A DNA stretch of 64,000 nt from Natrialba taiwanensis DSM 12281 (GTDB taxonomy: Archaea > Halobacteriota > Halobacteria > Halobacteriales > Natrialbaceae). A program made the translations under genes and the position numbers. Below the pieces are notes generated by a model. That model was not told the DNA's origin. It saw nothing but the letters and a program-made list of their open reading frames with translations, and did not search any database. Where the stretch lies: assembly GCF_000337595.1 (NCBI RefSeq), contig NZ_AOIL01000067.1:65203-129202 (forward strand). Reading direction: 5' to 3'. Below, in pieces: positions 1-64,000 of this stretch. How positions within the stretch are numbered: position 1 is the first letter of the stretch; every line of letters begins with the position of its first letter.

Positions 1-238
1 TATCCTGGAAGGCGGTCCAGTCCTCGCTGTAGTAGTCGGGATGGAACCCGACCTTGTCCATCGGGAACGATTCGGGGATGTCTTCGGAGAGTCGGAACGC
101 GACCTGCTCGTCGTGCTCCGATTCGATCTCGAACCGGAGGGCAGGTACGGGAAACTCGTCCGCCGCGAACGTCTTTTGGACGGTCAATCCGTCGGCACTG
201 ACCTCGATCACGTCGTCCGTGTCGGCGGTGCTACTCAT
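1..238 (-). CDS. Hypothetical haloarchaeal protein, 3' end beyond window
   Basis: The first 79 codons of a minus-strand gene that leaves the window at base 1. It starts with ATG at 238 (MSSTADTDDVIEVSADGL) and continues in an acidic, beta-rich style with a conserved-looking stretch DKVGFHPDYYSEDW near the window edge. No signal peptide or membrane segment is visible in the part present. I do not recognise a characterised family; codon use is typical of the neighbours, so I regard it as a real gene. Its function cannot be inferred from this fragment. Confidence 0.65.
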   Translation of the reverse strand, partial: MSSTADTDDVIEVSADGLTVQKTFAADEFPVPALRFEIESEHDEQVAFRLSEDIPESFPMDKVGFHPDYYSEDWTAFQD

Positions 239-368
239 GGGACCAATGTTACTAGACCATTACTATAAATGATACGGACGGTACCAGCTGCAATCACCGG
301 CTAGCGTTTGCCATCGGCGGCTTCGATGTCGTGGTGTCAAATCGAGACACTGCGAGCGGGCCGACGAT

Positions 369-1208
369 TTACGCGGGGAGGTCGACCCGGTCGCCGATCT
401 CGATAATCTCGAGTTCCCGCGGGTAGTCGAAGCTCTTCGCGTGGTGGTGGAGCACTTTCGGGTCCGCGGTCAGTCCTTTCCACATGCCCCAGTGAGTCGG
501 TATCACGCGGTCGAGTTCGAGCGCGGCGGCCGTTTCGACGAGCTGGTTCTCGTCGTTGTACCAGCGCGTTCGCTTGGGTTCGCGGGTCTCCTTGTCCGGG
601 ATCTGTCCGACGGTACCGAACGCGAGCACGCCGAGGTCGATGTCGTACGCCTCGCCGATGCGGTCGAACGCCTCGCCCGGTTTCGTGTCGCCGCCGTGGA
701 AGACGGTTCCGGCGTCGTGTTCGAGGACGTAGCTCACGGGGTGGCTCGCGTCCGGGTCGTGGGCCGGCTCGACGTGCAGCGTGAACTCGCCGATTTCGAT
801 GGTGTCACCCTCCGCCACTTCGGAGAGCTGGTCGTCGCGTACGTCCCACTCGTCGGTCCAGTGTTCGTCTTCGCGCGCGACCGCAAGGCTGTCGTCGGGC
901 GCGTAGAAGGTCGCGCCCGTATTTTCGAGGATCGGTGCCTGGCTCGGCCCGTGAACGTGGTCCGTGTGCTCGTGCGTCGCGAGGACGGCGTCGGCCTCGG
1001 TCACGTCCGCGGGGGAGAACGGAACGGGGATCATCCGCACCGTCCGCGGCGGGTCGCCGAGTCCGACGTAGGGATCGATGAAGATCGTCGTTCCCTCGCG
1101 GCCCTTCACGATGAAGCCGTTACAGCCGAGGTACCAGATCGAGACGCCGTCCGGCGAGGCGTCTTCGACGTCGCGTACGAGCCAGTCGTCCCAGTCGCTG
1201 TGAACCAT
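369..1208 (-). CDS. MBL-fold metal-dependent hydrolase (UlaG/RomA-like)
   Basis: A 279-residue metallo-beta-lactamase-fold protein. The signature metal-binding motif HEHTDHVHG is present, followed by later histidines in EPAHDPDASH, FHGGDTKPG and PTHWGMWKG, which are the usual additional zinc or manganese ligands of this fold. I chose the ATG at 1208 (MVHSDWDDWL) because the upstream in-frame extension to 1280 is Ser/His/Tyr-rich and unlike the family. No signal peptide is seen, so it is cytoplasmic. Family members include UlaG-type lactonases and NAPE-PLD-like phosphodiesterases; the substrate cannot be told from sequence. It is divergent from the superoxide dismutase gene. Confidence 0.85.
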   Translation of the reverse strand: MVHSDWDDWLVRDVEDASPDGVSIWYLGCNGFIVKGREGTTIFIDPYVGLGDPPRTVRMIPVPFSPADVTEADAVLATHEHTDHVHGPSQAPILENTGATFYAPDDSLAVAREDEHWTDEWDVRDDQLSEVAEGDTIEIGEFTLHVEPAHDPDASHPVSYVLEHDAGTVFHGGDTKPGEAFDRIGEAYDIDLGVLAFGTVGQIPDKETREPKRTRWYNDENQLVETAAALELDRVIPTHWGMWKGLTADPKVLHHHAKSFDYPRELEIIEIGDRVDLPA

Positions 1209-1365
1209 GGGTATCTGACTGCTGTGCGGACTGGCTGGGTAAGTGTTATTGTCTCCGTAGACTGATCGTCGGTGTGACATCGCGTCCGTAGCCTCGCGCT
1301 ACGGAGCCGCTGCTTTCGCTCGCCGGGACAACGCTAACGGAAATCACTCTTGGTGTCTGTCGGTG

Positions 1366-2229
1366 ATGTCGGATCAGCTACTCGGTTCGGAGCCACAGCG
1401 ACGGAGCATCCTGCAGACAATCGGCGGCGTCGGCGGCCTCGCACTGTTCAGTTCGGCGGCGTCAGGAACGACGGCCGACTCTGACGACTGCGCCCCCGGC
1501 GCATCCCGTCGTCCCGACTATCGACTTCCCGAATTACCCTACGCGTACGACGCCCTCGAACCGCACATCGACGCGCGCATCATGGAACTCCACCACGGCA
1601 AACACCACCAGTCGTACGTCGACAGCGCCAACGCGGCGGTCGAAGAACTCGAGGAAATGCGATCGAACGGGGATTTCGAGACTATTCGAGCGACGAAGCG
1701 AGACCTCTCGTTCAACCTTTCCGGCCACGTCAACCACACCGTCTTCTGGGCGAGCATGAGTCCCAACGGCGGCGGAACGCCAGACGGTGCCCTTGCGACG
1801 GCGATCGAGAACCAATTCGGCTCGTTCGAGGCGTTTCGGGCCGAGTTCACCGCGACTGCGACCGCGGTCGAAGGCGGCGGCTGGGCAATGTTGTTCTACG
1901 AACCGCTCGCGGACGCCCTGGTGATCGGCCAGGTCGAGGACCAAAACGAACTCGCCCATCAGGGCGCGACCCCGCTCTTGCCGCTCGATGTCTGGGAACA
2001 CGCCTACTATCTACAGTACGAGAACGACCGCGAGGCTTACGTGGATGCGTGGTGGAACGTCGTCGACTGGACCGCCGTCGGGCAGCGATACGAGATCCTC
2101 ACCGAACTGCGATGCGGGCTGAACCAGGAGACTGGTGATACCGGTAGTACGACCGCTGGCTCCGACACTACGACTGATACGGATACGGACACCGACACCA
2201 CCGCCAAAGACGCCGACCACTCGAACTGA
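1366..2229 (+). CDS. sod: Tat-exported Fe/Mn superoxide dismutase
   Basis: Converts superoxide to hydrogen peroxide and oxygen. The catalytic domain (about residues 50-245) has the Fe/Mn SOD features: a first His in LEPHIDARIMELHHGKHHQ, a second in LSGHVNHTVFW, and the DVWEHAYYLQY signature giving the Asp and His ligands. Unlike the common cytoplasmic haloarchaeal enzyme it begins with a twin-arginine signal (RRSILQTIGGVGGLALFSS), so it should act outside the membrane. The C-terminus carries a 30-residue Thr/Asp-rich tail made from near-repeats of ACNGAY hexamers. GTG at 1363 is an alternative start three bases upstream of the chosen ATG. Confidence 0.93.
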   Translation: MSDQLLGSEPQRRSILQTIGGVGGLALFSSAASGTTADSDDCAPGASRRPDYRLPELPYAYDALEPHIDARIMELHHGKHHQSYVDSANAAVEELEEMRSNGDFETIRATKRDLSFNLSGHVNHTVFWASMSPNGGGTPDGALATAIENQFGSFEAFRAEFTATATAVEGGGWAMLFYEPLADALVIGQVEDQNELAHQGATPLLPLDVWEHAYYLQYENDREAYVDAWWNVVDWTAVGQRYEILTELRCGLNQETGDTGSTTAGSDTTTDTDTDTDTTAKDADHSN

Positions 2230-2358
2230 ACTCGAGACTCCGGCTCGTGTCGACTGAACTCGATAGTATCGCTCGTCGGTCGGCGGTCGGTAATCGCTGG
2301 TCGGCAGTCGATCCTTCCGAGTATCGACCGCTTTCCGGTACCCGGTCACTGACCGAGT

Positions 2359-3408
2359 TCACCAAGTGCCGTGGAACGTATCGAAGGAGAGTTCATCGAG
2401 CGGTTTGTTGCCGACGGCGATCTCGTACTCGCCGGGGGTGAGCATCGGTTTGTGGAACTGCGGACCGTCGTCGGTCGTGATCCGCGGGCAGCCGGTGTTG
2501 ACGAAGGCGTCCATGTCGAAGTTGCGGAGTCGGTCGGGGGTGACTTCGTCCATCGTGATGAGGTAGGCGTCGTCGTTGTCGTCGATGATTGCCTGCGCCT
2601 GATCCCAGCGACCCTGGCCGATTTTGGTGCAGAAGATGACGCCCCACTTCTGGGCGTCCATGGCCTTGTGGACGGACGCGTAGCGCTGTTTCATGAACTT
2701 CTCCGTATCCGCGGGGGTGACGACGTTGTTGACAGGGTCGGCGATGACGACGTGTTTGTCGGGGTGTTCCATCGCCAGCCCGAGGGGGTGGAACTTGCCG
2801 CCGCCGACGTAGAGGACTTGATCCGCAGGCACGTCCGCGCTCGCGTAGTTGCAGCCGAGCACCTGGCCCTCGTGGGTGAGTCGCTCGTCTCCGCGGCGGC
2901 TGTGGACCTCGTAGCCGTGTTCTTCGAGGAACGCGGTCATCTCCTCGTAGCGGTTCATGTGCTGGGCCGTCGTCACGAGGCCGACGTCTTCGGTGTCGCC
3001 CGGATCGTCGAGGGTCTCCAGGGCTTGCTCCATGATCGGGAGGACTTCGACGTTCGAGAACAGCGGCACGTAGATGACCTTGTCCGTGTTCTTCATCGGC
3101 GAGTGGCCGAAGTGGGCAAACACGTCGGTTCGTTTCATCAGGTAGGTGTCCAGGTCACAGGCACCGTAACACGGCTGGCCCGAGAGCATGAACGTCACGT
3201 CGTCGTCCGCGAGTTCACGCAGGTCGTCGGCGACGGAGGGACCGCGGCGTTTGAGACCCTCCGGGAACTGGAGCCCGACTTTTTCGGCGTCTCGTTCCTC
3301 GATGGCGTCGATGATTCGCTCGAGTTCGTAGTCCCACTCGCGGTCGTGCTTGAGTTGCATTCCGGTGTTCCGAAGATCCCCCTCGGTGTACTCCGACTCC
3401 TGACTCAT
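2359..3408 (-). CDS. dph2: Diphthamide synthase Dph2 (3-amino-3-carboxypropyl transferase)
   Basis: Catalyses the first diphthamide step, transferring the aminocarboxypropyl group of SAM to a histidine of elongation factor aEF2 by noncanonical radical-SAM chemistry. The 349-residue length and three separated cysteines fit archaeal Dph2: one in GQPCYGACD, one in VLGCNYASADV and one in VNTGCPRITTDD, which together hold the [4Fe-4S] cluster. The start at 3408 (MSQESEYTEGDL) is preferred because the 27 residues upstream are unlike the family. It is cytoplasmic and acts as a homodimer in archaea. It stands alone, convergent with nothing nearby. Confidence 0.93.
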   Translation of the reverse strand: MSQESEYTEGDLRNTGMQLKHDREWDYELERIIDAIEERDAEKVGLQFPEGLKRRGPSVADDLRELADDDVTFMLSGQPCYGACDLDTYLMKRTDVFAHFGHSPMKNTDKVIYVPLFSNVEVLPIMEQALETLDDPGDTEDVGLVTTAQHMNRYEEMTAFLEEHGYEVHSRRGDERLTHEGQVLGCNYASADVPADQVLYVGGGKFHPLGLAMEHPDKHVVIADPVNNVVTPADTEKFMKQRYASVHKAMDAQKWGVIFCTKIGQGRWDQAQAIIDDNDDAYLITMDEVTPDRLRNFDMDAFVNTGCPRITTDDGPQFHKPMLTPGEYEIAVGNKPLDELSFDTFHGTW

Positions 3409-3675
3409 TGACCGTCCTAACGGCCACGAACGTATAACGGCGGCGCTTCTGGGTGTTGGGGTGAGAGTAGCTGCTGGCCACTGGTGCACGTGTCGCTTTC
3501 GTACCCCACCGGGGAATGTTGCTGGTCACGGCTGGTCGATGTTGGCCCGAGAGAGAACGGTGGAAGAGTCGCACGGGCGGGTGGTGAGCTGTCGCCAAAT
3601 ATGTTGGATATATTATATCTACTTTCTTCATACCTGTCCCAACAGTCATAGTACTGGAGTCTAAACGGGGTGGTA

Positions 3676-4629
3676 ATGGCAGCGGAACGGCCCACAGATG
3701 GCTATCTCTTCGACCTCTACCGCCAATATATCGGCGAACCCGAGAGCAAGACGGATGTCTATCTCGGGTTCGGCTTGTTCCTCGGTGGCATCGGTCTGGC
3801 GGTCGTCGCACTGGTCCTCTTTCTCTGGAGTAGTACGTTCAGTAGATCGAATCCGGCGTACTTCACGTGGGTACGACCGGCCTACGCGCTCGGAATGCTG
3901 TCGCTTCCGGCGATGATTCTGGGCGTCGTCGTCCTCTTGCCGTCGGATCGGAAGGTCATCGGCATCTCGGGGGCCGGCGCACTCGTCACCCTCGCGGCGA
4001 CGATCGGTTTCCTGTTCGCGTACCCGGACAACTGGAACTTCATGGCCGAACGCGACTACACCGTCGAGGTAACGGCGACCTACGCGGTCGGACTCGCGGG
4101 GATCACCGCTTCGACGGGCGCGGCGCTCGTCGCCCACTACCTCGAACTGGCGCGCCAAACCGAGGCCGTCGACGCTGGCGATGAAGTCGAGACGGAAACC
4201 GAGGACGACCCCGAGTTCAGCGACGCGGACATCGAGCGCGATATCGACGCGGCCATGGAGGGAGTTGAACTCTCGTGGGGCGGCGTCGAGAAGACGGAAC
4301 ACAAGCGGCTGAGCTTTTCGGAGAACGAGTTCGATGGCGTCTCTGTCGACACGGATGCGGGGACGAAGACGACCCGATCGACCGGCGTCGACGACCAGGT
4401 TGCGGGTCTCAAGGGGCTGAAAGGCGGCGAGACGAAGACGACGACCTCGCAGTCGACGGTTGACGATCAGACGGCGAAGTTGAGGGAACTGCGCGAGCAG
4501 CAACGCGAAGACGAGCAGTCGGCCGAGGGCGGGCGGCAGGGTGGCGTCGGTGCCAGCGCCGGCGATAGCCTGTTTGCACCACTGACCACCCTTCTTGAAC
4601 GGGTTCGGTCAGCTGTTCGCCGCGAGTAA
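3676..4629 (+). CDS. Haloarchaeal membrane protein upstream of salactin (DUF7139-like)
   Basis: A 317-residue protein with about five predicted transmembrane segments in residues 25-155 (for example FGLFLGGIGLAVVALVLFLW and LGMLSLPAMILGVVVLL), followed by a roughly 150-residue acidic, Ser/Thr/Lys/Glu-rich cytoplasmic tail. The tail contains two related stretches, KTTRSTGVDDQVAGLKGLKG and KTTTSQSTVDDQTAKLRELR, that look like a duplicated short motif. It lies 95 bases upstream of the salactin gene on the same strand. I believe the family is the halobacterial DUF7139; no function is known to me. A membrane anchor or partner for the actin homologue is a guess from position. GTG at 3670 is an alternative start. 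Confidence 0.8.
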   Translation: MAAERPTDGYLFDLYRQYIGEPESKTDVYLGFGLFLGGIGLAVVALVLFLWSSTFSRSNPAYFTWVRPAYALGMLSLPAMILGVVVLLPSDRKVIGISGAGALVTLAATIGFLFAYPDNWNFMAERDYTVEVTATYAVGLAGITASTGAALVAHYLELARQTEAVDAGDEVETETEDDPEFSDADIERDIDAAMEGVELSWGGVEKTEHKRLSFSENEFDGVSVDTDAGTKTTRSTGVDDQVAGLKGLKGGETKTTTSQSTVDDQTAKLRELREQQREDEQSAEGGRQGGVGASAGDSLFAPLTTLLERVRSAVRRE

Positions 4630-4692
4630 CGCGTGTAGCTTATTCAGACAGTAAATTCTTTGTGAATACCGGCGATAGGATTTAGGTACATA

Positions 4693-4700
4693 GTTTTATA
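4693..4700 (+). promoter_or_regulatory. TATA box of the salactin gene
   Basis: The AT-rich run GTTTTATAATC sits about 25-30 bases before the ATG at 4725, in an otherwise GC-rich stretch. That spacing predicts a transcription start within a few bases of the start codon, so the message is leaderless or nearly so, and the gene has its own promoter despite being downstream of the membrane-protein gene. Confidence 0.6.
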
Positions 4701-4724
4701 ATCTATCGGCCGCCTTGCCCAACC

Positions 4725-5747
4725 ATGGCGAAAGGCCTAGACGTCGGAACTATGAACATCCTGTCTGCACAACAGGATGGGAACGACACGGTGTTCGTGC
4801 AACAGCGCAACTCCTTCGTAGAGATCGAGTACTCGGATATGGCCGAGCAGATGCTCTCGCGAAGCGAAGTACTTCACATTCGAAAGGACGACAAGGTGTA
4901 CGTCGTCGGCGACGACGCCCTAAACTTCGCGAACATCTTCAACAAGGAGACGCGGCGGCCGATGAAACACGGGATCCTCTCGAACGACGAACAGAGCGCG
5001 ATCCCGATGATGAAACTCATTATCGAGCAGGTCGTCGGCGAACCCGCCTATCCCGACGAGAAACTGTACTTCTCGTCCCCCGCGGATCCGATCGACTCGG
5101 ATCTGTCGACGCTGTACCACCAGAAGACGATCGAGTCGTTCTTAGACGACATGGGGTACGACTCCGAACCGATCAACGAGGGCATGTCCGTCATCTACAG
5201 CGAACTCGCGGATAACAACTTCACCGGCCTCGGTATCAGCTTCGGTGCCGGGATGACGAACGTCTGTCTCTCCTACTACGCGGTGCCCGTCATGAAGTTC
5301 TCCGTCGCCCGCGGTGGCGACTGGGTCGACGAGCAGGCCGCCCGCGCGACGGGCACCCCCGTCGACAAGGTCACCTCGATCAAGGAGGACGACTTCGAAC
5401 TCGACTTCACGACGGATGTCGGCGGTGTCGAGGGTGCACTCTCGATTTACTACGAGAACCTGCTCGACTACGTTATCGACAACATCGTCTCGGAAGTCGA
5501 CGAGGAAGACGTCGAGGAAGGCCTCGACGTGCCGGTCGTCGTCACCGGCGGGACCTCGAGTCCCAGCGGCTTCGAGGCCCTGTTCCGCGACCACCTAGAG
5601 GACGCGAGCATTCCGTTCTCGATCAGCGGCGTCACGCACGCGAACGAACCGCTGTACAGTGTGGCCCGCGGTGGCCTCGTCGCCGCACGCTCGGACGAGG
5701 ACGTCGACCACGACGAGGAAGAGGCAGAAGCAGCTGCGAGCGAGTAA
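4725..5747 (+). CDS. Salactin-type archaeal actin homologue
   Basis: A 340-residue ATPase of the actin/MreB/Hsp70 superfamily. Visible nucleotide-binding motifs are phosphate-1 GLDVGTMN at residues 4-11, phosphate-2 [11 protein letters not shown] near residue 170, and the adenosine motif [12 protein letters not shown] near residue 275. The sequence closely follows what I know of salactin, the dynamically unstable polar actin of Halobacterium salinarum, which forms filaments growing from the cell poles and helps DNA partitioning. The C-terminus is a short acidic tail ([17 protein letters not shown]). It is cytoplasmic. The upstream membrane-protein gene is a candidate partner. Confidence 0.9.
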
Positions 5748-5849
5748 CGACTCGATTCACAGCCGCAGACTCAGACTCGGATCAAGATTCAGATTCCTTT
5801 CGGTTACACCGTTTCAGCGACGGCTCACGTTTTCGCGGTGCACCGCTGG

Positions 5850-6014
5850 CTACTCGTAGAATCGGTTGAACGCGTCTCGCCAGGACTCACGCTCTTCGGG
5901 CGGTCGGTCGTGCTCGACCGGAATGTCCGCGTACGCACAGTGTGGACACGAGACGGTCGACGCCTCACCCAGCGAGAGTTCTTCGAGCGAGCCCTGACAC
6001 CGTGGACACTCCAT
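5850..6014 (-). CDS. 54-residue zinc-ribbon microprotein
   Basis: A short gene starting at ATG 6014 and encoding MECPRCQGSLEEL, then a second pair in VSCPHCAYADIP. The two CxxC pairs, about 18 residues apart, form a typical zinc ribbon, and the remainder is acidic and charged with an aromatic end (NRFYE). Small CxxC proteins of this kind are common in haloarchaea and a few have regulatory roles; this one I cannot assign. It is transcribed away from the gene at 6172. Codon use is typical of coding sequence and the Cys arrangement is convincing. Confidence 0.8.
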   Translation of the reverse strand: MECPRCQGSLEELSLGEASTVSCPHCAYADIPVEHDRPPEERESWRDAFNRFYE

Positions 6015-6130
6015 ACCTGACTCTCTCACGGACTCTCCTTAACTCTATTCGAAACCCTCGTGAAACTGTCATATGTTCGCGCCCCTCTGTGTGCGAAGGT
6101 ACCGTTCGCCAGAAAATATTACTATTGCGC

Positions 6131-6140
6131 ATTTGCAAAT
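6131..6140. promoter_or_regulatory. Perfect palindrome upstream of the 6172 gene
   Basis: ATTTGCAAAT is a perfect 10-bp palindrome in an AT-rich patch directly followed by a TATA-like run (CTTTTTGTATG) about 30 bases before the ATG at 6172. Its place next to the promoter is that expected of a regulator or upstream activation site. No binding protein can be named. Confidence 0.4.
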
Positions 6141-6171
6141 CTTTTTGTATGCAACTCATGTATGGTGTTGT

Positions 6172-6573
6172 ATGAGTACCACTACGCCCGCCGACCGAGA
6201 AGTGACGCTCGACCACTGTCGCCCTGCCGACGTAACGCCCGTCTCCGTCGAGGCAGCGGCACTCGAGTCGACGGCACCCGGTCATCTCCGCGATCTGAAC
6301 CGCGAGTTCGCCGAGGAGAACCTCTCGCCGGTCGAGTTAACCGTCGAGGCCTGCTTCGACGAGGATTGCTCGCTCGCGACGCAGGAGCAGGCCGATCAGC
6401 TTCGAGAGTACGTCCGTGCGGCGTCGTTCCTCGGTGTTGGAACGCTCACCGTCGCCGTTGACGACGTCGCCAACGCGGAGAAGGTCCGTCCCGCACTCGC
6501 GGCCTGTGCCGAGCGCGCCGAGCGCGAGGGCCTCGTCTTCGATCTCGAGGGACCCATCACGCTCGAGCACTGA
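6172..6573 (+). CDS. Conserved haloarchaeal protein of unknown function
   Basis: A 133-residue acidic soluble protein. It contains Cys residues in LDHCRPADV, EACFDEDCS and LAACAERAE, and an alternating beta-alpha character (LTVAVDDV, VRPALAACAERAEREGLVFDLEGPI). The ATG at 6172 is chosen because it lies the right distance from a TATA-like element and the upstream in-frame extension is Cys/Phe-rich junk. It ends 9 bases before the METTL5-like methyltransferase gene, so the two are almost certainly one operon. That suggests a role in RNA modification or an accessory of the methyltransferase, but this is inference only. Confidence 0.75.
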   Translation: MSTTTPADREVTLDHCRPADVTPVSVEAAALESTAPGHLRDLNREFAEENLSPVELTVEACFDEDCSLATQEQADQLREYVRAASFLGVGTLTVAVDDVANAEKVRPALAACAERAEREGLVFDLEGPITLEH

Positions 6574-6582
6574 GTCGGCGTC

Positions 6583-7248
6583 ATGACAGGCCGGTCCCGG
6601 CGTGCCCTGGCTCGCGAACTCGAGTCGCTCGCTGATTTCACCGATCCCTCGCCCGCGTTAGAGCAGTATCTTACGCCGCCGGAAATCGCCGCTCATCTCG
6701 TTCATCTCGCCGATTTACAGGCCGATCTTGGGGGGGCGGTCGTCGACCTCGGCACCGGGACCGGGATGCTTGCTATTGCAGCAGCCCTCGCCGGTGCCGA
6801 TCGAGTAGTCGGCGTCGATCTCGATCGCGACGCGCTCGAACTCGCACGCGAAAACGCCGCCCGCGTCGATCGGGCGGCCGCTGTCGACTGGGTACAAGGC
6901 ACCGTCACACCACAGTCACTCCCGCTCTCTTTCTCCGGGACTGGCGTCGGACCCCGAATCGAGGACGACGACGATGTCACCGTGCTCTCGAACCCGCCGT
7001 TCGGTGCGCAACGCGGCAACCGCCACGCCGACCGCACCTTTCTCGAAACCGCTCGCTCGCTCGCCACCGTCTCCTATACGATCCACAACGAGGGCAGCCA
7101 GGAGTTCGTCGAGTCCTTCGCCGCCGACGAGGGTGGAACCGTTACGCACGCCTTCCGGGCGGCGTTTCCGATCGACCACCGCTTCGAGTTCCACACCGAG
7201 GCGAGTACTGAACTCGCGGCGGAGGTCTTTCGGATCGAGTGGTCCTGA
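6583..7248 (+). CDS. METTL5-family N6-adenine RNA methyltransferase
   Basis: A 221-residue Rossmann-fold SAM methyltransferase. The SAM-binding motif VVDLGTGTGMLAIAAAL, the acidic motif GVDLDRDALELA and the catalytic NPPFG motif typical of N6-adenine methylation are all present, followed by TVSYTIHNEGS. The N-terminus with EQYLTPPEIAAHL is characteristic of the METTL5 group, whose eukaryotic member methylates 18S rRNA adenine. An archaeal rRNA target is likely but unproven. It is co-transcribed with the small protein gene just upstream and ends 4 bases before the convergent ABC permease gene. Confidence 0.85.
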   Translation: MTGRSRRALARELESLADFTDPSPALEQYLTPPEIAAHLVHLADLQADLGGAVVDLGTGTGMLAIAAALAGADRVVGVDLDRDALELARENAARVDRAAAVDWVQGTVTPQSLPLSFSGTGVGPRIEDDDDVTVLSNPPFGAQRGNRHADRTFLETARSLATVSYTIHNEGSQEFVESFAADEGGTVTHAFRAAFPIDHRFEFHTEASTELAAEVFRIEWS

Positions 7249-7252
7249 GCCG

Positions 7253-8485
7253 TTACAGCTCGAGATGCTGGAGTTTGAGCGTCCGTCCGACGCGCCAGCC
7301 GGTAATGCCTGCGACGACCGTCCCGACGCCGACCGCGAGTGCGAAGCCGACGAGATAGACCTCGGGCGGCGTTTGCAGGAGATTCTCGAAGCCGACGAGT
7401 TCGTGTGCGAGTCGGTTGAGGGCGTGCGTGAGCGGCGGGGTAGCGACGATGCCGACGATGCCGCCCAGGAGGCCGATGACGAGGCCCTGGACGGCGATCA
7501 TCCCCGCGAGGACGTGCCGCGAGAGTCCGATCGCCCGTAGTGCGGCGAGTTCGCGTCGTTGCTGGGTGACCATGAGCGCGAACAGGTTGGTGGTTAGGAC
7601 GACGCCGCCGATGACGGCGAGGCCGACCAGCGTCGTTCCGCTCGCGAGCACGAGCGGGCGGTCCGCGACCATGGCCTCGACCTGCTCGTCGCTCGTCCGG
7701 ACTTCGTAGTCCGGATACTCGGCCGCGAGGTCGTCCCGGACGGCTGCCGGGTCGGAACCGGCGGCCGCATCGGCGGTGATGAACGTCGCCCGATCGGTCC
7801 CCGTCGTTCCGGCGACGACCTGCAGGTCGGGCAGCGGAACCGTTACTGCTGGCGTACCGAGAAACTGCGAGTAGTAGGACGCGGTCCCGACGACGGTGAA
7901 CTCGTAGTCGGGGGCGGTCTCACGGCTGGTGCCGATGTAGACGGTGTCGCCGACGGAGGCACCGACCGCGTCCGCAACCTGCGGGTCGAGGACGATTTCG
8001 GCCGTCTGGGGCTCCGTCGGGCGCTCGCCGTCGCTCGGCGGTTCGACGCGATCGAAGCCGTGCCCGCTCTGGAAGTCGAAGCCGTCGTGGGTCTCCTGGA
8101 CGCCGACCGCGGAGGTGCGTTCGAGGTCGTCCGGTTCGGTACCGATGTACACCTCGTGCATCGCGAGCGGTGCGGCAGAGCTCACGTCGTCGCGGGCGGT
8201 GAGTTCGGCCGCCGTCCCGTGGGAGTCGGCGATTGGATTCTCGGTGCCGCTCGCCGACGGATCGACGGGGTCGCTCGAGATCCAGATATCCCGATTGGCG
8301 TTGTCGAGTCCGGTCTCGCCAACCTCGACGACGCCGGCCCCGAGGCTCGCGAGGAGCGTCACCGCCAGGACCGAGAGACTGACGGCGAGGACGGCGAGGA
8401 CGGTCCGCCCGGGTGAGCGCCGGAGGTGAGCGAACGCGAGGCCGATCACGGCCCGAGTTCGGACGACCGGATAACGGAGACTCAT
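7253..8485 (-). CDS. ABC transporter permease, FtsX/MacB family (second)
   Basis: A 410-residue permease with one N-terminal transmembrane helix (after MSLRYPVVRTRAVIGLAFAH), a roughly 210-residue extracellular MacB-like domain, and three C-terminal helices including the FtsX-type segment TNLFALMVTQQRRELAALRA. Start ATG at 8485 overlaps the stop of the upstream permease (ATGA), so translation is coupled. With the ATPase at 9899-10663 and the sister permease it forms a MacB/LolCDE-like exporter. In archaea such complexes extract or extrude lipoproteins, peptides or small molecules; the substrate here is unknown. Confidence 0.88.
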   Translation of the reverse strand: MSLRYPVVRTRAVIGLAFAHLRRSPGRTVLAVLAVSLSVLAVTLLASLGAGVVEVGETGLDNANRDIWISSDPVDPSASGTENPIADSHGTAAELTARDDVSSAAPLAMHEVYIGTEPDDLERTSAVGVQETHDGFDFQSGHGFDRVEPPSDGERPTEPQTAEIVLDPQVADAVGASVGDTVYIGTSRETAPDYEFTVVGTASYYSQFLGTPAVTVPLPDLQVVAGTTGTDRATFITADAAAGSDPAAVRDDLAAEYPDYEVRTSDEQVEAMVADRPLVLASGTTLVGLAVIGGVVLTTNLFALMVTQQRRELAALRAIGLSRHVLAGMIAVQGLVIGLLGGIVGIVATPPLTHALNRLAHELVGFENLLQTPPEVYLVGFALAVGVGTVVAGITGWRVGRTLKLQHLEL

Positions 8486-9909
8486 CGGCTCACCTCCGCG
8501 AGCACGGACGTTCGGGCGGCGATGACGAGCGGGTACGGAATCGCGATCAACCCGGCGACGCACGCGATGACGAGCGCGTACGGGAGGAACAGCGGATGGG
8601 TCTCTGCAACCGCTCCCGGTGCGATGGTCCCGCTCGCGACGGCGTTGAGCACATGGATGCCGACGAATCCGAGCACACCGCCGAGCAGCGCGCCACACAG
8701 CGTCAACGCCTGCGTCGAGATTGCAACGATCGCGAGCCGGCTGTGTGTCGGGAACCCGACGGATTCGAGAACGGCGAGCATCCGCCGGTCCTCGTTGACG
8801 GTCATCCCCGCCGTCGTCGCGACGAACGCCGCGCAGATCGCGACGACGACGACGAGCGCGAGCACGCTGGTCACGAACGCCAGCCCGTCGTCGAACAACA
8901 GCGATGGATCGGTGCGGTCGGGCGTCTCGACGGTCGCGTCCGGATAGGCCGCTGCAGCCCGGTCTGCGGCCGCATCGGATTCTCCCCAGACCAGCACTCG
9001 ATCCGCGAGTTCACCTTCGCTCGAACCCGAAAGCGTCTGGAGGGCGCGCAAGTGGCCGAGCGCGACGGGCGTCTCGTCGTCACCGCTCGTCTCCACGACG
9101 GCCGTGACGGTCACCGTCGGCGGTGGCGTGTCCGTTATCTCGAATTGTGAACTCGAGACGGCGAGTTCGTCGCCCGCGGTGACACCGAGACGCTCCGCGG
9201 CGGTCGTCGAGAGGACGAGTTCACGCTGTCCCGGCCCCTGCGCTGCGGTGGCGTTGGTATCGGTTGCGTTAGCGGTGTCAGCGGTGGTATCCGCATCGGA
9301 CGCCAGTTCACTCGTCGGGAGTCCGGCGACGGTGCGGGATTCCCCGTCCGGGGTGACGCCGACGAGGAGGACGGTCTGCGGGTCGGTTACGGTGCGGTTG
9401 TCGGTCGCGTTCGCTTCCGTTTCGTTCGACTCGGATACGGTCGTTCCACCTTCTCCCGCCCGTTCGAGTCGCATCGGTTCGGTGAGAACCGGCGTCGCGT
9501 GGTCGACACCCTCGGCCTCCCGGATCGATGCCGCACGCTCGTTGGCCTCGCCGAGCCGTGCTCCCTCGACGCCGTTGATGGACGAGAGCAGGTCCGTCGA
9601 TTCCGGCATCACCTGCACGTCGGCGTCGTTCTCGGTCGTCGTTCCGCCGTCCGCGAGCGCGAGCGCGACCCCGGTCACCACCACGAGCAGCGCGATCGTC
9701 AACGCAACGGCGCTGATCGTCGCGACGACCCGCCGCGAGGTCGTCTTCGTCGTCCGCTTCCACAGCCGCGTCACTGCCAGTCGGCCCAACCCAACCCAGC
9801 GAGTTCGATTCGTTCGCCGCCCGCTGAACTCGTCGGTACTTCGCTCGTCTTCGCGCTGACTCTGGCGCTCGCTGTCCGCATACGGCGGCTGCTCATCGTC
9901 AGTGTCCAT
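8482..9909 (-). CDS. ABC transporter permease, FtsX/MacB family (first)
   Basis: A 475-residue permease with an N-terminal cytoplasmic stretch rich in Asp, Gln and Arg, a helix around VVATISAVALTIALLVVVTG, a large extracellular domain that includes Thr/Asn/Asp low-complexity runs (DTTADTANATDTNAT), and three C-terminal helices with the VNEDRRMLAVLESVGFP segment. I place the start at 9909 because AGGTGG lies six bases upstream and matches the 16S rRNA 3' end; ATG 9927 is an alternative. The start lies inside the 3' end of the ATPase gene (11-base overlap), and the stop overlaps the next permease by 4 bases. Confidence 0.88.
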   Translation of the reverse strand: MDTDDEQPPYADSERQSQREDERSTDEFSGRRTNRTRWVGLGRLAVTRLWKRTTKTTSRRVVATISAVALTIALLVVVTGVALALADGGTTTENDADVQVMPESTDLLSSINGVEGARLGEANERAASIREAEGVDHATPVLTEPMRLERAGEGGTTVSESNETEANATDNRTVTDPQTVLLVGVTPDGESRTVAGLPTSELASDADTTADTANATDTNATAAQGPGQRELVLSTTAAERLGVTAGDELAVSSSQFEITDTPPPTVTVTAVVETSGDDETPVALGHLRALQTLSGSSEGELADRVLVWGESDAAADRAAAAYPDATVETPDRTDPSLLFDDGLAFVTSVLALVVVVAICAAFVATTAGMTVNEDRRMLAVLESVGFPTHSRLAIVAISTQALTLCGALLGGVLGFVGIHVLNAVASGTIAPGAVAETHPLFLPYALVIACVAGLIAIPYPLVIAARTSVLAEVSR

Positions 9910-10663
9910 CGGCGACCACCTGTCCATCGCGCAGTGTGATCACGCGGTCGGCGACGGCGAGCGTGCTCTCGTCGTGCGAGGCGAGCAGGACCGCGCGTTC
10001 GCGGCCGACATCGGTTAACAGGTCGAGAACGGCGTTACCAGTCGCTGTATCGAGTTCACCGGTCGGTTCGTCGGCGATGACGACGGTGGGGTCGGTCGCG
10101 AGGGCGCGGGCGATGGCGACGCGCTGGCGTTCGCCGCCGCTGAGTTCGGACGGCAGGTGGGTGGTTCGATCTCCGAGGCCAACCTGTGTGAGGAGTTCGG
10201 TCGCTCGCTTTCGCCGGGCGCGCTTTGGCACGCCGGTCTGGACGAGCGGGAGGGCAACGTTTGCACGTGCGGAGAGCGAGGGGAGGAGATGGAAGTGCTG
10301 GAAGACGATACCGACGTGCTGTCGGCGCACGTGGGTTCGTTTCCGGGTCGAGAGCGGCGTCAGGTCGGTCCCGATTAGTTCGACGCTGCCCGAAGTCGGA
10401 ACCAACAGGCCGGCGACGGCGTGGAGGATCGTCGACTTGCCGCTGCCACTGGGGCCTTCGAGTCCAATCGTTTCGCCGGGCTGAACGTCGATCGAAACGT
10501 CTCGAAGGGCGGTTACGGTTCGTTGCTCACCGGCTCGGAGGCGACCACCCGTCGCACCGTACTCGTGGGTGACGCCGTCAAGTCGGACGGCAGGTGTCGG
10601 CTGCCGCTCGTCCGATGGCTGTGATGCCGCCGAGGCCAGGGTTCCCAGTATACGGTGGATCAT
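9899..10663 (-). CDS. ABC transporter ATPase, LolD/MacB type
   Basis: A 254-residue ATP-binding subunit. The Walker A motif GPSGSGKST, Q-loop VFQHFHLLPSL, signature LSGGERQR, Walker B VVIADEPTGELD and the switch His in LLASHDEST are all intact. These define the LolD/MacB/YknY subgroup that works with FtsX-type permeases, and two such permeases follow immediately with overlapping ends. I chose ATG 10663 (MIHRILGTLAS); the in-frame extension to 10810 lacks family similarity. The insert between the start and the first strand (YGATGGRLRAGEQRTV) is somewhat longer than usual. Confidence 0.9.
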   Translation of the reverse strand: MIHRILGTLASAASQPSDERQPTPAVRLDGVTHEYGATGGRLRAGEQRTVTALRDVSIDVQPGETIGLEGPSGSGKSTILHAVAGLLVPTSGSVELIGTDLTPLSTRKRTHVRRQHVGIVFQHFHLLPSLSARANVALPLVQTGVPKRARRKRATELLTQVGLGDRTTHLPSELSGGERQRVAIARALATDPTVVIADEPTGELDTATGNAVLDLLTDVGRERAVLLASHDESTLAVADRVITLRDGQVVADGH

Positions 10664-11072
10664 TTGTCCAGCGCTCAACTCGTGTCGATCAACGGCCCAC
10701 CCAGGCATTGTTTCTGTCCGGCTTCCGTCTGCCACGTGGCGGTTAACGTGTCGTCGCAGCTGGCGCGGTTCGAATACCGAACTGACCGACCCAGACCGGC
10801 CGAACATCACCGCTCTCGACGGGTCTGTGCCGATTGCACGCAGCGAACGACGCTGTAGTCACTCCCAACGGCGTGAAACGTCCACGTACGGGCGAGTGTT
10901 CCGTCTCGGCGACTGTGTGGCCTGTAGAGCCTGTAGAATCTGTGGGGTCAATCCCATCCAGTGCTGACCTGCAGTTACCGCTATCGTCCCCTCTACGTGC
11001 GCTGTCGCTGCATTCGTACCAGCTCTTCGTCTCTGCCCTGCCACGCCGCCGTCGAGTTCGAGCCCGCCGTCG
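10664..11072. other. Intergenic stretch without a recognised gene
   Basis: This 409-base gap separates the rhomboid gene (upstream on the minus strand) from the ABC exporter operon. Short open frames on both strands lack plausible start context and protein-like composition. I see no clear hairpin, repeat or strong TATA box, so I can only say it should hold the end of the rhomboid transcript and the promoter of the ABC operon. Confidence 0.5.
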
Positions 11073-12935
11073 TCAGTACTCGTACCGCTCGACAGCCGCC
11101 ACCGCCACTTCGGTTCCGTCCACCCTCGCAAAGACCGTGTCACCGACCCGTTCGAACGTAACCCCACCCGCTTCCGTCGTCGCGTTCTCCGACGGCATTC
11201 CCGTCGATGCCGTTGCACCGGTCCCGATCGACTCGACGCGAAGCCCGAACTCGCCGCCGTCGGTGGTAACCGTCACGGTCCGCTGGGCCAGAATCACTTC
11301 GGCACGGGACGAGTCGGACTCATGGGCGAGCTGGCGCTCTGTTTCCGCGCCGTCTTCCCACAGCCAGATCTGGTAGACGCTCTCGTTGCCGATCGGCGTC
11401 CAGCCGGTCCGCTCGACGTGGGCCGTCTCCCGCCAGCCGGGGCCGCCGACGGTAATCGTTTCCTCGCCCGTCGCATTCAGATACTCTTTTGTCACCACTT
11501 CCTGCCAGAGATTGTACCGGTCGCTCGAGACGATCACCCCGCTCCCGGCCATGCTCGAATCGTCGATCACCGCGTCGATGCCGATCCCCGATACGAGTTC
11601 GTTCGTCGCGTTCTCGTCGTACTCGATCGTGTAGCCGCGAATATCGATCCCGGATTGCCCCGGAGCGTCGCCGTCGCCCGCGATCACGCTCGTATTCACC
11701 GGAATCGCCATCCCCGCGAGTACTGCGAGGACGAGCAGGACGACCATACCCGCCATACCCCGCCGTGTCAGTGCCGACGCCCGCTGTGAGCGTCGCCGGC
11801 GATTCCCGGTTGTGACCGCTCGAACGCGCTCGCTCTCGTCTGTCCCGGCGAGTTCAAGTGTCCGCTCGATCCGCGCGTCGGTTTCGGATTCCGTGTCGCT
11901 CGCCGAACTCGACGAGTGTGGTGTCCGCGATGCCGTCTGCGTTCCCCGGCGGCGTGCGAGCCAGCGATCGAGCCGTGCGGGGATGATCGGCCGGTCCGAG
12001 GCGGTCAGTGCGAGGGTGATGACGAGGGCGAGGACGGTGATGATCACGATGCCAGGTCCGCGAAGGAGGTAGTAGGTGTTATCCTCGCCGTACCAGTAAA
12101 TCTGCCAGAGGCCTTTGGAGAACGCCACAAGAAGGACGGCAACCCAGACGTGGAGGGGATCGGGGCGCGTGTCACGACGGGTGAGGAGGAGCATGCCGAG
12201 GACGAGCCCGATGAAGAACCCGAGCGCGTGGCCCTGGATCGCGATGCCGGCCCACGACGGTGCCGTCGGCGGACTCGGCGTTGCGGTGTAGCTGAAGATC
12301 GGTTCCTGGAGCGCTCGCCAGACCGTCAGCGCCACACCCTGGAACCCGATTGCGGCGATGAGCGTCCGAATCGGATAGTGGACGATCGCAAACCCCATGA
12401 ACGCGAAGACGACGCCGGAAAAGCCGATCACGGGACCCAGTGCGAAGAGGCTCGTGACCAGCCCGACGGCGATAACGGCGAGCGGAAACCAGACGACCGC
12501 TCGAATCCACGGTGTCCGCCACAGTGATTGTCCCGTCCCGTCCGGTCGAGTTCGCGCTCGATCGCTCGGATAGTGTCCCCAGGCGAACTCGGCGATCGGC
12601 GCAACGGCGACCGTTCCGGCCAGGTTCGAGATGAGGTGGCTCGGGCTGGCGTGGGCGAACGACGCCGTGAGCATGCCGACCGGCGAAAAGTACGACCAGG
12701 CGCGATAGGGAATCGTGACCGGTTCTGCCGGATCGGTCAGTCCGTCCTGCACGAACAGGTAGACGGCGAGGACGATGGCAATCACGATGAGAGTCCCCAA
12801 CGGGACGCCGAAGAGCAACCGGGACCGGAGGCTGTCGCACCAGCGGCGGTCGGGTTGGAGTCGGCTGACGATGCCGACCGAGAGCGCAAGCGTCGCCAGG
12901 ATGATCCCCGCAAGGGCGGCCGTGAACGGACGCAT
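11073..12935 (-). CDS. Rhomboid-family intramembrane protease with extracytoplasmic C-terminal domain
   Basis: A 620-residue membrane protein. The rhomboid core spans about residues 45-255: the SFAHASPSHLISNL loop, the catalytic serine in GFSG (Ser about 173) and the catalytic histidine in IQGHALGFFIG (His about 236) form the Ser-His dyad. Further helices run to about residue 330. A basic and Ser-rich linker (TTGNRRRRSQRAS) then leads to another single helix, MAGMVVLLVLAVLAGMAIP, and a beta-rich domain of about 195 residues that should lie outside the cell. Most haloarchaeal rhomboids lack that last part. The start at 12935 (MRPFTAALAG) begins directly with a membrane helix. Confidence 0.88.
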   Translation of the reverse strand: MRPFTAALAGIILATLALSVGIVSRLQPDRRWCDSLRSRLLFGVPLGTLIVIAIVLAVYLFVQDGLTDPAEPVTIPYRAWSYFSPVGMLTASFAHASPSHLISNLAGTVAVAPIAEFAWGHYPSDRARTRPDGTGQSLWRTPWIRAVVWFPLAVIAVGLVTSLFALGPVIGFSGVVFAFMGFAIVHYPIRTLIAAIGFQGVALTVWRALQEPIFSYTATPSPPTAPSWAGIAIQGHALGFFIGLVLGMLLLTRRDTRPDPLHVWVAVLLVAFSKGLWQIYWYGEDNTYYLLRGPGIVIITVLALVITLALTASDRPIIPARLDRWLARRRGTQTASRTPHSSSSASDTESETDARIERTLELAGTDESERVRAVTTGNRRRRSQRASALTRRGMAGMVVLLVLAVLAGMAIPVNTSVIAGDGDAPGQSGIDIRGYTIEYDENATNELVSGIGIDAVIDDSSMAGSGVIVSSDRYNLWQEVVTKEYLNATGEETITVGGPGWRETAHVERTGWTPIGNESVYQIWLWEDGAETERQLAHESDSSRAEVILAQRTVTVTTDGGEFGLRVESIGTGATASTGMPSENATTEAGGVTFERVGDTVFARVDGTEVAVAAVERYEY

Positions 12936-13074
12936 ATGCCAGTGGTTCGACCGTGACCGTATAGTGGTTACTTTCGCTCGCGCCGCTGTCACCCACAGCC
13001 GGTTGCTAGCGATACTCTCCCGACAGACGCAGGCACTGCCGTTTTACTCGAACGACAACTACCTCACACGGGTC

Positions 13075-13548
13075 ATGAGCAACACTCCATCCGACAGTCC
13101 GGCCGATCGCGGGACGAGTACCGATACTGACACCGACACGAACGCAGGCACCGCCCGCAACCGAAACGTCCTCAATACCGACGCGATGCAGTGGCTGAGC
13201 GCCCTCGTCGCCCTCGTCGGTCTGTGGCTCGTCGCCTCACCGTTCCTCCTCGAGTCCACGGACGCGGCGATCTGGAACGACACGCTCGTCGGCACTGCCA
13301 TCTTCCTCCTCGCGGGATACAACTTCTACCGGCTCACCAGAGACCGGTTAGCCAACGTCAGCCTCGCCTCGTTGGCCGCCCTCCTGGGCCTCTGGATCGC
13401 CATCTCCCCAGCCGTCATCGAGATGGGGAGCGGGACGCTCGCGACGAGTACCACCCTCTCGGGAATTGCCGTCGCAGCGCTCTCCGCTTACAGCGCCTAC
13501 GCAAACAACAACGCTGATGCACCCGAGCGCGCACGAACGCGAGCCTGA
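13075..13548 (+). CDS. SPW-repeat membrane protein
   Basis: A 157-residue protein with a Ser/Thr/Asp-rich N-terminus (residues 1-38) and four transmembrane helices arranged as two SPW repeats. Each repeat has a helix ending in a Ser-Pro followed by an aromatic or acidic residue: [21 protein letters not shown] and [21 protein letters not shown]. The family (two-helix SPW repeat) is widespread in haloarchaea and bacteria and has no established function. The N-terminal hexamer repeats (Thr-Asp) are a theme shared by several genes in this window. A T-rich run GTTTTCTTT at 13578-13586 may end the transcript. Confidence 0.82.
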
Positions 13549-13729
13549 CGCCATCCGTGCGCCCCACGCTCCAGCGCGTTTTCTTTCGGTCGTCTCCATG
13601 ACTCTCACCATGCCCGTCACCATCACTCCCTCAGACCGCTGTGTACTCACGGCTCCGCCTCGAGACCGCGACCAACAGCTCCCATACCGCTTCGAAAGGT
13701 ACAAGCAACTGACGGCCGGATACCCGTCT

Positions 13730-14014
13730 ATGGAACTGCGGGTCACCGAGAGCAGCGAGGACGAACTCTCCATCGAAATCGCCGGCGAGGACCACACGTT
13801 CATGAACGTCCTCAAAGGGTCACTGCTCGAACACGACGACGTAAGTGCAGCGACCTACGACGTCAACCCCGAGCAGTCGGGTGGACAAACCGAACCGATT
13901 CTAACGATCAAGACCGAAAGCGGCGTTGACCCGCTTGAGGCCCTCGAAGACGCCGCGGTCGACGTTCGCGAAAAAGCCGTTTCGTTCCGCGACGCGTTCG
14001 AAACCGCGGCCTAA
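13730..14014 (+). CDS. rpoL: RNA polymerase subunit Rpo11 (L)
   Basis: A 94-residue protein matching archaeal RpoL/Rpb11, which pairs with subunit D to nucleate polymerase assembly. The diagnostic motif is [26 protein letters not shown] split over residues 20-45 (His-Thr-Phe with Asn and Leu positions conserved), followed by [10 protein letters not shown] and a C-terminal helix. ATG 13730 gives the standard length; in-frame upstream sequence is non-coding in character. hisF and rpoL are near neighbours here, as in other haloarchaea. Confidence 0.95.
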
Positions 14015-14122
14015 CGTCGCCTGGAGCGGACGACTTTGCCGTTGAATTTCTCTGTCTTTCCGTCTCTCCCTTTCTGTCTCGACTCTCAGTTGACGCCTCC
14101 AACCGCGCCCCCATCGCATGCC

Positions 14123-14176
14123 GTGATTTCCAAGGTTGCCACAACCGTTGTGATTTCCAAGGCCGTCGCAACCGCA
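14123..14176. repeat. Two-copy 27-bp tandem repeat
   Basis: Two adjacent 27-base units both begin GTGATTTCCAAGG and end in a CAACC-containing part. The first unit also contains the inverted repeat GGTTG-CCA-CAACC, able to fold as a hairpin. It follows rpoL by about 110 bases, so it may act in transcript ending; function unknown. Confidence 0.7.
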
Positions 14177-14247
14177 TACCTTCCGGACGTCTCTGATGCG
14201 GCGTCGCCGATACGGCCTGCTGTACCGAGTTCCCGACCCACCCGTAG

Positions 14248-14285
14248 GACGGTTCGTGGATGCGCCGGAACTGACTTCCAGCAGT
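14248..14285 (-). repeat. Dispersed 38-bp intergenic repeat, copy A
   Basis: On the minus strand this element reads ACTGCTGGAAGTCAGTTCC, then GGCGCATCCACGA, and lies about 43 bases downstream of the zinc-ribbon gene's stop codon. It matches the element at 28124-28161 in 34 of 38 positions, in the same orientation relative to the preceding gene. A shorter relative occurs at 17505-17520. Confidence 0.75.
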
Positions 14286-14327
14286 CTATATGAAATGGCT
14301 CTGAGCGACTTTCGGGGACGAACCGCC

Positions 14328-15218
14328 TTAGCAGGCCGCGTAGGACACGTAAATCGTCCCCTCTGGACCCACGTGAAGATCGAACCCATCAGCCACCACG
14401 TCATACTCACTCGTTCCCGCTTCGAGCATGCGGACCACCTCGGTCACGTTAGCCGCGAGTTCACCCTCGCCGGTGTCGGCATCGATTGGCGTCTCGAACG
14501 GGGCGACGTGGCTGACGACCAGGTCCGTGCGACAGTCGATGTTGAACTCGTCGGGATCGGGGAGTTCGTGATCGCGGTCGCCGTCGCCGTGTTCGGTTGC
14601 GACGAGGACGCGATTGCGGTACTCGGCGTACGCCGCGAGCCCCTCGTCCGGGGTGGGGTCGTCGTCCGCTCGCGCGGCCGCGAGTTGGTCGTTCGCGCGC
14701 TCCTCGACGGCGTCCAGATTGATGCCGTTGTACTCGGTCCCGTTGCCGGGGGCATCCGGTGGCGACGGGGTGCCGACGCCGGGAAGGATCGACGGTGAGA
14801 CGATGCCGGAGGCGAATAGCAGGGCGACGATGCCGACGACGGCGATGATCGGCGTGTACGGTTTGGCGACTGCGAACCAGCTCACCGTTTCGAGGGCCTC
14901 GTCGACATCGTCGTAGGTCTGTTCGGTCCGTTCGAGGGTCGTATTCCCACAGCGCGAACAGGGCGGATTGTTTTTGACGTGGGCGCGGCCGCAGTCGGGA
15001 CACGTCCAGACATAGGTTGTGCCTGTGTCGACGGCTGTCTCGGTGCCCGTCGCCGTGTCACTACTGCTACCACTGTCACTTTCAGTGTCGGTGTCGCCCG
15101 TCTGTTCGCGCTCGTCCTGACGGACGATCGCCTTCTCGAAGGCGTTGTGTCCGCAGTTGTCGCAGGGAGGATCGTCCTCGGGATGGGGTTTGCCACACCA
15201 CGTGCACCGCCACTCCAT
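14328..15218 (-). CDS. Double zinc-ribbon membrane protein with CAP-like domain
   Basis: A 296-residue protein. Residues 1-25 hold a zinc ribbon (CTWCGKPHPEDDPPCDNCGHN) and about residues 70-95 a second one (CPDCGRAHVKNNPPCSRCGN) that looks like a duplicate. An acidic Ser/Thr linker separates them, and a single membrane helix (YTPIIAVVGIVALLFASGIV) follows. The C-terminal 130 residues, including EFNIDCRTDLVV and ending IYVSYAAC, resemble the CAP/SCP fold seen in haloarchaeal proteins, but the usual catalytic His is not evident. The ribbons would be cytoplasmic and the CAP-like part external. The start at 15218 (MEWRCTWCGK) begins right at the first ribbon. Confidence 0.78.
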   Translation of the reverse strand: MEWRCTWCGKPHPEDDPPCDNCGHNAFEKAIVRQDEREQTGDTDTESDSGSSSDTATGTETAVDTGTTYVWTCPDCGRAHVKNNPPCSRCGNTTLERTEQTYDDVDEALETVSWFAVAKPYTPIIAVVGIVALLFASGIVSPSILPGVGTPSPPDAPGNGTEYNGINLDAVEERANDQLAAARADDDPTPDEGLAAYAEYRNRVLVATEHGDGDRDHELPDPDEFNIDCRTDLVVSHVAPFETPIDADTGEGELAANVTEVVRMLEAGTSEYDVVADGFDLHVGPEGTIYVSYAAC

Positions 15219-15359
15219 TGTATAAGACGGATTCCTCCGTTCCGATAAGTGTATTGAATCTGAACGGATCGGGTACAGAAGATGGGAGGCAGAAGACGGT
15301 GGACGGCCGGTGCGTTCGAGAGTCAAAGCGGAGCTCGAACGCGAGGGCGAGAACCGAAC

Positions 15360-16175
15360 TCAGCGCCGAACCGGAACGCCGCGTTCGTCGAGATACGCCT
15401 TCGTCTCCTCGATCGAGTAGTCGCCGAAGTGAAAGATCGACGCCGCGAGGCCGGCGTCCGCGCCGGCGTCGGTGAACACGTCGTACATGTCTTCGGGACC
15501 GCCACAGCCCGAGGAAGCGATGACGGGCGTGTCGACGGCGTCGCAGACCGCTTCCGTCAGCGGCAGGTCGTAGCCGTCTTTGGTGCCGTCCTTGTCGATC
15601 GAGTTCACGAAGAGTTCGCCCGCGCCGCGGGACTCGGCCTCTGTGGCCCACTCGATCACGTCGATGCCGGTTCCCTCGCGGCCGCCTTTCTTGGTGCATT
15701 CGAACCAGCAGGATTCGCCGTCGATCTCGACGTAGTGTTCGCCGCGTTCGTCGAAGCGGCGTTTCGCGTCGACGCTGATGACGATGCACTGGTTTCCGAA
15801 CGCGCGTGCGCCCTCGGTGATGAGTTCGGGACGTTCGAGCGCGCCGGTCGTGATCGAGACCTTGTCCGCGCCGGCCCGAAGCGTCTCCTTGATGTCCTCG
15901 GTCGTCCGAATGCCGCCACCGACCGTAAGCGGGATGAAGACCTCGTCGGCGACCGCGCGGACAACGTCGAGCATCGTTTCGCGCCCCTCGGCGGAGGCGG
16001 TGATGTCGAGGAAGACGAACTCGTCGGCCCCGGATTCGTTGTACGCCTTGGCCATCTCGACGGGATCACCGGTGTATTCTAAGTCCTCGAAGTGGACGCC
16101 GGTGTAGACCGCGGGATTCCCGTCCTCGTCCAGATCGACGTCGATACACGGGATAATCCGCTTTGTCAGTGCCAT
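15360..16175 (-). CDS. hisF: Imidazole glycerol phosphate synthase cyclase subunit HisF
   Basis: The cyclase half of IGP synthase in histidine biosynthesis; with HisH it converts PRFAR and ammonia to imidazole glycerol phosphate and AICAR. The 271-residue TIM barrel shows the N-terminal [10 protein letters not shown] with the catalytic Asp, the phosphate-binding LTVGGGIRT and the second catalytic Asp in [10 protein letters not shown]. An internal segment [19 protein letters not shown] is normal for the family. hisH is not in this window. It is preceded by a short gap to the divergent small membrane-protein gene. Confidence 0.96.
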
Positions 16176-16292
16176 CTCTTACCGGGTGTTGGTTCCCCGG
16201 GTAGTAAAGCCGTCTGGATCGGGCGAATGCAGCCTGCTGGCTTGCGGCTCTCGATAGCCGTCTTTAAGGACTCGAGCGCTGAACTCGTCGGT

Positions 16293-16481
16293 ATGGCAGA
16301 CGACACTGACGATGCAGCGGATCACGATTCGGGTGCAGACGTCGGTCACGACCTCGGTACCGAGCGCACGACGGCACCGATGAGCGAGTATTCCTCGCGC
16401 GCCGTCGGGATCGGATTTCTCGTTCTGATCGTCGGCACTGCTATTTCCTTCGGGATTCCGCTCGCAACCACGGGACTGTAG
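16293..16481 (+). CDS. 62-residue single-helix membrane protein (DUF7550-like)
   Basis: The N-terminus is Asp/His-rich and acidic (MADDTDDAADHDSG). It contains the stretch LGTERTTAPMSEYSSRAVG and a C-terminal membrane helix (IGFLVLIVGTAISFGIPLA). Small proteins with this layout (acidic start, ERTTAPM motif, single helix) are conserved in haloarchaea, I believe as DUF7550; their role is not known to me. Confidence 0.75.
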   Translation: MADDTDDAADHDSGADVGHDLGTERTTAPMSEYSSRAVGIGFLVLIVGTAISFGIPLATTGL

Positions 16482-16598
16482 CTGTTTCTCGTACCTGTCT
16501 CTATCTCTGTCCCTGTGCCTGTCCCTGCAACCGTAACCTCTCGGCTGTTCGTGTCCAAAACAAAGTCGTGGTCACTCGTCGAGTAAACGAACAGAGCG

Positions 16599-16823
16599 TT
16601 AAAAGACGTACTCGTCGTCGTGACCCATCATTCCGTCGTCTTCGAGGCCGGTACCGCCGGTCGTCTCCTCTTCGTCCATCGGCCCGCTGGTCTTGTAGGC
16701 TTTGATGCCCGTCGACAGGAGGTCCTCGATGGCTTCCTCGCGGTTGACGAACTCGCCTCGCTCGACCATCTGGGCGATCTGCATCTCGAGGTGTTCGGGG
16801 ATAGTGATCTCTACTTTCGGCAT
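16599..16823 (-). CDS. Ribbon-helix-helix (CopG-like) DNA-binding protein
   Basis: A 74-residue protein whose first 45 residues have the RHH pattern: a beta strand PKVEITIPEHL, helix MQIAQMVERGEF and helix NREEAIEDLLSTGI. Such proteins bind DNA as dimers through the strand. The C-terminal 25 residues are acidic and Gly/Met-rich (TGLEDDGMMGHDDEYVF). No toxin gene accompanies it, so a plain regulator is more likely than an antitoxin. Target unknown. Confidence 0.82.
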   Translation of the reverse strand: MPKVEITIPEHLEMQIAQMVERGEFVNREEAIEDLLSTGIKAYKTSGPMDEEETTGGTGLEDDGMMGHDDEYVF

Positions 16824-17021
16824 CTGATTCGGCTTTCGGTGAGGGGGTATTTAGGTTTGACGGGGACTCTACAGAACTCGGAATGCGCGTTCGTTCGGGT
16901 CCCTTTGGACTGCTCGTGTGAACTCGTCTCGAGAACGCGGACGGCGACTGTTCGGCAGAAGAGCGTGTAACGACGGATGAGCCGGTTGGACAGATCGAGT
17001 GATGTTCGGACCGGCGTCTAT

Positions 17022-17321
17022 CTAGCGGTTGCCCATCATCGAATCGAGGGCGTTCTTGATCGTCGTCCCCGGCTGCGTGATGGCGTCTAACTGCTGGCGC
17101 ATCTTGCGCTGGTTGAAGTAGCTCGCGAACGCGAGGATCGTCGGCGGCCAGAGCCCGATAAACATGCCGCGCTGACGGTCTCCGCGCAGGAAGAAGTAGT
17201 ACCACGAGAGACCGACGGACGCTGCAGCGGCGATAAATGCCGGCCCCATGGCCTGTTCACCGACCGCTTGTGCTGATTCTGTGGGCATCTCCCGTTCTGT
17301 CATCTGTTGTTTGTTCGCCAT
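17022..17321 (-). CDS. Small conserved membrane protein
   Basis: A 99-residue protein with two hydrophobic segments (GPAFIAAAASVGLSWYYFFL and MFIGLWPPTILAFASYF) separated by a basic turn RGDRQRG. The tail NQRKMRQQLDAITQPG is amphipathic. No recognised domain. It is transcribed away from the molybdopterin oxidoreductase gene and has its own start region. Confidence 0.7.
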   Translation of the reverse strand: MANKQQMTEREMPTESAQAVGEQAMGPAFIAAAASVGLSWYYFFLRGDRQRGMFIGLWPPTILAFASYFNQRKMRQQLDAITQPGTTIKNALDSMMGNR

Positions 17322-17504
17322 ACGGTAGTGGTCTCGAGGAGACCGTACTAAGCGGTGGCGAGGGTTTCGAACAGAAGGCCACGACTTGCATCCCCGAAGA
17401 CACGGTTTCGAATCGTTCCATCCGCCTCGCCGCCGTGCTAATTCGATGTTTCTTCGAGTTCGTCTCGGTTTCTCAGTTCTATCCGGCGTTCGGCTGTCCA
17501 GCTA

Positions 17505-17520
17505 GCTGGCAGACAGTTCC
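17505..17520 (+). repeat. Partial copy of the dispersed repeat
   Basis: GCTGGCAGACAGTTCC matches the core of the repeat at 28127-28142 in 15 of 16 positions, in the same orientation. The flanks do not match, so it could be a decayed copy or coincidence. Confidence 0.35.
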
Positions 17521-17586
17521 ATGAGACGACTCGAAGCCGGACCACGAGCGCCGTGGCGTCACACCTACGTCGCTCGGGACGAAAAC

Positions 17587-18243
17587 ATGACTATGACTAC
17601 CGACCGAACAGACGCCGTCGAGCGTTCAGGTGCCACCGCGACGGAGTCCGACGTTCGAGATATCACTGATCTCTACCACGAGTTCGGCGAGGACCGCGTC
17701 CCGGCGGGCCAGCGCGAAACCTCGGCGTTTCCGGTACTCTCGAAGAGTGGGACGCCTGACTGGGACCCCGACTCGTGGGAGTTCACCGTCACCGGCGCGG
17801 TCGAGACCGAGCGTACGTTCTCGTGGGACGAGTTCCGCGACCTACCACACGAGACCCAGAAGCAGGACTTTCACTGCGTGACCGGCTGGAGCAAACTCGA
17901 CTGTGCGTTCACCGGGGTGCCGTTCACCGAACTCGCCGAGCGAGCGGGCGTCACGGACGACGCCGTCCACGTCATGTTTTCTGCGCTCGACGGCTATACG
18001 ACGGATCTGCCGCTCGAGGACTGCATGCGCGATGAGGTATTGTTCGCGTGGGCCTACGACGGCGAGCCGTTGCCCGAGGACCACGGCGGTCCGCTCCGCG
18101 TGGTCACGCCGCACAAGTACGCCTACAAGGGGGCGAAGTGGGTCGACGGCGTCGAGTTTCTCACGGAACCGGAACTGGGCTACTGGGAACGGCGCGGCTA
18201 CTCCGAGACGGCGAACCCGTGGCGAGAGGAGCGATATAGTTAG
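17587..18243 (+). CDS. Sulfite-oxidase-like molybdopterin oxidoreductase
   Basis: A 218-residue protein of the oxidoreductase molybdopterin-binding family (sulfite oxidase/MsrP catalytic domain). The cysteine in DFHCVTGWSKLD is the expected molybdenum ligand, and the pterin-binding pattern continues with LPEDHGGPLRVVTPHKYAYKG split over residues 165-185. No Tat signal or dimerisation domain is present, so it is the minimal cytoplasmic type; the electron acceptor and substrate are unknown. Starts at 17587 and 17593 (both ATG) are equally possible. It ends 32 bases before menF, so the two may share a message, although a functional link is not obvious. Confidence 0.85.
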   Translation: MTMTTDRTDAVERSGATATESDVRDITDLYHEFGEDRVPAGQRETSAFPVLSKSGTPDWDPDSWEFTVTGAVETERTFSWDEFRDLPHETQKQDFHCVTGWSKLDCAFTGVPFTELAERAGVTDDAVHVMFSALDGYTTDLPLEDCMRDEVLFAWAYDGEPLPEDHGGPLRVVTPHKYAYKGAKWVDGVEFLTEPELGYWERRGYSETANPWREERYS

Positions 18244-18275
18244 GCTGAAGGCGCGCCGGTCCCGAACTGTGGTCG

Positions 18276-19799
18276 ATGAATCGTACGTCGGGCGATAGGC
18301 AGCTGCCGGGGGCAGTTGACCGGGAGGGTACGGGCGAAGCCGACACCAACGCCGGTACTGGTGCTGATGCTAATGCGGATATCGATACCGACGCCAGGTC
18401 GAACTCCCGTTCTCCTCCTGTGCCGGCTCTCACCCCATCGTCTCTCCGTAGCTGTAGTCGTGAACTCACAGACGTTTCCTTCGGTGCGATCCTGGATACC
18501 GACGACGAGGCCCGCATCCAGTGGGCCACCCCCGACGGATTGGAGGTTGTCGGCCGCGGCGTCGCCGCCCGATTTACCGCGCACGGCCCAGACCGGTTCG
18601 AGACCGTCCGTGAACAGGCCGCTCGGACGTTCGCCGAACTCGATCACGATGGGCCGACTGTCGCCCGTCCGCGCGCGTTCGGCGGGCTCTCCTTTCACGA
18701 GAGCCACGACGGTCGCGACAACGATACCGCTTCGAATACACCTTGGAGCGGCTTCGCCGCCGCCTCGTTCGTCATCCCTCGCGTTCTCGTCACCCGCTGT
18801 GACGAGACCACCTGGCTCACCGCCGTCGCCCGCGACGCCGAGACGGCAACCGAGCGATTGCACTCGTGGTACGATCGTCTGGCCGATTTCCCGGCGATGC
18901 GTCCGAGCGGGTCGGCCCCCGGTGTCGCCGCGACCGAGCGCACGACCTCGCCCGCGGTGTGGACCGGCCAGGTCGAACACGCACTCGATCGAATCGAGAC
19001 GACGCCGCTCACCAAGGTCGTTCTCGCCCAGTCGCTGTCGGTCTCGCTCGACGAACCGATCGATGTGCCGGCGACGCTCGAACGCCTGCGCCGACAGTAT
19101 CCGAACTGCTACCGGTTTCTCGTCGATCACGACGCCGATGCCAGTGGAACGTTCTTCGGTACACCGCCGGAGCGGCTCGTCTCGAAACGCGGCGACCACG
19201 TCGAAACCGAGGCGCTTGCCGGCTCCGCCCCTCGCGGCGAGACGCCCGAAGCCGACGAGGAGTTCGCCGATCAACTCCGGGACAGCGAGAAGGTCCAGCA
19301 CGAACACGAACTCGTCGCCGACGCGATCCGCGAGCAGTTGACACCGCTCGCGCGCGAGTTGACCATCGACGAGCAGACGGTTCGCCGACTCGCGACGATC
19401 CAGCACCTGCAGACGCCGATCGACGCGACCCTCGACGGCGACCGTCACGTCCTCGAACTCGTCGAGGCGCTCCACCCGACCCCCGCAGTCGGCGGCATGC
19501 CGCCCGACGACGCCTGGGAGACGATCCGCGAGACGGAGACCTTCGACCGCGGCTGGTACGCCGCTCCGATCGGCTGGTTCGATGGAGACGGCGACGGCGA
19601 GTTCGCGGTCGGTCTCCGGTCGGGCGTCGCGACCGACGAGACGGTTACGCTCTTTGCGGGCAACGGCCTCGTCGCCGACAGCGATCCCGCGGCCGAGTGG
19701 GACGAAGTACAGTTGAAATTCCGGCCGATTCTGGACGAGTTACAGCCTGCGGGCGCAGACGGGATCGAGGACATCACCGGCGATGTGCACTCACAATGA
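18276..19799 (+). CDS. menF: Isochorismate synthase MenF
   Basis: Converts chorismate to isochorismate, the first committed menaquinone step. The 507-residue protein has the chorismate-binding domain in its C-terminal half: LTKVVLAQSLSVSL, the GTPPERLV-type segment (FFGTPPERLVSKRGDHVETE), GSAPRG, DEQTVRRLATIQHL and HPTPAVGGMP, all typical of MenF/EntC. The N-terminal 45 residues are an Asp/Thr/Ala low-complexity leader (TNAGTGADANADIDTDA) that may be an expansion or an overlong start. Its stop codon overlaps the menD start by four bases, so the two are translationally coupled. Confidence 0.93.
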   Translation: MNRTSGDRQLPGAVDREGTGEADTNAGTGADANADIDTDARSNSRSPPVPALTPSSLRSCSRELTDVSFGAILDTDDEARIQWATPDGLEVVGRGVAARFTAHGPDRFETVREQAARTFAELDHDGPTVARPRAFGGLSFHESHDGRDNDTASNTPWSGFAAASFVIPRVLVTRCDETTWLTAVARDAETATERLHSWYDRLADFPAMRPSGSAPGVAATERTTSPAVWTGQVEHALDRIETTPLTKVVLAQSLSVSLDEPIDVPATLERLRRQYPNCYRFLVDHDADASGTFFGTPPERLVSKRGDHVETEALAGSAPRGETPEADEEFADQLRDSEKVQHEHELVADAIREQLTPLARELTIDEQTVRRLATIQHLQTPIDATLDGDRHVLELVEALHPTPAVGGMPPDDAWETIRETETFDRGWYAAPIGWFDGDGDGEFAVGLRSGVATDETVTLFAGNGLVADSDPAAEWDEVQLKFRPILDELQPAGADGIEDITGDVHSQ

Positions 19800-21667
19800 G
19801 CGCACCCAACCGCGCGACCCTCTGGGGTCGCATCCTCGTCGATGAACTCGCTGCGGGCGGGCTGGAGGCGGTCTGTCTCGCCCCCGGCAGTCGATCGACG
19901 CCGCTGACGGTCGCGTTCGCCGAGCATCCCGATATCGAGGTCTATTCGCACTTAGACGAGCGGTCGGCGGCGTTTTTCGCCCTCGGGCGCGCCCGCCGCA
20001 CCGGCGAGCCAACGGCGCTAGTCTGTACCTCCGGGACGGCAGCCGCGAACTTCCACCCGGCGGTAATCGAGGCCGATCAGGCCCGCGTGCCGATGCTCGT
20101 CCTCACGGCCGACCGCCCGCCTGAACTCCGCGATAGCGGTGCAAACCAGACGGTCGATCAGGTTGAACTCTACGGCGACGCCGTGCGCTGGCATGCCGAC
20201 CTTCCGCTTCCGGAAGCCAACGAGCGAACGGCCCGCAGCCTCCGCACGACGGCCGCCCGCGCTCTGCTTGAAACGACCGTCTCCGAACCCGGCCCCGTCC
20301 ACCTCAACTGTCCTTTCCGCAAACCGCTCGACCCGATCGAAACGACCGGCAGCGAGGCCGTCCCCGACGAGTTCGGCGAGACGCTGGCCGGGACGGGTCG
20401 GGGCGGTCCGTTCGTCGAGACCGCCGCGGGGCGACACGCGAGCGAACCCGCCGCCGACGAACTCGCGCTCGATACCCTTCGAACCGCGCTCGAGACCGCG
20501 GACAGACCGCTGCTCGTCGCCGGCCCCGCCGACCCGGTGACACCGTCAGCGGGTGAACTCGATCCTGCGGACGTTGTCGCCGTCGCCGATGCGGTCGGCG
20601 CGCCGGTGCTCGCGGATCCGCTGTCGACTGTTCGGTTCGGGTCGCACGTCGAATCTAGTCCGTCTGAAACCAGGACGATCTACGGCGGATACGACGGCTA
20701 TATCGACTCTCTGATAGCTCCAGACATGAACTCGGACTCGGATCCGGACTCGGAACCAGACCCCGAACCGGATGTCGTCGTCCGGTTCGGTGCCTCACCG
20801 ACCTCGAAGCGGCTCCGGCACGCGCTACGAGACGCCGACGCGCGCCAGTTTCTGCTCGATCCCGTCGGCGCGTGGCGCGAGGCGACGTTCACGGCCACCG
20901 ACCTTCTCGCCGCCTCGCCCGGCTCTGTCTTCGAGAGTCTTGCAGCGTCTCTCGGGGAGTCCACCACTACGAACCCCTGGCGGGCGCGATTCGACGCAGC
21001 AGAGCGGACCCACTGGGATCTCCGCGACGACGCGTGTACGACGAACTCGCTCGAGTCCGAGCCGTTCGAGGGTGCCGTCCTCGCATCGGTCTTCGAGGCC
21101 GCCCCCGATCCGGCGACGATCTTCGTCTCGAACAGCATGCCCGTTCGGGACGCCGACCGGTTCGCCCGCCCGCAACCGACCGATCTGACCGTGCTCGCGA
21201 ACCGCGGTGCGAGCGGTATCGACGGGATCACGAGTTCGGCACTCGGCGCCGGCAGTGCGACCGACGACCCGCTCGTGCTTGTGACGGGCGATCTTGCGTT
21301 CTATCATGATTCGAACGGACTGCTCGCGCTCGAGCGCTGCGGCGTCGACGCGACGATCGTCCTGCTGGACAACGACGGCGGCGGTATCTTCCACGAACTC
21401 CCGATCGAGGCGGTCGATCCGCCGTTCACGTCGCAGTTCAAAACGCCCCACGGCCTCGCGTTCGATGCGCTCGAAGAGCTGTACGATCTCGAGTTCGAGC
21501 GCGTCGAGCCGGCTGCGTTTGAGGGTGCCTACCGACGGTCGCTCGCGAGCGACGGGACGCAGGTGCTGTCGGTGTCGTTCGGCGCGGACGCGAGCCACCG
21601 GCGGCGAGCTGAACTCGATGAGCGAGTGCACACTGCGGTCGCGGGGACGGATGATTCAGGGCCGTAG
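19796..21667 (+). CDS. menD: SEPHCHC synthase MenD
   Basis: The thiamine-diphosphate enzyme that joins isochorismate and 2-oxoglutarate. The 623-residue protein has the N-terminal domain signature LAPGSRSTPLTVAFAEHPDI with the catalytic Glu region DERSAAFFALG, and the ThDP/Mg motif TGDLAFYHDSNGLL with LLDNDGGGIF near residue 520. A striking low-complexity acidic insert, NSDSDPDSEPDPEPD, built from hexanucleotide units, sits near residue 310 between domains. Its last 12 bases overlap the convergent J-domain gene. The start ATG at 19796 overlaps menF. Confidence 0.94.
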   Translation: MSAPNRATLWGRILVDELAAGGLEAVCLAPGSRSTPLTVAFAEHPDIEVYSHLDERSAAFFALGRARRTGEPTALVCTSGTAAANFHPAVIEADQARVPMLVLTADRPPELRDSGANQTVDQVELYGDAVRWHADLPLPEANERTARSLRTTAARALLETTVSEPGPVHLNCPFRKPLDPIETTGSEAVPDEFGETLAGTGRGGPFVETAAGRHASEPAADELALDTLRTALETADRPLLVAGPADPVTPSAGELDPADVVAVADAVGAPVLADPLSTVRFGSHVESSPSETRTIYGGYDGYIDSLIAPDMNSDSDPDSEPDPEPDVVVRFGASPTSKRLRHALRDADARQFLLDPVGAWREATFTATDLLAASPGSVFESLAASLGESTTTNPWRARFDAAERTHWDLRDDACTTNSLESEPFEGAVLASVFEAAPDPATIFVSNSMPVRDADRFARPQPTDLTVLANRGASGIDGITSSALGAGSATDDPLVLVTGDLAFYHDSNGLLALERCGVDATIVLLDNDGGGIFHELPIEAVDPPFTSQFKTPHGLAFDALEELYDLEFERVEPAAFEGAYRRSLASDGTQVLSVSFGADASHRRRAELDERVHTAVAGTDDSGP

Positions 21668-22702
21668 GGCCCACCAGACCACGATCGCGTAGCCGAAGGG
21701 GACCCACACGAACGCGAGGGAGAGGGCTCCGTAGATCGAGCCGAGCGCGAGCGGGACCGCATCTATCGTGACCGCGCCGGCCGGTACGAGCACGCTCCAG
21801 CAGCCGAAGACGCCGCTCGCGATCCGCGGCATCGTCAGCAGATAGCCGACGAGGCAGAGCGTACACGCTGCAACGATCCCGTTGACGAGCGCCGAGAACG
21901 CCGGCGTCAGGCTCGCGTATACGAACAACGGATACAGCGCCCAGATACAGGCGATCGTCACGACGGTCTGCTGGTCCAGCGACCGGCCGTCCCACTCGAG
22001 TTCGATTTCGTCGTCCCAGTCGTGGACGGTGTACTGGAACCCGGCGTCAGAATTCGAATCCGAGTTCGAGTTCGTGTTTGAACCCGAACCCGGATCTGAA
22101 TCCGATTCGGTGTCGGTCCCTCCTGAACTCGTCGTCTCCGTCTGTCCGGTCGTCGCGTGGGTGTGAGTATGAGTGTACGTGTGCGTGCGAGTTCGTGATC
22201 GATGTGACCGTGATCGCGTATTCGAGTTCGTTGCACTCGTGTCCGTTCTCGACTGGGCTTCGCTCCACCCTTCCTCACGCGCGGCCTGCTGGCGAACCTC
22301 TTCGAACGACCAGTCCCCGGTCGAACGAGCGTCTCCCGTTTCTCGCCGTGTGTCGCCCGACTCCGATCGTGGCCCGGACCGCCGTGTCTGGCTCGTTCGC
22401 GACTCGTGGGTGCGCTCGTTCGCTGAACTCTGATTCGTGCGTGTCGCAGTTGCCCCGCGTTCGGCCGAGTTCCGGGTCGCCTGTACGTAGGTTTCGTGTC
22501 CGAGTCGGTCGTACCGCGCCCGCTCGGTTTCGTCAGTAAGGACGGCTCTGGCCGTCGCGACCTGCTGGAACTGCTCGGTAGCGTCGGGGTCGTCGCTGTG
22601 GTCCGGATGGGTCTCGAAGACGCGCTCGCGATAGGCCACCTCGAGTTCGTCTTGCGTCGCGTCGCTCGCAACGCCGAGCACGTCGTAGTACGTCTCGCCC
22701 AC
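21656..22702 (-). CDS. Membrane-anchored J-domain (DnaJ-like) protein
   Basis: A 348-residue co-chaperone-like protein. Residues 3-68 are a canonical J domain (YYDVLGVASDATQDELEVAY, then the HPD motif in THPDHSDDPDA), which should stimulate DnaK. There is no Cys-rich or substrate-binding domain. Instead residues about 70-230 are a low-complexity linker with Thr-His and Ser-Asn/Asp dipeptide runs (THTYTHTHTHAT), followed by about four membrane helices up to the C-terminus. It starts with GTG at 22702, 26-32 bases after a TATA-like ATATTTG on that strand, so the message is probably leaderless. Its 3' end overlaps menD by 12 bases. Confidence 0.85.
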   Translation of the reverse strand: MGETYYDVLGVASDATQDELEVAYRERVFETHPDHSDDPDATEQFQQVATARAVLTDETERARYDRLGHETYVQATRNSAERGATATRTNQSSANERTHESRTSQTRRSGPRSESGDTRRETGDARSTGDWSFEEVRQQAAREEGWSEAQSRTDTSATNSNTRSRSHRSRTRTHTYTHTHTHATTGQTETTSSGGTDTESDSDPGSGSNTNSNSDSNSDAGFQYTVHDWDDEIELEWDGRSLDQQTVVTIACIWALYPLFVYASLTPAFSALVNGIVAACTLCLVGYLLTMPRIASGVFGCWSVLVPAGAVTIDAVPLALGSIYGALSLAFVWVPFGYAIVVWWALRP

Positions 22703-22890
22703 TGTCCATCCGTAGCCTGTTAGGAATCAAATATGTACTGGATGCTCCTCGATATCCCCGTTCTGAACTCGGTGCACCGACGCTCCGAGCGGTCGTTTTC
22801 GACCGGATAAACAAGTAATCGCTATATAGAATTGTGGCTAGCTCGAGCAGTACTACACGGTGTACGAGCTGCTCGCGACAGTCACCGAAA

Positions 22891-22933
22891 CTATTATCTT
22901 GTCGTAAACTACCTAGAATTCTGTGGTTTACGA
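22891..22933 (+). promoter_or_regulatory. bioB promoter with BirA-box-like operator
   Basis: The inverted repeat TCGTAAACT (22902-22910), 14 bases, GGTTTACGA (22925-22933) closely resembles the BirA box known from bacteria and archaea (TTGTAAACC, 14-16 bases, GGTTTACAA): 7 of 9 and 8 of 9 positions match. A TATA-like CTATTATC with an upstream GAAA lies at 22887-22898, putting the transcription start at the GTG codon at 22923. Bound repressor would cover the start site, giving simple biotin-dependent repression. Confidence 0.75.
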
Positions 22934-24047
22934 GACTGGAAACCGAACGGTCGACGAGGCGGTCGCCACCGTCCTCGCCGGCGGTGAACTCGACCGGACC
23001 GAGGCACTTGCCCTCATCGCTCAGCCGGTCGACGTGCTCGCACCGGCGGCGGATGCCGTCCGGGCGCACTTCGGTGACGACACGGTCGACGCCTGTAGCA
23101 TCGTCAACGCGAAGGCGGGAAACTGTGCGGAGGACTGCGGGTTCTGCGCGCAGTCGGTTCACTTCGATACCGGGATCGACACCTACGGTCTCCTCGATCC
23201 GGACCGAATCCTTGCCGCGGCAAAGCGGGCGGAGCGGGACGGCGCACAGCGGTTCGGCATCGTCGTCGCCGAGAAGGGCGTGAGTAAGGAGCAACGACCA
23301 GCGGAGTGGGCGGATGTAATCCGTGCGATCCGTCTCGTTCGCGACGAGACCGCAGTCGAGGTCGATGCGAGTTTAGGGATTCTCACCGAGGAAGAAGCCG
23401 GAATCCTGGCCGAGGAGGGGATCAATCACTATAATCACAACATCGAGACCGCCCCGCAGTACTTCCCCGAGATCGTCTCGACGCATTCCTTCGAAGATCG
23501 GGTGAAGACGCTCGAACGCGCGAAGGCAGCGGGAATGGATCTCTGTGCCGGCGTCATTCTCGGCATGGGGGAAGCACCGGCGGACCGGGTGGACGCCGCG
23601 CTCGCGCTCCGGGATATCGGCATTTCGTCGCTTCCGGTGAACGTTCTCAACCCCGTCGCGGGAACCTCGCTTGGTGACAAGTTCGGCGAGTCGGCGGCGA
23701 TTACGTCGACGGAGATCATCAAGACGATCGCCGTCTATCGGCTGTTACATCCGCGCGCAAGAGTTCGGCTGACGGGTGGTCGCGAGGTCAATCTCGACCG
23801 GGACGAACAGCACCGGCCCTTCGAAGCCGGAGCTGACGGGATGCTGACCGGGGACTACCTCACGACCGAGGGGCAGTCTCCCGGTGACGACCTCGAGATC
23901 GTCGAGCGAGCCGGTCTGCGGCCGAACATGGCGGCCAACGAGTTCGATCCCGAGGCGGTCAAATCGCGCGCCGGGGCGGACGACGATGACGAGGAAGCGA
24001 CGACGGCGGCCGGGAGCGCGACGAGCAATGCCGAAATGGGCGATTGA
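22923..24047 (+). CDS. bioB: Biotin synthase BioB
   Basis: Radical-SAM enzyme that inserts sulfur into dethiobiotin. The CAEDCGFCAQS motif supplies the three cysteines of the [4Fe-4S] cluster, and later motifs NHYNHNIETAPQYFP, GMGEAPADRVDAALALRDIG, NPVAGTSL and the Arg-containing RVRLTGGREVNL fit the family (the Cys/Arg ligands of the [2Fe-2S] cluster in bacterial BioB). The 374-residue chain has an acidic 40-residue C-terminal extension. It starts with GTG, 31 bases after a TATA-like box. First gene of the bioB-bioU-bioF-bioD operon, 6 bases from the next gene. Confidence 0.95.
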   Translation: MVYETGNRTVDEAVATVLAGGELDRTEALALIAQPVDVLAPAADAVRAHFGDDTVDACSIVNAKAGNCAEDCGFCAQSVHFDTGIDTYGLLDPDRILAAAKRAERDGAQRFGIVVAEKGVSKEQRPAEWADVIRAIRLVRDETAVEVDASLGILTEEEAGILAEEGINHYNHNIETAPQYFPEIVSTHSFEDRVKTLERAKAAGMDLCAGVILGMGEAPADRVDAALALRDIGISSLPVNVLNPVAGTSLGDKFGESAAITSTEIIKTIAVYRLLHPRARVRLTGGREVNLDRDEQHRPFEAGADGMLTGDYLTTEGQSPGDDLEIVERAGLRPNMAANEFDPEAVKSRAGADDDDEEATTAAGSATSNAEMGD

Positions 24048-24053
24048 CTGTCG

Positions 24054-25133
24054 ATGACCGAACTGCTAGACGAACACACAGCTACTGACAATCACAACAC
24101 GACGATGAACGAAATCAGATTCGCGGTACTGGGCACGGGAGGTATCGGCCGACGAACGCTCGAGGTATCGACGTACAGGGACGGATTGACGCCGGTTGCA
24201 GCCTGCGACCGTCACGGCGTCGCGATCGATCACGACGGGCTCGATGTAGACGAACTGCTCGCCGCCACGGAGGGGAACATCGCATCCGACGGGGGCGTCA
24301 CCCAAGTCAAGGAAACCGGTGAGCAGAAGGGTGTTGCGGCCTCGGCGCAGGCCGACCCGACTGCGACCCCGATCGACGATATCATCGCCGAGAGCGACGC
24401 CATCGATGCGGTCCTGATCGCACTCCCGAATTTCGAGCACGAGTTCATCCCGAAGGTTGCGGACCGGTTCGTCGAAGCCGACTATTCGGGCGTTCTGGTG
24501 GACGTGCTCAAGCGCTCGCGGGTCATCGGCATGCTCGACGAGCGCGCCGACGCGTTCGCGGAGTGTGGCGTTACGTTCGTCTGCGGGGCCGGCGCGACGC
24601 CGGGACTGCTGACGGGCGCGGCGGCGCTTGCCGCCCAGTCGTTCGTCGAGGTCGAGGCGGTCGACATCTGGTGGGGCGTCGGACTCAAATCCGGCTACGA
24701 GGACAACCGAGGCACCGTCCGCGAGGATATCGCGCACTTGCCCGACTACGATCTCGAAACCGTTCGCGAACTGAGCGACGACGAGATCGAGGCGGTGATC
24801 GACGCCCACGACGGCGTGCTTGAGTTCCACGATATGGAACACGCCGACGACGTCTTGCTGGAGCGCGCCGGCATCTGCGAGGCGGCGGACGTGACCGTCG
24901 GCGGGATTCTCGATGTGACCTCGGACGAGAAACCCACGACGACGACCGTCGAGGTGACGGGGACCACGTTCGACGGCGAACGAGGGACCAACACCGTCGA
25001 ACTGGACGACGATACCAGCATGGCGGCAAACGTCAACGGGCCGGCGCTCGGCTACCTGAAATCCGCCGTTCGGCGGCACCGGGCGGGCGAGTACGGCGTG
25101 TTCGGCCCGGCCGAACTCCTGCCGCGATTCTAA
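24054..25133 (+). CDS. bioU: BioU-like enzyme (saccharopine-dehydrogenase-like) for DAPA formation
   Basis: A 359-residue NAD(P)-binding protein with a dinucleotide fold at FAVLGTGGIGRR. It lies between bioB and bioF, where an aminotransferase (bioA) would be expected; no bioA occurs in the window. The saccharopine-dehydrogenase-like fold is that of cyanobacterial BioU, which turns 8-amino-7-oxononanoate (KAPA) into diaminopelargonate by donating the side-chain nitrogen of one of its own lysines and so works once. A lysine in VLVDVLKRSRVIGM (about residue 153 from this start) is in the right region to be that lysine. An internal ATG at 24105 (MNEIRFAVLG) may be the true start. The assignment rests on fold and operon context. 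Confidence 0.75.
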   Translation: MTELLDEHTATDNHNTTMNEIRFAVLGTGGIGRRTLEVSTYRDGLTPVAACDRHGVAIDHDGLDVDELLAATEGNIASDGGVTQVKETGEQKGVAASAQADPTATPIDDIIAESDAIDAVLIALPNFEHEFIPKVADRFVEADYSGVLVDVLKRSRVIGMLDERADAFAECGVTFVCGAGATPGLLTGAAALAAQSFVEVEAVDIWWGVGLKSGYEDNRGTVREDIAHLPDYDLETVRELSDDEIEAVIDAHDGVLEFHDMEHADDVLLERAGICEAADVTVGGILDVTSDEKPTTTTVEVTGTTFDGERGTNTVELDDDTSMAANVNGPALGYLKSAVRRHRAGEYGVFGPAELLPRF

Positions 25134-25143
25134 TGATCCGACG

Positions 25144-26385
25144 ATGACAGGCGACCTGAACTCGCGAACCGACGACGACGCTCCGGAGGACACCTGCGGG
25201 TTCGCCCTCGCTGACCGGCTCGCGGCGCGCGACGCTCGCGGTCTCCGCCGGGATCTCCGACCGATCGATCGCGTCGCCGGCCGGGCGCGGATGGCGGCGG
25301 ACCCGGGCCGCGGCCGTCCCATCTACGGCGATGAACAACTCGTCTTCGGGTCGAACAATTACCTCGGCCTGGCGCGCGACGACCGCGTCGTCCGAGCCGC
25401 GGAGGAGGCGGCCGCCGCGGTCGGCACCGGCGCGGGCGCGAGCCGTCTCGTGACCGGGGATACGGGCCTCCACCGCGCGCTGGAACGCGACCTCGCCGAG
25501 ACGAAAGACACCGAGCGTGCCCTCCTTTTCTCCTCCGGGTACGCCGCCAACGTCGGCACCGTCGCGGCGCTCGACCCGGACGTGATCTTCTCCGACGAAC
25601 TCAACCACGCGAGCATCATCGACGGCTGTCGGCTCGCCGACGCCGAGACGGTCGTCTACGACCACTGCGATAGCGGATCGCTCTGCGAGGCGATGGCCGC
25701 TCGACGGGACAAGCGCGACGCCGGCGAGTCGTGGCTCGTCGTGACGGATTCGGTGTTTAGCATGGACGGCGACGTGGCACCGCTTTCGGCGATCTGCGAC
25801 GCGGCCGACCGGCACGAGGCGTGGGTAATGGTTGACGAAGCTCACGCGACCGGCCTCTACGAGGGCGGCGGCATCGTCCAGCGCGAGGGTCTCGGCGACC
25901 GAGTGCAGGTTCAGGTGGGAACGCTCTCGAAGGCGCTCGCCAGCCAGGGCGGCTACGTCATCGGAAGCACCCACCTCGTCGAATACCTGCTCAACGCGGC
26001 GCGGTCGTTCGTCTTCTCGACCGGCCTCGCGCCGCCGGCGGTCGGGGCCGCCCGCGAGGCACTTCGGATTGCGCACGAGGGGACGCGCCCTGCGCGACTG
26101 TGGAACACCGTCGACCGCCTCCGCGACGGCCTCGAATCGCTCGGGTACGACGTACTGGGCGAGACGCAGATCCTGCCCGTCGTCGTCGGCGACCGTGACG
26201 ACGCGCTCGCGCTCGCCGACCGGCTTTCGGACCGCGGTATCGTCGCACCGGCGATACGCCCGCCGACGGTTCCCGCGGGGACGAGCCGCATTCGCATCGC
26301 ACCCACGGCCACGCACACTGCATCCGAACTCGAGCGCTGTCTGGACGCCTTCGAACGCGCGGGACGGGAGCTTGATCTGGTATGA
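25144..26385 (+). CDS. bioF: 8-amino-7-oxononanoate synthase BioF
   Basis: PLP enzyme condensing pimeloyl thioester with alanine to KAPA. The 413-residue protein contains FGSNNYLGLA, the substrate-binding HASIIDGCRL, DEAHATG (about 231-237) and the PLP lysine in GTLSKALASQGGY (Lys about 263). These separate it from glycine C-acetyltransferase only weakly, but the operon with bioB and bioD makes BioF clear. It starts 10 bases after bioU and its end overlaps bioD by four bases. Confidence 0.93.
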   Translation: MTGDLNSRTDDDAPEDTCGFALADRLAARDARGLRRDLRPIDRVAGRARMAADPGRGRPIYGDEQLVFGSNNYLGLARDDRVVRAAEEAAAAVGTGAGASRLVTGDTGLHRALERDLAETKDTERALLFSSGYAANVGTVAALDPDVIFSDELNHASIIDGCRLADAETVVYDHCDSGSLCEAMAARRDKRDAGESWLVVTDSVFSMDGDVAPLSAICDAADRHEAWVMVDEAHATGLYEGGGIVQREGLGDRVQVQVGTLSKALASQGGYVIGSTHLVEYLLNAARSFVFSTGLAPPAVGAAREALRIAHEGTRPARLWNTVDRLRDGLESLGYDVLGETQILPVVVGDRDDALALADRLSDRGIVAPAIRPPTVPAGTSRIRIAPTATHTASELERCLDAFERAGRELDLV

Positions 26386-27089
26386 GTGCCGGGATGAAGA
26401 CGCCCGAGAACGCGGTCGCCGTCGTCGGAACCGATACCGGCGTCGGCAAGACCGTCGTCACAGCGGGGCTCGTCGGCTGGCTTCGTGAGGAGGGCTACGA
26501 CGCGCGTGCGATCAAACCCGTCCAGACCGGGTATCCGCCGGACGACGACGCGGCGTTCGTCGCCGAGGCCTGTGGAACCGACCGGGCGGCGACGTGTTGT
26601 CGTCGCCTCGAACCGGCGCTGGCTCCAGCCGTCGCCGCTACTGTCGCGGACGAACCGCTCTCGTACGACTCGCTTCTCGAGAACGTCGCCGCTGAACTCG
26701 ACGCGGCGACCCCGGGCGTCGTCGAGGGCATCGGCGGACTCCGCGTCCCGCTGGCGGACGGCCGCGACGTGCTCGATCTGGTCGCCGACCTCGGCGTGCC
26801 CGCGGTGGTCGTCGCCCGGTCCGGATTGGGAACGCTAAACCACACCGCGCTGTCGGTATCGGCGCTTCGCCGTCGCGGTGTCGACGTAACCGGGATCGTC
26901 CTGAATCAGTACGACGGCGCGTCGCTCGCGGAGCGGACGAACCCCGACGCGCTCGCGGAGATGGTCGACTTCCCGATCCACACGCTGCCGTCGTTTTCCG
27001 TCGCGGAGCCGTCGGCCGCCGTCTCTGCCGTCAGTGCCGCGCTTCCGCGGTCGATCTTCGACGAAATTCTCCCCACGGACCGCGTGTAA
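26382..27089 (+). CDS. bioD: Dethiobiotin synthetase BioD
   Basis: ATP-dependent carboxylation and ring closure of diaminopelargonate to dethiobiotin. The 235-residue protein has the P-loop GTDTGVGKTVVTAGL, the substrate segment AIKPVQTGY and the GIGGLRVPL segment equivalent to the family's GAGG motif. Start at 26382 overlaps bioF (ATGA); an internal ATG four codons later is possible. Last gene of the biotin operon. Confidence 0.93.
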   Translation: MSAGMKTPENAVAVVGTDTGVGKTVVTAGLVGWLREEGYDARAIKPVQTGYPPDDDAAFVAEACGTDRAATCCRRLEPALAPAVAATVADEPLSYDSLLENVAAELDAATPGVVEGIGGLRVPLADGRDVLDLVADLGVPAVVVARSGLGTLNHTALSVSALRRRGVDVTGIVLNQYDGASLAERTNPDALAEMVDFPIHTLPSFSVAEPSAAVSAVSAALPRSIFDEILPTDRV

Positions 27090-27215
27090 CCGCGAGTTCA
27101 CCGTCCGGGCCGTTGCACGCTGACCCGCGACGGGTGCGACGGGTGCGACGGGTTGCAGACGAGACGACCGGCGAGAACCGATACTATATCAGGACTCGTC
27201 CCCCACACTCGGGCG

Positions 27216-28118
27216 ATGGTTTCGGAACTCTTCGACGAGGACCGCTGGGAGCCGATCGACGAGTTCGACTTCCGCGATCTCACCTATCACCGGGCGGTCG
27301 ACTCCGGGACGGTGCGGATCGCTTTCGACCGGCCCGACGTGCGAAATGCCTTCCGGCCGGGAACGGTGGACGAACTGTACGACGCGCTGGATCACGCCAA
27401 GCGCCAGACGGACGTGGGCTGTATTCTCCTGACGGGGAACGGGCCGTCCTCGAAGGACGGCGGCTGGGCGTTCTGTTCCGGGGGCGACCAGACGGTTCGT
27501 GGCGAGGACGGCTACCAGTACACGGGCGAGGACGAGGAGAGCGAAGCCGCGCGCGCCTCGGAGCAGGGACGCCTGCACATTCTCGAGGTGCAGCGGCTCA
27601 TCCGCCATATCCCCAAGGTCGTCGTCTGCGTCGTACCGGGCTGGGCCGTCGGCGGCGGGCACTCGCTGCACGTCGTTTGCGACCTCACGCTCGCGAGCGA
27701 GGAGCACGCGAAGTTCCTCCAGACCGACCCCGACGTGGCGAGCTACGACGCCGGCTTCGGCTCGGCCTACCTGGCCAAGCAGATCGGCCAGAAGAAGGCC
27801 CGCGAAGTGTTCTTCCTCGGCAAAACGTACAGCGCCGAGGAGGCGGCAGAGATGGGCATGGTCAACGAAGCGGTGCCCCACGCTGAACTCGAGGAGACGG
27901 CCCTGGAGTGGGGCGAGCGCATCAACGCCAAGAGCCCGACGGCGATGCGGATGCTGAAGTACGCCTTTAACATGACCGACGACGGGATGGTCGGCCAGCA
28001 GGTGTTCGCCGGCGAGGCGACCCGGCTGGGGTACATGACCGACGAGGCCGCGGAGGGCCGAGACGCCTTCGTCGAGGGCCGCGAACCGGAGTTCGACGAG
28101 TTCCCCTGGCACTACTGA
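27216..28118 (+). CDS. menB: 1,4-dihydroxy-2-naphthoyl-CoA synthase MenB
   Basis: Crotonase-family enzyme that cyclises o-succinylbenzoyl-CoA. The 300-residue protein shows GWAFCSGGDQTVRGEDGYQY and VVPGWAVGGGHSLHVVCDL, forming the oxyanion hole typical of MenB, then TDPDVASYDAGFGSAYLAK and the C-terminal EGREPEFDEFPW seen across MenB proteins. The start at 27216 (MVSELFDEDRW) is chosen over upstream in-frame codons because of family length. A copy of the dispersed repeat begins 6 bases after its stop. Confidence 0.95.
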   Translation: MVSELFDEDRWEPIDEFDFRDLTYHRAVDSGTVRIAFDRPDVRNAFRPGTVDELYDALDHAKRQTDVGCILLTGNGPSSKDGGWAFCSGGDQTVRGEDGYQYTGEDEESEAARASEQGRLHILEVQRLIRHIPKVVVCVVPGWAVGGGHSLHVVCDLTLASEEHAKFLQTDPDVASYDAGFGSAYLAKQIGQKKAREVFFLGKTYSAEEAAEMGMVNEAVPHAELEETALEWGERINAKSPTAMRMLKYAFNMTDDGMVGQQVFAGEATRLGYMTDEAAEGRDAFVEGREPEFDEFPWHY

Positions 28119-28123
28119 GACGA

Positions 28124-28161
28124 ACTGCTGGCAGTCAGTTCCGGCGCACCCACGACTCGTC
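28124..28161 (+). repeat. Dispersed 38-bp intergenic repeat, copy B
   Basis: The element reads ACTGCTGGCAGTCAGTTCC then GGCGCACCCACGA and starts 6 bases after the menB stop codon. It matches 14248-14285 (minus strand) in 34 of 38 positions, in the same orientation relative to the upstream gene. Its first 12 bases can form ACTGC-TG-GCAGT. Confidence 0.75.
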
Positions 28162-28306
28162 TGCTGTTGCACCGGGCAATCGGTACAGCAGACCGTATGA
28201 TTAGTAGCGGCGACGGCAGCGGGCTGTCGCGAGTTCAGTACGGGCGGCTTTTTCGTACCGGTAGTTCTCTCGAAAAGAGTAACGCTTTGGACCCTGCGCG
28301 ACGGTA

Positions 28307-29644
28307 GTGGTGACTGTGACGCTCCCCGACCGGTCTGCCCTCTCCCGCCGGGCGTACGTTCGGGCGCTCGTCGCCGTCGGCGGCGGGGCCGCCCTCAGCG
28401 CCTGTCTCGACGTGACTCGCGACGGAGACGACGATCCCGATCCCGTTCCCTCCGGCACGGACGACCCCGACTCGCTGCCGGCGCGCCAGCACGCCTGGAA
28501 CGAGTTCAGTTCGCGCGACGAGGACGGGAACGTGCAGTTGCCGGACCATCACGCGTTGGTTCCGTTATCGCTCGCGTCGGATGCGGCCGGCGACGCCGAG
28601 GGCGATGGCGCTGACGACGACGCGACCGCGCCGAGCAAGGACGCCAGCCAGACGACCGAAACCGCGCTGCGGACGCTCGAGCGGGCCTACGAGTGGAGCC
28701 ACGAGGGACTGATCTTTACGCTCGGCTACACGCCCGCGTACTTCGATCGGTTCGAGGGCTCGCTGCCCGACTCGGTCGACCTGCCGGCACCCGAAGCACT
28801 GACGGCGCGCGAAAACCCCGTGTTCGACGAGTTCGACGCGTTGCTCCACCTCGCGAGCGACCGGCCGGATGTCGTCCTCGCCGCCGAGGAGGGCCTGTTC
28901 GGCGACCGGGACGAACTCAACGGCACCGACCTCGAAACGGACCTCACCGGCGTCTTCGACCGCCACGACGACCGCCGTCGGACCGGCTTCGTCGGCGCGG
29001 GGCTTCCGGCGTCGAAGACGAATGTTCCGGGCGTCCCCGAGTCTGTTCCCGAGGACGCACCGTTCCTGATGGGGTTTCGCTCCGGCTTCGCCCGCACGCA
29101 GGCGAGCGAGGACCGCGTGACGATCGACGCCGGCCCGTTCGCCGGCGGGACGACCCAGCACGTCTCCTCGATGGACATCCAACTCGATGTCTGGTTCGGT
29201 CAGGACAACCACCACCAGCGCGTCTCGAAACTGTTCAGCCCGACCCACGCCGCGGACGAACTCGTCGGCGAGGTCGGCGACGAACTCGCGGATACGAGCG
29301 GCGTGACCGACGACGGGATCGCATCGGCTGAAGACGCCGCGCGCGAACACGGCGTCGTCGGCCACGCACAGAAGGCTGCCCAAGCAAGAGAAGACGGCAA
29401 CCCGCCGCTCCTGCGCCGCGATTTCAGCACCGTCGACGGCGACCGGCCGGGACAGCACTTCCTCGCGCTCCAGCGGGGCATCGGCGAGTTCGTTCGCGTC
29501 CGCGAGGCGATGACTGGTGCGGACCTCGACATCTCGTCGGCGAACAACGGCATCCTCCACTACCTGTTCGTCAACAGACGGGGGAACTACCTGCTGCCGC
29601 CGCGGTCGTTGCGGGCGCTGCCGGCGGCGGCACCGAACTCGTGA
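28307..29644 (+). CDS. Tat-exported DyP-type peroxidase-like protein (DUF7405-like)
   Basis: A 445-residue protein with a twin-arginine signal ending in a lipobox-like cysteine (SRRAYVRALVAVGGGAALSAC). The body resembles DyP-type haem peroxidases: after an N-terminal region rich in Asp there is FLMGFRSGF, a candidate haem-ligand His in VVGHAQKAAQAR, then PPLLRRDFSTVDGD and HFLALQRGIGEFVRVREAM, matching the family's C-terminal half. It starts with GTG at 28307, about 29 bases after a possible promoter element. The next gene encodes a P19-type iron lipoprotein, which suggests a joint role in extracellular iron or haem handling, as EfeB-type DyP proteins have. Confidence 0.78.
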   Translation: MVTVTLPDRSALSRRAYVRALVAVGGGAALSACLDVTRDGDDDPDPVPSGTDDPDSLPARQHAWNEFSSRDEDGNVQLPDHHALVPLSLASDAAGDAEGDGADDDATAPSKDASQTTETALRTLERAYEWSHEGLIFTLGYTPAYFDRFEGSLPDSVDLPAPEALTARENPVFDEFDALLHLASDRPDVVLAAEEGLFGDRDELNGTDLETDLTGVFDRHDDRRRTGFVGAGLPASKTNVPGVPESVPEDAPFLMGFRSGFARTQASEDRVTIDAGPFAGGTTQHVSSMDIQLDVWFGQDNHHQRVSKLFSPTHAADELVGEVGDELADTSGVTDDGIASAEDAAREHGVVGHAQKAAQAREDGNPPLLRRDFSTVDGDRPGQHFLALQRGIGEFVRVREAMTGADLDISSANNGILHYLFVNRRGNYLLPPRSLRALPAAAPNS

Positions 29645-29685
29645 CGGCCCGCAAGACGCCCGTTCGATAGCGAAGACTACACAAT

Positions 29686-31188
29686 ATGGCTCCCGACGAT
29701 CCGACCGCAGACGATGCAGCCGGAAGCGGCGATCGAACGACGGCGACAGGCCCTGCCCTGGCCCCGGCTACGGACACGACTACGATGGCCACCCGTCGGA
29801 CGCTTCTTTCCCGAACCGGTGCGATATCGGGAGCGCTCGCGACGGGGCTCGCGGGCTGTCTCGGCCTCGGCGGGGGCGGAGACGATAACGGAGAGGAGTC
29901 GGACGGCGAGACGACCGACGCCGGTGGCGACTACGGCGGTCGACAACCGACCGTGACCGTCGAGGACCCGCCGAATGCGGTCTTCCTGCCGACCCACCGG
30001 GAGGCGATGCGGGTCGGAGAGCCCGTGACGGCCGGCGAGTTCAGGTTCGTTCCGATGCTCTCGTATCCACATCCGTTCTGGACGATCGCCGGCAGCGACG
30101 ACGCGGCGGTCGAGCGCGAAACGCCCGAGGTCGGCCGCGGCGTGCACATGATGATCACGGTCCAGGATCGAGAGACGGGGCTCGTGGTGCCGGTCGACGA
30201 CGGCATTCAGTTTCGGGTTCGATCGGACGGCGAGCGGGTCGGCTCGCCGGTGTCGCCGTGGGCGATGCTCTCACAGGAAATGGGATTTCACTTCGGGGAC
30301 AACGTGGGACTGCCGGGAGACGGGACGTACGAAGTCGAGGTGACGATCCCGCCGCTTTCGGTCCGCCGCACCGGCGCGCTGGCGGGACGAGGCGAGGAGC
30401 GCGTTACGGGCGCGTTCGAGTTCGAGTACGACGACGAGTTCAGACACCAGGTTATCGGCGAGATCGACTATCTCGAGCGGAATCGGCGGGGGGAGCGGGG
30501 GGCGTTGGAGCCGATGGGAGCCGGTTCCGATGGTGGTGATGGGAGTGGCGGGAGTGACGCTGACGGCAACGCCGGACACGCGAGCGGGATGGATCACGCA
30601 CACGTGCCGTACGCGACCGTGCCCGCGGTCGATGCGTACGCGGGAACTCGGCTCGTTGGCGACGCGTCCGCCGGCGGCGCATCTTCCGCCAGCGCGGACG
30701 GCGAGGCGACTGCCGCCGACGAACTCCCGCGCAGCGACGATGCGCCGATCGTCACCGTCCTGTTCGACGCCGACGCCGACGAATCGGACCTGGCGCGATT
30801 GGCCGGCGATGAGAACCGGACCCAGAACCCTGAGCAGTACCTCCTCGTCTCCCCCAGAACCCCCTACAACCGCGTGCCGCTTCCCGACGCCGCGCTCACC
30901 GCTTCCATCGAGCGCGACGGTGAACTCGTCGCGGAGTACGAACTCGAGCAGACGCTCGATAGCGAGTACGGACACCATTACGGCGTCGTGGTGTCGGGGC
31001 CAGGATCGGATACGTCCGGCTCGGGGTCGGAGTCGACGGCGATCAGTTCGGGAGACTCCGTAACCGTTTCCGTCGACTCGCCGCCCCAGGTTGCCAGACA
31101 TCAGGGCTACGAGACGGCGTTTCTGGAGATGGAATCGGTGACGTTCGAAGTGCCAGATGCCGCTGAGGGCGGCGACACCGGCAATTAG
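29686..31188 (+). CDS. Tat lipoprotein with P19/Tp34-type iron-transport domain (DUF7350-like)
   Basis: A 500-residue protein. The twin-arginine signal MATRRTLLSRTGAISG begins at residue 34 and ends in the lipobox LAGC; ATG at 29785 is therefore a good alternative start. Residues about 85-225 match the P19/Tp34 family of periplasmic metal-binding proteins (FVPMLSYPHPFWTI, VHMMITVQDRETGL, SQEMGFHFGDNVGLPGDG, where Met and His bind metal). A second domain follows a Gly/Ser/His-rich linker (HASGMDHAHVPYATVPAV) and contains TPYNRVPLPDAALTASI. It is predicted to be membrane-anchored outside the cell. It follows the DyP-like gene by 41 bases. Confidence 0.8.
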   Translation: MAPDDPTADDAAGSGDRTTATGPALAPATDTTTMATRRTLLSRTGAISGALATGLAGCLGLGGGGDDNGEESDGETTDAGGDYGGRQPTVTVEDPPNAVFLPTHREAMRVGEPVTAGEFRFVPMLSYPHPFWTIAGSDDAAVERETPEVGRGVHMMITVQDRETGLVVPVDDGIQFRVRSDGERVGSPVSPWAMLSQEMGFHFGDNVGLPGDGTYEVEVTIPPLSVRRTGALAGRGEERVTGAFEFEYDDEFRHQVIGEIDYLERNRRGERGALEPMGAGSDGGDGSGGSDADGNAGHASGMDHAHVPYATVPAVDAYAGTRLVGDASAGGASSASADGEATAADELPRSDDAPIVTVLFDADADESDLARLAGDENRTQNPEQYLLVSPRTPYNRVPLPDAALTASIERDGELVAEYELEQTLDSEYGHHYGVVVSGPGSDTSGSGSESTAISSGDSVTVSVDSPPQVARHQGYETAFLEMESVTFEVPDAAEGGDTGN

Positions 31189-31278
31189 TCGGTTAGTGTC
31201 GACGGTAGCCGTGCTGACAGGGCACATGTTCGGCTGCAATGCCAACGTTGACACTCTCTCGAGTCGGACACTTGACCC

Positions 31279-32220
31279 ATGAGCACGGCTGAGGTCGAAC
31301 TGTCACGTCCGAAGGCGTGGCTACTGGCTGCACGCCCGCAGACCCTGCCCGCGGCCGCGGCACCGGTTATCGTCGGCTCGGGCGTTGCGGCCGCCGAGGG
31401 CGTCTTCGAACTGCTGCCGGCGCTGTTTGCGTTCGTCGGTGCTGCACTGATTCAGATCGGGACGAACTTCGCGAACGACTACTACGACGCGATCAACGGC
31501 GCGGACACCGAGGATCGGGACGGGTTCACTCGCGTCACGCAGGCGGGAATCATCCCGGCCCGGCAGGTCAAACTCGCGACGATTATCACGTTCGCACTCG
31601 CGATCCTTTCTGGCACCTATCTGGTCTACGTCGGCGGCGTGCCAATTCTCGTCGTCGGTCTCGTGAGCGTCTTCTGCGGCTGGGCGTACACCGGCGGCCC
31701 CTATCCGCTCGGCTACCACGGGCTCGGCGATTTCTTCGTCTTCGTCTTCTTCGGCGTCGTCGCCGTCGTCGGGACGTTCTACGTGCAGGCTGCCGCTGCC
31801 GCCGTCGAACCGCTCACAACGACGCTTCCCGAGGGAACCATCACTCGCGAGGCGATTCTCGCGAGCCTTCCCGTCGCCGCCCTCTCGACGGCGATCATCG
31901 TCGTCAACAACGTCCGCGACTTAGAAACCGACGCGGAGACGGGCAAACGCACGCTCGCCGTCCGACTCGGCTATCGCGGCAGCCGCATCGAGTTCACCGC
32001 GCTGCTCGCGCTGGCGTACCTCGTTCCGGTGTGGCTCTGGCTCGCCGAGGGGCTCGGAGCGAGCGCGTTGCTGCCGCTCGTTTCGCTGCCCTACGCGGCG
32101 TCGATCGCGCGGACGATCTGGACCAGAACCGACGGCGAGGCGCTCAATCCCGCGCTCGAGGCGACCGGAAAGCTCCTCGCGCTGTACGCGGCGTTGTTCG
32201 CCGGGGGACTGGTGATCTAA
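31279..32220 (+). CDS. menA: 1,4-dihydroxy-2-naphthoate polyprenyltransferase MenA
   Basis: Attaches the polyprenyl side chain to DHNA in the membrane, giving demethylmenaquinone. The 313-residue protein has about eight helices and the UbiA-family aspartate motif NFANDYYDAINGADTEDRD, plus a second acidic motif VRDLETDAETGKRTL. Both bind the Mg-diphosphate. It opens the menA-menC-menE cluster, with menC beginning two bases after its stop. Confidence 0.93.
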   Translation: MSTAEVELSRPKAWLLAARPQTLPAAAAPVIVGSGVAAAEGVFELLPALFAFVGAALIQIGTNFANDYYDAINGADTEDRDGFTRVTQAGIIPARQVKLATIITFALAILSGTYLVYVGGVPILVVGLVSVFCGWAYTGGPYPLGYHGLGDFFVFVFFGVVAVVGTFYVQAAAAAVEPLTTTLPEGTITREAILASLPVAALSTAIIVVNNVRDLETDAETGKRTLAVRLGYRGSRIEFTALLALAYLVPVWLWLAEGLGASALLPLVSLPYAASIARTIWTRTDGEALNPALEATGKLLALYAALFAGGLVI

Positions 32221-32222
32221 CC

Positions 32223-33314
32223 GTGGGGGCGGACACGAACGCCGACTGCGATCTCGAACTCGCGTATCGGCGGTTCTCGCTCGCGCTGACGTCGCCGCTC
32301 GAAACTGCAGCCAGATCGATCGACACCCGCGAGGGGTTTTTGGTTCGGATCGTCGACGGCACCGACGCTGCCTCCCCGACCGCCGGCTACGGCGAGGCGA
32401 CACCGCTTCCGGGTTGGACGGAGCCGATCGAGGACTGCGAGGCGGCGCTCGACCGCGCCGAGCGGGCACTCGCACGTGGCGGACCGGAAGACGCGCTCGA
32501 GGCCGTCGCGGGAAACGGCGCGGCCCGACACGGCGTGTCGCTCGCGCTCGCGGATCTGCAGGCGACCCGCCAGGCGACGCCGCTGTACCGGTATATCGGT
32601 CAGGGACCGATGGTCGGCCGCGTTCCGGTGAACGCGACGATCGGCGACGGACCGCCGGACGAAACCGCCCATCAGGCAGCAGCCGCGGTCCAGCGCGGTT
32701 TCGATTGTTGCAAACTCAAAGCCGGCCGTCGGTCGGTCGAGGCCGACATCGACCGCGTCCAGCGAACGCGTGAGGTCGTCGGACCGGATGTCGAGCTCCG
32801 GGTCGACGCGAACGAAGCCTGGACGTTCGAGGAGGCGGCCCGAGCGCTCGACGCGTTCGCCGAGCTGGGCGTCTCGATTCTCGAACAGCCGCTCCCGGCC
32901 GGCGCGCTCGCGGGACACGCCGACCTCCGCGAACGAGCGGCCGGCACCGTCTCGATCGCGCTCGATGAAGGCGTACTCGAACACGGCGTCGACGCCATCT
33001 GCGAGGCCCAGGCTGCCGACGTAGCCATCTTGAAGCCGATGGCACTCGGCGGGATCGATATCGCACGGAAGATCGCAGCCTGGTTCGCCGAACTCGGCGT
33101 GACGCCGCTGGTGACGACGACGATCGACGGCGTCGTCGCACGAACGGGAGCCGTCCACCTCGCGGCGGCGATCCCCAACGTTCCGGCCTGCGGACTCGCA
33201 ACGGGTGAGTTGCTCGCCGAGGACCTCGGCCGCGACCCCGTCCTCTTCGAGAACGGTGCCGCCGTCGTCCCGCAGGCGAAGGGCCTCGGCGTCGAGGGGG
33301 TGTGGCAGGAATGA
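32223..33314 (+). CDS. menC: o-Succinylbenzoate synthase MenC
   Basis: Enolase-superfamily enzyme that dehydrates SHCHC to o-succinylbenzoate. The 363-residue protein has the KxK catalytic pair in CCKLKAGRR, metal ligands in LRVDANEAW, ILEQPL and ALDEGV, and the second catalytic Lys in VAILKPMALGG. It begins with GTG at 32223, two bases after menA, and its stop overlaps the menE ATG. The sequence also fits the wider muconate-cycloisomerase group, but the men neighbours fix the assignment. Confidence 0.92.
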   Translation: MGADTNADCDLELAYRRFSLALTSPLETAARSIDTREGFLVRIVDGTDAASPTAGYGEATPLPGWTEPIEDCEAALDRAERALARGGPEDALEAVAGNGAARHGVSLALADLQATRQATPLYRYIGQGPMVGRVPVNATIGDGPPDETAHQAAAAVQRGFDCCKLKAGRRSVEADIDRVQRTREVVGPDVELRVDANEAWTFEEAARALDAFAELGVSILEQPLPAGALAGHADLRERAAGTVSIALDEGVLEHGVDAICEAQAADVAILKPMALGGIDIARKIAAWFAELGVTPLVTTTIDGVVARTGAVHLAAAIPNVPACGLATGELLAEDLGRDPVLFENGAAVVPQAKGLGVEGVWQE

Positions 33315-34924
33315 CTCCCGCGCACCTCGAGTGGCCGACGCAGGACCTCCTCGCCCACCGCGCGGCGGCGACGCCACAGCGCCGGGCGCTGGTCGACATC
33401 GAAACGGACACCGCGTGGACCTTCGCCGAGTTCACCCGGCGGGTGGATCGAACGGCCGCTGCACTCGAGACGGCCGTCGATCGCGTCCCCGACAGTCGCA
33501 TCGGCGTCCTCATGGACACCCGTCCCGCCTTCGCGACCCTCTTTTTCGCCGCGATGCGACGCGGCGCGACCCTCGCCCCGCTGAACGTCCGCGAAACCGC
33601 GTCCGAACTGGCCGCCAAAGCCGACCGGCTCGACCTCGACGCGCTCGTCTGCGAGCGCGAGACGGCATCGACCGCGAGTGAACTCGTCGACGAATCGACG
33701 CCGATCCTGTCAGTTGACGACCCGACGACCGACGGCGTGACGGCGCTGTCGACTCTCCATACCGATCCGGGCGAGACGACGGGCGAACCGACCGCAGATG
33801 GGAAGCAGGTCGAGATCCAGTCAGCTGAACTCGATCGTGGCGACACGCAGCTGCTCATGTTCACGTCGGGAACGTCCGGTGATCCCAAGATCGTCCAGTT
33901 GACAGTGGGCAATCTGGTCGCCAGCGCGACCGCCTCAGCGTTTCGGCTCGGTGTCGATCCCGACGACCGATGGCTCTGCTGTCTCCCGATGTACCACATG
34001 GGCGGAATCGCGCCCGTGATCCGGTCCGCGCTGTACGGAACGACGGCCGTCGTCCAGCGCACGTTCGATGACCGCGCGACGGCCCGTGCAATGGACGAGT
34101 TCGGGATCACCGGCGTCTCGCTGGTCCCGACGATGGGCAAGCGGTTGCTCGACACCGGCTGGGAGCCGCCCGAATCGCTCCGGTTTGTCCTCCTCGGCGG
34201 CGCGCCGGCCTCGACGGAGTTCATCCGGCGCTGTCGCGAGGTGGGCGTGCCCGTCTACCCGACCTACGGCATGACCGAGACGGCCTCCCAGATCACGACC
34301 GCGACGCCGTCGGAGGCGGCGACGCACGAGGGGACCGTCGGCCAGCCGCTCGTCGTCACCGACGTATCGGTCGTGGACGAGACCGGTGATCCCGTTCCGA
34401 CCGGCGAGCCAGGTGAACTCGTCGTCTCGGGACCGACGGTGACGCCGGGCTATCTCGATGCGGCGCGCACGGCGGACGCCTTCTGCGACCGGGGATTACG
34501 GACGGGAGATGTCGGGTACCGGGACGATGAGGGACGGCTGTGGATTCTCAACCGGCGCAGCGACCGCATCGTCACGGGCGGCGAGAACGTCGATCCTGGC
34601 GAAGTGATCGAGACGCTGCGCTCGCATCCGAAGATCGAGGCGGCCGCCGTCGTCGGCCTCGAAGACGAGGAGTGGGGCGAGCGGGTGGGTGCGCTCGTCG
34701 CGCCCGCTGCCGCCGCTAGTGGCGATGCGGGCAGTGACCCCGAGCCGATCGAACTCGAGTCCGTCCTCGCCCACTGCGACGGACACCTCGCCGGCTTCAA
34801 GCGCCCGAAGACGATCGGCGTGGTCGACGAACTTCCGCGAACGCATTCGGGGACCGTCGACCGGGACGCGGCTCGGGACCGGTTGCTCGAGGTCGGCGTC
34901 GACGTGACGGAGCCATCCTGGTAG
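33311..34924 (+). CDS. menE: o-Succinylbenzoate-CoA ligase MenE
   Basis: Acyl-CoA synthetase (ANL family) activating o-succinylbenzoate. The 537-residue protein shows the P-loop LLMFTSGTSGDPKIVQLT, the YPTYGMTETASQ motif, TGDVGYRDDEGRLW and the C-terminal hinge and lysine region NRRSDRIVTGGENVDP, with PRTHSGTVDRDAAR at the end. ATG 33311 overlaps the menC stop (ATGA). An internal TDGVTALSTLHTDPGETTGE region is a variable loop. It completes the chorismate-to-DHNA-CoA steps when taken with menF, menD, menC and menB. Confidence 0.93.
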   Translation: MTPAHLEWPTQDLLAHRAAATPQRRALVDIETDTAWTFAEFTRRVDRTAAALETAVDRVPDSRIGVLMDTRPAFATLFFAAMRRGATLAPLNVRETASELAAKADRLDLDALVCERETASTASELVDESTPILSVDDPTTDGVTALSTLHTDPGETTGEPTADGKQVEIQSAELDRGDTQLLMFTSGTSGDPKIVQLTVGNLVASATASAFRLGVDPDDRWLCCLPMYHMGGIAPVIRSALYGTTAVVQRTFDDRATARAMDEFGITGVSLVPTMGKRLLDTGWEPPESLRFVLLGGAPASTEFIRRCREVGVPVYPTYGMTETASQITTATPSEAATHEGTVGQPLVVTDVSVVDETGDPVPTGEPGELVVSGPTVTPGYLDAARTADAFCDRGLRTGDVGYRDDEGRLWILNRRSDRIVTGGENVDPGEVIETLRSHPKIEAAAVVGLEDEEWGERVGALVAPAAAASGDAGSDPEPIELESVLAHCDGHLAGFKRPKTIGVVDELPRTHSGTVDRDAARDRLLEVGVDVTEPSW

Positions 34925-35096
34925 TTCCTGGCCGGTGTCACCGGTCCGCTCTCGGGCCCGCTAGTGCATATCCACGACGGAAGATGACTCCGAATCAGGC
35001 TGCATACAGGACGTATCTTGCGCGGGATTCCGTCGAGGGATGTCAACGGACGTAACCCGCGGTTAGTATTTACCGCTGGGAGCCAAATACGAGCGT

Positions 35097-35252
35097 ATGC
35101 CCCACGGTCAAGACGTCGAAGACGACACCTCAGAAATGACGTCGGAGTACGAGTGCCTTCAGTGCGGGCGAATAGTCAAGGCCGAGACGAACCCCGGCGA
35201 GTGCGAGGAGTGTGGCGGCGACTTCCAGAACCGGGCGAAATCAATCGAGTAA
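35097..35252 (+). CDS. 51-residue rubrerythrin-like zinc protein (DUF7129-like)
   Basis: A short gene encoding two CxxC knuckles, YECLQCGRIV and GECEECGGDFQN, flanked by an acidic N-terminus. The rubredoxin or rubrerythrin-like zinc ribbon is common in haloarchaea. A TATA-like AGTATTTACC at about 35065 precedes the ATG by some 28 bases, giving a leaderless message. Function unknown. Confidence 0.8.
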   Translation: MPHGQDVEDDTSEMTSEYECLQCGRIVKAETNPGECEECGGDFQNRAKSIE

Positions 35253-35345
35253 CAGATTCTAGCCGCCTCCGATACTCCCCCGGGCGTACTCCGAGCGTGC
35301 AGCGGCGGACCCGAAGTTAAGACGCTCGATCCCCTCTCTTGAGAC

Positions 35346-36176
35346 GTGTGCACACTGACGCTCGCCTGGCAGGTTTTCAATGACGCACCGGTCGCCGTCG
35401 CCGCGAACCGTGACGAAGCCACCGACCGCGACTCGCGTCCGCCCGAGATATACGGCGAGGACCCGCTCGTCGTCGCCCCGCGGGACGCCGAAGCCGGCGG
35501 CACCTGGCTCGGCTACAACGAGTTCGGCGTCGCCGCCGGCATCACGAACAAGTGGACCGACGCCGACCTCGCCGGCGACCGGTCGCGGGGATTGCTCGTC
35601 GCGGACGTCCTCGAGGCGCGCTCCGTCTCGGATGCGACCGCACTGGTCGAGGACGCGATGGCCGACGACGAGTACGAGGGCTTCTCACTCGTGATCGCCG
35701 ACGCGGCCGCGGCCGTCTGTTACCAGTGGGACGGCGACCTCTCCGTCACCGAGTTCGACCCCGGCGTTCACGTCGTGGTTAACGTCGCCGTCGACGACGA
35801 CGTTGATCTGCCGTCGAGTCGACCCGACATCGGACGAACGCAGGCCGACAATGCACGGCGCGTTCGCGCTGAACTCGCCGCCAACGCGGACGAATCCGTC
35901 ACCGAGTGGCTCACCCGCGCCGGCACCGTCCTCGGCGATCACGAGTTCGGCGTCTGCGTTCACGGCGATGGCTACGGGACGCGGTCGTCCTCGCTGCTGG
36001 CGGTCGGGCCGGGGGCAGCAGCGCCGGAGCGGCCGGCCGAAGCGACCTATCGGTTCGCCGATGGGCCGCCCTGTGAAACGCCGTACCGACCGGTCGAACT
36101 CGACCACGAGCGATTGGCCGGACCCGTAACCGGTTCCGATTCGGCGTTCGGAACGACGACTCGTCGAAACGAATGA
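35346..36176 (+). CDS. NRDE-family (TANGO2-like) protein
   Basis: A 276-residue protein that starts with GTG followed directly by Cys (MCTLTLAW), then the name-giving AANRDEATDRDSRPP and GGTWLGYNEFGVAAGITN. The N-terminal Cys is the predicted nucleophile of this Ntn-hydrolase-like fold. Eukaryotic TANGO2 has been linked to haem and lipid handling; the archaeal role is unknown. It stands alone. Confidence 0.88.
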   Translation: MCTLTLAWQVFNDAPVAVAANRDEATDRDSRPPEIYGEDPLVVAPRDAEAGGTWLGYNEFGVAAGITNKWTDADLAGDRSRGLLVADVLEARSVSDATALVEDAMADDEYEGFSLVIADAAAAVCYQWDGDLSVTEFDPGVHVVVNVAVDDDVDLPSSRPDIGRTQADNARRVRAELAANADESVTEWLTRAGTVLGDHEFGVCVHGDGYGTRSSSLLAVGPGAAAPERPAEATYRFADGPPCETPYRPVELDHERLAGPVTGSDSAFGTTTRRNE

Positions 36177-36190
36177 CACTGGCGTCGAAG

Positions 36191-36283
36191 GGCACATTTA
36201 AGCGGCTCCCTGCCTCTCATACGCACATGGACGCACACCTGCCTGTCGCGACGAGCATGGATACGAAGAGGTGGTCGCCGTGA
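36191..36283 (+). promoter_or_regulatory. Promoter and 18-codon leader ORF before the wHTH gene
   Basis: A TATA-like ATTTAAG at about 36196 is followed 27-30 bases later by ATG 36227, which opens an 18-codon frame (MDAHLPVATSMDTKRWSP). Its TGA at 36281-36283 overlaps the likely GTG start of the wHTH gene at 36280 (GTGA). Leaderless initiation would therefore begin with the small frame, with the regulator translated by coupling. Confidence 0.45.
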
Positions 36284-36630
36284 GCGTCTCTGCGGCCGAA
36301 GCAGAACTCTCCACGGACGAACACGCCGGTCTTGAACTCGTTCGCGAAACCGGCGGTATCCACCAAAGCGACTTCTGGAAGGAACTCGATGTCTCCTCGC
36401 GCAAGGGTAGTCGGATCGTCGAGTCGCTCGTCGAATACGAACTCGTCGACCGGGAGGAGACGGTCTACAACGGGCACAACACCTACTACATTACGCCGAC
36501 CGCTCGCGATCTGGATTTCACGCTCTTGATGGCCGGGGACATGCTCTCGCCGTTTATCGGTGAGGAGGAGGTCGATCCCAACAGCGATGCGTTCTCGCAG
36601 TGGATCATGAACCTCGCGTACGAGGAATAG
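36280..36630 (+). CDS. Winged-helix regulator (MarR/Lrp-like)
   Basis: A 116-residue protein. Residues 10-80 form a winged helix: HAGLELVRETGGIHQSDFWKEL, the recognition segment DVSSRKGSRIVESLVEYELV, and the wing DREETVYNGHNTYYITPT. The C-terminus (FSQWIMNLAYEE) may serve dimerisation. Start is GTG at 36280 or 36271. Target unknown; convergent with gatA. Confidence 0.78.
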   Translation: MSVSAAEAELSTDEHAGLELVRETGGIHQSDFWKELDVSSRKGSRIVESLVEYELVDREETVYNGHNTYYITPTARDLDFTLLMAGDMLSPFIGEEEVDPNSDAFSQWIMNLAYEE

Positions 36631-36738
36631 ATCGAATAGAGCGGCTGCCGCTTCGATTTTACGGAACTGTCGATCGGGTGCGTGGGACGCCAAATTGGCG
36701 ACGAAAAGTCCCAGCCCCGGCTCACCTCAGTTGCTCGC

Positions 36739-38022
36739 TTATTCGAGCGCGCTTGCGGCCCGGATGAGCCGTTCCTCGCCGAAGGACGGGCCGACGAGTT
36801 GCAGGCCGACGGGGAGGCCGTCGGCGTCGCTTTCGCCGGCCGGAACCGAAATCGCGGGGAGATCCGCGAGGTTCACGGGAACGGTGTTCGCGTCTGCAAG
36901 ATACATCTGCAACGGGTCGTCTACGCTCTCGCCCTGTTCGAACGGGGTGACCGGCATCGTCGGCGAGGCGAGTACGTCGGCTTCCGAGAGCGCCTCGTCG
37001 AAGTCCTGTTTGACCCACGCACGAGCGTCCTGCGCTTTCTTGTAGTACTTGTCGTGGTAGCCGGCCGAGAGCGCGTACGTCCCGAGGAGGATCCGGCGCT
37101 TGACTTCGTCGCCGAAGCCCTCCTTGCGGACCGCCGAAAAGGCCTCGTTCCAGTTGCCGTCGGCGTCGGTCTCTGGTCCGTACCGAACGCCGTCGAAACG
37201 GGCGAGGTTGGACGAGGCTTCGGACATCGCGATCACGTAGTAGGCCTCGACTGCATGCTCGACGGACGGCAGCGAGACTTCGTGGTACTCCGCGCCCTGG
37301 GCCTCGAGTTCAGCGATGGCGTCCCAGAAGGTGTCGACGACGCCCTCGTCTGCGCCTTCGACCAGTTCGGTTGGGACGCCGATCGTGAGGCCGTCGACGT
37401 CGCCGGTTGCGGCGTCGGCGTAGCTTTCCCCGTCGAGTTCCACCGCTCGAGTTGTCGCGTCTCGGTCGTCCGGTCCTGCGATGACATCGAGCAGCGCGGC
37501 GGCGTCTTCGACGGTCTCACCGAAGGGGCCGATCTGCTCTAGGCTGTTGCCGTAGGCGACGAGGCCGTAGCGCGAGACGAGGCCGTAGGTCGGCTTGATC
37601 CCGACGACGCCGCAGAATGCGGCCGGACAGCGGATCGAGCCGCCTGTATCGGAGCCGAGCGCGAGTTCGGCCTCGCCGGCGGCGACGGCGGCGGCCGAGC
37701 CGCCGGAAGAGCCGCCGGGAACGTGGCCCGGTGCGGCGGGGTTGTCGGTCGGGCCGAAGGCCGAGGTTTCGGTGGTCGTGCCCATGCCGAACTCGTCCAT
37801 GTTGGTCTTGCCGACGATGGTCGCGCCGGCGTCTTTGAGTCGGGAGACGACCGTGGCGTCGTAGGGCGGGACGTAGTCCTCGAGCATCGCAGACCCGCAG
37901 GTCGTCCTGACGCCCTCGGTCGAGATGTTGTCTTTGATGGCGACCGTGCAGCCGGCGAGTGGGCCGTCCGCGTCGGTGTCGCCGTCGATTCGCTCGTCGG
38001 TGATGAAGATGGTATCAGCCAT
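36739..38022 (-). CDS. gatA: Asp/Glu-tRNA amidotransferase subunit GatA
   Basis: The amidase subunit of GatCAB, which supplies ammonia from glutamine for converting mischarged Glu-tRNA(Gln) or Asp-tRNA(Asn). The Lys-Ser-Ser triad is visible: Lys in VAIKDNIS, Ser in GGSSGGSAA and Ser in DTGGSIRCPAA. At 427 residues it is slightly shorter than bacterial GatA, as in other haloarchaea. It follows gatC by 15 bases; gatB is not in the window. Confidence 0.94.
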   Translation of the reverse strand: MADTIFITDERIDGDTDADGPLAGCTVAIKDNISTEGVRTTCGSAMLEDYVPPYDATVVSRLKDAGATIVGKTNMDEFGMGTTTETSAFGPTDNPAAPGHVPGGSSGGSAAAVAAGEAELALGSDTGGSIRCPAAFCGVVGIKPTYGLVSRYGLVAYGNSLEQIGPFGETVEDAAALLDVIAGPDDRDATTRAVELDGESYADAATGDVDGLTIGVPTELVEGADEGVVDTFWDAIAELEAQGAEYHEVSLPSVEHAVEAYYVIAMSEASSNLARFDGVRYGPETDADGNWNEAFSAVRKEGFGDEVKRRILLGTYALSAGYHDKYYKKAQDARAWVKQDFDEALSEADVLASPTMPVTPFEQGESVDDPLQMYLADANTVPVNLADLPAISVPAGESDADGLPVGLQLVGPSFGEERLIRAASALE

Positions 38023-38033
38023 TGGAGCGTCGA

Positions 38034-38318
38034 TCAGGAGACGTTCGGCCCCTTGAAGAAGCCGTCCTCGGTTTCGGGTGCGTTCTGGAGTGCCACCTCA
38101 CGGTCTAAGGAGTCGCGTTCCTCGTCGGGACGCATGACGTTCGTGAGGTCGGCCTCGCGCTCGACTTCCGGAACCTCGTCTAAGGTCTCGAAGTACTCGA
38201 GGATGTCCGCGAACTGGCCGGTAAACGCCTCGATCTCGTCGGCTTCGAGATCGACGCGAGCCAGGTCCGCGACGTGGCGGACCGCCTCGGTATCGACGGC
38301 GTCGGCGTCGTCGCTCAT
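38034..38318 (-). CDS. gatC: Asp/Glu-tRNA amidotransferase subunit GatC
   Basis: A 94-residue belt subunit wrapping GatA and GatB. It has the conserved VRHVADLARVDLEADEIEAF start, EYFETLDEVPEVE in the middle and the end RDSLDREVALQNAPETEDGFF, with the Pro-Glu and Phe typical of the family. First gene of the gatC-gatA operon, divergent from tfb. Confidence 0.92.
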   Translation of the reverse strand: MSDDADAVDTEAVRHVADLARVDLEADEIEAFTGQFADILEYFETLDEVPEVEREADLTNVMRPDEERDSLDREVALQNAPETEDGFFKGPNVS

Positions 38319-38403
38319 ACGTGTCCGAACCGCCCTGCGGGGAGTAAGCGTTTCGATACGCCGGGCAGTGTCAGTGCAACGCGGCGGCGATCGGTGCGGT
38401 CGA

Positions 38404-38500
38404 GTTCACTGTGCCCGTTATGTGGTCCGGACTCACATAGTGAACAACGGATTACTCGCTCAGACGCGCGTTCACTACCTGTACGATCACAGTCTTTAAG
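38404..38500 (+). promoter_or_regulatory. tfb upstream region with nested palindromes
   Basis: Three copies of GTTCACT occur at 38404-38410 and 38470-38476 and, inverted (AGTGAAC), at 38439-38445. Between the first two lies ATGTG-GTCCGGAC-T-CACAT, so 38404-38445 forms a nested inverted repeat. A TATA-like CTTTAAG at 38494-38500 follows the third copy by about 20 bases; tfb starts at 38568. Confidence 0.55.
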
Positions 38501-38567
38501 TTTCCCACAGCCGTTACACTGGCTACGAGAGAGCGTTTTCAGCGACGGTTCGATCGGATTCATTACA

Positions 38568-39593
38568 ATGACTGATTCCAGCATTCGAACTCGCAGCGAC
38601 GAGCAGCGTCAGACCAAGCGAGTGGGTTCCGGTGAACGGACGAGCCAGCCGGCGGAACGCGAACGGGACGAACAAGAACGAGAACAGGAATATGAGCACG
38701 AGCAGTGTCCGGAGTGCAGTGGTCGCCTCGTCTCCGACGCCGAGCACGCCGAAACCGTCTGTGAAGACTGCGGGCTCGTCGTTCAGGAAGGAGAGATCGA
38801 CCGCGGTCCCGAGTGGCGGGCGTTCGATGCCGCTGAGAAGGACGAAAAGTCCCGCGTCGGTGCCCCGACGACCAACATGATGCACGACCAGGGGCTCTCG
38901 ACCAATATCGGCTGGCAGGACAAGGACGCCTACGGCCGCTCGTTGTCGAACCGCCAGCGCCAGAAGATGCAGCGACTGCGCACCTGGAACGAGCGATTCC
39001 GCACTCGGGATTCGAAGGAGCGAAACCTCAAACAGGCACTTGGCGAAATCGACCGCATGGCGAGCGCGCTCGGCCTTCCCGAGAACGTCCGGGAGACGGC
39101 ATCGGTCATCTACCGACGCGCACTCGAAGAGGACCTGCTCCCCGGTCGCTCGATCGAGGGCGTCTCGACCGCGTCACTGTACGCCTCGGCTCGGCAGGCC
39201 GGGACCCCGCGCAGCCTCGACGAGATTTCGGCCGTCAGCCGCGTCGAAAAGGACGAGATCGCCCGCACCTACCGCTACGTCATTCGTGAACTCGGGCTCG
39301 AGGTCCAGCCCGCCGATCCGGTGAGCTACGTCCCCCGGTTCGCGAGCGATCTCGAACTCTCCGACGAGACCGAACGCCGCGCCAGGACCCTTCTCGAGAC
39401 GGCGAAGGAGTCGGGTATCCACAGCGGCAAGTCGCCGGTCGGCCTCGCCGCCGCAGCCGTTTACGCCGGTGCGCTGTTGACGAACGAGAAAGTGACCCAG
39501 AACGACGTCAGCGAGGTCGCGAGCATCTCCGAAGTGACGATCCGTAATCGCTATCACGAGTTACTCGAGGTCGACGGCGGCGCGCCGGCGTAG
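38568..39593 (+). CDS. tfb: Transcription initiation factor TFB (TFIIB)
   Basis: Recruits RNA polymerase to TBP-bound promoters. The 341-residue protein has an N-terminal zinc ribbon (CPECSGRLV and CEDCGLVVQEGEIDRGPEW), the B-finger region, and two cyclin repeats (for example NVRETASVIYRRALEEDLLPG and KSPVGLAAAAVYAGALLTNE). The first 50 residues are a charged Glu/Arg extension. Haloarchaea have several TFBs with different promoter preferences; which one this is cannot be told. The start follows a probable 40-base leader. Confidence 0.95.
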   Translation: MTDSSIRTRSDEQRQTKRVGSGERTSQPAERERDEQEREQEYEHEQCPECSGRLVSDAEHAETVCEDCGLVVQEGEIDRGPEWRAFDAAEKDEKSRVGAPTTNMMHDQGLSTNIGWQDKDAYGRSLSNRQRQKMQRLRTWNERFRTRDSKERNLKQALGEIDRMASALGLPENVRETASVIYRRALEEDLLPGRSIEGVSTASLYASARQAGTPRSLDEISAVSRVEKDEIARTYRYVIRELGLEVQPADPVSYVPRFASDLELSDETERRARTLLETAKESGIHSGKSPVGLAAAAVYAGALLTNEKVTQNDVSEVASISEVTIRNRYHELLEVDGGAPA

Positions 39594-39739
39594 GGACTTG
39601 CAGACTTCCGCCGATTTCCGTTGATCCCGCCGTTCAATACGTGATTTACCGGCCGCCATAACGGGCGCACGGCGACCGTTGCGAGTTCAGGACGCGCTAA
39701 TGAGTGCATACTCAAGCGGGTTGTCCTACTGGTGCGAGT

Positions 39740-39865
39740 ATGGAGTGCGATAACTGCCGGGCGAACGAGGTTGCATACACCCTTACGACGCACGTCGACG
39801 GGGCGGCGGACGAACGGATCGACTTGCACTTCTGTTCGACGGAGTGTCTGCGCGTCTGGACGTAG
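39740..39865 (+). CDS. 41-residue zinc-finger microprotein (DUF7576-like)
   Basis: Encodes MECDNCRANEVAYTL, then LHFCSTECLRVWT. The CxxC...CxxxC spacing resembles TRASH/MYM-type knuckles. It is very short but has haloarchaeal codon use and a well-formed motif. No function is known to me. Confidence 0.72.
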   Translation: MECDNCRANEVAYTLTTHVDGAADERIDLHFCSTECLRVWT

Positions 39866-39960
39866 CGCAGCCGGTGGCTATCCGCTGTGGCCACCCCGCA
39901 GTCTACGCGACGAGTTCGTGTTGGCTGCCATTCAACTATCTCCGCGTGGATGCTCTCCGT

Positions 39961-40884
39961 ATGACACGCACCGACAGTCACCCGCCCGCGACCGACGCGT
40001 CGGCCCTCCCGTCAGTCGCCGTCGAATCGACGACGCGTGACCTTCCGGACGTTCGCTTGCACGTCGTCGTCGGTGGGAACCCGGACGGACCGCTCGTCGT
40101 CCTGTTACACGGTTTTCCCGAGTTTTGGTACGGCTGGCGACACCAACTCGAGGCGCTGCTGGATGCGGGCTACCGGGTCGTCGTTCCCGACCAGCGCGGG
40201 TACAACCGCAGCGAGAAACCGACTGACATCGGCGCGTACCGGCTGCGATACCTGACGCGGGATATCGTCGATCTCATCCGCGCCGAGGGCCGCGAGGCGG
40301 CATCCGTCGTCGGCCACGACTGGGGCGGAATCGTCGCGTGGGCCCTCGCCACGCGCTACCCCGACGCCGTCGACCGTCTCGTCGCCGTCAACGCGCCGCA
40401 TCCGGTCGCGTTCCAGCGCATCCTTCGCTCGACGCCCGAGCAGGTCGGGCGAAGCTGGTACGCGTTCGCGTTTCAACTCCCCTGGATTCCCGAACGGCTC
40501 CTCGAAGCCGGCGAGTTCAGTCCGCTCGAACGGATGCTTCGAGGCACCGCCCAACCGGGGACGTTCTCGGCGTCGGAACTGGCACACTACCGTCGCGCCT
40601 GGGGCCAGGCAGGTGCGCGGAGGGGGATGCTCAACTGGTATCGTGCGGGCGGCCGCTACCCGCCCGTCCGAGCGCGCGCCGGGACCCGGGACACCCTCGT
40701 CGACGCGCCGACCCTCGTCGTCTGGGGCGACGGCGATGTCGCGCTGGTTCCTGAACTCGCCCACGAGAGCGTCGGCGTGTGTGCACAGGGGCGACTCAAG
40801 CGCTATTCCGGAACCAGTCACTGGGTTCCCCACGAGGAACCTGCGAGACTCACTGCTGACGTTCGGTCGCACCTGCCGCTGTGA
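39961..40884 (+). CDS. Alpha/beta hydrolase, epoxide-hydrolase-like
   Basis: A 307-residue hydrolase. The oxyanion motif HGFPEFWYGWRHQ, the nucleophile elbow VGHDWGGIVAW with Asp as nucleophile, and the C-terminal His in GTSHWVPHEEP are those of epoxide hydrolases and haloalkane dehalogenases. The cap region (PWIPERLLEAGEFSPLERML) is predicted helical. Start ATG 39961 gives a short Asp/Pro-rich lead. Substrate unknown. Confidence 0.85.
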   Translation: MTRTDSHPPATDASALPSVAVESTTRDLPDVRLHVVVGGNPDGPLVVLLHGFPEFWYGWRHQLEALLDAGYRVVVPDQRGYNRSEKPTDIGAYRLRYLTRDIVDLIRAEGREAASVVGHDWGGIVAWALATRYPDAVDRLVAVNAPHPVAFQRILRSTPEQVGRSWYAFAFQLPWIPERLLEAGEFSPLERMLRGTAQPGTFSASELAHYRRAWGQAGARRGMLNWYRAGGRYPPVRARAGTRDTLVDAPTLVVWGDGDVALVPELAHESVGVCAQGRLKRYSGTSHWVPHEEPARLTADVRSHLPL

Positions 40885-40949
40885 CTCCACAACCGCGACA
40901 TCGGTGCTGAACTCCGTTCGACTGCCCGTTTCAAGCGACGATTCCCACG

Positions 40950-40974
40950 GAATAGGAACGCGCCGAACCTATTC
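40950..40974. promoter_or_regulatory. Inverted repeat upstream of the Bat-type regulator
   Basis: GAATAGG and CCTATTC form perfect 7-bp arms separated by 11 bases, ending 35 bases before the ATG at 41010. That is the region where a promoter would lie for a leaderless transcript, so an autoregulatory or other operator is plausible. Confidence 0.5.
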
Positions 40975-41009
40975 GTTCGTCTCCTCCCAACCACCATGTA
41001 CCGATTGCC

Positions 41010-41678
41010 ATGGCGCAGGCGACACTCACCCTCACGTTGCCAGACCACGTCTGGATTCAGCAGGTATCGGCGGCGCATCCGAATACCACGTTTCGAGTTC
41101 TTGCCGCCGTTCCCGACGCGGAGACGGGGTTCGCACTCGTCCGTCTCTCCGGTCCAGCGGTCGAGCACGCGCTGCAGGACATGAACTCCCACCCACAGCT
41201 CACCGAACTCACGCTCACCCAGCGCAGCGATGGCGAGGCCACCGTCCACTTCGAAACGACCGAACCCCTACTGTTGTTCTCGTCTCGCGACGCCGGCATG
41301 CCCATCGAACTCCCCGTCACGATCCAGGACGGCCGCGCCACCGTCACGGTCACCGGCTCGCGCGACCGACTCGCTGAACTCGCCGAACAGTTCGACCGCC
41401 TCGGGCTCCAGTACCAGATCGACACCGTCAGCGAACAACTCCACGAGAGTCAGCTCCTCTCGGACCGCCAGCTCGAAGTTCTCGTCACCGCCGTCAGGGA
41501 GGGCTACTACGACACGCCCCGGCGGTGCTCGCTGACGGATCTGGCTGACCATCTCGGTATCGCCAAGTCGACCTGCAGCGAGACGCTTCACCGCGCCGAG
41601 GAAGCGATCGTCAAACGATTCGTGGATCAGATCCCCGAGACAACGGCCGACGAGTCACTCGAAGAGCAGTTCGCCTGA
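41010..41678 (+). CDS. Bat/DmsR-type HTH regulator
   Basis: A 222-residue regulator of the bacterioopsin-activator type. Residues 1-145 form the family's N-terminal sensory beta-rich domain (TLTLPDHVWIQQVSAAHPN, VHFETTEPLLLF). Residues 153-210 are the HTH_10 domain (LLSDRQLEVLVTAVREGYYD, RRCSLTDLADHLGIAKSTCS). Similar proteins control phototrophy or anaerobic respiration (DmsR controls DMSO reductase). It is immediately upstream of the FeS/NrfD operon on the same strand, so it is a good candidate for its regulator. Confidence 0.88.
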   Translation: MAQATLTLTLPDHVWIQQVSAAHPNTTFRVLAAVPDAETGFALVRLSGPAVEHALQDMNSHPQLTELTLTQRSDGEATVHFETTEPLLLFSSRDAGMPIELPVTIQDGRATVTVTGSRDRLAELAEQFDRLGLQYQIDTVSEQLHESQLLSDRQLEVLVTAVREGYYDTPRRCSLTDLADHLGIAKSTCSETLHRAEEAIVKRFVDQIPETTADESLEEQFA

Positions 41679-41735
41679 AACCGACGCAGGTTGTTCTTGT
41701 CATCTGAGATATATTTCACACGTCCGTTTCTCCCT

Positions 41736-41913
41736 ATTTTATATCAACGAATATGTTCGCCCCCATTCTCACGACGTGGAAATCGGCTCGACGGTTCATC
41801 GGGCTCAAGTTGTGAGTGCGCTGTAGAGGAACCGCAAATGAACGTATTCAAGTGGGTGCCGTTGCGTACTCACGACATGACTGGAATCGTATGTCAAGAG
41901 GTGTTCTAAGCAG
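41736..41913 (+). promoter_or_regulatory. Promoter and long structured leader of the FeS/NrfD operon
   Basis: A TATA-like ATTTTATATC at 41736-41745 predicts a start near 41770 and a leader of about 140 bases, unusual in a genome where most messages look leaderless. The leader contains GTGAGTGCGC (41812-41821), able to pair with GCGTACTCAC (41864-41873), and a 23-codon frame from ATG 41838 to TAA 41909 ending four bases before the main ATG. A second AT-rich element, AGATATATTT, lies at 41706. Confidence 0.45.
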
Positions 41914-43554
41914 ATGAGTACGGACGATGAATCGTTCCACCCACTCGGCCAAGAGTGGGAGGATGAACTCGAGACGATGCTCGACGATACCGAGTACGAT
42001 AGCGACCTCGGTATGGAGATGGCCAAGGACGCGATGCGCGTCACCAAGGGCGAGCTGTCGGAAGCCGACTTCCACGAGAAATATCACGAGGACGTGATGG
42101 ACGAGTTCGGCGTCGACGACCGCCCGACGGAGGAAGCCTACGAGGAGGCCAAGAAGAACGCCGGCGGCTTCGCCGAGATGCTCAAGAGCTTCGACGGCGA
42201 CGGCGACGAGAGTCGCCGCGACGTGATGAAGAAGATGGGCGTCGGCGCGGCGGCTGTCGGTCTCGGTGCCTGGGGGACCGCCGAGGGCGGTCAGCCAAAT
42301 GTCGCCGACGAATCGGGAGGGCACGCAACGGAAGCCCACCGGGAGGGCGACACCCAGTGGGGCATGGCGATCGATCTCGAACGCTGTGACGGCTGTCTCT
42401 CCTGTGTCCAGGCGTGTGCCTCGGAGAACAACCTCGACCAGGGCGTCAACTGGATGTACGTCCTCGACTACGAGGACGGCGGTGCGGACACGAGCCAAAA
42501 TCGCCTTGTCCGACCGTGTCAGCACTGTACCGACGCGCCGTGTGAGAAGGTCTGTCCGACGACGGCCCGCCACACGCGGGACAAGGACGGCCTCGTACTG
42601 ACCGACTACGACGTCTGTATCGGCTGTCGGTACTGTCAGGTCGCCTGTCCCTACGGGGTCAACTACTTCCAGTGGGACGAACCGGATATTTCCACCGAGG
42701 AGATCGCAGCGGACCCGGAAAACGATGGCGAAGGCGACATGATGGTCGACGACCGCGATCGGTGGGTCGACAGTCGCTCGCCGCGCGGAACGATGAGCAA
42801 ATGTACCATGTGCCCGTCCCGTCAGGACGGATTAAGTGGCGAGGACAAGGTGGGTACCTCCGCATGCGAGGATGCCTGTCCGCCGGACGCAATCCAGTTC
42901 GGCAACATGCGCGACGAGGAAAGCGACCCGCAGCGGTACCTGGATAACCCGAGCCGAAGCCGAACACTGATTCAGGTCGGTGCCGAGAGTGCAATCCCGG
43001 AGGTCGCCGGTCTCGAAGAGGATCTCGCGGACGCCGACGCCGACCTCGAGTCCGTTCTCGAGGCGTCCCAAGACCTCGACGAAGAAACGCTTCAGCTTAT
43101 GAAAGCGACCGAGATCGTCACCGAGAACTTCGGCGAAGGCGATGCCGACTCGGTCGACTACGAGCAGAACATCATCGAGATCTTCGACGTGCTCGAGGAA
43201 CACGGACTCGACCTCGACAGTCAGGAAGTGCTGGTCGGACTCGATCTCGCCGACGAACCGGACGAAGACGAAGAGTTCGAGGGCGCGGACGAACTCGATG
43301 CACAGAACGCCCTCGAAGCCTTCGCCGGTACTCCGGCGTCGAACTTCCGGCTGCTCGAAGACGTCGGTACCAACCCGAACGTCGCGTACCTCGGGAACGA
43401 ACCCGGTCCGAACGCCGAACAGGTCGAGGGCCCGGTCGCATACGAGGATACCCAATACGAGCGTTCCGACGGATCCGAGCCGAACCTCGTCGACAACCGC
43501 AAGGAGGAAATCCTCGACGAGGGCACCGTCGGTGACGCCGGGGTGAGTTTATGA
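41914..43554 (+). CDS. Tat-type four-cluster FeS subunit (ActB/PsrB-like)
   Basis: A 546-residue iron-sulfur protein. Cysteines 158/161/164/168, 202/205/210/214, 235/238/241/245 and 297/300/318/322 match the four [4Fe-4S] or [3Fe-4S] clusters of the DmsB/PsrB/ActB group. An internal twin-arginine segment (SRRDVMKKMGVGAAAVGLGAW, residues 100-120) follows a 100-residue acidic helical N-terminal region, as in ActB of Alternative Complex III. Residues about 350-475 are an acidic helical insertion before FRLLEDVGTNPNVAYLGNE, which resembles the normal end of ActB. No molybdopterin catalytic subunit is encoded nearby. Likely passes electrons to or from menaquinone via the next gene product. Confidence 0.82.
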   Translation: MSTDDESFHPLGQEWEDELETMLDDTEYDSDLGMEMAKDAMRVTKGELSEADFHEKYHEDVMDEFGVDDRPTEEAYEEAKKNAGGFAEMLKSFDGDGDESRRDVMKKMGVGAAAVGLGAWGTAEGGQPNVADESGGHATEAHREGDTQWGMAIDLERCDGCLSCVQACASENNLDQGVNWMYVLDYEDGGADTSQNRLVRPCQHCTDAPCEKVCPTTARHTRDKDGLVLTDYDVCIGCRYCQVACPYGVNYFQWDEPDISTEEIAADPENDGEGDMMVDDRDRWVDSRSPRGTMSKCTMCPSRQDGLSGEDKVGTSACEDACPPDAIQFGNMRDEESDPQRYLDNPSRSRTLIQVGAESAIPEVAGLEEDLADADADLESVLEASQDLDEETLQLMKATEIVTENFGEGDADSVDYEQNIIEIFDVLEEHGLDLDSQEVLVGLDLADEPDEDEEFEGADELDAQNALEAFAGTPASNFRLLEDVGTNPNVAYLGNEPGPNAEQVEGPVAYEDTQYERSDGSEPNLVDNRKEEILDEGTVGDAGVSL

Positions 43555-44924
43555 GCACCAAGACGCCATCCAAGGCGGATATTCTTCGCCCCATCGGGAC
43601 GTTCTCGAAGAAGTACCTCGCGGTCTACAGCGTTGCAGCACTGGGACTCATCGCCTTCCTCATTGCCTGGGCCTACCAGCTCGAGAAGGGCCTGATCGTC
43701 ACCGGCCTGGGCGACTGGGGTACCGGTGGCGGTGCGACCTGGGGACTGTACATCGGCGCGTTCATCTGGTGGGTCGGCGTCGCACACGGCGGGATCATCC
43801 TGTCTGCGTCCGTTCGACTCCTCGGGATGGACCGGTATATGCCGGTCGCTCGTATCGCGGAGATGACGACGATCGGTGGGCTCTCGGCCGCCGGATTCTA
43901 CATTCTGGTCCACATGGGCCGTCCGGACCGAATGGTCACGAGCGTTCTCGGACACTTCCACATCACGGTTAACAACTCGCCGCTGGTGTGGGACGTGACC
44001 GTCATTACGGCCTACTTCGTGCTGTCGGCGACCTACCTCGGTCTGACGATACGGTACGACGTCAACCGGTTGCGCGACGATCTGCCGGATAAATTCGAGC
44101 CGATCTACAAGATTATCACGTTCGGCTACTCCGAGAAGGAAGACGAAATCATCCAGCGGATGGTCTGGTGGCTCGCAGCGGCTGTCATCATCATGGCCCC
44201 GCTCTTGCTCCACGGCGGCGTCATCCCGTGGCTGTTCTCGCTGCTGCCGGCGATGCCCGCCTGGACCGGTGGCATTCAGGGACCGATGTTCCTGAGCATC
44301 GCGCTGATGTCTGCGATCAGCGGCGTGATGATCATCTCGTATACGTTCCGACGCGTTTACAACTGGGAGCACATCATTACGGACGACATCTTCCGCGGCC
44401 TGCTTCTGTGGCTCGGCTTCTTCACGCTGTTGTTCCTGTGGTTCCAGCTACAGTCCGTTCTCAACGGCGCCTTCCTCGGCCCGCTCAACACGCAACACGC
44501 GGCCGAGGGGAAAATGGCCCACCCGGCCTACCAGGTCGCGATGACGATGATCTTCCTGACGCTCGTGTACATCTTCTTGCAGGCAATCCGTCCCGCCCTG
44601 TTCAGTAAGACGCGAGCGCTCATCGCCAGCTGTGCGATCCTGGCCGGGACGCTGACCGAGAAGATCCTGTTCGTCGTCGAAGGGTTCTTCCCCCCGACGT
44701 TCGACATCTACACCGCAACCCCCGGCACGTACTTCCCGAGCCTGATCGAGATCCTGTCACTCGTCGGAACGGTCTCTCTCGTTGCGCTCCTGTTCCTCAA
44801 CCTCGCCAAGCTCGTCCCCGTGGTCGAGCTCCACGCGATTGAACACTTGACCGGCGACCACGGCCATGAGCATGACCACGAAGAGACAACTAAAACCGAG
44901 ACCGAACCGGAGGTGAAAGCATGA
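43551..44924 (+). CDS. NrfD/ActC-type quinone-reactive membrane subunit
   Basis: A 457-residue protein with about ten transmembrane helices. GLYIGAFIWWVGVAHGGIIL, GMDRYMPVARIAEMTT and LVHMGRPDRM are characteristic of the NrfD/PsrC/ActC family, which binds menaquinone at the outer face without haem. The C-terminus is a His/Glu-rich tail (GDHGHEHDHEETTKTE). Start overlaps the FeS gene by four bases and its end overlaps the next gene by four, so the three are a tight operon. Confidence 0.9.
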   Translation: MSTKTPSKADILRPIGTFSKKYLAVYSVAALGLIAFLIAWAYQLEKGLIVTGLGDWGTGGGATWGLYIGAFIWWVGVAHGGIILSASVRLLGMDRYMPVARIAEMTTIGGLSAAGFYILVHMGRPDRMVTSVLGHFHITVNNSPLVWDVTVITAYFVLSATYLGLTIRYDVNRLRDDLPDKFEPIYKIITFGYSEKEDEIIQRMVWWLAAAVIIMAPLLLHGGVIPWLFSLLPAMPAWTGGIQGPMFLSIALMSAISGVMIISYTFRRVYNWEHIITDDIFRGLLLWLGFFTLLFLWFQLQSVLNGAFLGPLNTQHAAEGKMAHPAYQVAMTMIFLTLVYIFLQAIRPALFSKTRALIASCAILAGTLTEKILFVVEGFFPPTFDIYTATPGTYFPSLIEILSLVGTVSLVALLFLNLAKLVPVVELHAIEHLTGDHGHEHDHEETTKTETEPEVKA

Positions 44925-45235
44925 GCCTCATTCCAACACTGATGACTGCCCTCTCGACCGTTCTGTACCACAACTACGACGGTACCGAGGGCTTCACCGG
45001 CTTCGCCAACGAAGGGACCTGGGTCATCTTCGCCATTATCCTGGTTCCCGTCTATATCATGCTCATCGCCTGGTTCGTCGGGAAGCCGCGCGATACGAAG
45101 ACCGGACTGCTCGGCGTGACCTATCTCGTCGGGTTGACCACATCGATGTGGGTCGGCATGTTCTTCATTACCATGCTTATCGGCATCCTCTTCTACGGCG
45201 GTATGCCCGAACCGATCACCGCTCCCGGCCCGTAA
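44921..45235 (+). CDS. Small membrane subunit of the FeS/NrfD complex
   Basis: A 104-residue protein with two or three helices (WVIFAIILVPVYIMLIAWFV, TTSMWVGMFFITMLIGILFY) separated by a basic GKPRDTKTG turn. No recognised family. Its coupling to the NrfD gene (ATGA overlap) suggests it is a structural subunit of the same complex. Confidence 0.75.
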   Translation: MSLIPTLMTALSTVLYHNYDGTEGFTGFANEGTWVIFAIILVPVYIMLIAWFVGKPRDTKTGLLGVTYLVGLTTSMWVGMFFITMLIGILFYGGMPEPITAPGP

Positions 45236-45598
45236 CGGAGCCCGTTCACCGACGAGTTCGGTTTGATTTTCCGGTTTTTCTCCGTCGATACGCACGCGAG
45301 TTCGTCTCGAGTGGAACTCGGAGCGATCAACGTTCATCGCCCATCGTCCATCGTCGTCCGTCGACCGTCCAGTCCGGTCGTCCGGGTATCGTATCGGTTC
45401 TGTCTGTTCCCTCTGTTCTAGTCCGTTCTGTTCTCGTTCAACCGTTTGTCTCCGCACTTTCCGCTTTCCGAGTTCAGGTCCCGAATCTATTCGATGATCG
45501 GCACGCGATGGGGCTCCGTACATCGATCGATGGGTCACCCTGAACCATCACACGTATCCCGCTCGACGCCCTCCAATTGACTAACAGACACAGACAGT
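45236..45598. other. Intergenic stretch after the FeS/NrfD operon
   Basis: A 363-base gap. Near its start, TTTTCCGGTTTTT (45267-45279) is T-rich and may terminate the operon transcript. The middle is built of CCGTCC/CATCGTC-like near-repeats with no coding character. No gene is evident; the promoter of the Mrp-type gene should lie in its last 60 bases. Confidence 0.5.
45267..45279 (+). terminator. T-rich probable terminator
   Basis: TTTTCCGGTTTTT lies 32 bases after the stop codon of the small membrane-subunit gene. Runs of T on the coding strand are the usual archaeal termination signal. Confidence 0.45.
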
Positions 45599-46690
45599 AT
45601 GAGTATCACAGAACACGAACTCAAGATCAAACTCGAGGGGATCGAAGACCCGGACATCGGCGAGGACATCATTTCGCTGGGACTCGTCAATGACGTTCGG
45701 ATCGAGGACGAAACGGCCCGTATCTCGCTCGCGTTTAACGCGCCGTACGCGCCCTCCGAGATGGAACTGGGGAACCAGATCCGCGAAATCTGTGACGAGG
45801 CCGGACTTGAGGTGGACCTGCGGGCCCACGTCGGCGAGGAACACGGGTTCGACGACGAGGTTCTCCCCCGCGTGCGCAACGTCATCGCGGTCGCCTCCGG
45901 GAAGGGTGGCGTCGGAAAGACGACGGTCGCAGCGAATCTCGCGGCCGGCCTCGAAAAGCGCGGTGCGATGGTTGGCATCCTCGACGCCGACATTCACGGG
46001 CCGAACATCCCGAAGATTCTGCCGGTCGAGAGCGAACCCGGCGTCACGCCGAGCGAGGACATCGTGCCGCCCCGTTCCGACGGCGTGCGCGTCATCAGTA
46101 TGGGTTTCATGACGGAGGAAGACGACGACCCGGCGATCCTTCGCGGCCCGATGGTCAACAAGTTCATGATGAAGTTCCTGGAGGGCGTCGAATGGGGTCG
46201 CCTCGACTACCTCATCGTCGACCTGCCGCCGGGGACCGGCGACGCGACGCTCAACCTGCTCCAGTCGATGCCGGTGACGGGATCGGTCGTCGTCACGACG
46301 CCCCAGGAGATGGCCTTAGAGGACACTCGAAAGGGAATCCAGATGTTCAACAAGCACGACACCCCTGTCCTGGGCGTCGTCGAGAACATGAGTTCGTTCG
46401 TCTGCCCGAGCTGTGGCGACCAGCACGGCCTGTTCGGCACCGACGGCGCGAACTCGATCGTCGAGAAGTACGACGTGCCGCTGATGGGTCAGATCCCGAT
46501 CCACCCCGACTTCGGTGCGGAGGGTAGCGAGGGCGCGCTCGTCAAGGACGACGAGAGTCCGGTTCAGGAATCCGTCGAAGAAGTCGTCGGCGAGATCGCA
46601 GACCGGATCGGCGAGACGAACCGCCGGACCGTCAACGAGCACACCTCTGACGAACCCGACGACCGGTTGCCGACCGAAGTCGAAGACTGA
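45599..46690 (+). CDS. Mrp/NBP35-family FeS cluster carrier ATPase
   Basis: A 363-residue ParA-like ATPase. Residues 1-85 are a MIP18/DUF59 domain (ELKIKLEGIEDPDIGEDIIS), then the deviant Walker A ASGKGGVGKTTVAANLA, the IVDLPPGTGDATL motif, and the cluster-binding CPSCGDQHGLFG (CxxC). Such proteins deliver [4Fe-4S] clusters. It follows the FeS/NrfD operon on the same strand after a 363-base gap, so co-function is possible but not coupling. Confidence 0.9.
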   Translation: MSITEHELKIKLEGIEDPDIGEDIISLGLVNDVRIEDETARISLAFNAPYAPSEMELGNQIREICDEAGLEVDLRAHVGEEHGFDDEVLPRVRNVIAVASGKGGVGKTTVAANLAAGLEKRGAMVGILDADIHGPNIPKILPVESEPGVTPSEDIVPPRSDGVRVISMGFMTEEDDDPAILRGPMVNKFMMKFLEGVEWGRLDYLIVDLPPGTGDATLNLLQSMPVTGSVVVTTPQEMALEDTRKGIQMFNKHDTPVLGVVENMSSFVCPSCGDQHGLFGTDGANSIVEKYDVPLMGQIPIHPDFGAEGSEGALVKDDESPVQESVEEVVGEIADRIGETNRRTVNEHTSDEPDDRLPTEVED

Positions 46691-46749
46691 CGGCGGTGTC
46701 GCTCCGTCCGTAGCGCTTTATCTGCCTCGAGTGTGAACTACTCGGGTAC

Positions 46750-47085
46750 ATGTCCACCCCACTCGACAGTTACGACGACGTCGTCACCGACCTCGACCCG
46801 GAACCAGGCGACCTCGAAACGGCCGAACTCGTCGTCAGCGACGACGCGCTCGTCAAGGCCTTCGCACTCGGGCCCGGCGCTGAACTCGATGCGCACGAAC
46901 ACGGGACGAGTACGAACGTCTTTCACGTTCTCGAGGGAACGGTAACAGTCGTGCAAGGTAACGAGCAGGAACCGGTCGAAGCGCCGGGTGTCGTCCACCA
47001 CGAACGGGGCGTCGCTCACGGTGCGAAAAACGAGACCGACGAGACGGTGATCTTCACCGCGAGTCTGTGTCCGATGCCGTCCTGA
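46750..47085 (+). CDS. Cupin-domain protein
   Basis: A 111-residue single-domain cupin. The metal-binding motif is partly visible as LDAHEHGTSTNVFHVLEGTV and the second half as VVHHERGVAHGAKNETDET, with His ligands at the expected places. Function unknown; small cupins range from isomerases to sensors. Confidence 0.85.
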   Translation: MSTPLDSYDDVVTDLDPEPGDLETAELVVSDDALVKAFALGPGAELDAHEHGTSTNVFHVLEGTVTVVQGNEQEPVEAPGVVHHERGVAHGAKNETDETVIFTASLCPMPS

Positions 47086-47124
47086 AATCCTGCGGCCCGC
47101 ACCCTGATACAGACGGGAGCCGAT

Positions 47125-48225
47125 TTAGTCGTCCAGCAGCGACTCGACGTACCTCGTCACGTGGTCGTCCATCCGTCGCTTATATCCCGACTGCCGGGCC
47201 AGCCGATCGAGTTCACGAGCGACGAGGCTGCCGTACTGGACCGCTTTCTTGTCCCGCTCGGCGATTTCCGTCGGGAGGTAGTCAGCCGCGACCGCCCGGA
47301 ATCCGCGCTTTCGCGTCTCCTCGTCCGCAAGGAGTTCGTCGGGGAGCCAAAGTGCCGCACTGACCACGTCGTCGTGGAGCAAGGGCGCGACGGGTTCGAG
47401 CCCGGTCGCCTCGATGGCGCGAACGTCGCGTGGAAGCTGATCGGGAAGGCTCAGAATCTGTTCGCGGACGGCCCCGCGTGTCGTCTCGGCCGCGACGCGG
47501 TGGTCGAGTCTGACCACCTTCTCGTAGCCGCCAAAGAGTTCGTCCGCGCCCTGGCCGACGGCCAGGGCGTCGAACCCGTCGGCGGCGACGCGCTCGCCGA
47601 CCAGGTAGAGCGGGAGCGCGATCTGGATGTCCATCGCGTTCGTGCGGCCGGTGGCGCGTGCGACCGCGGGGACCGCGCGTTCGAGGTCGGTCGGGTCGAG
47701 TTCGACGACGGTCAAATCGCGATCCATCGCGTCTGCGGCGCTGCGGGCGGCGGCGATGTCGTGGCTGTCGGGGAAGCCGACGACGTAAAGCGGGGCGTCG
47801 AGGAGTTCGGCGACGAGCGCGGAGTCGACGCCGCCGGAGAAGGCGACGGCGACGCTGGTGGTGTCGGTTCTGAACTCGTCGGCCGCGGATCGGATGGCGG
47901 CGTCGAGTTCGTCGAGTGCACGCTCGCGGTCGGCGATCGGATCGGGGTCCGGAAGCGTCCAGCGCCGTTCGGGCGTCGAATCGTCGGGGCCGGCGACGGC
48001 ACCGGCGGGGAACTGGACGGGGTCGTCGAGTTCAGCTGGGTCGAAGACCCACACGTCGGTCGGGTCGCGGTCGGCCTCGACGAACAGCGGGACGCGTCCG
48101 AGGGCGTCGCGGACGAGTTCGCCGTCGAGTTCGCCGGCGAAGCCGGCGGTGCCGGGGAGCGGATCGTCGGTTTCGAGCGCCGCGCGAACGGTTTCGGGAT
48201 CGGCCCCGCGGAGTGATCGTGTCAC
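47125..48225 (-). CDS. AsnB-like PP-loop ligase without glutaminase domain
   Basis: A 366-residue protein. The PP-loop SGGVDSALVAELL and the GQGADELFGGYEKVVRLDH segment are those of asparagine synthetase B, but the N-terminal glutaminase with its Cys nucleophile is missing; only a relic-like GELVRDALGRVPLFVEADRD remains. It could use free ammonia or be a different amide or adenylate ligase. The start at 48225 overlaps the PHP gene stop by four bases. Confidence 0.83.
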   Translation of the reverse strand: MTRSLRGADPETVRAALETDDPLPGTAGFAGELDGELVRDALGRVPLFVEADRDPTDVWVFDPAELDDPVQFPAGAVAGPDDSTPERRWTLPDPDPIADRERALDELDAAIRSAADEFRTDTTSVAVAFSGGVDSALVAELLDAPLYVVGFPDSHDIAAARSAADAMDRDLTVVELDPTDLERAVPAVARATGRTNAMDIQIALPLYLVGERVAADGFDALAVGQGADELFGGYEKVVRLDHRVAAETTRGAVREQILSLPDQLPRDVRAIEATGLEPVAPLLHDDVVSAALWLPDELLADEETRKRGFRAVAADYLPTEIAERDKKAVQYGSLVARELDRLARQSGYKRRMDDHVTRYVESLLDD

Positions 48226-48908
48226 TGGAACAGTCCCATGACGCTATTTCGGACGCGGCGGGAGACGCCGCCGGCGGCCTGGCGGAAACTGATTCGCCAG
48301 GGCGTTCGTTTGCCTTCGACGGAGGTTCGGCCGGCCGCGATGGCGTCGAGGATGGCGTCGACGGACCGTTCGTCGGCGTCGACGCGGGTGACGGCCTGAC
48401 CGACCATCTCGCTGATGTGGGCGTCGCTGCCGGCGGTCATCGGGAGGTTTCGGGAGGCGGCGTAGCGCTCGGCCTGGCGGTTGGCGCGCCCGGTCAGGAG
48501 CCGCGAGTTGTAGACCTCGATGGCGTCGCCCATCGCGAGTTCGTCGCGCGAGATGCGGGCCATGACGCCGTGGCGGGATTCCTGGAAGGGGTGGGGGATC
48601 ACGGCGAGGCCGCCCTGATCATGGATCTCGTCGAGCGTCGTTTCGTAGGAGAGTCCGGGCGGGACGGCTTCGTCCAGGCCGAAGCCCAGGATATGGCCGG
48701 CTTTGCTCGAGATTTCCATCGCTGGGATGCCGACCAGGCCGTACGCGGGGGCGCGGTCGGCGGCCTCGAGACTCGCGTCGATCTCGTCGTGGTCCGTGAC
48801 GGCGATCGCGTCGAGGCCGACGGCTTCGGCCTGTTCCAAGATGAGCTCGACCGGGTCCCGGCCGTCGTACGACAGCGCCGAGTGGGCGTGAAGTTCGACC
48901 GACAGCAC
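48222..48908 (-). CDS. PHP-domain phosphoesterase
   Basis: A 228-residue protein starting with GTG at 48908 (LSVELHAHSALSYDGRDP). The PHP metal motifs HAHSALSYDG, AVTDHDEID, IPAMEISSKAGHIL, VIPHPFQESRHG and MTAGSDAHI are complete, so it should be an active metal-dependent phosphoesterase. An upstream extension of the frame to 48998 is unlikely. It is the first gene of a two-gene operon with the AsnB-like gene and is divergent from purL. Confidence 0.85.
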   Translation of the reverse strand: MLSVELHAHSALSYDGRDPVELILEQAEAVGLDAIAVTDHDEIDASLEAADRAPAYGLVGIPAMEISSKAGHILGFGLDEAVPPGLSYETTLDEIHDQGGLAVIPHPFQESRHGVMARISRDELAMGDAIEVYNSRLLTGRANRQAERYAASRNLPMTAGSDAHISEMVGQAVTRVDADERSVDAILDAIAAGRTSVEGKRTPWRISFRQAAGGVSRRVRNSVMGLFQ

Positions 48909-49043
48909 GCCCGTACGTTTATCTCGCCTGATCAAAAGCGCCTCGGTCCGCCGGGCGGTTCGTAATTCGCTGGCACACGCACAGGTATCCACGATCATGG
49001 ATATGGAAACCCATTTACTCCCCGACTTTCATCACCTAGGTGA

Positions 49044-51257
49044 ATGAGCCTTGCCGATTCGGATCGTGAACTCGTCGTCGAGGAGTTGGGGCGAGAGCCA
49101 TCCCGGGCGGAGGCGGCGCTGTTCGAGAACCTCTGGAGCGAACATTGTGCGTACCGCTCCTCGAGACCGCTGTTGTCGGCGTTCGAGAGCGAGGGCGAAC
49201 GGGTCGTCATCGGCCCGGGCGACGACGCGGCGGTCATCGCACTGCCCGAGCGCGCGGACGACGATGCGGGAGACGGCGCGAACGAGGGAACGGGCGCAAC
49301 CGAAAGCGGAGACGGGTCGCGGACCTGCATCACGATGGGGATCGAGAGCCACAATCATCCCTCCTACGTCGACCCGTTCGACGGCGCGGCGACCGGCGTC
49401 GGCGGCATCGTCCGAGACACCCTCTCGATGGGTGCCTATCCCATCGCACTCGCGGACTCGCTTTACTTCGGCGAGTTCGGTCGCGAGCACTCGCGGTACC
49501 TGCTCGAGGGCGTCGTCGAGGGAATCAGCCACTACGGCAACTGCATTGGCGTCCCGACGGTCGCCGGCAGCGTCGATTTCCACGCCGACTACGAGGGCAA
49601 TCCGCTGGTGAACGTCGCCTGCGTCGGCCTGACGAACGAGGAGCGACTGGTCACCGCCGAGGCCCAGGAACCGGGCAATAAACTCGTGCTCGTCGGCAAC
49701 GCGACCGGCCGCGACGGCCTCGGCGGCGCGAGTTTCGCCAGCGAGGACCTGGCCGAAGACGCCGAAACCGAAGACCGCCCCGCGGTCCAGGTCGGCGACC
49801 CCTACGCCGAGAAACTCCTTATCGAGGCCAACGAACAACTCGTCGACGAGGGCCTGATCGAGTCCGCCCGCGACCTCGGTGCCGCCGGCCTCGGCGGTGC
49901 CTCCAGTGAACTCGTCGCCAAAGGCGGTCTCGGTGCCGAAATTGAACTCGAACGCGTCCACCAGCGCGAGCCGAACATGTCGGCGCTCGAAATCTTGCTC
50001 GCCGAGTCTCAGGAGCGGATGTGCTACGAGGTCGATCCCGAGAACGTCGATCGCGTCCGCGAGATCGCGGAGCGCTTCGATCTCGGTTGCTCGGTTATCG
50101 GCGACGTAACGGACGGAAACTACGTCTGTACCCATCAGGATGAAACCGTCGTCGACGTCGATGCGCACTTCCTCGGCGAGGGCGCGCCGATGAACGACCT
50201 GCCCGCTGCAGAGCCCGCTCAACCGGATACCGACCTGCCCGACGCCGATCTCGAAGACGCCTTCGACGCCGTCGTCTCGAGTCCGAGCACGGCCTCGAAA
50301 CGGTGGGTCTACCGCCAGTACGACCACGAAGTCGGCGTTCGGACGAGCGTCGGCCCGGGCGACGACGCAGCCATAATCGCAATCCGGGAAGCAAACACTG
50401 GCCTCGCCATCTCCTCCGGCGCGGCACCGAACTGGACCGCCGCCGCGCCCTACGAGGGCGCACGCGCAGTCGCACTCGAGAACGCGACGAACATCGCGGC
50501 CACGGGCGCGACGCCGCTCGCCGCCGTCGACTGCCTCAACGGCGGCAACCCGGAGAAATCCGACGTTTACGGCGCGTTCACCGGCATCGTCGACGGTCTC
50601 GCCGACATGTGCGCGACCCTTTCGACGCCCGTCGTCGGCGGCAACGTCTCGTTGTACAACGACTCCGTCGCCGGCCCCATCCCGCCCACGCCGACGCTCG
50701 CGATGGTCGGGACGAAACCAGGCTACGATGCCCCGTCGCTGTCGGTCCAGGCCGCCGACGAAAGCGAGCTCCTCCTCGTCGGCGACCGCGCGCTCGACGG
50801 CGACGATGAGGTGTTCAGCCTCGGCGGCTCGGAGTACCTCGCGCAGTTCGACGGCAGCGATCGGTTCCCCGCGCTGCCGAGCGCGCCGGCCGAACTCGTC
50901 GAGACGCTGGCGGCCGTCGCGGACGACGACGCGACGCTCGCGGTGCACGACGTGAGCCACGGTGGCCTCGCGGTTGCGCTCGCGGAGATGGTGACCGATG
51001 ATGCCGGCCTCGACGTTTCGATTCCGGCGAGCGACCCGCTGGGTGCACTCTTCCACGAACAGCCGGGTCGCGCGCTGATCCAGACCGACTCGCCCGCAGC
51101 GGTCCGAGAGGCATTCGACGGCATCGCCCCGGTCGTTTCCCTCGGCTCCGCGACTGACGACGGTACGCTTACGCTCTCGGTCGGCGACGACCAGGTCACG
51201 ATCGCGGCGGACGAGATCCGGGAGCGACGCGCGACCATCGAGACTGAACTCGCGTAG
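49044..51257 (+). CDS. purL: FGAM synthase subunit PurL
   Basis: ATP-dependent amidation of FGAR in purine synthesis, with PurQ and PurS. The 737-residue protein is the small archaeal/Gram-positive type: N-terminal [50 protein letters not shown], and in the second half GNVSLYNDS and [17 protein letters not shown] palindrome CACCTAGGTG (49033-49042) sits just before the start; its GGTGA could contact 16S rRNA but is too close to the ATG. Confidence 0.95.
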
Positions 51258-51362
51258 GGCGACGGGTTCGTCTCGTTCCATCCCGATATGTTGATATATT
51301 TGTAGGGAGACTGCCCTGACGAACCGGTCGTCACCGCGACGACCGCCGGAGGACCCCGTTTC

Positions 51363-51998
51363 ATGGCTACCGACACCCCGACCGTCCTGATCGTCGAGGA
51401 CGAGCCCGATCTTGCAACCCTCTACACCGTCTGGCTCGGCGACGAGTACGAGACGAGAACCGCATCCGACGGCACCGAGGCACTCGACGCGATCGACGCG
51501 GCCGTCGACGTCGTCCTGCTCGACCGTCGGATGCCCACCCTCTCGGGCGATACCGTCCTCGAGACGATCTGCGAGCGTGACCTCGACTGTCGCGTCGCGA
51601 TGGTCACCGCAGTCGAACCGGACTTCGACATCGTCGGCATGGGCTTCGACGACTACCTCGTCAAACCCGTCTCGAAGGACGAACTCCTGCAGGTCGTTGA
51701 CCAACTTCTATTGCGCTCGACCTACGACGATCAACTCCAGCAGTTCTTCTCGCTGGCCTCGAAAAAGGCTCTACTCGACTCCGAGAAGACCGACGCCGAG
51801 TTGCTCGCCAGCCAGGAGTATGCGGCACTCGAGGATCGCCTCGCCGTCTCCCGCGTCCGCATCGATGAGACGATGATCGCCCTCATCGACCAGGACGCCC
51901 ACCGCCAGCTCTGTCGCGAGTTCATGCGCGAGCCAATGGCTGAACTCGCGCACACACAGGGTGAGTGCGAGACAGAGACTGCAAGAGAGCAAGAGTGA
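51363..51998 (+). CDS. Response regulator with HalX domain
   Basis: A 211-residue protein. Residues 7-115 are a receiver domain (LIVEDEPDLATLY, phospho-acceptor Asp about 54 in LLDRRMP, Lys in YLVKPVSKDEL). Residues about 120-190 form the helical HalX domain found in haloarchaeal regulators (LQQFFSLASKKALLDSEKTD). No DNA-binding domain is recognised. It is convergent with the degenerate kinase gene at 52041. Confidence 0.9.
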   Translation: MATDTPTVLIVEDEPDLATLYTVWLGDEYETRTASDGTEALDAIDAAVDVVLLDRRMPTLSGDTVLETICERDLDCRVAMVTAVEPDFDIVGMGFDDYLVKPVSKDELLQVVDQLLLRSTYDDQLQQFFSLASKKALLDSEKTDAELLASQEYAALEDRLAVSRVRIDETMIALIDQDAHRQLCREFMREPMAELAHTQGECETETAREQE

Positions 51999-52040
51999 GC
52001 AATAGGCCGCTTTTTACAGCGCCTACAGAGTCTATAACGC

Positions 52041-54041
52041 CTACAGCGGTTCGAGCGTTGTTATGTCTCGCACTTCGATTCGAGTACCGTTTGTCGCGTC
52101 GTCGACGGAGAGCGTCCAGTCGTGTGCATCGGCGATGGCACGGACCAGCGTGAGGCCGAGGCCGTCCATTCCCGTTCCGTCGTCGTCCGTCGGATCGAAC
52201 GCGCGCTCGTCCAGCGTTGCGGGCCGTTTTGCGGCGGTATCGAGCAGGTAGAACCCGCGGGACTGTTCGCGGCCCGTTTCGGTGCCGATGACGGCCTGCG
52301 TTTCCTCGTGTGCCGGCTGGTCGTCGTCGATTCCGAGGAGTCCGACGCTGACACGAACGGGAGGACTCCGTTCGTTGGTGTCCTCACTGCTGACCCTAGC
52401 CTCGTCTCTCGTCTCGCTTGCCCCCTCACTTTCCGAGGCCTGTGCGCGGGCCGCAATGTCGTCGAACGCCGTTTCCAGCAGGTGGCCGAACCGCTCGGCG
52501 TCGGCTCGGAGCGCCGCCGCGTGCTCGAAGTCGAGATCGAGCGCTGACTCGTCGAGCCGCGAGTTCGCCGCGGCGTCTCGGATGGCGCGTTCGAGGAGGA
52601 TGCGGTTTCGCGGGCCGACGGCGGTCGCGTTCCGGGCGAACTCGCGCACGTCGTCGACGAGGCGCTCGGTGCGGTCGAGCATCGTCGTGACCGAGTCCTC
52701 GGCGAGCGGGAACTCCCAGGAGTCGTTGCCGGTCCGCGCTCGTTCGTCCGCCAGGGCGTCGGCGACGGCGTCGAGTTGGCGTTTCAGATCCGTCGAGAGG
52801 ACCTCGGCGATGCCTTCGAGGCGTTCGGTCTGACGTTCGAGTTCGGTCGTGCGGTCGCGAAGCAGTTGTTCGCGGTCGGCCCGGTCGAGGGCTGCGCGGA
52901 TGTTTTCGACGAGCGTCGAGAGCAGTTCGACATCGGTGTCGTCGAATCGGTCGGCTTCGAGGGAGCCGGTCATCAGGACGCCGTGGGTGCCGATCGGTGC
53001 GATGATTTCGGACCGGATCGGCGAGTCGGGATTGTACAGGCCGTCGACCGTCGAGAGGTCGTCGAATCGCTCGACGCTGCCGGATTCGAACACGTCCCAG
53101 ATGAGGCCCTCGGGTGGGGTAAACCGAGGGAGTCCACCGAACTCTTCGTAGGCACCAGCGGTTCCAGCCACGGGGTCGAGATATCCCTGTTCGTCGTCGA
53201 GCAACCAGACGCCGCTGATCGGCAAATCGAGCAGGTCGCTGCCGGCGTGGACCGCAATCGAACAGATCTCCTCCGGATCGTCCGATTCGAGCAACCACCG
53301 GGTGATCTCGTGAAGCGAGGCCGCGACGCGCTCGTACTCGTGCTGATCGGTGACGTCGCGGACGATCCCGGCGATCGTCGCCCGAGTGTCCTCAACGGGG
53401 ACGAATCTGAACTCGCCCACTCGATCCGCTCCACTGGCGTCAGTAAACGGCACCTCCACCCGGCGCGTCTCGGCCGTGCCGATGTCTACGTCGGTAATCG
53501 CGCGCCCGATCTCGACGGCGTCGTCGGCGTCGATTGCGGCTCGCTCCGGAATTATCTCGACGTGCTCACCGAGCAGGTCCGCTCGATCGACGCCGAGGAA
53601 CCGCTCCATGGCCTCGTTGACCGAGACGATCTCTCGATCGCCGTTGAGCGTGACGACGCCGTCCGAAATCGCCTCGACGGCGGCCGCGTGCTGGGCGAGC
53701 GTCCGCTCCTGTTGTTTGCGTTCGGTCACATCGCGCATGTACACCGAGAGCCCGGTTTCGGAGGGGTAGGCCGTCGCTTCGAACCACGTTTCGAGTCGCG
53801 CGTGATAGATGTCGAACGAAACCGGCGTCTGGGTATCCATAGCGCGATGAAACCCGTCCGGAAACTGCGTCTCGACGGTCTGGGGGAACTCGTCCCACAT
53901 GACGCGCCCGATCAGATCCGCCCGCGAGCGTTCCAGCAGCGTCTCGGCTCGGTCGTTGAGGTAGGTGAACCGAAAGTCCGTATCGAGCGCGAAAAACGCG
54001 TCCGTGATACGGTCGACGACTGGCACAGACCGCAGTGTCAC
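52041..54041 (-). CDS. PAS-PAS-GAF sensor with degenerate histidine-kinase module
   Basis: A 666-residue soluble sensor. PAS domains span about 1-107 and 115-232, a GAF domain about 240-388 (SLHEITRWLLESDDPEEICS), then a coiled coil. Where haloarchaeal kinases have SHDL in the H-box, this has VLSTDLKRQL with Thr 417 instead of His; the N-box LETAFDDIAARA lacks the usual Asn; only the G2 box (GMDGLGLTLVRAIADAHDW) is well kept. It is therefore predicted not to autophosphorylate and may act as a ligand-binding partner. The adjacent HalX response regulator is convergent with it. Confidence 0.85.
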   Translation of the reverse strand: MTLRSVPVVDRITDAFFALDTDFRFTYLNDRAETLLERSRADLIGRVMWDEFPQTVETQFPDGFHRAMDTQTPVSFDIYHARLETWFEATAYPSETGLSVYMRDVTERKQQERTLAQHAAAVEAISDGVVTLNGDREIVSVNEAMERFLGVDRADLLGEHVEIIPERAAIDADDAVEIGRAITDVDIGTAETRRVEVPFTDASGADRVGEFRFVPVEDTRATIAGIVRDVTDQHEYERVAASLHEITRWLLESDDPEEICSIAVHAGSDLLDLPISGVWLLDDEQGYLDPVAGTAGAYEEFGGLPRFTPPEGLIWDVFESGSVERFDDLSTVDGLYNPDSPIRSEIIAPIGTHGVLMTGSLEADRFDDTDVELLSTLVENIRAALDRADREQLLRDRTTELERQTERLEGIAEVLSTDLKRQLDAVADALADERARTGNDSWEFPLAEDSVTTMLDRTERLVDDVREFARNATAVGPRNRILLERAIRDAAANSRLDESALDLDFEHAAALRADAERFGHLLETAFDDIAARAQASESEGASETRDEARVSSEDTNERSPPVRVSVGLLGIDDDQPAHEETQAVIGTETGREQSRGFYLLDTAAKRPATLDERAFDPTDDDGTGMDGLGLTLVRAIADAHDWTLSVDDATNGTRIEVRDITTLEPL

Positions 54042-54191
54042 GGTCGCTCACCCATCGTCACCGCTACGTTCCCGTCAGCCCCTCCCCCGAGGGGATCGGC
54101 GCTCGTGATAGCCATTACCAGCTACTCTAGGGATACTTATCGAAGCCCGTATTTCAGTGTCGCGGCCGAGAGCGCAACACAGGTTAGACAG

Positions 54192-55175
54192 TCAGAGTGC
54201 AACTTTCGTCCCAACGTCGCGCGACACCGCTCGATCGAAAATCGCCTCGGCGCTCGCCGCATCGAGCACCGCCGATCCGACGCTCTCGACGACGAGTATC
54301 TCCTCGTCCGCCTCGCGCCCGCGATCACCTGCGATGACGGCCCCGAACGGTTCGACCTTGCGGTCGACGTGGCCTCGAAGGTCACCCGTCTCCGCGGCTT
54401 CTTCGGGCACGTCTCCGAAAATCCGAGCCGCGCACTCGACCGTCTCGTCGTCGAGTTCACGCATCTCGGGCGTGTACGCGCCCACGGCGATCACGAGCGT
54501 TCCCGGCGCGAGTTCGTCGCCGGGGAACACCGGTTCTGAACTCGTCGTGGCGGTGACGACGACGGTCGCGTCCGCGACGGCATCGCGCGGGCTCGAAACC
54601 GGCTGTGCGGGAACGTCCAGTTCGGCCTCGAGTTCGGCGGCGCAGTCGACCCGCGAGTCGCTGGGGGCGTAGATGCGGATCGACTCGAGGGCGTCGGTCG
54701 CGGCGCCGATGGCGCGGGTCTGCCAGCGGGCTTGCTTGCCAGCGCCGATGACGGACAAATCGATGGGGTCGTCGACGGCGAGTTCGCGAGCGGCGAGCCC
54801 GCCGATACAGCCGGTTCGGGCGTTGGTAATGCGGTTGCCGGCGAGGTAGCCGACCGGTTGTCCGGTTTCCGCGTCCGTCAGGGCGAGCTGTGCGGTGACG
54901 GTCGGGAGTCCGCGAGCGACGTTGTCCTCGCAGACGGCGACGAGTTTCGTCGCGACGTAGTCTGCACCGTGGACGTACGCCGGCATACAGAGTCCGGTGC
55001 CGGTCGGTTCCGCGGGCGCGTCGGGGTCGAGACCGATCCCGAACGGATAGTGCGGTCGGTCGGGTCGTTCGACCGCGCCCGCGTGTTGCTTTTCGAACGC
55101 CTCGGCGACGACGGGTAGGAGTGCGTCGATATCGAGCACCGACGCGACGTTATCGGCAGAGAGTACGCGAACCAT
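54192..55175 (-). CDS. Ornithine-cyclodeaminase/mu-crystallin family enzyme
   Basis: A 327-residue NAD(P)-dependent protein. The N-terminal substrate-binding part includes ATKLVAVCEDN (with the conserved Lys), and the Rossmann motif is SVIGAGKQARWQTRAI. The group covers ornithine cyclodeaminase, alanine dehydrogenase and ketimine reductases; which applies here is open. Divergent from the FAD oxidoreductase gene with 138 bases between, so a shared amino-acid role is plausible. Confidence 0.88.
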   Translation of the reverse strand: MVRVLSADNVASVLDIDALLPVVAEAFEKQHAGAVERPDRPHYPFGIGLDPDAPAEPTGTGLCMPAYVHGADYVATKLVAVCEDNVARGLPTVTAQLALTDAETGQPVGYLAGNRITNARTGCIGGLAARELAVDDPIDLSVIGAGKQARWQTRAIGAATDALESIRIYAPSDSRVDCAAELEAELDVPAQPVSSPRDAVADATVVVTATTSSEPVFPGDELAPGTLVIAVGAYTPEMRELDDETVECAARIFGDVPEEAAETGDLRGHVDRKVEPFGAVIAGDRGREADEEILVVESVGSAVLDAASAEAIFDRAVSRDVGTKVAL

Positions 55176-55313
55176 TGCGCTGTTCTACTCGACCGTTGGT
55201 CGGCGGCTACTTCAGTCTATGTTGCCGATTGAGGCGGCCCGATTCTGAACAGCGGGAAAGATCGATCGCAGCCGAACGCTTATTGATACCGTGGTGATAA
55301 CCAACAGCGTACA

Positions 55314-56507
55314 ATGAAGGGAGTCGTCATCGGCGGTGGGATCGTCGGCCTCTCGAGCGCGCTCGAACTCGCCGACCGCGGTGTCGACGTGACCGTCTGT
55401 GAACAGGGATCGATCGGCACCGGGAGCACAGAACGGTCCGCCGGTGGCATCCGCGCACAGTTTTCGTCGCCGATCAACGTGGAACTCTCCCGCGAGAGCA
55501 TGCGCGTCTGGAACGAGTTCACCGAGCGGTTCGGTGCCGAAATCGACTACCGGAAGACGGGGTATCTCTTCCTCGCGCGCAGCGAGGAGACCGCCGCGGC
55601 GTTCGAGGAGCGAGTCGCGATGCAAAACGACCGCGGGGTTCCAAGCGAGATTCTCGATCCGTCCGAGGCGTGTGAAATTTGTTCCGGGATCGATCCCGAT
55701 CAGTTCGTCGCGGCGACGTACTCGCCGACGGACGGCTTCGCCGACCCGCACCTGGCGCTGCAGGCGTACGCTCGGGCTGTGGCTGCTGCGGGTGTCGATG
55801 TTCGGACGCAAACGCCTGTTACCGATGTGATTCGAGCGGGCGATCGCGACCGCGGTGACGGTACTGGCGGGGCGCGAGTAACGGGCGTCGAAACGCCCGA
55901 CGGACGCCTCGAGGCCGACATCGTCGTTAACGCCGCGGGGCCGTGGGCGCGCGAAATCGCCGCAATGGCCGATGTATTCTTGCCGATCACGCCCAAGCGA
56001 CGGCAGATCGCCGTCGTCCAGCCGGAAACCGCGGTTCCCGAAACCGACCCGCTCACGATCGACCTCGAAAGCGGCTCGTACTTCCGACCGGACCGCGACG
56101 GTGATGCACTCGTCGGCGGACATTTCGCCGACAACGATTCGGCGTCGGATCCCGACGGGTACGCTCGATCAATGGATTTCGAGTGGTCGATCGACGCGCT
56201 CGAAGCCGCCGCCGAGTGGACGACCTACTTCGGTCCCGAATCCGCGGTCAAGCGCGGCTGGGCGGGCCTGTACGCCGTGACGCCCGACGATACGGCCATC
56301 GTCGAGGAGACGGTTCCCGGTTTCATCACGGCGGCCGGCTTCTCCGGGCACGGCTTCCAGCACGCCCCCGCGACCGGCCAACTCGTCGCCGAACTCGCCG
56401 TCGACGGCGAGGCGTCGCTGCTCGGTATCGACGCGCTCTCGAGCGACCGCTTCGAGGGGACGGACGAGGAGAAGGCTGCCGAACGAACGGAGCGCAATGT
56501 CGTCTGA
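55314..56507 (+). CDS. FAD-dependent amine/amino-acid oxidoreductase (DAO family)
   Basis: A 397-residue flavoprotein. GGGIVGLSSALELADRG binds FAD, SIGTGSTERSAGGIRAQFSSP follows as in sarcosine oxidase beta and D-amino-acid oxidase relatives, and the C-terminal AGFSGHGFQHAPATGQLVAE closes the FAD site. The substrate is not determined. A TATA-like CTTATTGATA about 30 bases before the ATG gives a leaderless start. Confidence 0.9.
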   Translation: MKGVVIGGGIVGLSSALELADRGVDVTVCEQGSIGTGSTERSAGGIRAQFSSPINVELSRESMRVWNEFTERFGAEIDYRKTGYLFLARSEETAAAFEERVAMQNDRGVPSEILDPSEACEICSGIDPDQFVAATYSPTDGFADPHLALQAYARAVAAAGVDVRTQTPVTDVIRAGDRDRGDGTGGARVTGVETPDGRLEADIVVNAAGPWAREIAAMADVFLPITPKRRQIAVVQPETAVPETDPLTIDLESGSYFRPDRDGDALVGGHFADNDSASDPDGYARSMDFEWSIDALEAAAEWTTYFGPESAVKRGWAGLYAVTPDDTAIVEETVPGFITAAGFSGHGFQHAPATGQLVAELAVDGEASLLGIDALSSDRFEGTDEEKAAERTERNVV

Positions 56508-56546
56508 GCGCGGCCATCGGGTAACGCGACTACTTCAACTGAGACG

Positions 56547-57155
56547 ATGAGCGAACTGCTCCTCTACATCGCCGCGAGCGTCGACGGCTTCATCGCAACG
56601 CCGGACGGCGGCGTCGACTGGCTCGACGAGTTCCAACAGGAGTCGGACGGCGCGAATTCGGATGACGACGGCTACGACGAGTTCTTCGCGAGCGTCGACT
56701 GTCTCGTCATGGGATCGCGGACCTACGAACAGGTGCTCGAATTCGGCGCGTGGCCCTACGAAGACCGGCCGACATACGTTCTCACGAGCCGCGAGTTGCC
56801 CCTCGCCAGCGACGCCGTGTCGCTGGTCGACGGGGAGCTCGCTGAACTCGTCGCCGACCTCCGAGCGAACCACGACAGAATCTGGCTGGTCGGCGGTGGC
56901 GCACTCGCCCGGTCGATGCTGCGTGCGAACTGCGTGGACGAACTTCGATTGCACCTCGTTCCGGTGATACTCGGCAGCGGGATTTCGTTGTTCGGGACGG
57001 ACGAGCCGCGACGCGACCTGGAGTTGCTCGAGACGACGACCCGCGGAGGCGGTCTCGTCGAACTCCGATACCGGATCGAGTCGACGACGGGCGTTGACTC
57101 CGGTCGTGTCGTTTCTATAGTAACAACTGCAACTAGTCACACACCGATCGCATGA
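56547..57155 (+). CDS. Dihydrofolate-reductase-family protein (RibD C-terminal type)
   Basis: A 202-residue protein with LLLYIAASVDGFIATPDGGV, MGSRTYEQVLEFG, IWLVGGGALARSML and LHLVPVILGSGISLF, typical of the RibD C-terminal domain group. Members reduce pterin or pyrimidine substrates; a true DHFR role is uncertain. It lies 39 bases after the FAD oxidoreductase gene. Confidence 0.88.
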   Translation: MSELLLYIAASVDGFIATPDGGVDWLDEFQQESDGANSDDDGYDEFFASVDCLVMGSRTYEQVLEFGAWPYEDRPTYVLTSRELPLASDAVSLVDGELAELVADLRANHDRIWLVGGGALARSMLRANCVDELRLHLVPVILGSGISLFGTDEPRRDLELLETTTRGGGLVELRYRIESTTGVDSGRVVSIVTTATSHTPIA

Positions 57156-57271
57156 CGGCTATGCGACCGTGTATCTTGACTCGCAGTGAGGGTGTCATAG
57201 AACAGGTTTCATATTCACTATTCGGCTACCGGAGTCCGATACGAACAGGCGCTAAAATAGACGAGTAATAG

Positions 57272-57496
57272 TTACAGCCGATCCCCGTAGACTGAATCGA
57301 AGTGAGTGTACACTGCCGCAAATGCGATGAAGACGCCGATTGCTCCGACAGCGACACCAATCCAGTCTCCATATGGAACGCCGTATTCTAACAGGCCGAT
57401 ACCGAGTCGTTCTCCAACAACTGCCATTGCCATGATGACGCCTACTCCGAGGAGAAATCTCACAGCGAAATTCCGCTCTACGAAGTCCTGTTTCAT
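57272..57496 (-). CDS. 74-residue two-helix membrane protein
   Basis: Two hydrophobic helices (FLLGVGVIMAMAVVGERLGI and WIGVAVGAIGVFIAFAAVYT) joined by a short loop with GVPYGD. No known family. Base composition is more AT-rich than the neighbours. Divergent from the next small membrane-protein gene. Confidence 0.65.
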   Translation of the reverse strand: MKQDFVERNFAVRFLLGVGVIMAMAVVGERLGIGLLEYGVPYGDWIGVAVGAIGVFIAFAAVYTHFDSVYGDRL

Positions 57497-57633
57497 ATTT
57501 AATACTTCTCGTGAAACATCATAGGTTTTCCTCTGCTGTTCAGTGCACCGGTCTATTCTTTTATGGCGTCCTTTTGCAGCGGTTACTAGAGGGGACCAGT
57601 ATCCTTTTCTCGCCCGTCTCGAAACAGGGCGCT

Positions 57634-57852
57634 ATGGGCCTTCAAGAGCACTTTGAATCCGATATCCGCTTTTACTACGCGATTGGAATATTCATCATTC
57701 TGGTCTATCTCGGTGGCATCGCCGCGGCGGCGGTTCTGGACCTCGCCGTTATCGATAGACGACTGATTCCGCTCACCGCCGGCTTCTTCCTGTTCATGTT
57801 CGTCTACTTCATCGCGATCAGCGTCCAACGGCTCGAACCGGACGAGGCGTAA
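57634..57852 (+). CDS. 72-residue two-helix membrane protein
   Basis: Starts at ATG 57634 (MGLQEHFESDIRFYYAIGIF). Two helices (YAIGIFIILVYLGGIAAAAV and LIPLTAGFFLFMFVYFIAI) flank a short charged loop. No recognised family. The upstream in-frame extension is Phe/Leu-rich and less likely. A hairpin at 58068-58111 probably ends its transcript. Confidence 0.65.
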   Translation: MGLQEHFESDIRFYYAIGIFIILVYLGGIAAAAVLDLAVIDRRLIPLTAGFFLFMFVYFIAISVQRLEPDEA

Positions 57853-58066
57853 CCGTCGTTCCAGTGGGCGATGAGAGAGAATACGGGTCGAAATCGCGTC
57901 TACCGTACTGCGAGTTCACAATCACAGTTCACAGTTACAGACTCGAGGTCGCCCAGTTGCTCGCGTCGCGATTCCGGGCCGAGTGCATCGACGGGTGCGA
58001 GTGTGGTGGGTTCGATGTGGTTGTGGTGGTTGTGATCGTCTCGAACACCCGCCGACAACTCGGCTG

Positions 58067-58111
58067 ACCGCCGCGACGCGAGTTCAGTTCGTGAACTCGT
58101 TTCGCGGTGGC
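58067..58111. terminator. Long inverted repeat between convergent genes
   Basis: Arms of about 20 bases (58067-58086 and 58092-58111) pair with four mismatches around a 5-base loop GTTCG. The inner 8 bp are perfect (CGAGTTCA with TGAACTCG). It sits between the convergent small membrane-protein and zinc-protein genes, directly after the latter's stop codon, so a bidirectional terminator or stabiliser is likely. Confidence 0.6.
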
Positions 58112-58360
58112 TTAGTCTGGCCCGGATCGGTCGGGATCTGGCTCTGAACTAGGGTCGGGGCCGGGATCGGGGTCCGGCGGGGCGACACGACAGCCGCAGG
58201 GGCCGGCGATGGCCTCACCAGGTCCGATCATGGTTTTCTGTGCGATTGGCGTCCCGCAACGGGGACAGCGCGGCAGTTCGAACGGCTCGGAACGGCTGGG
58301 CTGGTCGGTGTCGTTCGCACTGCTGTCGGTATCGCCGTCGGCGTCAGCGTCGTCACTCAT
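58112..58360 (-). CDS. 82-residue zinc-knuckle protein
   Basis: An acidic N-terminus (SDDADADGDTDSSAND) leads to CPRCGTPIAQKT and a later CGC in IAGPCGCRVAPP, a probable zinc site. The C-terminus is a Pro-Asp dipeptide repeat (PDPDPGPDPSSEPDPDRS). The start at 58360 is chosen over the longer frame because it begins with a typical haloarchaeal MSDD. Function unknown. Confidence 0.72.
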   Translation of the reverse strand: MSDDADADGDTDSSANDTDQPSRSEPFELPRCPRCGTPIAQKTMIGPGEAIAGPCGCRVAPPDPDPGPDPSSEPDPDRSGPD

Positions 58361-58418
58361 CCCAATTGCCACCCGTTGTGCTCGTAATTCCGTGGAAGAA
58401 GATCGCTGCTGGTCGAAT

Positions 58419-58560
58419 CGCACGATACATCAGTCGTGCGGGATGTTTATATCCCGTGAGAATGTACGCAAACATGGCTACAACCGCTAGGGTTGGAAGC
58501 CACGTCTCGGATGCTGGTACATCCGGGACACTTTCGTGTCCGGTGTGGCTTCCGTTCTAA
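58419..58560 (+). ncRNA. Structured non-coding element (IS200/IS605-type relic or small RNA)
   Basis: A left palindrome CGCACGA (58419-58425) with TCGTGCG (58434-58440) is followed by a TATA-like TTTATAT (58446-58452). A cloverleaf-like unit then follows: hairpin AACC-GCTAG-GGTT (58482-58494), an outer 9-bp perfect stem GGAAGCCAC (58495-58503) with GTGGCTTCC (58545-58553), and two inner hairpins, GGATG/CATCC (58509-58524) and GGACAC/GTGTCC (58526-58541). T-rich sequence follows. Paired subterminal hairpins resemble the PATE elements of haloarchaea, derived from IS200/IS605; the inner promoter and folding also fit an RNA gene. No transposase is present. Confidence 0.55.
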
Positions 58561-58621
58561 TTTGTAACCTATAGTGACTTATATCTACCGCTGAACGTCG
58601 GGAAGGAGCCCTGCTGTCAGC

Positions 58622-59857
58622 TCAGAAGAACTCGCCGAGGTAGACGGGCGTCTTCGGCACGAGTTCAGCGAGCGTCGACACGGGTTCCCGGTCCGCTGCC
58701 TCCAGTCGGTTCGTCCGCTCGAGTTCGGTCGCGGAGCGGGTTCCGACGGCGAGTTCGGAGAGGGCGGCGATGTCGAGTGTCGCATCGGCCGTCGCGTCGT
58801 TGTCGCGAGTTTCGCTCACACGCTCACAGCGAGCGCGGCCGTCGGCCACCGTCAGCTCGAACAGCCCGTCGTTCCAGTCCGCGAGCGAGTCCGTCACCGA
58901 AAGCGTGAGCGCGGCTTCCGCGGTCGACGGATAGGAAAGCGCCGACAGCGTCTCCGCAACGTCGACGATCCGAACCATCGGCCCGTTCGTCACCGTCGTC
59001 TCGACCTCGTCGGGAGCCCGGACCGCCTCGCGGAACGGGGCGTCCGCCGGCAGCCGAAGCCGCACGCGCTCGACCTGCGAATCGTGCGTGTGACAGAACG
59101 ACAGCAGCGCCAGGAACGCCTCGTGGTCCGCGGCGACGAGTTCCGAAACGGCCATCGTCCAGTCGCCTCGGTCCCCGTCGATCGTGTAGACGAGATAGCC
59201 CGCGACGCGGCCGTCGCGCTCGAAGGCGTAGACGTAGGGATCGATGTCGTGACCGGCGAAGGTGCGGTGTCGCCACCAGTCCTCGTCGCGATCGATCGCG
59301 AGCGCGTACCGCTCGGCGTGGCGCTCGTAGACCGGCACGAGTTCGCCGAACTCGTCGGCCTCGACCGGCCGAAACGAGCCCACCGACGCCGCGTCCGCCG
59401 CCGTCGCGAACGAGCACACCTCGGGATCGAACTCGTGGGTGACGATCCGGTTGCTCGTCTCCCAGCCGTACTTGTGATAGAAGCCGTAGGAAAACGGCCA
59501 CAGGACGGAGAACCGACGGTCTTGCTCGCGGTACTCGGCGAGCGAGTTCGCGAGCAGTTCGCGGACGTACCCCTGCCGGCGGAACTCGGGCGGCGTCGCG
59601 ACGGAGGCGAGGCCGGCGATCGGATGCGTCTCGCCGCGGACGGTGGCCTCGAGCCAGTAGTGCCGACAGACGCTCCGCGGATCGTCGTCGGCCGCGTCCG
59701 CGCTTTCGTAGATCCCGCGGCGCGCGCCGCGCAGCGCACGCGGCGTGTCGTGCTCGTCCGGCTCGTACGGCGGGACGCCCGAATCCGGTCTGAACGCGTA
59801 GCTTCTGAACTCGTGAAAGACGGCTCGCTGATCCGACAGAGGGCGGTAATCGACCAT
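58622..59857 (-). CDS. Eis-like GNAT acetyltransferase
   Basis: A 411-residue protein. The first 150 residues hold a GNAT domain with GLASVATPPEFRRQGYVREL binding acetyl-CoA and LWPFSYGFYHKYGWETSNR, typical of Eis. The centre is a second GNAT-like domain and the C-terminal 100 residues are a sterol-carrier-like fold (LSVTDSLADWNDGLFELTV). Eis proteins acetylate aminoglycosides or protein lysines; the archaeal substrate is unknown. Confidence 0.87.
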   Translation of the reverse strand: MVDYRPLSDQRAVFHEFRSYAFRPDSGVPPYEPDEHDTPRALRGARRGIYESADAADDDPRSVCRHYWLEATVRGETHPIAGLASVATPPEFRRQGYVRELLANSLAEYREQDRRFSVLWPFSYGFYHKYGWETSNRIVTHEFDPEVCSFATAADAASVGSFRPVEADEFGELVPVYERHAERYALAIDRDEDWWRHRTFAGHDIDPYVYAFERDGRVAGYLVYTIDGDRGDWTMAVSELVAADHEAFLALLSFCHTHDSQVERVRLRLPADAPFREAVRAPDEVETTVTNGPMVRIVDVAETLSALSYPSTAEAALTLSVTDSLADWNDGLFELTVADGRARCERVSETRDNDATADATLDIAALSELAVGTRSATELERTNRLEAADREPVSTLAELVPKTPVYLGEFF

Positions 59858-59922
59858 ACGAACGCAAGCGGGGGCAACCGGGAAGAACGTTCCTGTGGTG
59901 TGTGGGTGCGTGGCCCGCCCGT

Positions 59923-61080
59923 CTAGACGTGTTCGTCGACAAACGCCTCGATCCGGTTCAGCGCCTTGCGGAGGTCACCCAGCCCGGTCGCGTAGGACAC
60001 CCGGAGGTGGCCCTCGCCGCCCGCGCCGAAGACATCGCCGGGAACGACTGCCACGCCCTGCTCCCGGAGCACGTCCTCGGCGAACTCCTCCGCGGTCCAG
60101 CCCTCGGGGACCTCCGGGAAGCAGTAGAACGCGCCTTCGGCCTCGAAGACGTCCAGCCCGATCTCGCGAAAGCGCGAGAGGACGAACTGGCGGCGGCGGT
60201 CGTACTGATCGACCATTTCGACCACGTCGTTCGCACAGGAGTCGAGCGCCTCGATCGCCGCGTGCTGGGCCGTCGTCGGTGCCGAGAGCATCGTGTACTG
60301 GTGGATCTTGTTCATCGCGTTGATCGCCGCCGACGGACCGAGCGCGTAGCCCAGTCGCAGCCCCGTCATCGCGTGGGCCTTGGAGAACCCGTTGAAGACG
60401 ATGGTGCGCTCGCGCATCCCCTCGAGCGTCGCGATCGAGGTGTGTTCCCCGTCGTAGGTCAGTTCGGCATAAATCTCGTCCGAAAGCACCGTCAGGTCGT
60501 GCTCGCGGGCGAATTCCGCAATCGGCTCGAGTTCAGCCTCGCTCATGATGGCCCCGGTCGGGTTGTTGGGATAACAGAGGACGAGCAGGTCCGCGTCGGC
60601 GGCCCCGGCCACGTCGAGTCCCTCCGCCGTGAGCTTGAACTCGTCGGCTTCCCTGGTGGGAACCGACAGCACCTCGCCGCCGGCGAAGATCACGCCGGGT
60701 TCGTAGGAGATGTACGACGGCTGGGCGATCGCGACCGTGTCGCCGGGATCGACGAGCGCGCGGAAGGCGAGATCGACGGCCTCGCTCGCGCCGGCGGTGG
60801 TGATGATCTCCTCGGCGGGGTCGTAGCCCAACTCGAAGCGGTCCGCGACGTAGTCGGAAATCTTCTCCCGGAGTTCGCGTTTCCCTCGATTTGCGGTGTA
60901 GGAGGTCTTCCCCGCCTCTAACGAGGCGATCGCGGCGTCGCGGGCGGCCCAGGGCGTCGCGAAGTCGGGTTCGCCAACGCCGAGCGAGATCACGTCGTCC
61001 CGTTCCTCGGCGATTTCGAAGAACCGCCGGATACCGGAGGGCGGAACAGTCTGCACGCGGTCTGAGAGTTCGATAGGCAT
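59923..61080 (-). CDS. Class I PLP aminotransferase
   Basis: A 385-residue aminotransferase of the aspartate-aminotransferase fold. SLGVGEPDFATP, YTANRGKRELREKISDY, CYPNNPTGA, and the PLP lysine in VFNGFSKAHAMTGLRLGYAL are present. The substrate is not fixed by sequence; aspartate or aromatic amino acids are likely. It starts 10 bases after the Lrp-type gene, so the two form an operon. Confidence 0.9.
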   Translation of the reverse strand: MPIELSDRVQTVPPSGIRRFFEIAEERDDVISLGVGEPDFATPWAARDAAIASLEAGKTSYTANRGKRELREKISDYVADRFELGYDPAEEIITTAGASEAVDLAFRALVDPGDTVAIAQPSYISYEPGVIFAGGEVLSVPTREADEFKLTAEGLDVAGAADADLLVLCYPNNPTGAIMSEAELEPIAEFAREHDLTVLSDEIYAELTYDGEHTSIATLEGMRERTIVFNGFSKAHAMTGLRLGYALGPSAAINAMNKIHQYTMLSAPTTAQHAAIEALDSCANDVVEMVDQYDRRRQFVLSRFREIGLDVFEAEGAFYCFPEVPEGWTAEEFAEDVLREQGVAVVPGDVFGAGGEGHLRVSYATGLGDLRKALNRIEAFVDEHV

Positions 61081-61090
61081 ACTAATACTA

Positions 61091-61576
61091 TTAGGGTGAG
61101 AACGAGAGTCGGTCGTCGTCCTCGCCGTCGCCGAACTCGATCCCGTGTTCCTTGTAGGAGGTCATCACGTAGTGGGTGACCGTCTGGGTGATCTCGGGGA
61201 CGGGCGCGACCTGTTCGCTGATGAACTGCGACACTTCGCGGATGGAGTCGCCCTCCACCTCCATGTCGAAGTCGTAGTCGCCGCTGACGAGTCGGAGGGC
61301 TTTGACCTCCGGGAATCGCGCGAGGCGCTCTGCGATGTCGTCGTAGCCAGTTTCGCGGTCGAGGCGGACGTTCAACTCGACTTCGGCCCGGACGCGCTCG
61401 GTTTCGAGTTCGTCCCAGTCGACGACGGCCTGGTAGCCGCGGACGACGCCTGCTGCCTCCAAATCGTCTATTACTGCGGCGACCTCGTCCTCCTCGAGGT
61501 CGGTCATTCGCGCGATATCGGCCGTCGAATAGCGCGCGTTCTCACGAAGCAACTCGAGCACCTCGCGTTCACTCAT
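61091..61576 (-). CDS. Lrp/AsnC-family regulator
   Basis: A 161-residue protein. Residues 1-50 are the helix-turn-helix (EVLELLRENARYSTADIARM, EEDEVAAVIDDLEAAGVV), and residues 65-145 the RAM ligand domain (RAEVELNVRLDRETGYDDIA, ALRLVSGDYDFDMEVEG). It precedes the aminotransferase gene in the same operon, so it probably responds to an amino acid made or used by that enzyme. Confidence 0.92.
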   Translation of the reverse strand: MSEREVLELLRENARYSTADIARMTDLEEDEVAAVIDDLEAAGVVRGYQAVVDWDELETERVRAEVELNVRLDRETGYDDIAERLARFPEVKALRLVSGDYDFDMEVEGDSIREVSQFISEQVAPVPEITQTVTHYVMTSYKEHGIEFGDGEDDDRLSFSP

Positions 61577-61675
61577 ACCACTGCGAAGCGCGACCGCGAG
61601 TAAAAACGTTGTTCTTTGTCGTTTTTCGTTATAGTGGTCGCGGCGGACGAGGATCGCGAACTGCGACCCAGCCGA

Positions 61676-62278
61676 TTACCGATAATTCTTGAACAACAGC
61701 GCCCGCACGTCGTCTTTCGTCTGCACGTCCTCCGTCGAGCCGTCGGGAAGAGTAACGGTGTAGCGATAATCCGATGAGGACGATTCCTCCCACTTGTCGT
61801 CGTGGGTTTCGAGGAGACTCATCATCTCGTCTAACATCTCGTCGTCGTCGGCGTCGGCGCCGTCGCCGTCCTCGCTCTCTCCCTCGTCGTCTCCACCGTC
61901 TTCCGCGTCGCTATCGGTGTCGCCGCCCGTCTCATCACTACTGTCTGCCGAATCTGCAGCGGTATCGCCATCGCTCTTCTCGTCGTCCGCGTCACCGCCG
62001 AGTTCACCAGACTCGTCGTAGGAAATCTCCTCGAGCGCGTGGGGATCGGCCTCGCCGTCGATCGCCGCGCCGACGGACGCCGCCACGTCCTCGGTCGCCG
62101 AAAACTCGGCGTCGATGTCGATTGCGTCCGCGACCTCCTCGTCGATGTTGTCGATCAGGAACTGCAACGCGTCTCGCTCGCGAACGAACCCGTACCGGCC
62201 GACAACGTCTCGAGAGATTTCCTCGCGGAGTCGTTGGATGAACTCGTACTGTTCGTCGGTAACTTCGAGCGTTTGCAT
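61676..62278 (-). CDS. Haloarchaeal acidic protein of unknown function
   Basis: A 200-residue protein. The N-terminal 50 residues (MQTLEVTDEQYEFIQRLREE, FVRERDALQFLIDNIDEEV) look like a small helical, RHH- or HTH-like fold. A very acidic Asp/Glu/Gly/Ser linker (about residues 95-145) leads to a C-terminal beta unit, DYRYTVTLPDGSTEDVQTKD. The start at 62278 is more likely than the longer frame. The family is common in haloarchaea but unnamed to me. Confidence 0.75.
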   Translation of the reverse strand: MQTLEVTDEQYEFIQRLREEISRDVVGRYGFVRERDALQFLIDNIDEEVADAIDIDAEFSATEDVAASVGAAIDGEADPHALEEISYDESGELGGDADDEKSDGDTAADSADSSDETGGDTDSDAEDGGDDEGESEDGDGADADDDEMLDEMMSLLETHDDKWEESSSSDYRYTVTLPDGSTEDVQTKDDVRALLFKNYR

Positions 62279-62451
62279 ACCCCATCGATGCGGCGGCGGG
62301 TACAAATATGTAGGTTGTCGTGGAACACACGAGCGCTGACCAGTCGCTCGCGCGTACTCTCGTTTCGCTCACTCTCCCGGCACGGAACCTCGTCTCTCCG
62401 CTCGCCTGCGCGGCCCGCCGTTCATACTCGCGCCCTTGCGTCGGGAGTTAT

Positions 62452-63072
62452 ATGACGGAACCTGACAAAACGATTCGTATGGCGAAAGAATCCGATACCG
62501 AACTCTCGGCCGGCGATACCGCCCCCGCGTTCGAACTCGAGGGCACGGACGGCGAGACGTACACGCTCGAGTCGTTCGCCGACAACGAGGCGCTGCTCGT
62601 CGTCTTCACCTGTAACCACTGCCCGTACGCGCAGGCGAAGTTCGACCTGTTGAACGACCTCGCCGCCGAATACGACGAGGTCGCCGTCGTCGGCATCAAC
62701 CCCAACGACGAGGTGGAGTATCCGGATGACTCCTTCGAGCGCATGCGCGAACTCGTCGACGACGGAACGGTCCGGTACGACGCCTACCTCCGCGACGAGT
62801 CCCAGGATGTCGCCGCGGCCTACGGTGCAGCCTGCACGCCGGATCCGTTCCTCTTCCGTCGGACCGACGGCGACGGGAGCGACAGCAGCAGTGACGACAC
62901 CACCGCATTCAGTCTCGCCTATCAGGGTCGACTCGACAACGCCCTGAACCCGGACGAGGAGCCGACGCGCTTTCACATCCGCGAAGCCATCGACTCGGTC
63001 CTCGCCGGCGAGGAGGTGGAACTCGAGTGGCAGCCCTCTCGCGGTTGTTCGATCAAGTGGGCGGACGAGTAG
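62452..63072 (+). CDS. Thioredoxin-fold protein (AhpC/TSA-like)
   Basis: A 206-residue protein with GDTAPAFELEGTDGETYTLE and VVFTCNHCPYAQAKFDLL, where CxxC gives a redox-active pair. It continues with AVVGINPNDEVEYPDDSFER and YGAACTPDPFLFRR, typical of the thioredoxin-like redoxin group. ATG at 62479 (MAKESDTEL) is a good alternative start. It is convergent with the cupredoxin gene, 22 bases away. Confidence 0.85.
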   Translation: MTEPDKTIRMAKESDTELSAGDTAPAFELEGTDGETYTLESFADNEALLVVFTCNHCPYAQAKFDLLNDLAAEYDEVAVVGINPNDEVEYPDDSFERMRELVDDGTVRYDAYLRDESQDVAAAYGAACTPDPFLFRRTDGDGSDSSSDDTTAFSLAYQGRLDNALNPDEEPTRFHIREAIDSVLAGEEVELEWQPSRGCSIKWADE

Positions 63073-63093
63073 CTGAGAAAAGGCCCCGCGGCG

Positions 63094-63681
63094 TCACTCA
63101 CTTACGATCCGAACGTCACCTTGCATGGTGTCGTGTGGCTCACACCGATAGGTGGCGATTTCCTTGCTCGCCGTGACGCCGTTCAGTGTCTGCGTTTCGC
63201 CCTGTTTTTGCATCAGATCGGTTCCATAGTCGTCATCGACGAGTTCACCGGTTTCGTCCCAGAGTTCGATGTTGTGCGGGAGGCCGTCGGCGTTGGTCCA
63301 GGTGAACGTGTACTCCTGGCCGGCAAAGAGAACGAGCGTCGGGTTGGTCTCTCCGGCGATTGGATCGGGAGCGACGCCCTCCCAGCCGTTCATGACGGCG
63401 CGGAGTTCGATCGTCTCAACATCCATCCATGCATCGGGATCGATGTCCTGGTTGGTCTCGTTCTTGCCCTCGCCGTCGTCGTTTCCGTTGTCGTCCCCGT
63501 CGGCTGTTTCGTTGCCGTCCGCCGTTGTCGTCCCGTTCCCATCGTCGTTCTGGGTTTCGGTCTCGTTTTCGGTTCCGTTCCCGTCGTCAGCCCCGCTCAG
63601 ACAGCCGGCCGCGAGGACGGTTCCCGCCGCCACACCGGCAGTTCGGAGGACGGTCCGCCGATGCTGGTATCGATCGGTCAT
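63094..63681 (-). CDS. Tat-exported blue-copper (halocyanin-like) lipoprotein
   Basis: A 195-residue protein. The twin-arginine signal (HRRTVLRTAGVAAGTVLAAGC) ends in a lipobox Cys. A 55-residue Asn/Asp/Gly/Glu linker follows, then a cupredoxin domain: the His in DGLPHNIELWD, and Cys, His and Met in YRCEPHDTMQGDVRIV are the copper ligands. It should carry electrons outside the membrane. Start ATG 63681. Confidence 0.88.
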   Translation of the reverse strand: MTDRYQHRRTVLRTAGVAAGTVLAAGCLSGADDGNGTENETETQNDDGNGTTTADGNETADGDDNGNDDGEGKNETNQDIDPDAWMDVETIELRAVMNGWEGVAPDPIAGETNPTLVLFAGQEYTFTWTNADGLPHNIELWDETGELVDDDYGTDLMQKQGETQTLNGVTASKEIATYRCEPHDTMQGDVRIVSE

Positions 63682-63746
63682 TGTCTCGTCCCCGACTAGC
63701 TTCCCCACGTAATTGAAGCGCCGTGGATATTCTCAGCAGCTGTAAC

Positions 63747-63763
63747 ATCCGTCGATAACGGAT
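63747..63763. terminator. Hairpin after the OYE-type gene
   Basis: ATCCGT and ACGGAT pair around the loop CGATA, 19 bases beyond the minus-strand stop codon at 63782. A short hairpin in that place may mark the 3' end of the OYE message; there is no strong T-run. Confidence 0.35.
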
Positions 63764-63781
63764 CGGCCGCCGCTCCGCGGT

Positions 63782-64000
63782 CTACTGAACCGCCCGGCGA
63801 TACTGGATCGGCCACGCCGATTCGCCCTCCTCATCGAGTTCATCCGCGGCCCGCAGGCCGAAGTACGGATCGCGCAGGAACTCGCGACCGACGAAGACGA
63901 GGTCGGCGCGCCCGTTTCGTACGAGCGCGTCCGCCTGTTCGGGTTCGGTGATGCCGCCGACGGTACCGACGGCCAACTCCGCGCCGTCGTCGACTCGTTC
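63782..64000 (-). CDS. NADH:flavin oxidoreductase (OYE family), C-terminal part
   Basis: Only the last 72 codons lie in the window. AVGTVGGITEPEQADALVRN, then RADLVFVGREFLRDPYFGLR and WPIQYRRAVQ are the FMN-phosphate-binding end of Old Yellow Enzyme/NamA-type ene reductases. The 5' end is beyond base 64000. Confidence 0.88.
   Translation of the reverse strand, partial: ERVDDGAELAVGTVGGITEPEQADALVRNGRADLVFVGREFLRDPYFGLRAADELDEEGESAWPIQYRRAVQ

Follow-up and report, generated by a model that had tools for sequence, protein, structure and literature searches.

The locus raises the question of whether the inverted repeat at the start of bioB in Natrialba taiwanensis DSM 12281 is an operator for the biotin repressor BirA, and how a single segment of DNA could serve a repressor and the protein code at once. 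The window analyzed here is the whole stretch of 64 kb. The palindrome, TCGTAAACT-N14-GGTTTACGA, was confirmed at positions 22902-22933. It spans -21 to +11 relative to the GTG start codon of bioB (22923-22925); the first base of the right arm is the third base of that codon and the last base is +11. These coordinates agree with the original prediction of a palindrome running from just past the TATA box to 11 bases inside bioB, and the interval 22891-22933 given there is the TATA box plus the palindrome. The two arms match the bacterial BirA operator consensus TTGTAAACC-[N14/15]-GGTTTACAA, as presented in the accessible part of PMC545781, at 7/9 and 8/9 positions, and the predicted count of 15/18 was thus reproduced. 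One exact occurrence of the palindrome was found in the window, compared with 0 expected from 100 shuffles. When the whole 4.6-Mb genome was searched with up to 3 mismatches, only two places were recovered, the bioB site and the start of bioY. The features of the promoter, the candidate operator and the operon are as follows.

22886..22890, + strand, BRE-like element CGAAA, assigned by reading; C at -38/-37 and A at -34/-33 are conserved across 30 relatives
22892..22899, + strand, TATA box TATTATCT; the core TTAT at 22894-22897 corresponds to -29 to -26 of the GTG
22902..22910, + strand, left arm of the putative operator, TCGTAAACT; non-coding, with half-site bases 3, 6, 7 and 8 invariant in 80/80 loci (best 80 of 153 relatives)
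22911..22924, + strand, spacer of 14 bases; weakly conserved, its last two bases being the GT of the GTG
22925..22933, + strand, right arm of the putative operator, GGTTTACGA; coding, made up of the third base of the GTG, the codons for Val-2 and Tyr-3, and the first two bases of the codon for Glu-4
22923..24047, + strand, bioB, encoding biotin synthase and starting with GTG; match to TIGR00433 at 336.6 bits (cut-off 225)
24054..25133, + strand, bioU-like gene, for a DAPA-forming enzyme of the BioU type; NF047886, residues 24-359, 311 bits, under the curated cut-off of 600
25144..26385, + strand, bioF-like gene; TIGR00858, 404.6 bits, slightly under the cut-off of 426
26382..27089, + strand, bioD, dethiobiotin synthase; match to TIGR00347 at 119.1 bits (cut-off 83.3); its first bases are shared with the end of bioF

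The TATA columns from -29 to -26 are conserved among 30 relatives, with T at -28 in 29/30 and A at -27 in 28/30. The haloarchaeal promoter motifs TTWT and CGAAA reported in the available portion of PMC4983044 both match the bioB promoter elements. The same portion defines a transcript as leaderless when transcription starts 0-5 nt before the start codon, and gives a value of 72% for the leaderless fraction of protein-coding transcripts in H. volcanii. Based on the spacing from the TATA box, the bioB transcript is probably leaderless, with a predicted start at the GTG or within a few bases of it. An in-frame TAG stop at 22914-22916 indicates that translation does not start much further upstream than the GTG. 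Given this probable absence of a leader, the right arm would double as protein code, and the reading frame at 22925-22933 bears out the Val-Tyr-Glu assignment made originally. GTG is the bioB start codon in 76/80 haloarchaea (best 80 of 153), far above the 6-9% of GUG starts among leaderless transcripts of H. volcanii, where such starts occur in weakly expressed genes according to the consulted part of PMC4983044.

The bioB gene of the window shares 94% identity with its counterpart in Natrialba asiatica DSM 12278. No bioA was found in the bio cluster, and DAPA may be formed in haloarchaea by a BioU-type enzyme instead of BioA, as judged from the BioU match of the second gene. The actual start of the bioU-like gene may lie further in than 24054. 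In the H. mediterranei Lsm mutant under nitrogen starvation, bioB, bioF and bioD (HFX_5079, HFX_5077 and HFX_5076) were all lowered according to the available section of PMC10779274, and this joint fall is consistent with a single operon. Judged from translations, the bio operon stands amid menaquinone-type genes (18276-28118), with MenF-like and MenD-like ORFs upstream and a MenB-like ORF downstream; a divergent J-domain-like ORF is found nearby at 21656-22702. One genome (G045) has bioU apart from bioB, with its own BirA-type palindrome upstream (L081, minus strand, from 1547). That palindrome overlaps the ATG-GTT-GAC start of an ORF of 40 codons, which ends in a TGA overlapping the bioU ATG; the ORF is perhaps a leader remaining from a split operon.

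The conservation of the palindrome at bioB was determined in two sets of relatives. A set of 61 related genomes, the genome of the window included, gave a BioB match in 36; the match in G044 (24% identity) was left out as a likely paralogue. In all 35 remaining orthologues the palindrome was found by reading (30 + 5) to lie over the start codon. A separate scan of named genomes used the best 80 of 153 bioB relatives, and the palindrome scored at least 13/16 and ended at +11 in 80/80 of these. For one of the loci (L144) the start was placed 15 bases upstream of the BLAST match, which opened at residue 6. Random windows from the same loci reached a score of 13 in 2/1810 cases, and none scored higher. 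Some species occur in both sets and all the loci share descent, so the counts represent non-independent events. The proposed conservation of the arms in relatives holds in both. A spacer of N13 in place of N14, with the left arm one base nearer, was found at bioB in L012 and L078, and L109 is the only such case among the best 80 of 153. N13 operators were noted at L012, L087, L109, L078, L086 and L091; in G032 the bioB and bioY operators are both of the N13 type, and N13 and N14 are mixed in G031 and G059. Among 120 genomes of the phylum, matches outside the order were weak (at most 35% identity) and resembled other radical-SAM proteins, and no close archaeal bioB lacking the operator was found there for comparison.

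The second site in the genome is located at bioY (L002), and the related genomes were searched for its counterparts. With up to 2 mismatches the pattern gave sites in 46/61 genomes, compared with 4 matches in total for the forward control. Forty sites away from bioB were retrieved, plus two more (G048 and G045). Of the 40, 37 lie at bioY starts, 36 of these with a bioM-type ATPase match nearby, and the 3 situated elsewhere (L042, L059 and L062) are possibly due to chance. The bioY survey covered 54 genes in 53 genomes, including 15 promoters missed by the pattern. A palindrome score of at least 13/16 was obtained for 49/54 genes, the remaining five scoring 12, 10, 10, 9 and 9; a score of 13 or more was reached by 12/1817 random 150-nt windows. 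The first in-frame start past the palindrome is an ATG 12-15 nt downstream in 42/49, and in 3 further genes of the 49 this ATG lies behind a nearer GTG or TTG. A bioY TTG start inside the palindrome was dropped because of these ATG codons. The bioY spacer contains a conserved TTGAT-like core centered ~27-28 nt before the ATG, which is where a TATA box would be expected if the transcript were leaderless. The operator would thus bracket the TATA box at bioY and lie downstream of it at bioB, the bioY operator being ~24 bp further upstream. Natrialba magadii is a biotin auxotroph with BioYMN present and the synthesis genes absent, according to the accessible part of PMC3403918; another genome of this genus (G003) similarly has a bioY site and no bioB. 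A chance origin of the palindrome is rejected on the shuffles, the genome-wide pattern search, the pattern search of the related genomes with its forward control, and the random-window scores at bioB and bioY.

The genome encodes a BirA of 326 residues that contains an HTH_11 domain (residues 16-64, 47.0 bits against a cut-off of 25), a ligase domain and BPL_C, and is related in sequence to the solved BirA proteins of S. aureus and E. coli. The HTH-bearing BirA that the original reading called for is therefore present. Such proteins, counted when the match started by residue 20, were found in 53/61 genomes, including each of the 46 that the pattern had hit with 2 mismatches allowed; on closer reading a site is present in 50 of the 53. 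The other genomes with an HTH-bearing BirA are G043 and G050, which have bioY and no recognizable site at its promoter, and G009, which is 70% complete and in which neither bioB nor bioY was found. Of the 8 genomes in which no HTH-bearing BirA was found, only G054 has bioY, and its promoter is without a site (9/16), so that the negative side amounts to a single case. The original check had also named birA-type genes among the places to look for the palindrome. It was found at bioB and bioY; the pattern search of the Natrialba taiwanensis genome gave no site near birA, and autoregulation of BirA is thus unsupported there.

The palindrome is very probably the bioB operator of the haloarchaeal group II BirA. 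This assignment is drawn from the arms, the N14 spacing and the degenerate fifth base, which are like those of bacterial sites, from the HTH-bearing BirA in the genome, from the conserved positions, and from the fact that both genomic sites are at biotin genes. A real operator read by another haloarchaeal regulator of biotin genes, with the HTH domain of BirA as a bystander, would be compatible with G043 and G050, where an HTH-bearing BirA and bioY occur with no site, since the binding of BirA is itself deduced from sequence. This explanation is improbable, because arms, spacing and degenerate base all follow the bacterial BirA pattern and because every genome with a site (46/46) has the HTH-bearing protein.

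The joint constraint on operator and first codons was evaluated from codon usage. Codon 2 is GTT in 80/80 bioB genes (best 80 of 153), compared with 131/2352 valine codons (5.6%) beyond codon 5; in the 30-genome set the values are 30/30 and 7.6%. Among 91 fourfold-degenerate columns with the same residue in at least 90% of the sequences, codon 2 varies least, and no other column has a main codon ending in T. Codon 3 is TAC in 78, GAC in 1 and CAC in 1 of the best 80 of 153, and remoter genomes have GAC (G045 and G059) or AAC (G046). The change of residue 3 (Tyr, rarely Asp, His or Asn) falls on the degenerate fifth base of the half-site, where all four bases occur. In the untranslated left arm the fifth base is C in 56, A in 15 and T in 9 of the 80 loci (best 80 of 153), and it varies in bacterial BirA sites as well, as described in the available text of PMC545781. 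Half-site base 9 is the G of the start codon in 80/80 right arms and C in 48, T in 25, G in 4 and A in 3 of the left arms (best 80 of 153). The patterns at base 5, base 9 and codon 2 indicate that the operator fixes bases on which the protein sets no limit, and that the code fixes bases on which the operator sets none. At bioY, base 5 is A in 44/49 left arms and 37/49 right arms, neither of which need be translated, and Tyr-3 may thus partly mirror an operator preference. The uniform GTT at codon 2 may in part reflect a codon bias common to the beginnings of genes.

Could conservation of the protein alone produce this pattern, Met-Val-Tyr-Glu being needed and the palindrome a by-product? Val-2 is conserved, as are Tyr-3 and Glu-4 for the most part. 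However, four bases of the untranslated left arm are also conserved in 80/80 (best 80 of 153), the codons adjacent to the uniform GTT vary, and bioY carries the same palindrome where translation is unnecessary. The codon test rejects this explanation, for which we see hardly any likelihood. The analysis of codon use instead supports DNA and protein constraints acting jointly on the bioB start, in keeping with the interpretation originally offered. An mRNA hairpin of the inverted repeat across the start codon, governing translation, is rejected as extremely unlikely: the right arm includes the final start-codon base, and a transcript carrying both arms could fold on itself, but the TATA spacing places the left arm outside the predicted RNA, the bioY palindrome lies wholly around the TATA box upstream of its predicted start, and arm positions 5 and 9 differ freely.

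Bacterial BirA is a dimer with biotinyl-AMP as corepressor. By extrapolation to the haloarchaeal protein, BirA carrying biotinyl-AMP would dimerize through its ligase domains when biotin is plentiful, and the two winged HTH domains of the dimer would be placed on the two operator arms. At bioB, where the dimer would cover the predicted transcription start, the loading or starting of RNA polymerase would be stopped, possibly with TBP and TFB still bound. At bioY, where the predicted TATA box is within the operator spacer, TBP and TFB would be blocked. Binding, the biotinyl-AMP signal, repression, the transcription start and the two modes of blocking are all projected here from bacterial BirA and from the promoter layout. 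The putative operator and the N-terminus of BioB have been kept together across haloarchaea.

A further reading is offered tentatively, as a possibility that we consider somewhat less probable than its opposite. The repressor site would dictate the N-terminus of BioB, the layout would favor GTG as a brake on translation, and blocking would proceed in the two modes given above. The operator would set the GTT of codon 2 and two of the three bases of codon 3, and the Met-Val-(Tyr/Asp/His/Asn)-Glu N-terminus would follow from the bases required by BirA. The rarer GTG start may likewise be favored by the layout, providing a built-in brake.

The report of Rodionov et al. from 2002 reportedly describes, as its title states, a BirA signal common to Eubacteria and Archaea. 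Group II BirA occurs in archaea, according to the accessible parts of papers citing that work. The bacterial BirA operators in the available part of PMC545781 resemble the haloarchaeal sites in the arms, the N14 spacing, the variable fifth base of the half-site, and the number of sites upstream of biotin genes, one or two in each genome. The sites given there are on bacterial promoters, 63-182 bases ahead of the translation start, whereas the haloarchaeal bioB site, on a TATA-type promoter, enters the coding frame; its outer bases read TCG, as opposed to TTG in the bacterial consensus. For bioY of Streptococcus suis, the accessible part of PMC4877710 similarly reports a BirA site over the transcription start and a BirA gel shift there. 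Transcription starts 29 bp before the ATG in that case and the same part describes no overlap with the start codon, unlike the haloarchaeal bioB site. The portion of PMC6728339 consulted concerns E. coli bioBF only. A search of the open literature, with most subscription papers outside its reach, returned no description of a start codon covered by a BirA operator. The BirA box and the archaeal biotin regulon are already in print; the overlap with the start codon, common to every haloarchaeal bioB examined, is modestly new.

The bioB start is thus a stretch of DNA on which two measurable constraints act across a class of archaea, one from the probable operator and one from the protein code. The regulon would have two targets, with one operator at different places on similar promoters, and these positions may correspond to a block of TBP and TFB in one case and of RNA polymerase in the other. 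The haloarchaeal bioB-bioU-bioF-bioD operon and bioY would be governed by an apparent bacterial-type biotin switch acting on a eukaryote-like promoter.

Follow-up and report, generated by a model that had tools for sequence, protein, structure and literature searches.

The second gene of the biotin operon of the haloarchaeon Natrialba taiwanensis is, very probably, a full-length bioU, the product of which takes the 7,8-diaminopelargonate step in place of BioA. BioU is established in cyanobacteria, and represents a rare type of enzyme. The operon lies in the 64,000-nucleotide stretch of DNA that was analysed, termed here ‘the window’, and positions refer to the window unless another contig is named. 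The features discussed are these:

22885–22897, + strand: archaeal BRE/TATA-like promoter element, 26–38 bases upstream of the bioB start (promoter-column conservation)
22902–22933, no strand: predicted BirA operator, TCGTAAACT-N14-GGTTTACGA, an inverted repeat overlapping the GTG start of bioB
22923–24047, + strand: bioB, biotin synthase (TIGR00433, 337 bits; cut-off 225)
24105–25133, + strand: bioU, probable BioU-type (S)-8-amino-7-oxononanoate carboxylating dehydrogenase, 342 aa (phmmer, NF047886, Foldseek, conserved start)
24132–24149, + strand: dinucleotide-binding motif GTGGIG of bioU (sequence; glycines conserved in 162 of 164 aligned rows)
24510–24512, + strand: codon AAG for the predicted sacrificed lysine, K136, equivalent to K124 of Slr0355 (alignment)
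24840–24842, + strand: codon CAC for H246, equivalent to H233 of Slr0355 (His in 164 of 164 aligned rows)
25144–26385, + strand: bioF, 8-amino-7-oxononanoate synthase (TIGR00858, the best-scoring family; 405 bits, marginally below its own cut-off of 426)
26382–27089, + strand: bioD, dethiobiotin synthase (TIGR00347, 119 bits; cut-off 83)

The operon and the identity of its second gene

The preliminary description of this DNA had reported a gene order of bioB, a saccharopine-dehydrogenase-like gene, bioF and bioD. All four open reading frames were found as claimed, and BioB, BioF and BioD match curated models. The reported spacings of 10 and −4 bases between the later genes also hold; that of 6 bases behind bioB does not, as it hinges on an ATG at 24054, to which the bioU reading frame extends upstream of 24105. 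About 120 distinct relatives share a protein start at M-[D/N]-x-[I/V], which corresponds to residue 18 of the longer reading frame (position 24105) and opens the conserved N-terminal block M-[D/N]-x-[I/V]-x-F-A-V-L-G-T-G-G-I-G-R. Because no sequence is conserved upstream of this start among the relatives compared, and because Natrialba asiatica has no in-frame start codon upstream of it, the true start is probably 24105 and not 24054. This would give a protein of 342 amino acids with its reactive lysine at position 136, and a bioB–bioU gap of 57 bases. The window is part of contig C67 of the genome, and related loci occur in N. aegyptia (95% identity) and N. asiatica (96%). The flanking genes, assigned by Pfam only, encode a MenD-like TPP enzyme (18866–21667) and a MenB-like member of the enoyl-CoA hydratase family (27153–28118), and so, to judge by sequence, the biotin operon seems to lie between menaquinone genes.

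Among solved structures, the closest relative of the second product (phmmer) is Slr0355, the BioU of Synechocystis (PDB 6IR4; E 2.1e-80, residues 14–359). Four distinct Synechocystis BioU sequences were matched, with E-values of 2.1e-80 to 6.7e-79, and the next match, glutamate dehydrogenase, came at 0.018. Pfam gave weak, generic dehydrogenase matches and nothing else. NCBIfam gave a single match, to the BioU model NF047886 (E 7.7e-93). At 311 bits, this match reaches roughly half of the equivalog cut-off of 600 bits, which counts against the assignment; the cut-off, however, governs naming and is no biochemical criterion. No haloarchaeal protein searched attains it, and NCBI would thus not apply the name BioU to these proteins automatically. 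A structure was predicted with AlphaFold2 from 20 haloarchaeal sequences (two rows from plasmid records were left out); the model has a mean pLDDT of 82 and a pTM of 0.81. Compared by Foldseek, it matches five BioU crystal structures with E-values of 1e-36 to 1e-38, TM scores of 0.84–0.85 and about 40% identity; the TM score is 0.85 for 6K36 and 6IR4, and the sixth match falls to E 1e-10. ‘Saccharopine-dehydrogenase-like’ is a loose label, since the nearest folds, BioU aside, are the diaminopimelate and lysine dehydrogenases. These enzymes (meso-diaminopimelate and L-lysine dehydrogenase) are distant fold relatives of BioU, with TM scores of about 0.5 and about 15% identity and, unlike BioU, they are catalytic oxidoreductases of free amino acids.

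Catalytic residues and the proposed reaction

The two segments singled out earlier, GTGGIG and VLVDVLKRSRV, are both present in the product, and the lysine of the second falls exactly on K124 of Slr0355. For a wider comparison, 183 haloarchaeal loci were reduced to 163 distinct sequences, in an alignment of 164 rows. Every row but one has lysine in the K124 column, and every row has histidine in the H233 column. The exception (locus L190) is one half of a frameshifted gene, and VLVDVLKRSRV can be read in the other half; with frameshifts checked, all 163 unique homologues keep the lysine. A second frameshifted gene (L204) retains it, too. The crystal structures, by their PDB titles, include K124A mutants (6ITD and 6K37), an H233A protein conjugated with DAPA (6K38) and the wild-type DAPA conjugate (6K36). 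A haloarchaeal BioU in which the lysine is replaced was sought among the 163 unique sequences: no replacement was found, the sole apparent exception being the frameshifted gene above.

The Natrialba protein and Slr0355 have in common K124 and H233, the GxGGxG, GxGATPGLLT and DMEHADD blocks, the fold, and the absence of bioA. They differ in that the Natrialba protein carries, near residues 60–75, an acidic insertion that varies in length, scores below the NCBIfam equivalog cut-off, and is encoded in an archaeal host, by an operon that has the order bioB-bioU-bioF-bioD and a BirA-type operator.

As summarised in two papers (PMC12915131 and PMC7133116), Synechocystis BioU condenses 8-amino-7-oxononanoate with its own K124 in an NAD(P)H-dependent reaction, and the conjugate is then carboxylated; an NAD(P)+-driven step releases DAPA-carbamic acid, and the lysine amine is lost irreversibly. 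Conservation of the residues, the fold and the genetic context makes the same chemistry the best explanation here. By analogy, the side-chain amine of K136 would condense with the 8-amino-7-oxononanoate supplied by BioF; the imine would be reduced by NAD(P)H to a covalent conjugate, and this would be carboxylated with CO2. An NAD(P)+-driven step would then free diaminopelargonate carbamate, which BioD would close to dethiobiotin for conversion to biotin by BioB. As the lysine nitrogen would depart with the product, each BioU chain would work once. We infer this chemistry and the single turnover, as well as the repression discussed below; the price of one protein per biotin molecule is, likewise, reasoned from the Synechocystis enzyme. 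The cellular need for biotin is small, and so such a cost is likely to be bearable.

The Natrialba protein might instead be a BioU-like enzyme that turns over many times, the lysine being restored in each cycle or replaced by an outside amine, but this we consider unlikely. The haloarchaeal branch, at about 40% identity to the cyanobacterial enzyme that has been tested, is distant enough for turnover to have altered, and a class-III aminotransferase situated between bioU and bioF in one Haloarcula clade is a possible helper. An outside amine donor would not need the lysine and H233, however, and both are invariant in all of the homologues read; the aminotransferase gene, moreover, is antiparallel, and its occurrence is limited to some five related species. 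A particular form of this idea—that the haloarchaeal protein has been freed from the suicide mechanism and become a recyclable protein cosubstrate, the K136 nitrogen being put back, by an aminotransferase for example—has, in our estimation, a very slight chance of being correct.

BioA and BioK, the aminotransferases of model TIGR00508, occupy the same place in the pathway as BioU and belong to an unrelated family of PLP enzymes. The genome, a draft that is 97.85% complete, was searched by family profile and by pattern. The claim that the window has no bioA proved correct, in that its contig contains no match to the bioA family, and nor does the genome contain any above the TIGR00508 cut-off of 405 bits. 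Several uncharacterised class-III aminotransferases are encoded, a point against the BioU reading. The BioA model finds twelve class-III aminotransferases, all far below this cut-off (the best at 231 bits), and the five best score higher with models for ArgD, diaminobutyrate, acetylornithine and other aminotransferases. The pathway includes BioF, BioD and BioB, and no known maker of diaminopelargonate other than BioU; the family search found no BioW in the genome. A bioA could be missing from the draft, although none was found across the class: BioA exceeded the cut-off in 0 of 392 Halobacteria genomes, and did so in six control genomes, E. coli and B. subtilis among them. A further acyltransferase of the BioF/Kbl type, scoring 400 bits, is encoded elsewhere in the genome (contig C42, 223513–224559) with no bio genes beside it; counts of ‘BioF’ in genomes that lack BioU are inflated by such proteins.

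The twelve matches do leave room for the idea that a class-III aminotransferase encoded elsewhere makes diaminopelargonate and that the operon gene has another role. We regard this as highly unlikely, given that all twelve are below the cut-off, that other families are a better match for the five scanned, that none is encoded at the operon, and that BioU retains its catalytic residues and is encoded within a biotin operon that is itself conserved. The proposal that BioU stands in for BioA is supported, then, by full-length homology, the predicted fold, the aligned lysine and the absence of a bioA above the cut-off.

The promoter and predicted BirA operator

The consensus for BirA sites in bacteria, as given in PMC545781, is TTGTAAACC-[N14/15]-GGTTTACAA. 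At the start of bioB is a palindrome, TCGTAAACT-N14-GGTTTACGA, with exact 7-base arms; 0.12 matches would be expected by chance in the window, with two or fewer mismatches allowed. The strict form of the pattern occurs at one site genome-wide, at bioB. Among 149 unique haloarchaeal promoters the left half-site is near-invariant (G, T, A, A and C at −19, −18, −16, −15 and −14, each in 98–100%), and columns of the promoter are conserved also: CC at −38/−37, AA at −34/−33 and TTAT from −29 to −26. Since the right half-site lies in the codons for the N-terminus of BioB, the left half alone counts as independent evidence. Spanning the start of both transcription and translation of bioB, the palindrome is predicted to be a BirA operator; the bioB transcript is probably leaderless.

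A second BirA-like box, GAAAACC-N14-GGTTTACGA, occurs just before the ATG of bioY (locus L219, 1471–2106, − strand; genome contig C46), upstream of bioY and the probable transporter genes bioM and bioN (BioYMN). A pattern modelled on this box matches, genome-wide, only the site at bioB and that ahead of bioY. The biotin ligase of this organism has HTH_11, BPL and BPL_C domains, and its HTH_11 domain makes it, by anatomy, a repressor of the BirA type. From these sequence features, the biotin operon is probably repressed by BirA at the palindrome. Bacterial biotin operons regulated by BirA have the same half-sites, N14 spacing and bifunctional, HTH-bearing BirA as found here; in Natrialba, in contrast, the operator overlaps the start codon, and lies downstream of an archaeal TATA box. 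Repression by BirA would confine synthesis of the single-use enzyme to times of biotin shortage, and tight control of this kind would suit such an enzyme.

The operon might also be a decaying or silent relic, with biotin imported by BioYMN. BioY is present in the genome, and decay of bioU is seen in three relatives in which bioB and bioF are retained. In N. taiwanensis, on the other hand, the four genes are open and of full length, and the promoter and operator are conserved; we think it most improbable that the operon is defunct.

Distribution and significance

BioU occurs in 150 of the 392 Halobacteria genomes, and in 46 of the 86 genera. Thirty-two of the 33 named loci have the order bioB-bioU-bioF-bioD, the remaining one being without bioB only, in the stretch covered; and among 295 genomes drawn from the phylum, the same order is seen for every match listed. 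BioU is sometimes encoded on haloarchaeal megaplasmids (e.g. NZ_CP078064.1, CP031304.1, NC_019976.1 and Haladaptatus plasmids), where it is annotated ‘transcriptional regulator’ or ‘hypothetical protein’. Such labels in public records fit with scores below the NCBIfam cut-off. Phage genomes gave no match to BioU.

The neighbourhood varies in some lineages. In one Haloarcula clade, the class-III aminotransferase gene mentioned above lies antiparallel between bioU and bioF (L059, 6182–7516, − strand; also L054/L164, L168, L084 and L099); the Natrialba genome encodes two homologues of it (58% and 55%) elsewhere, and none at the biotin operon. In Halosimplex-like genomes (L062, L064, L066, L163, L171 and L204), the same position is occupied by a conserved gene of ~199 codons, the uncharacterised product of which contains the sequence MxxMEPFCEYCEFGGDRVYLLV. 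Three haloarchaea (L200, L202 and L201) have bioB and bioF, only relics of bioU, and no bioD in the stretch covered. What remains of bioU is about 50 C-terminal amino acids in L200, about 45 N-terminal amino acids in L202 and nothing in L201; bioU and bioD seem to have been lost jointly.

The idea of a haloarchaeal BioU is not new: a 2026 paper (PMC13336041) lists haloarchaea and some cyanobacteria as exceptions in late biotin synthesis and cites the BioU paper. The present analysis adds that the lysine is strictly conserved and that bioA is absent throughout the class, together with the corrected start and the predicted operator. With no recognisable bioA in 392 genomes, the route by which haloarchaea make biotin appears, from sequence, to be an enzyme that donates a lysine and is used once. 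The public annotation of haloarchaeal BioU is corrected, and a BirA regulon is predicted for haloarchaea. These organisms are genetically tractable, and so the claim that they spend one protein on each molecule of the vitamin is open to testing in vivo.
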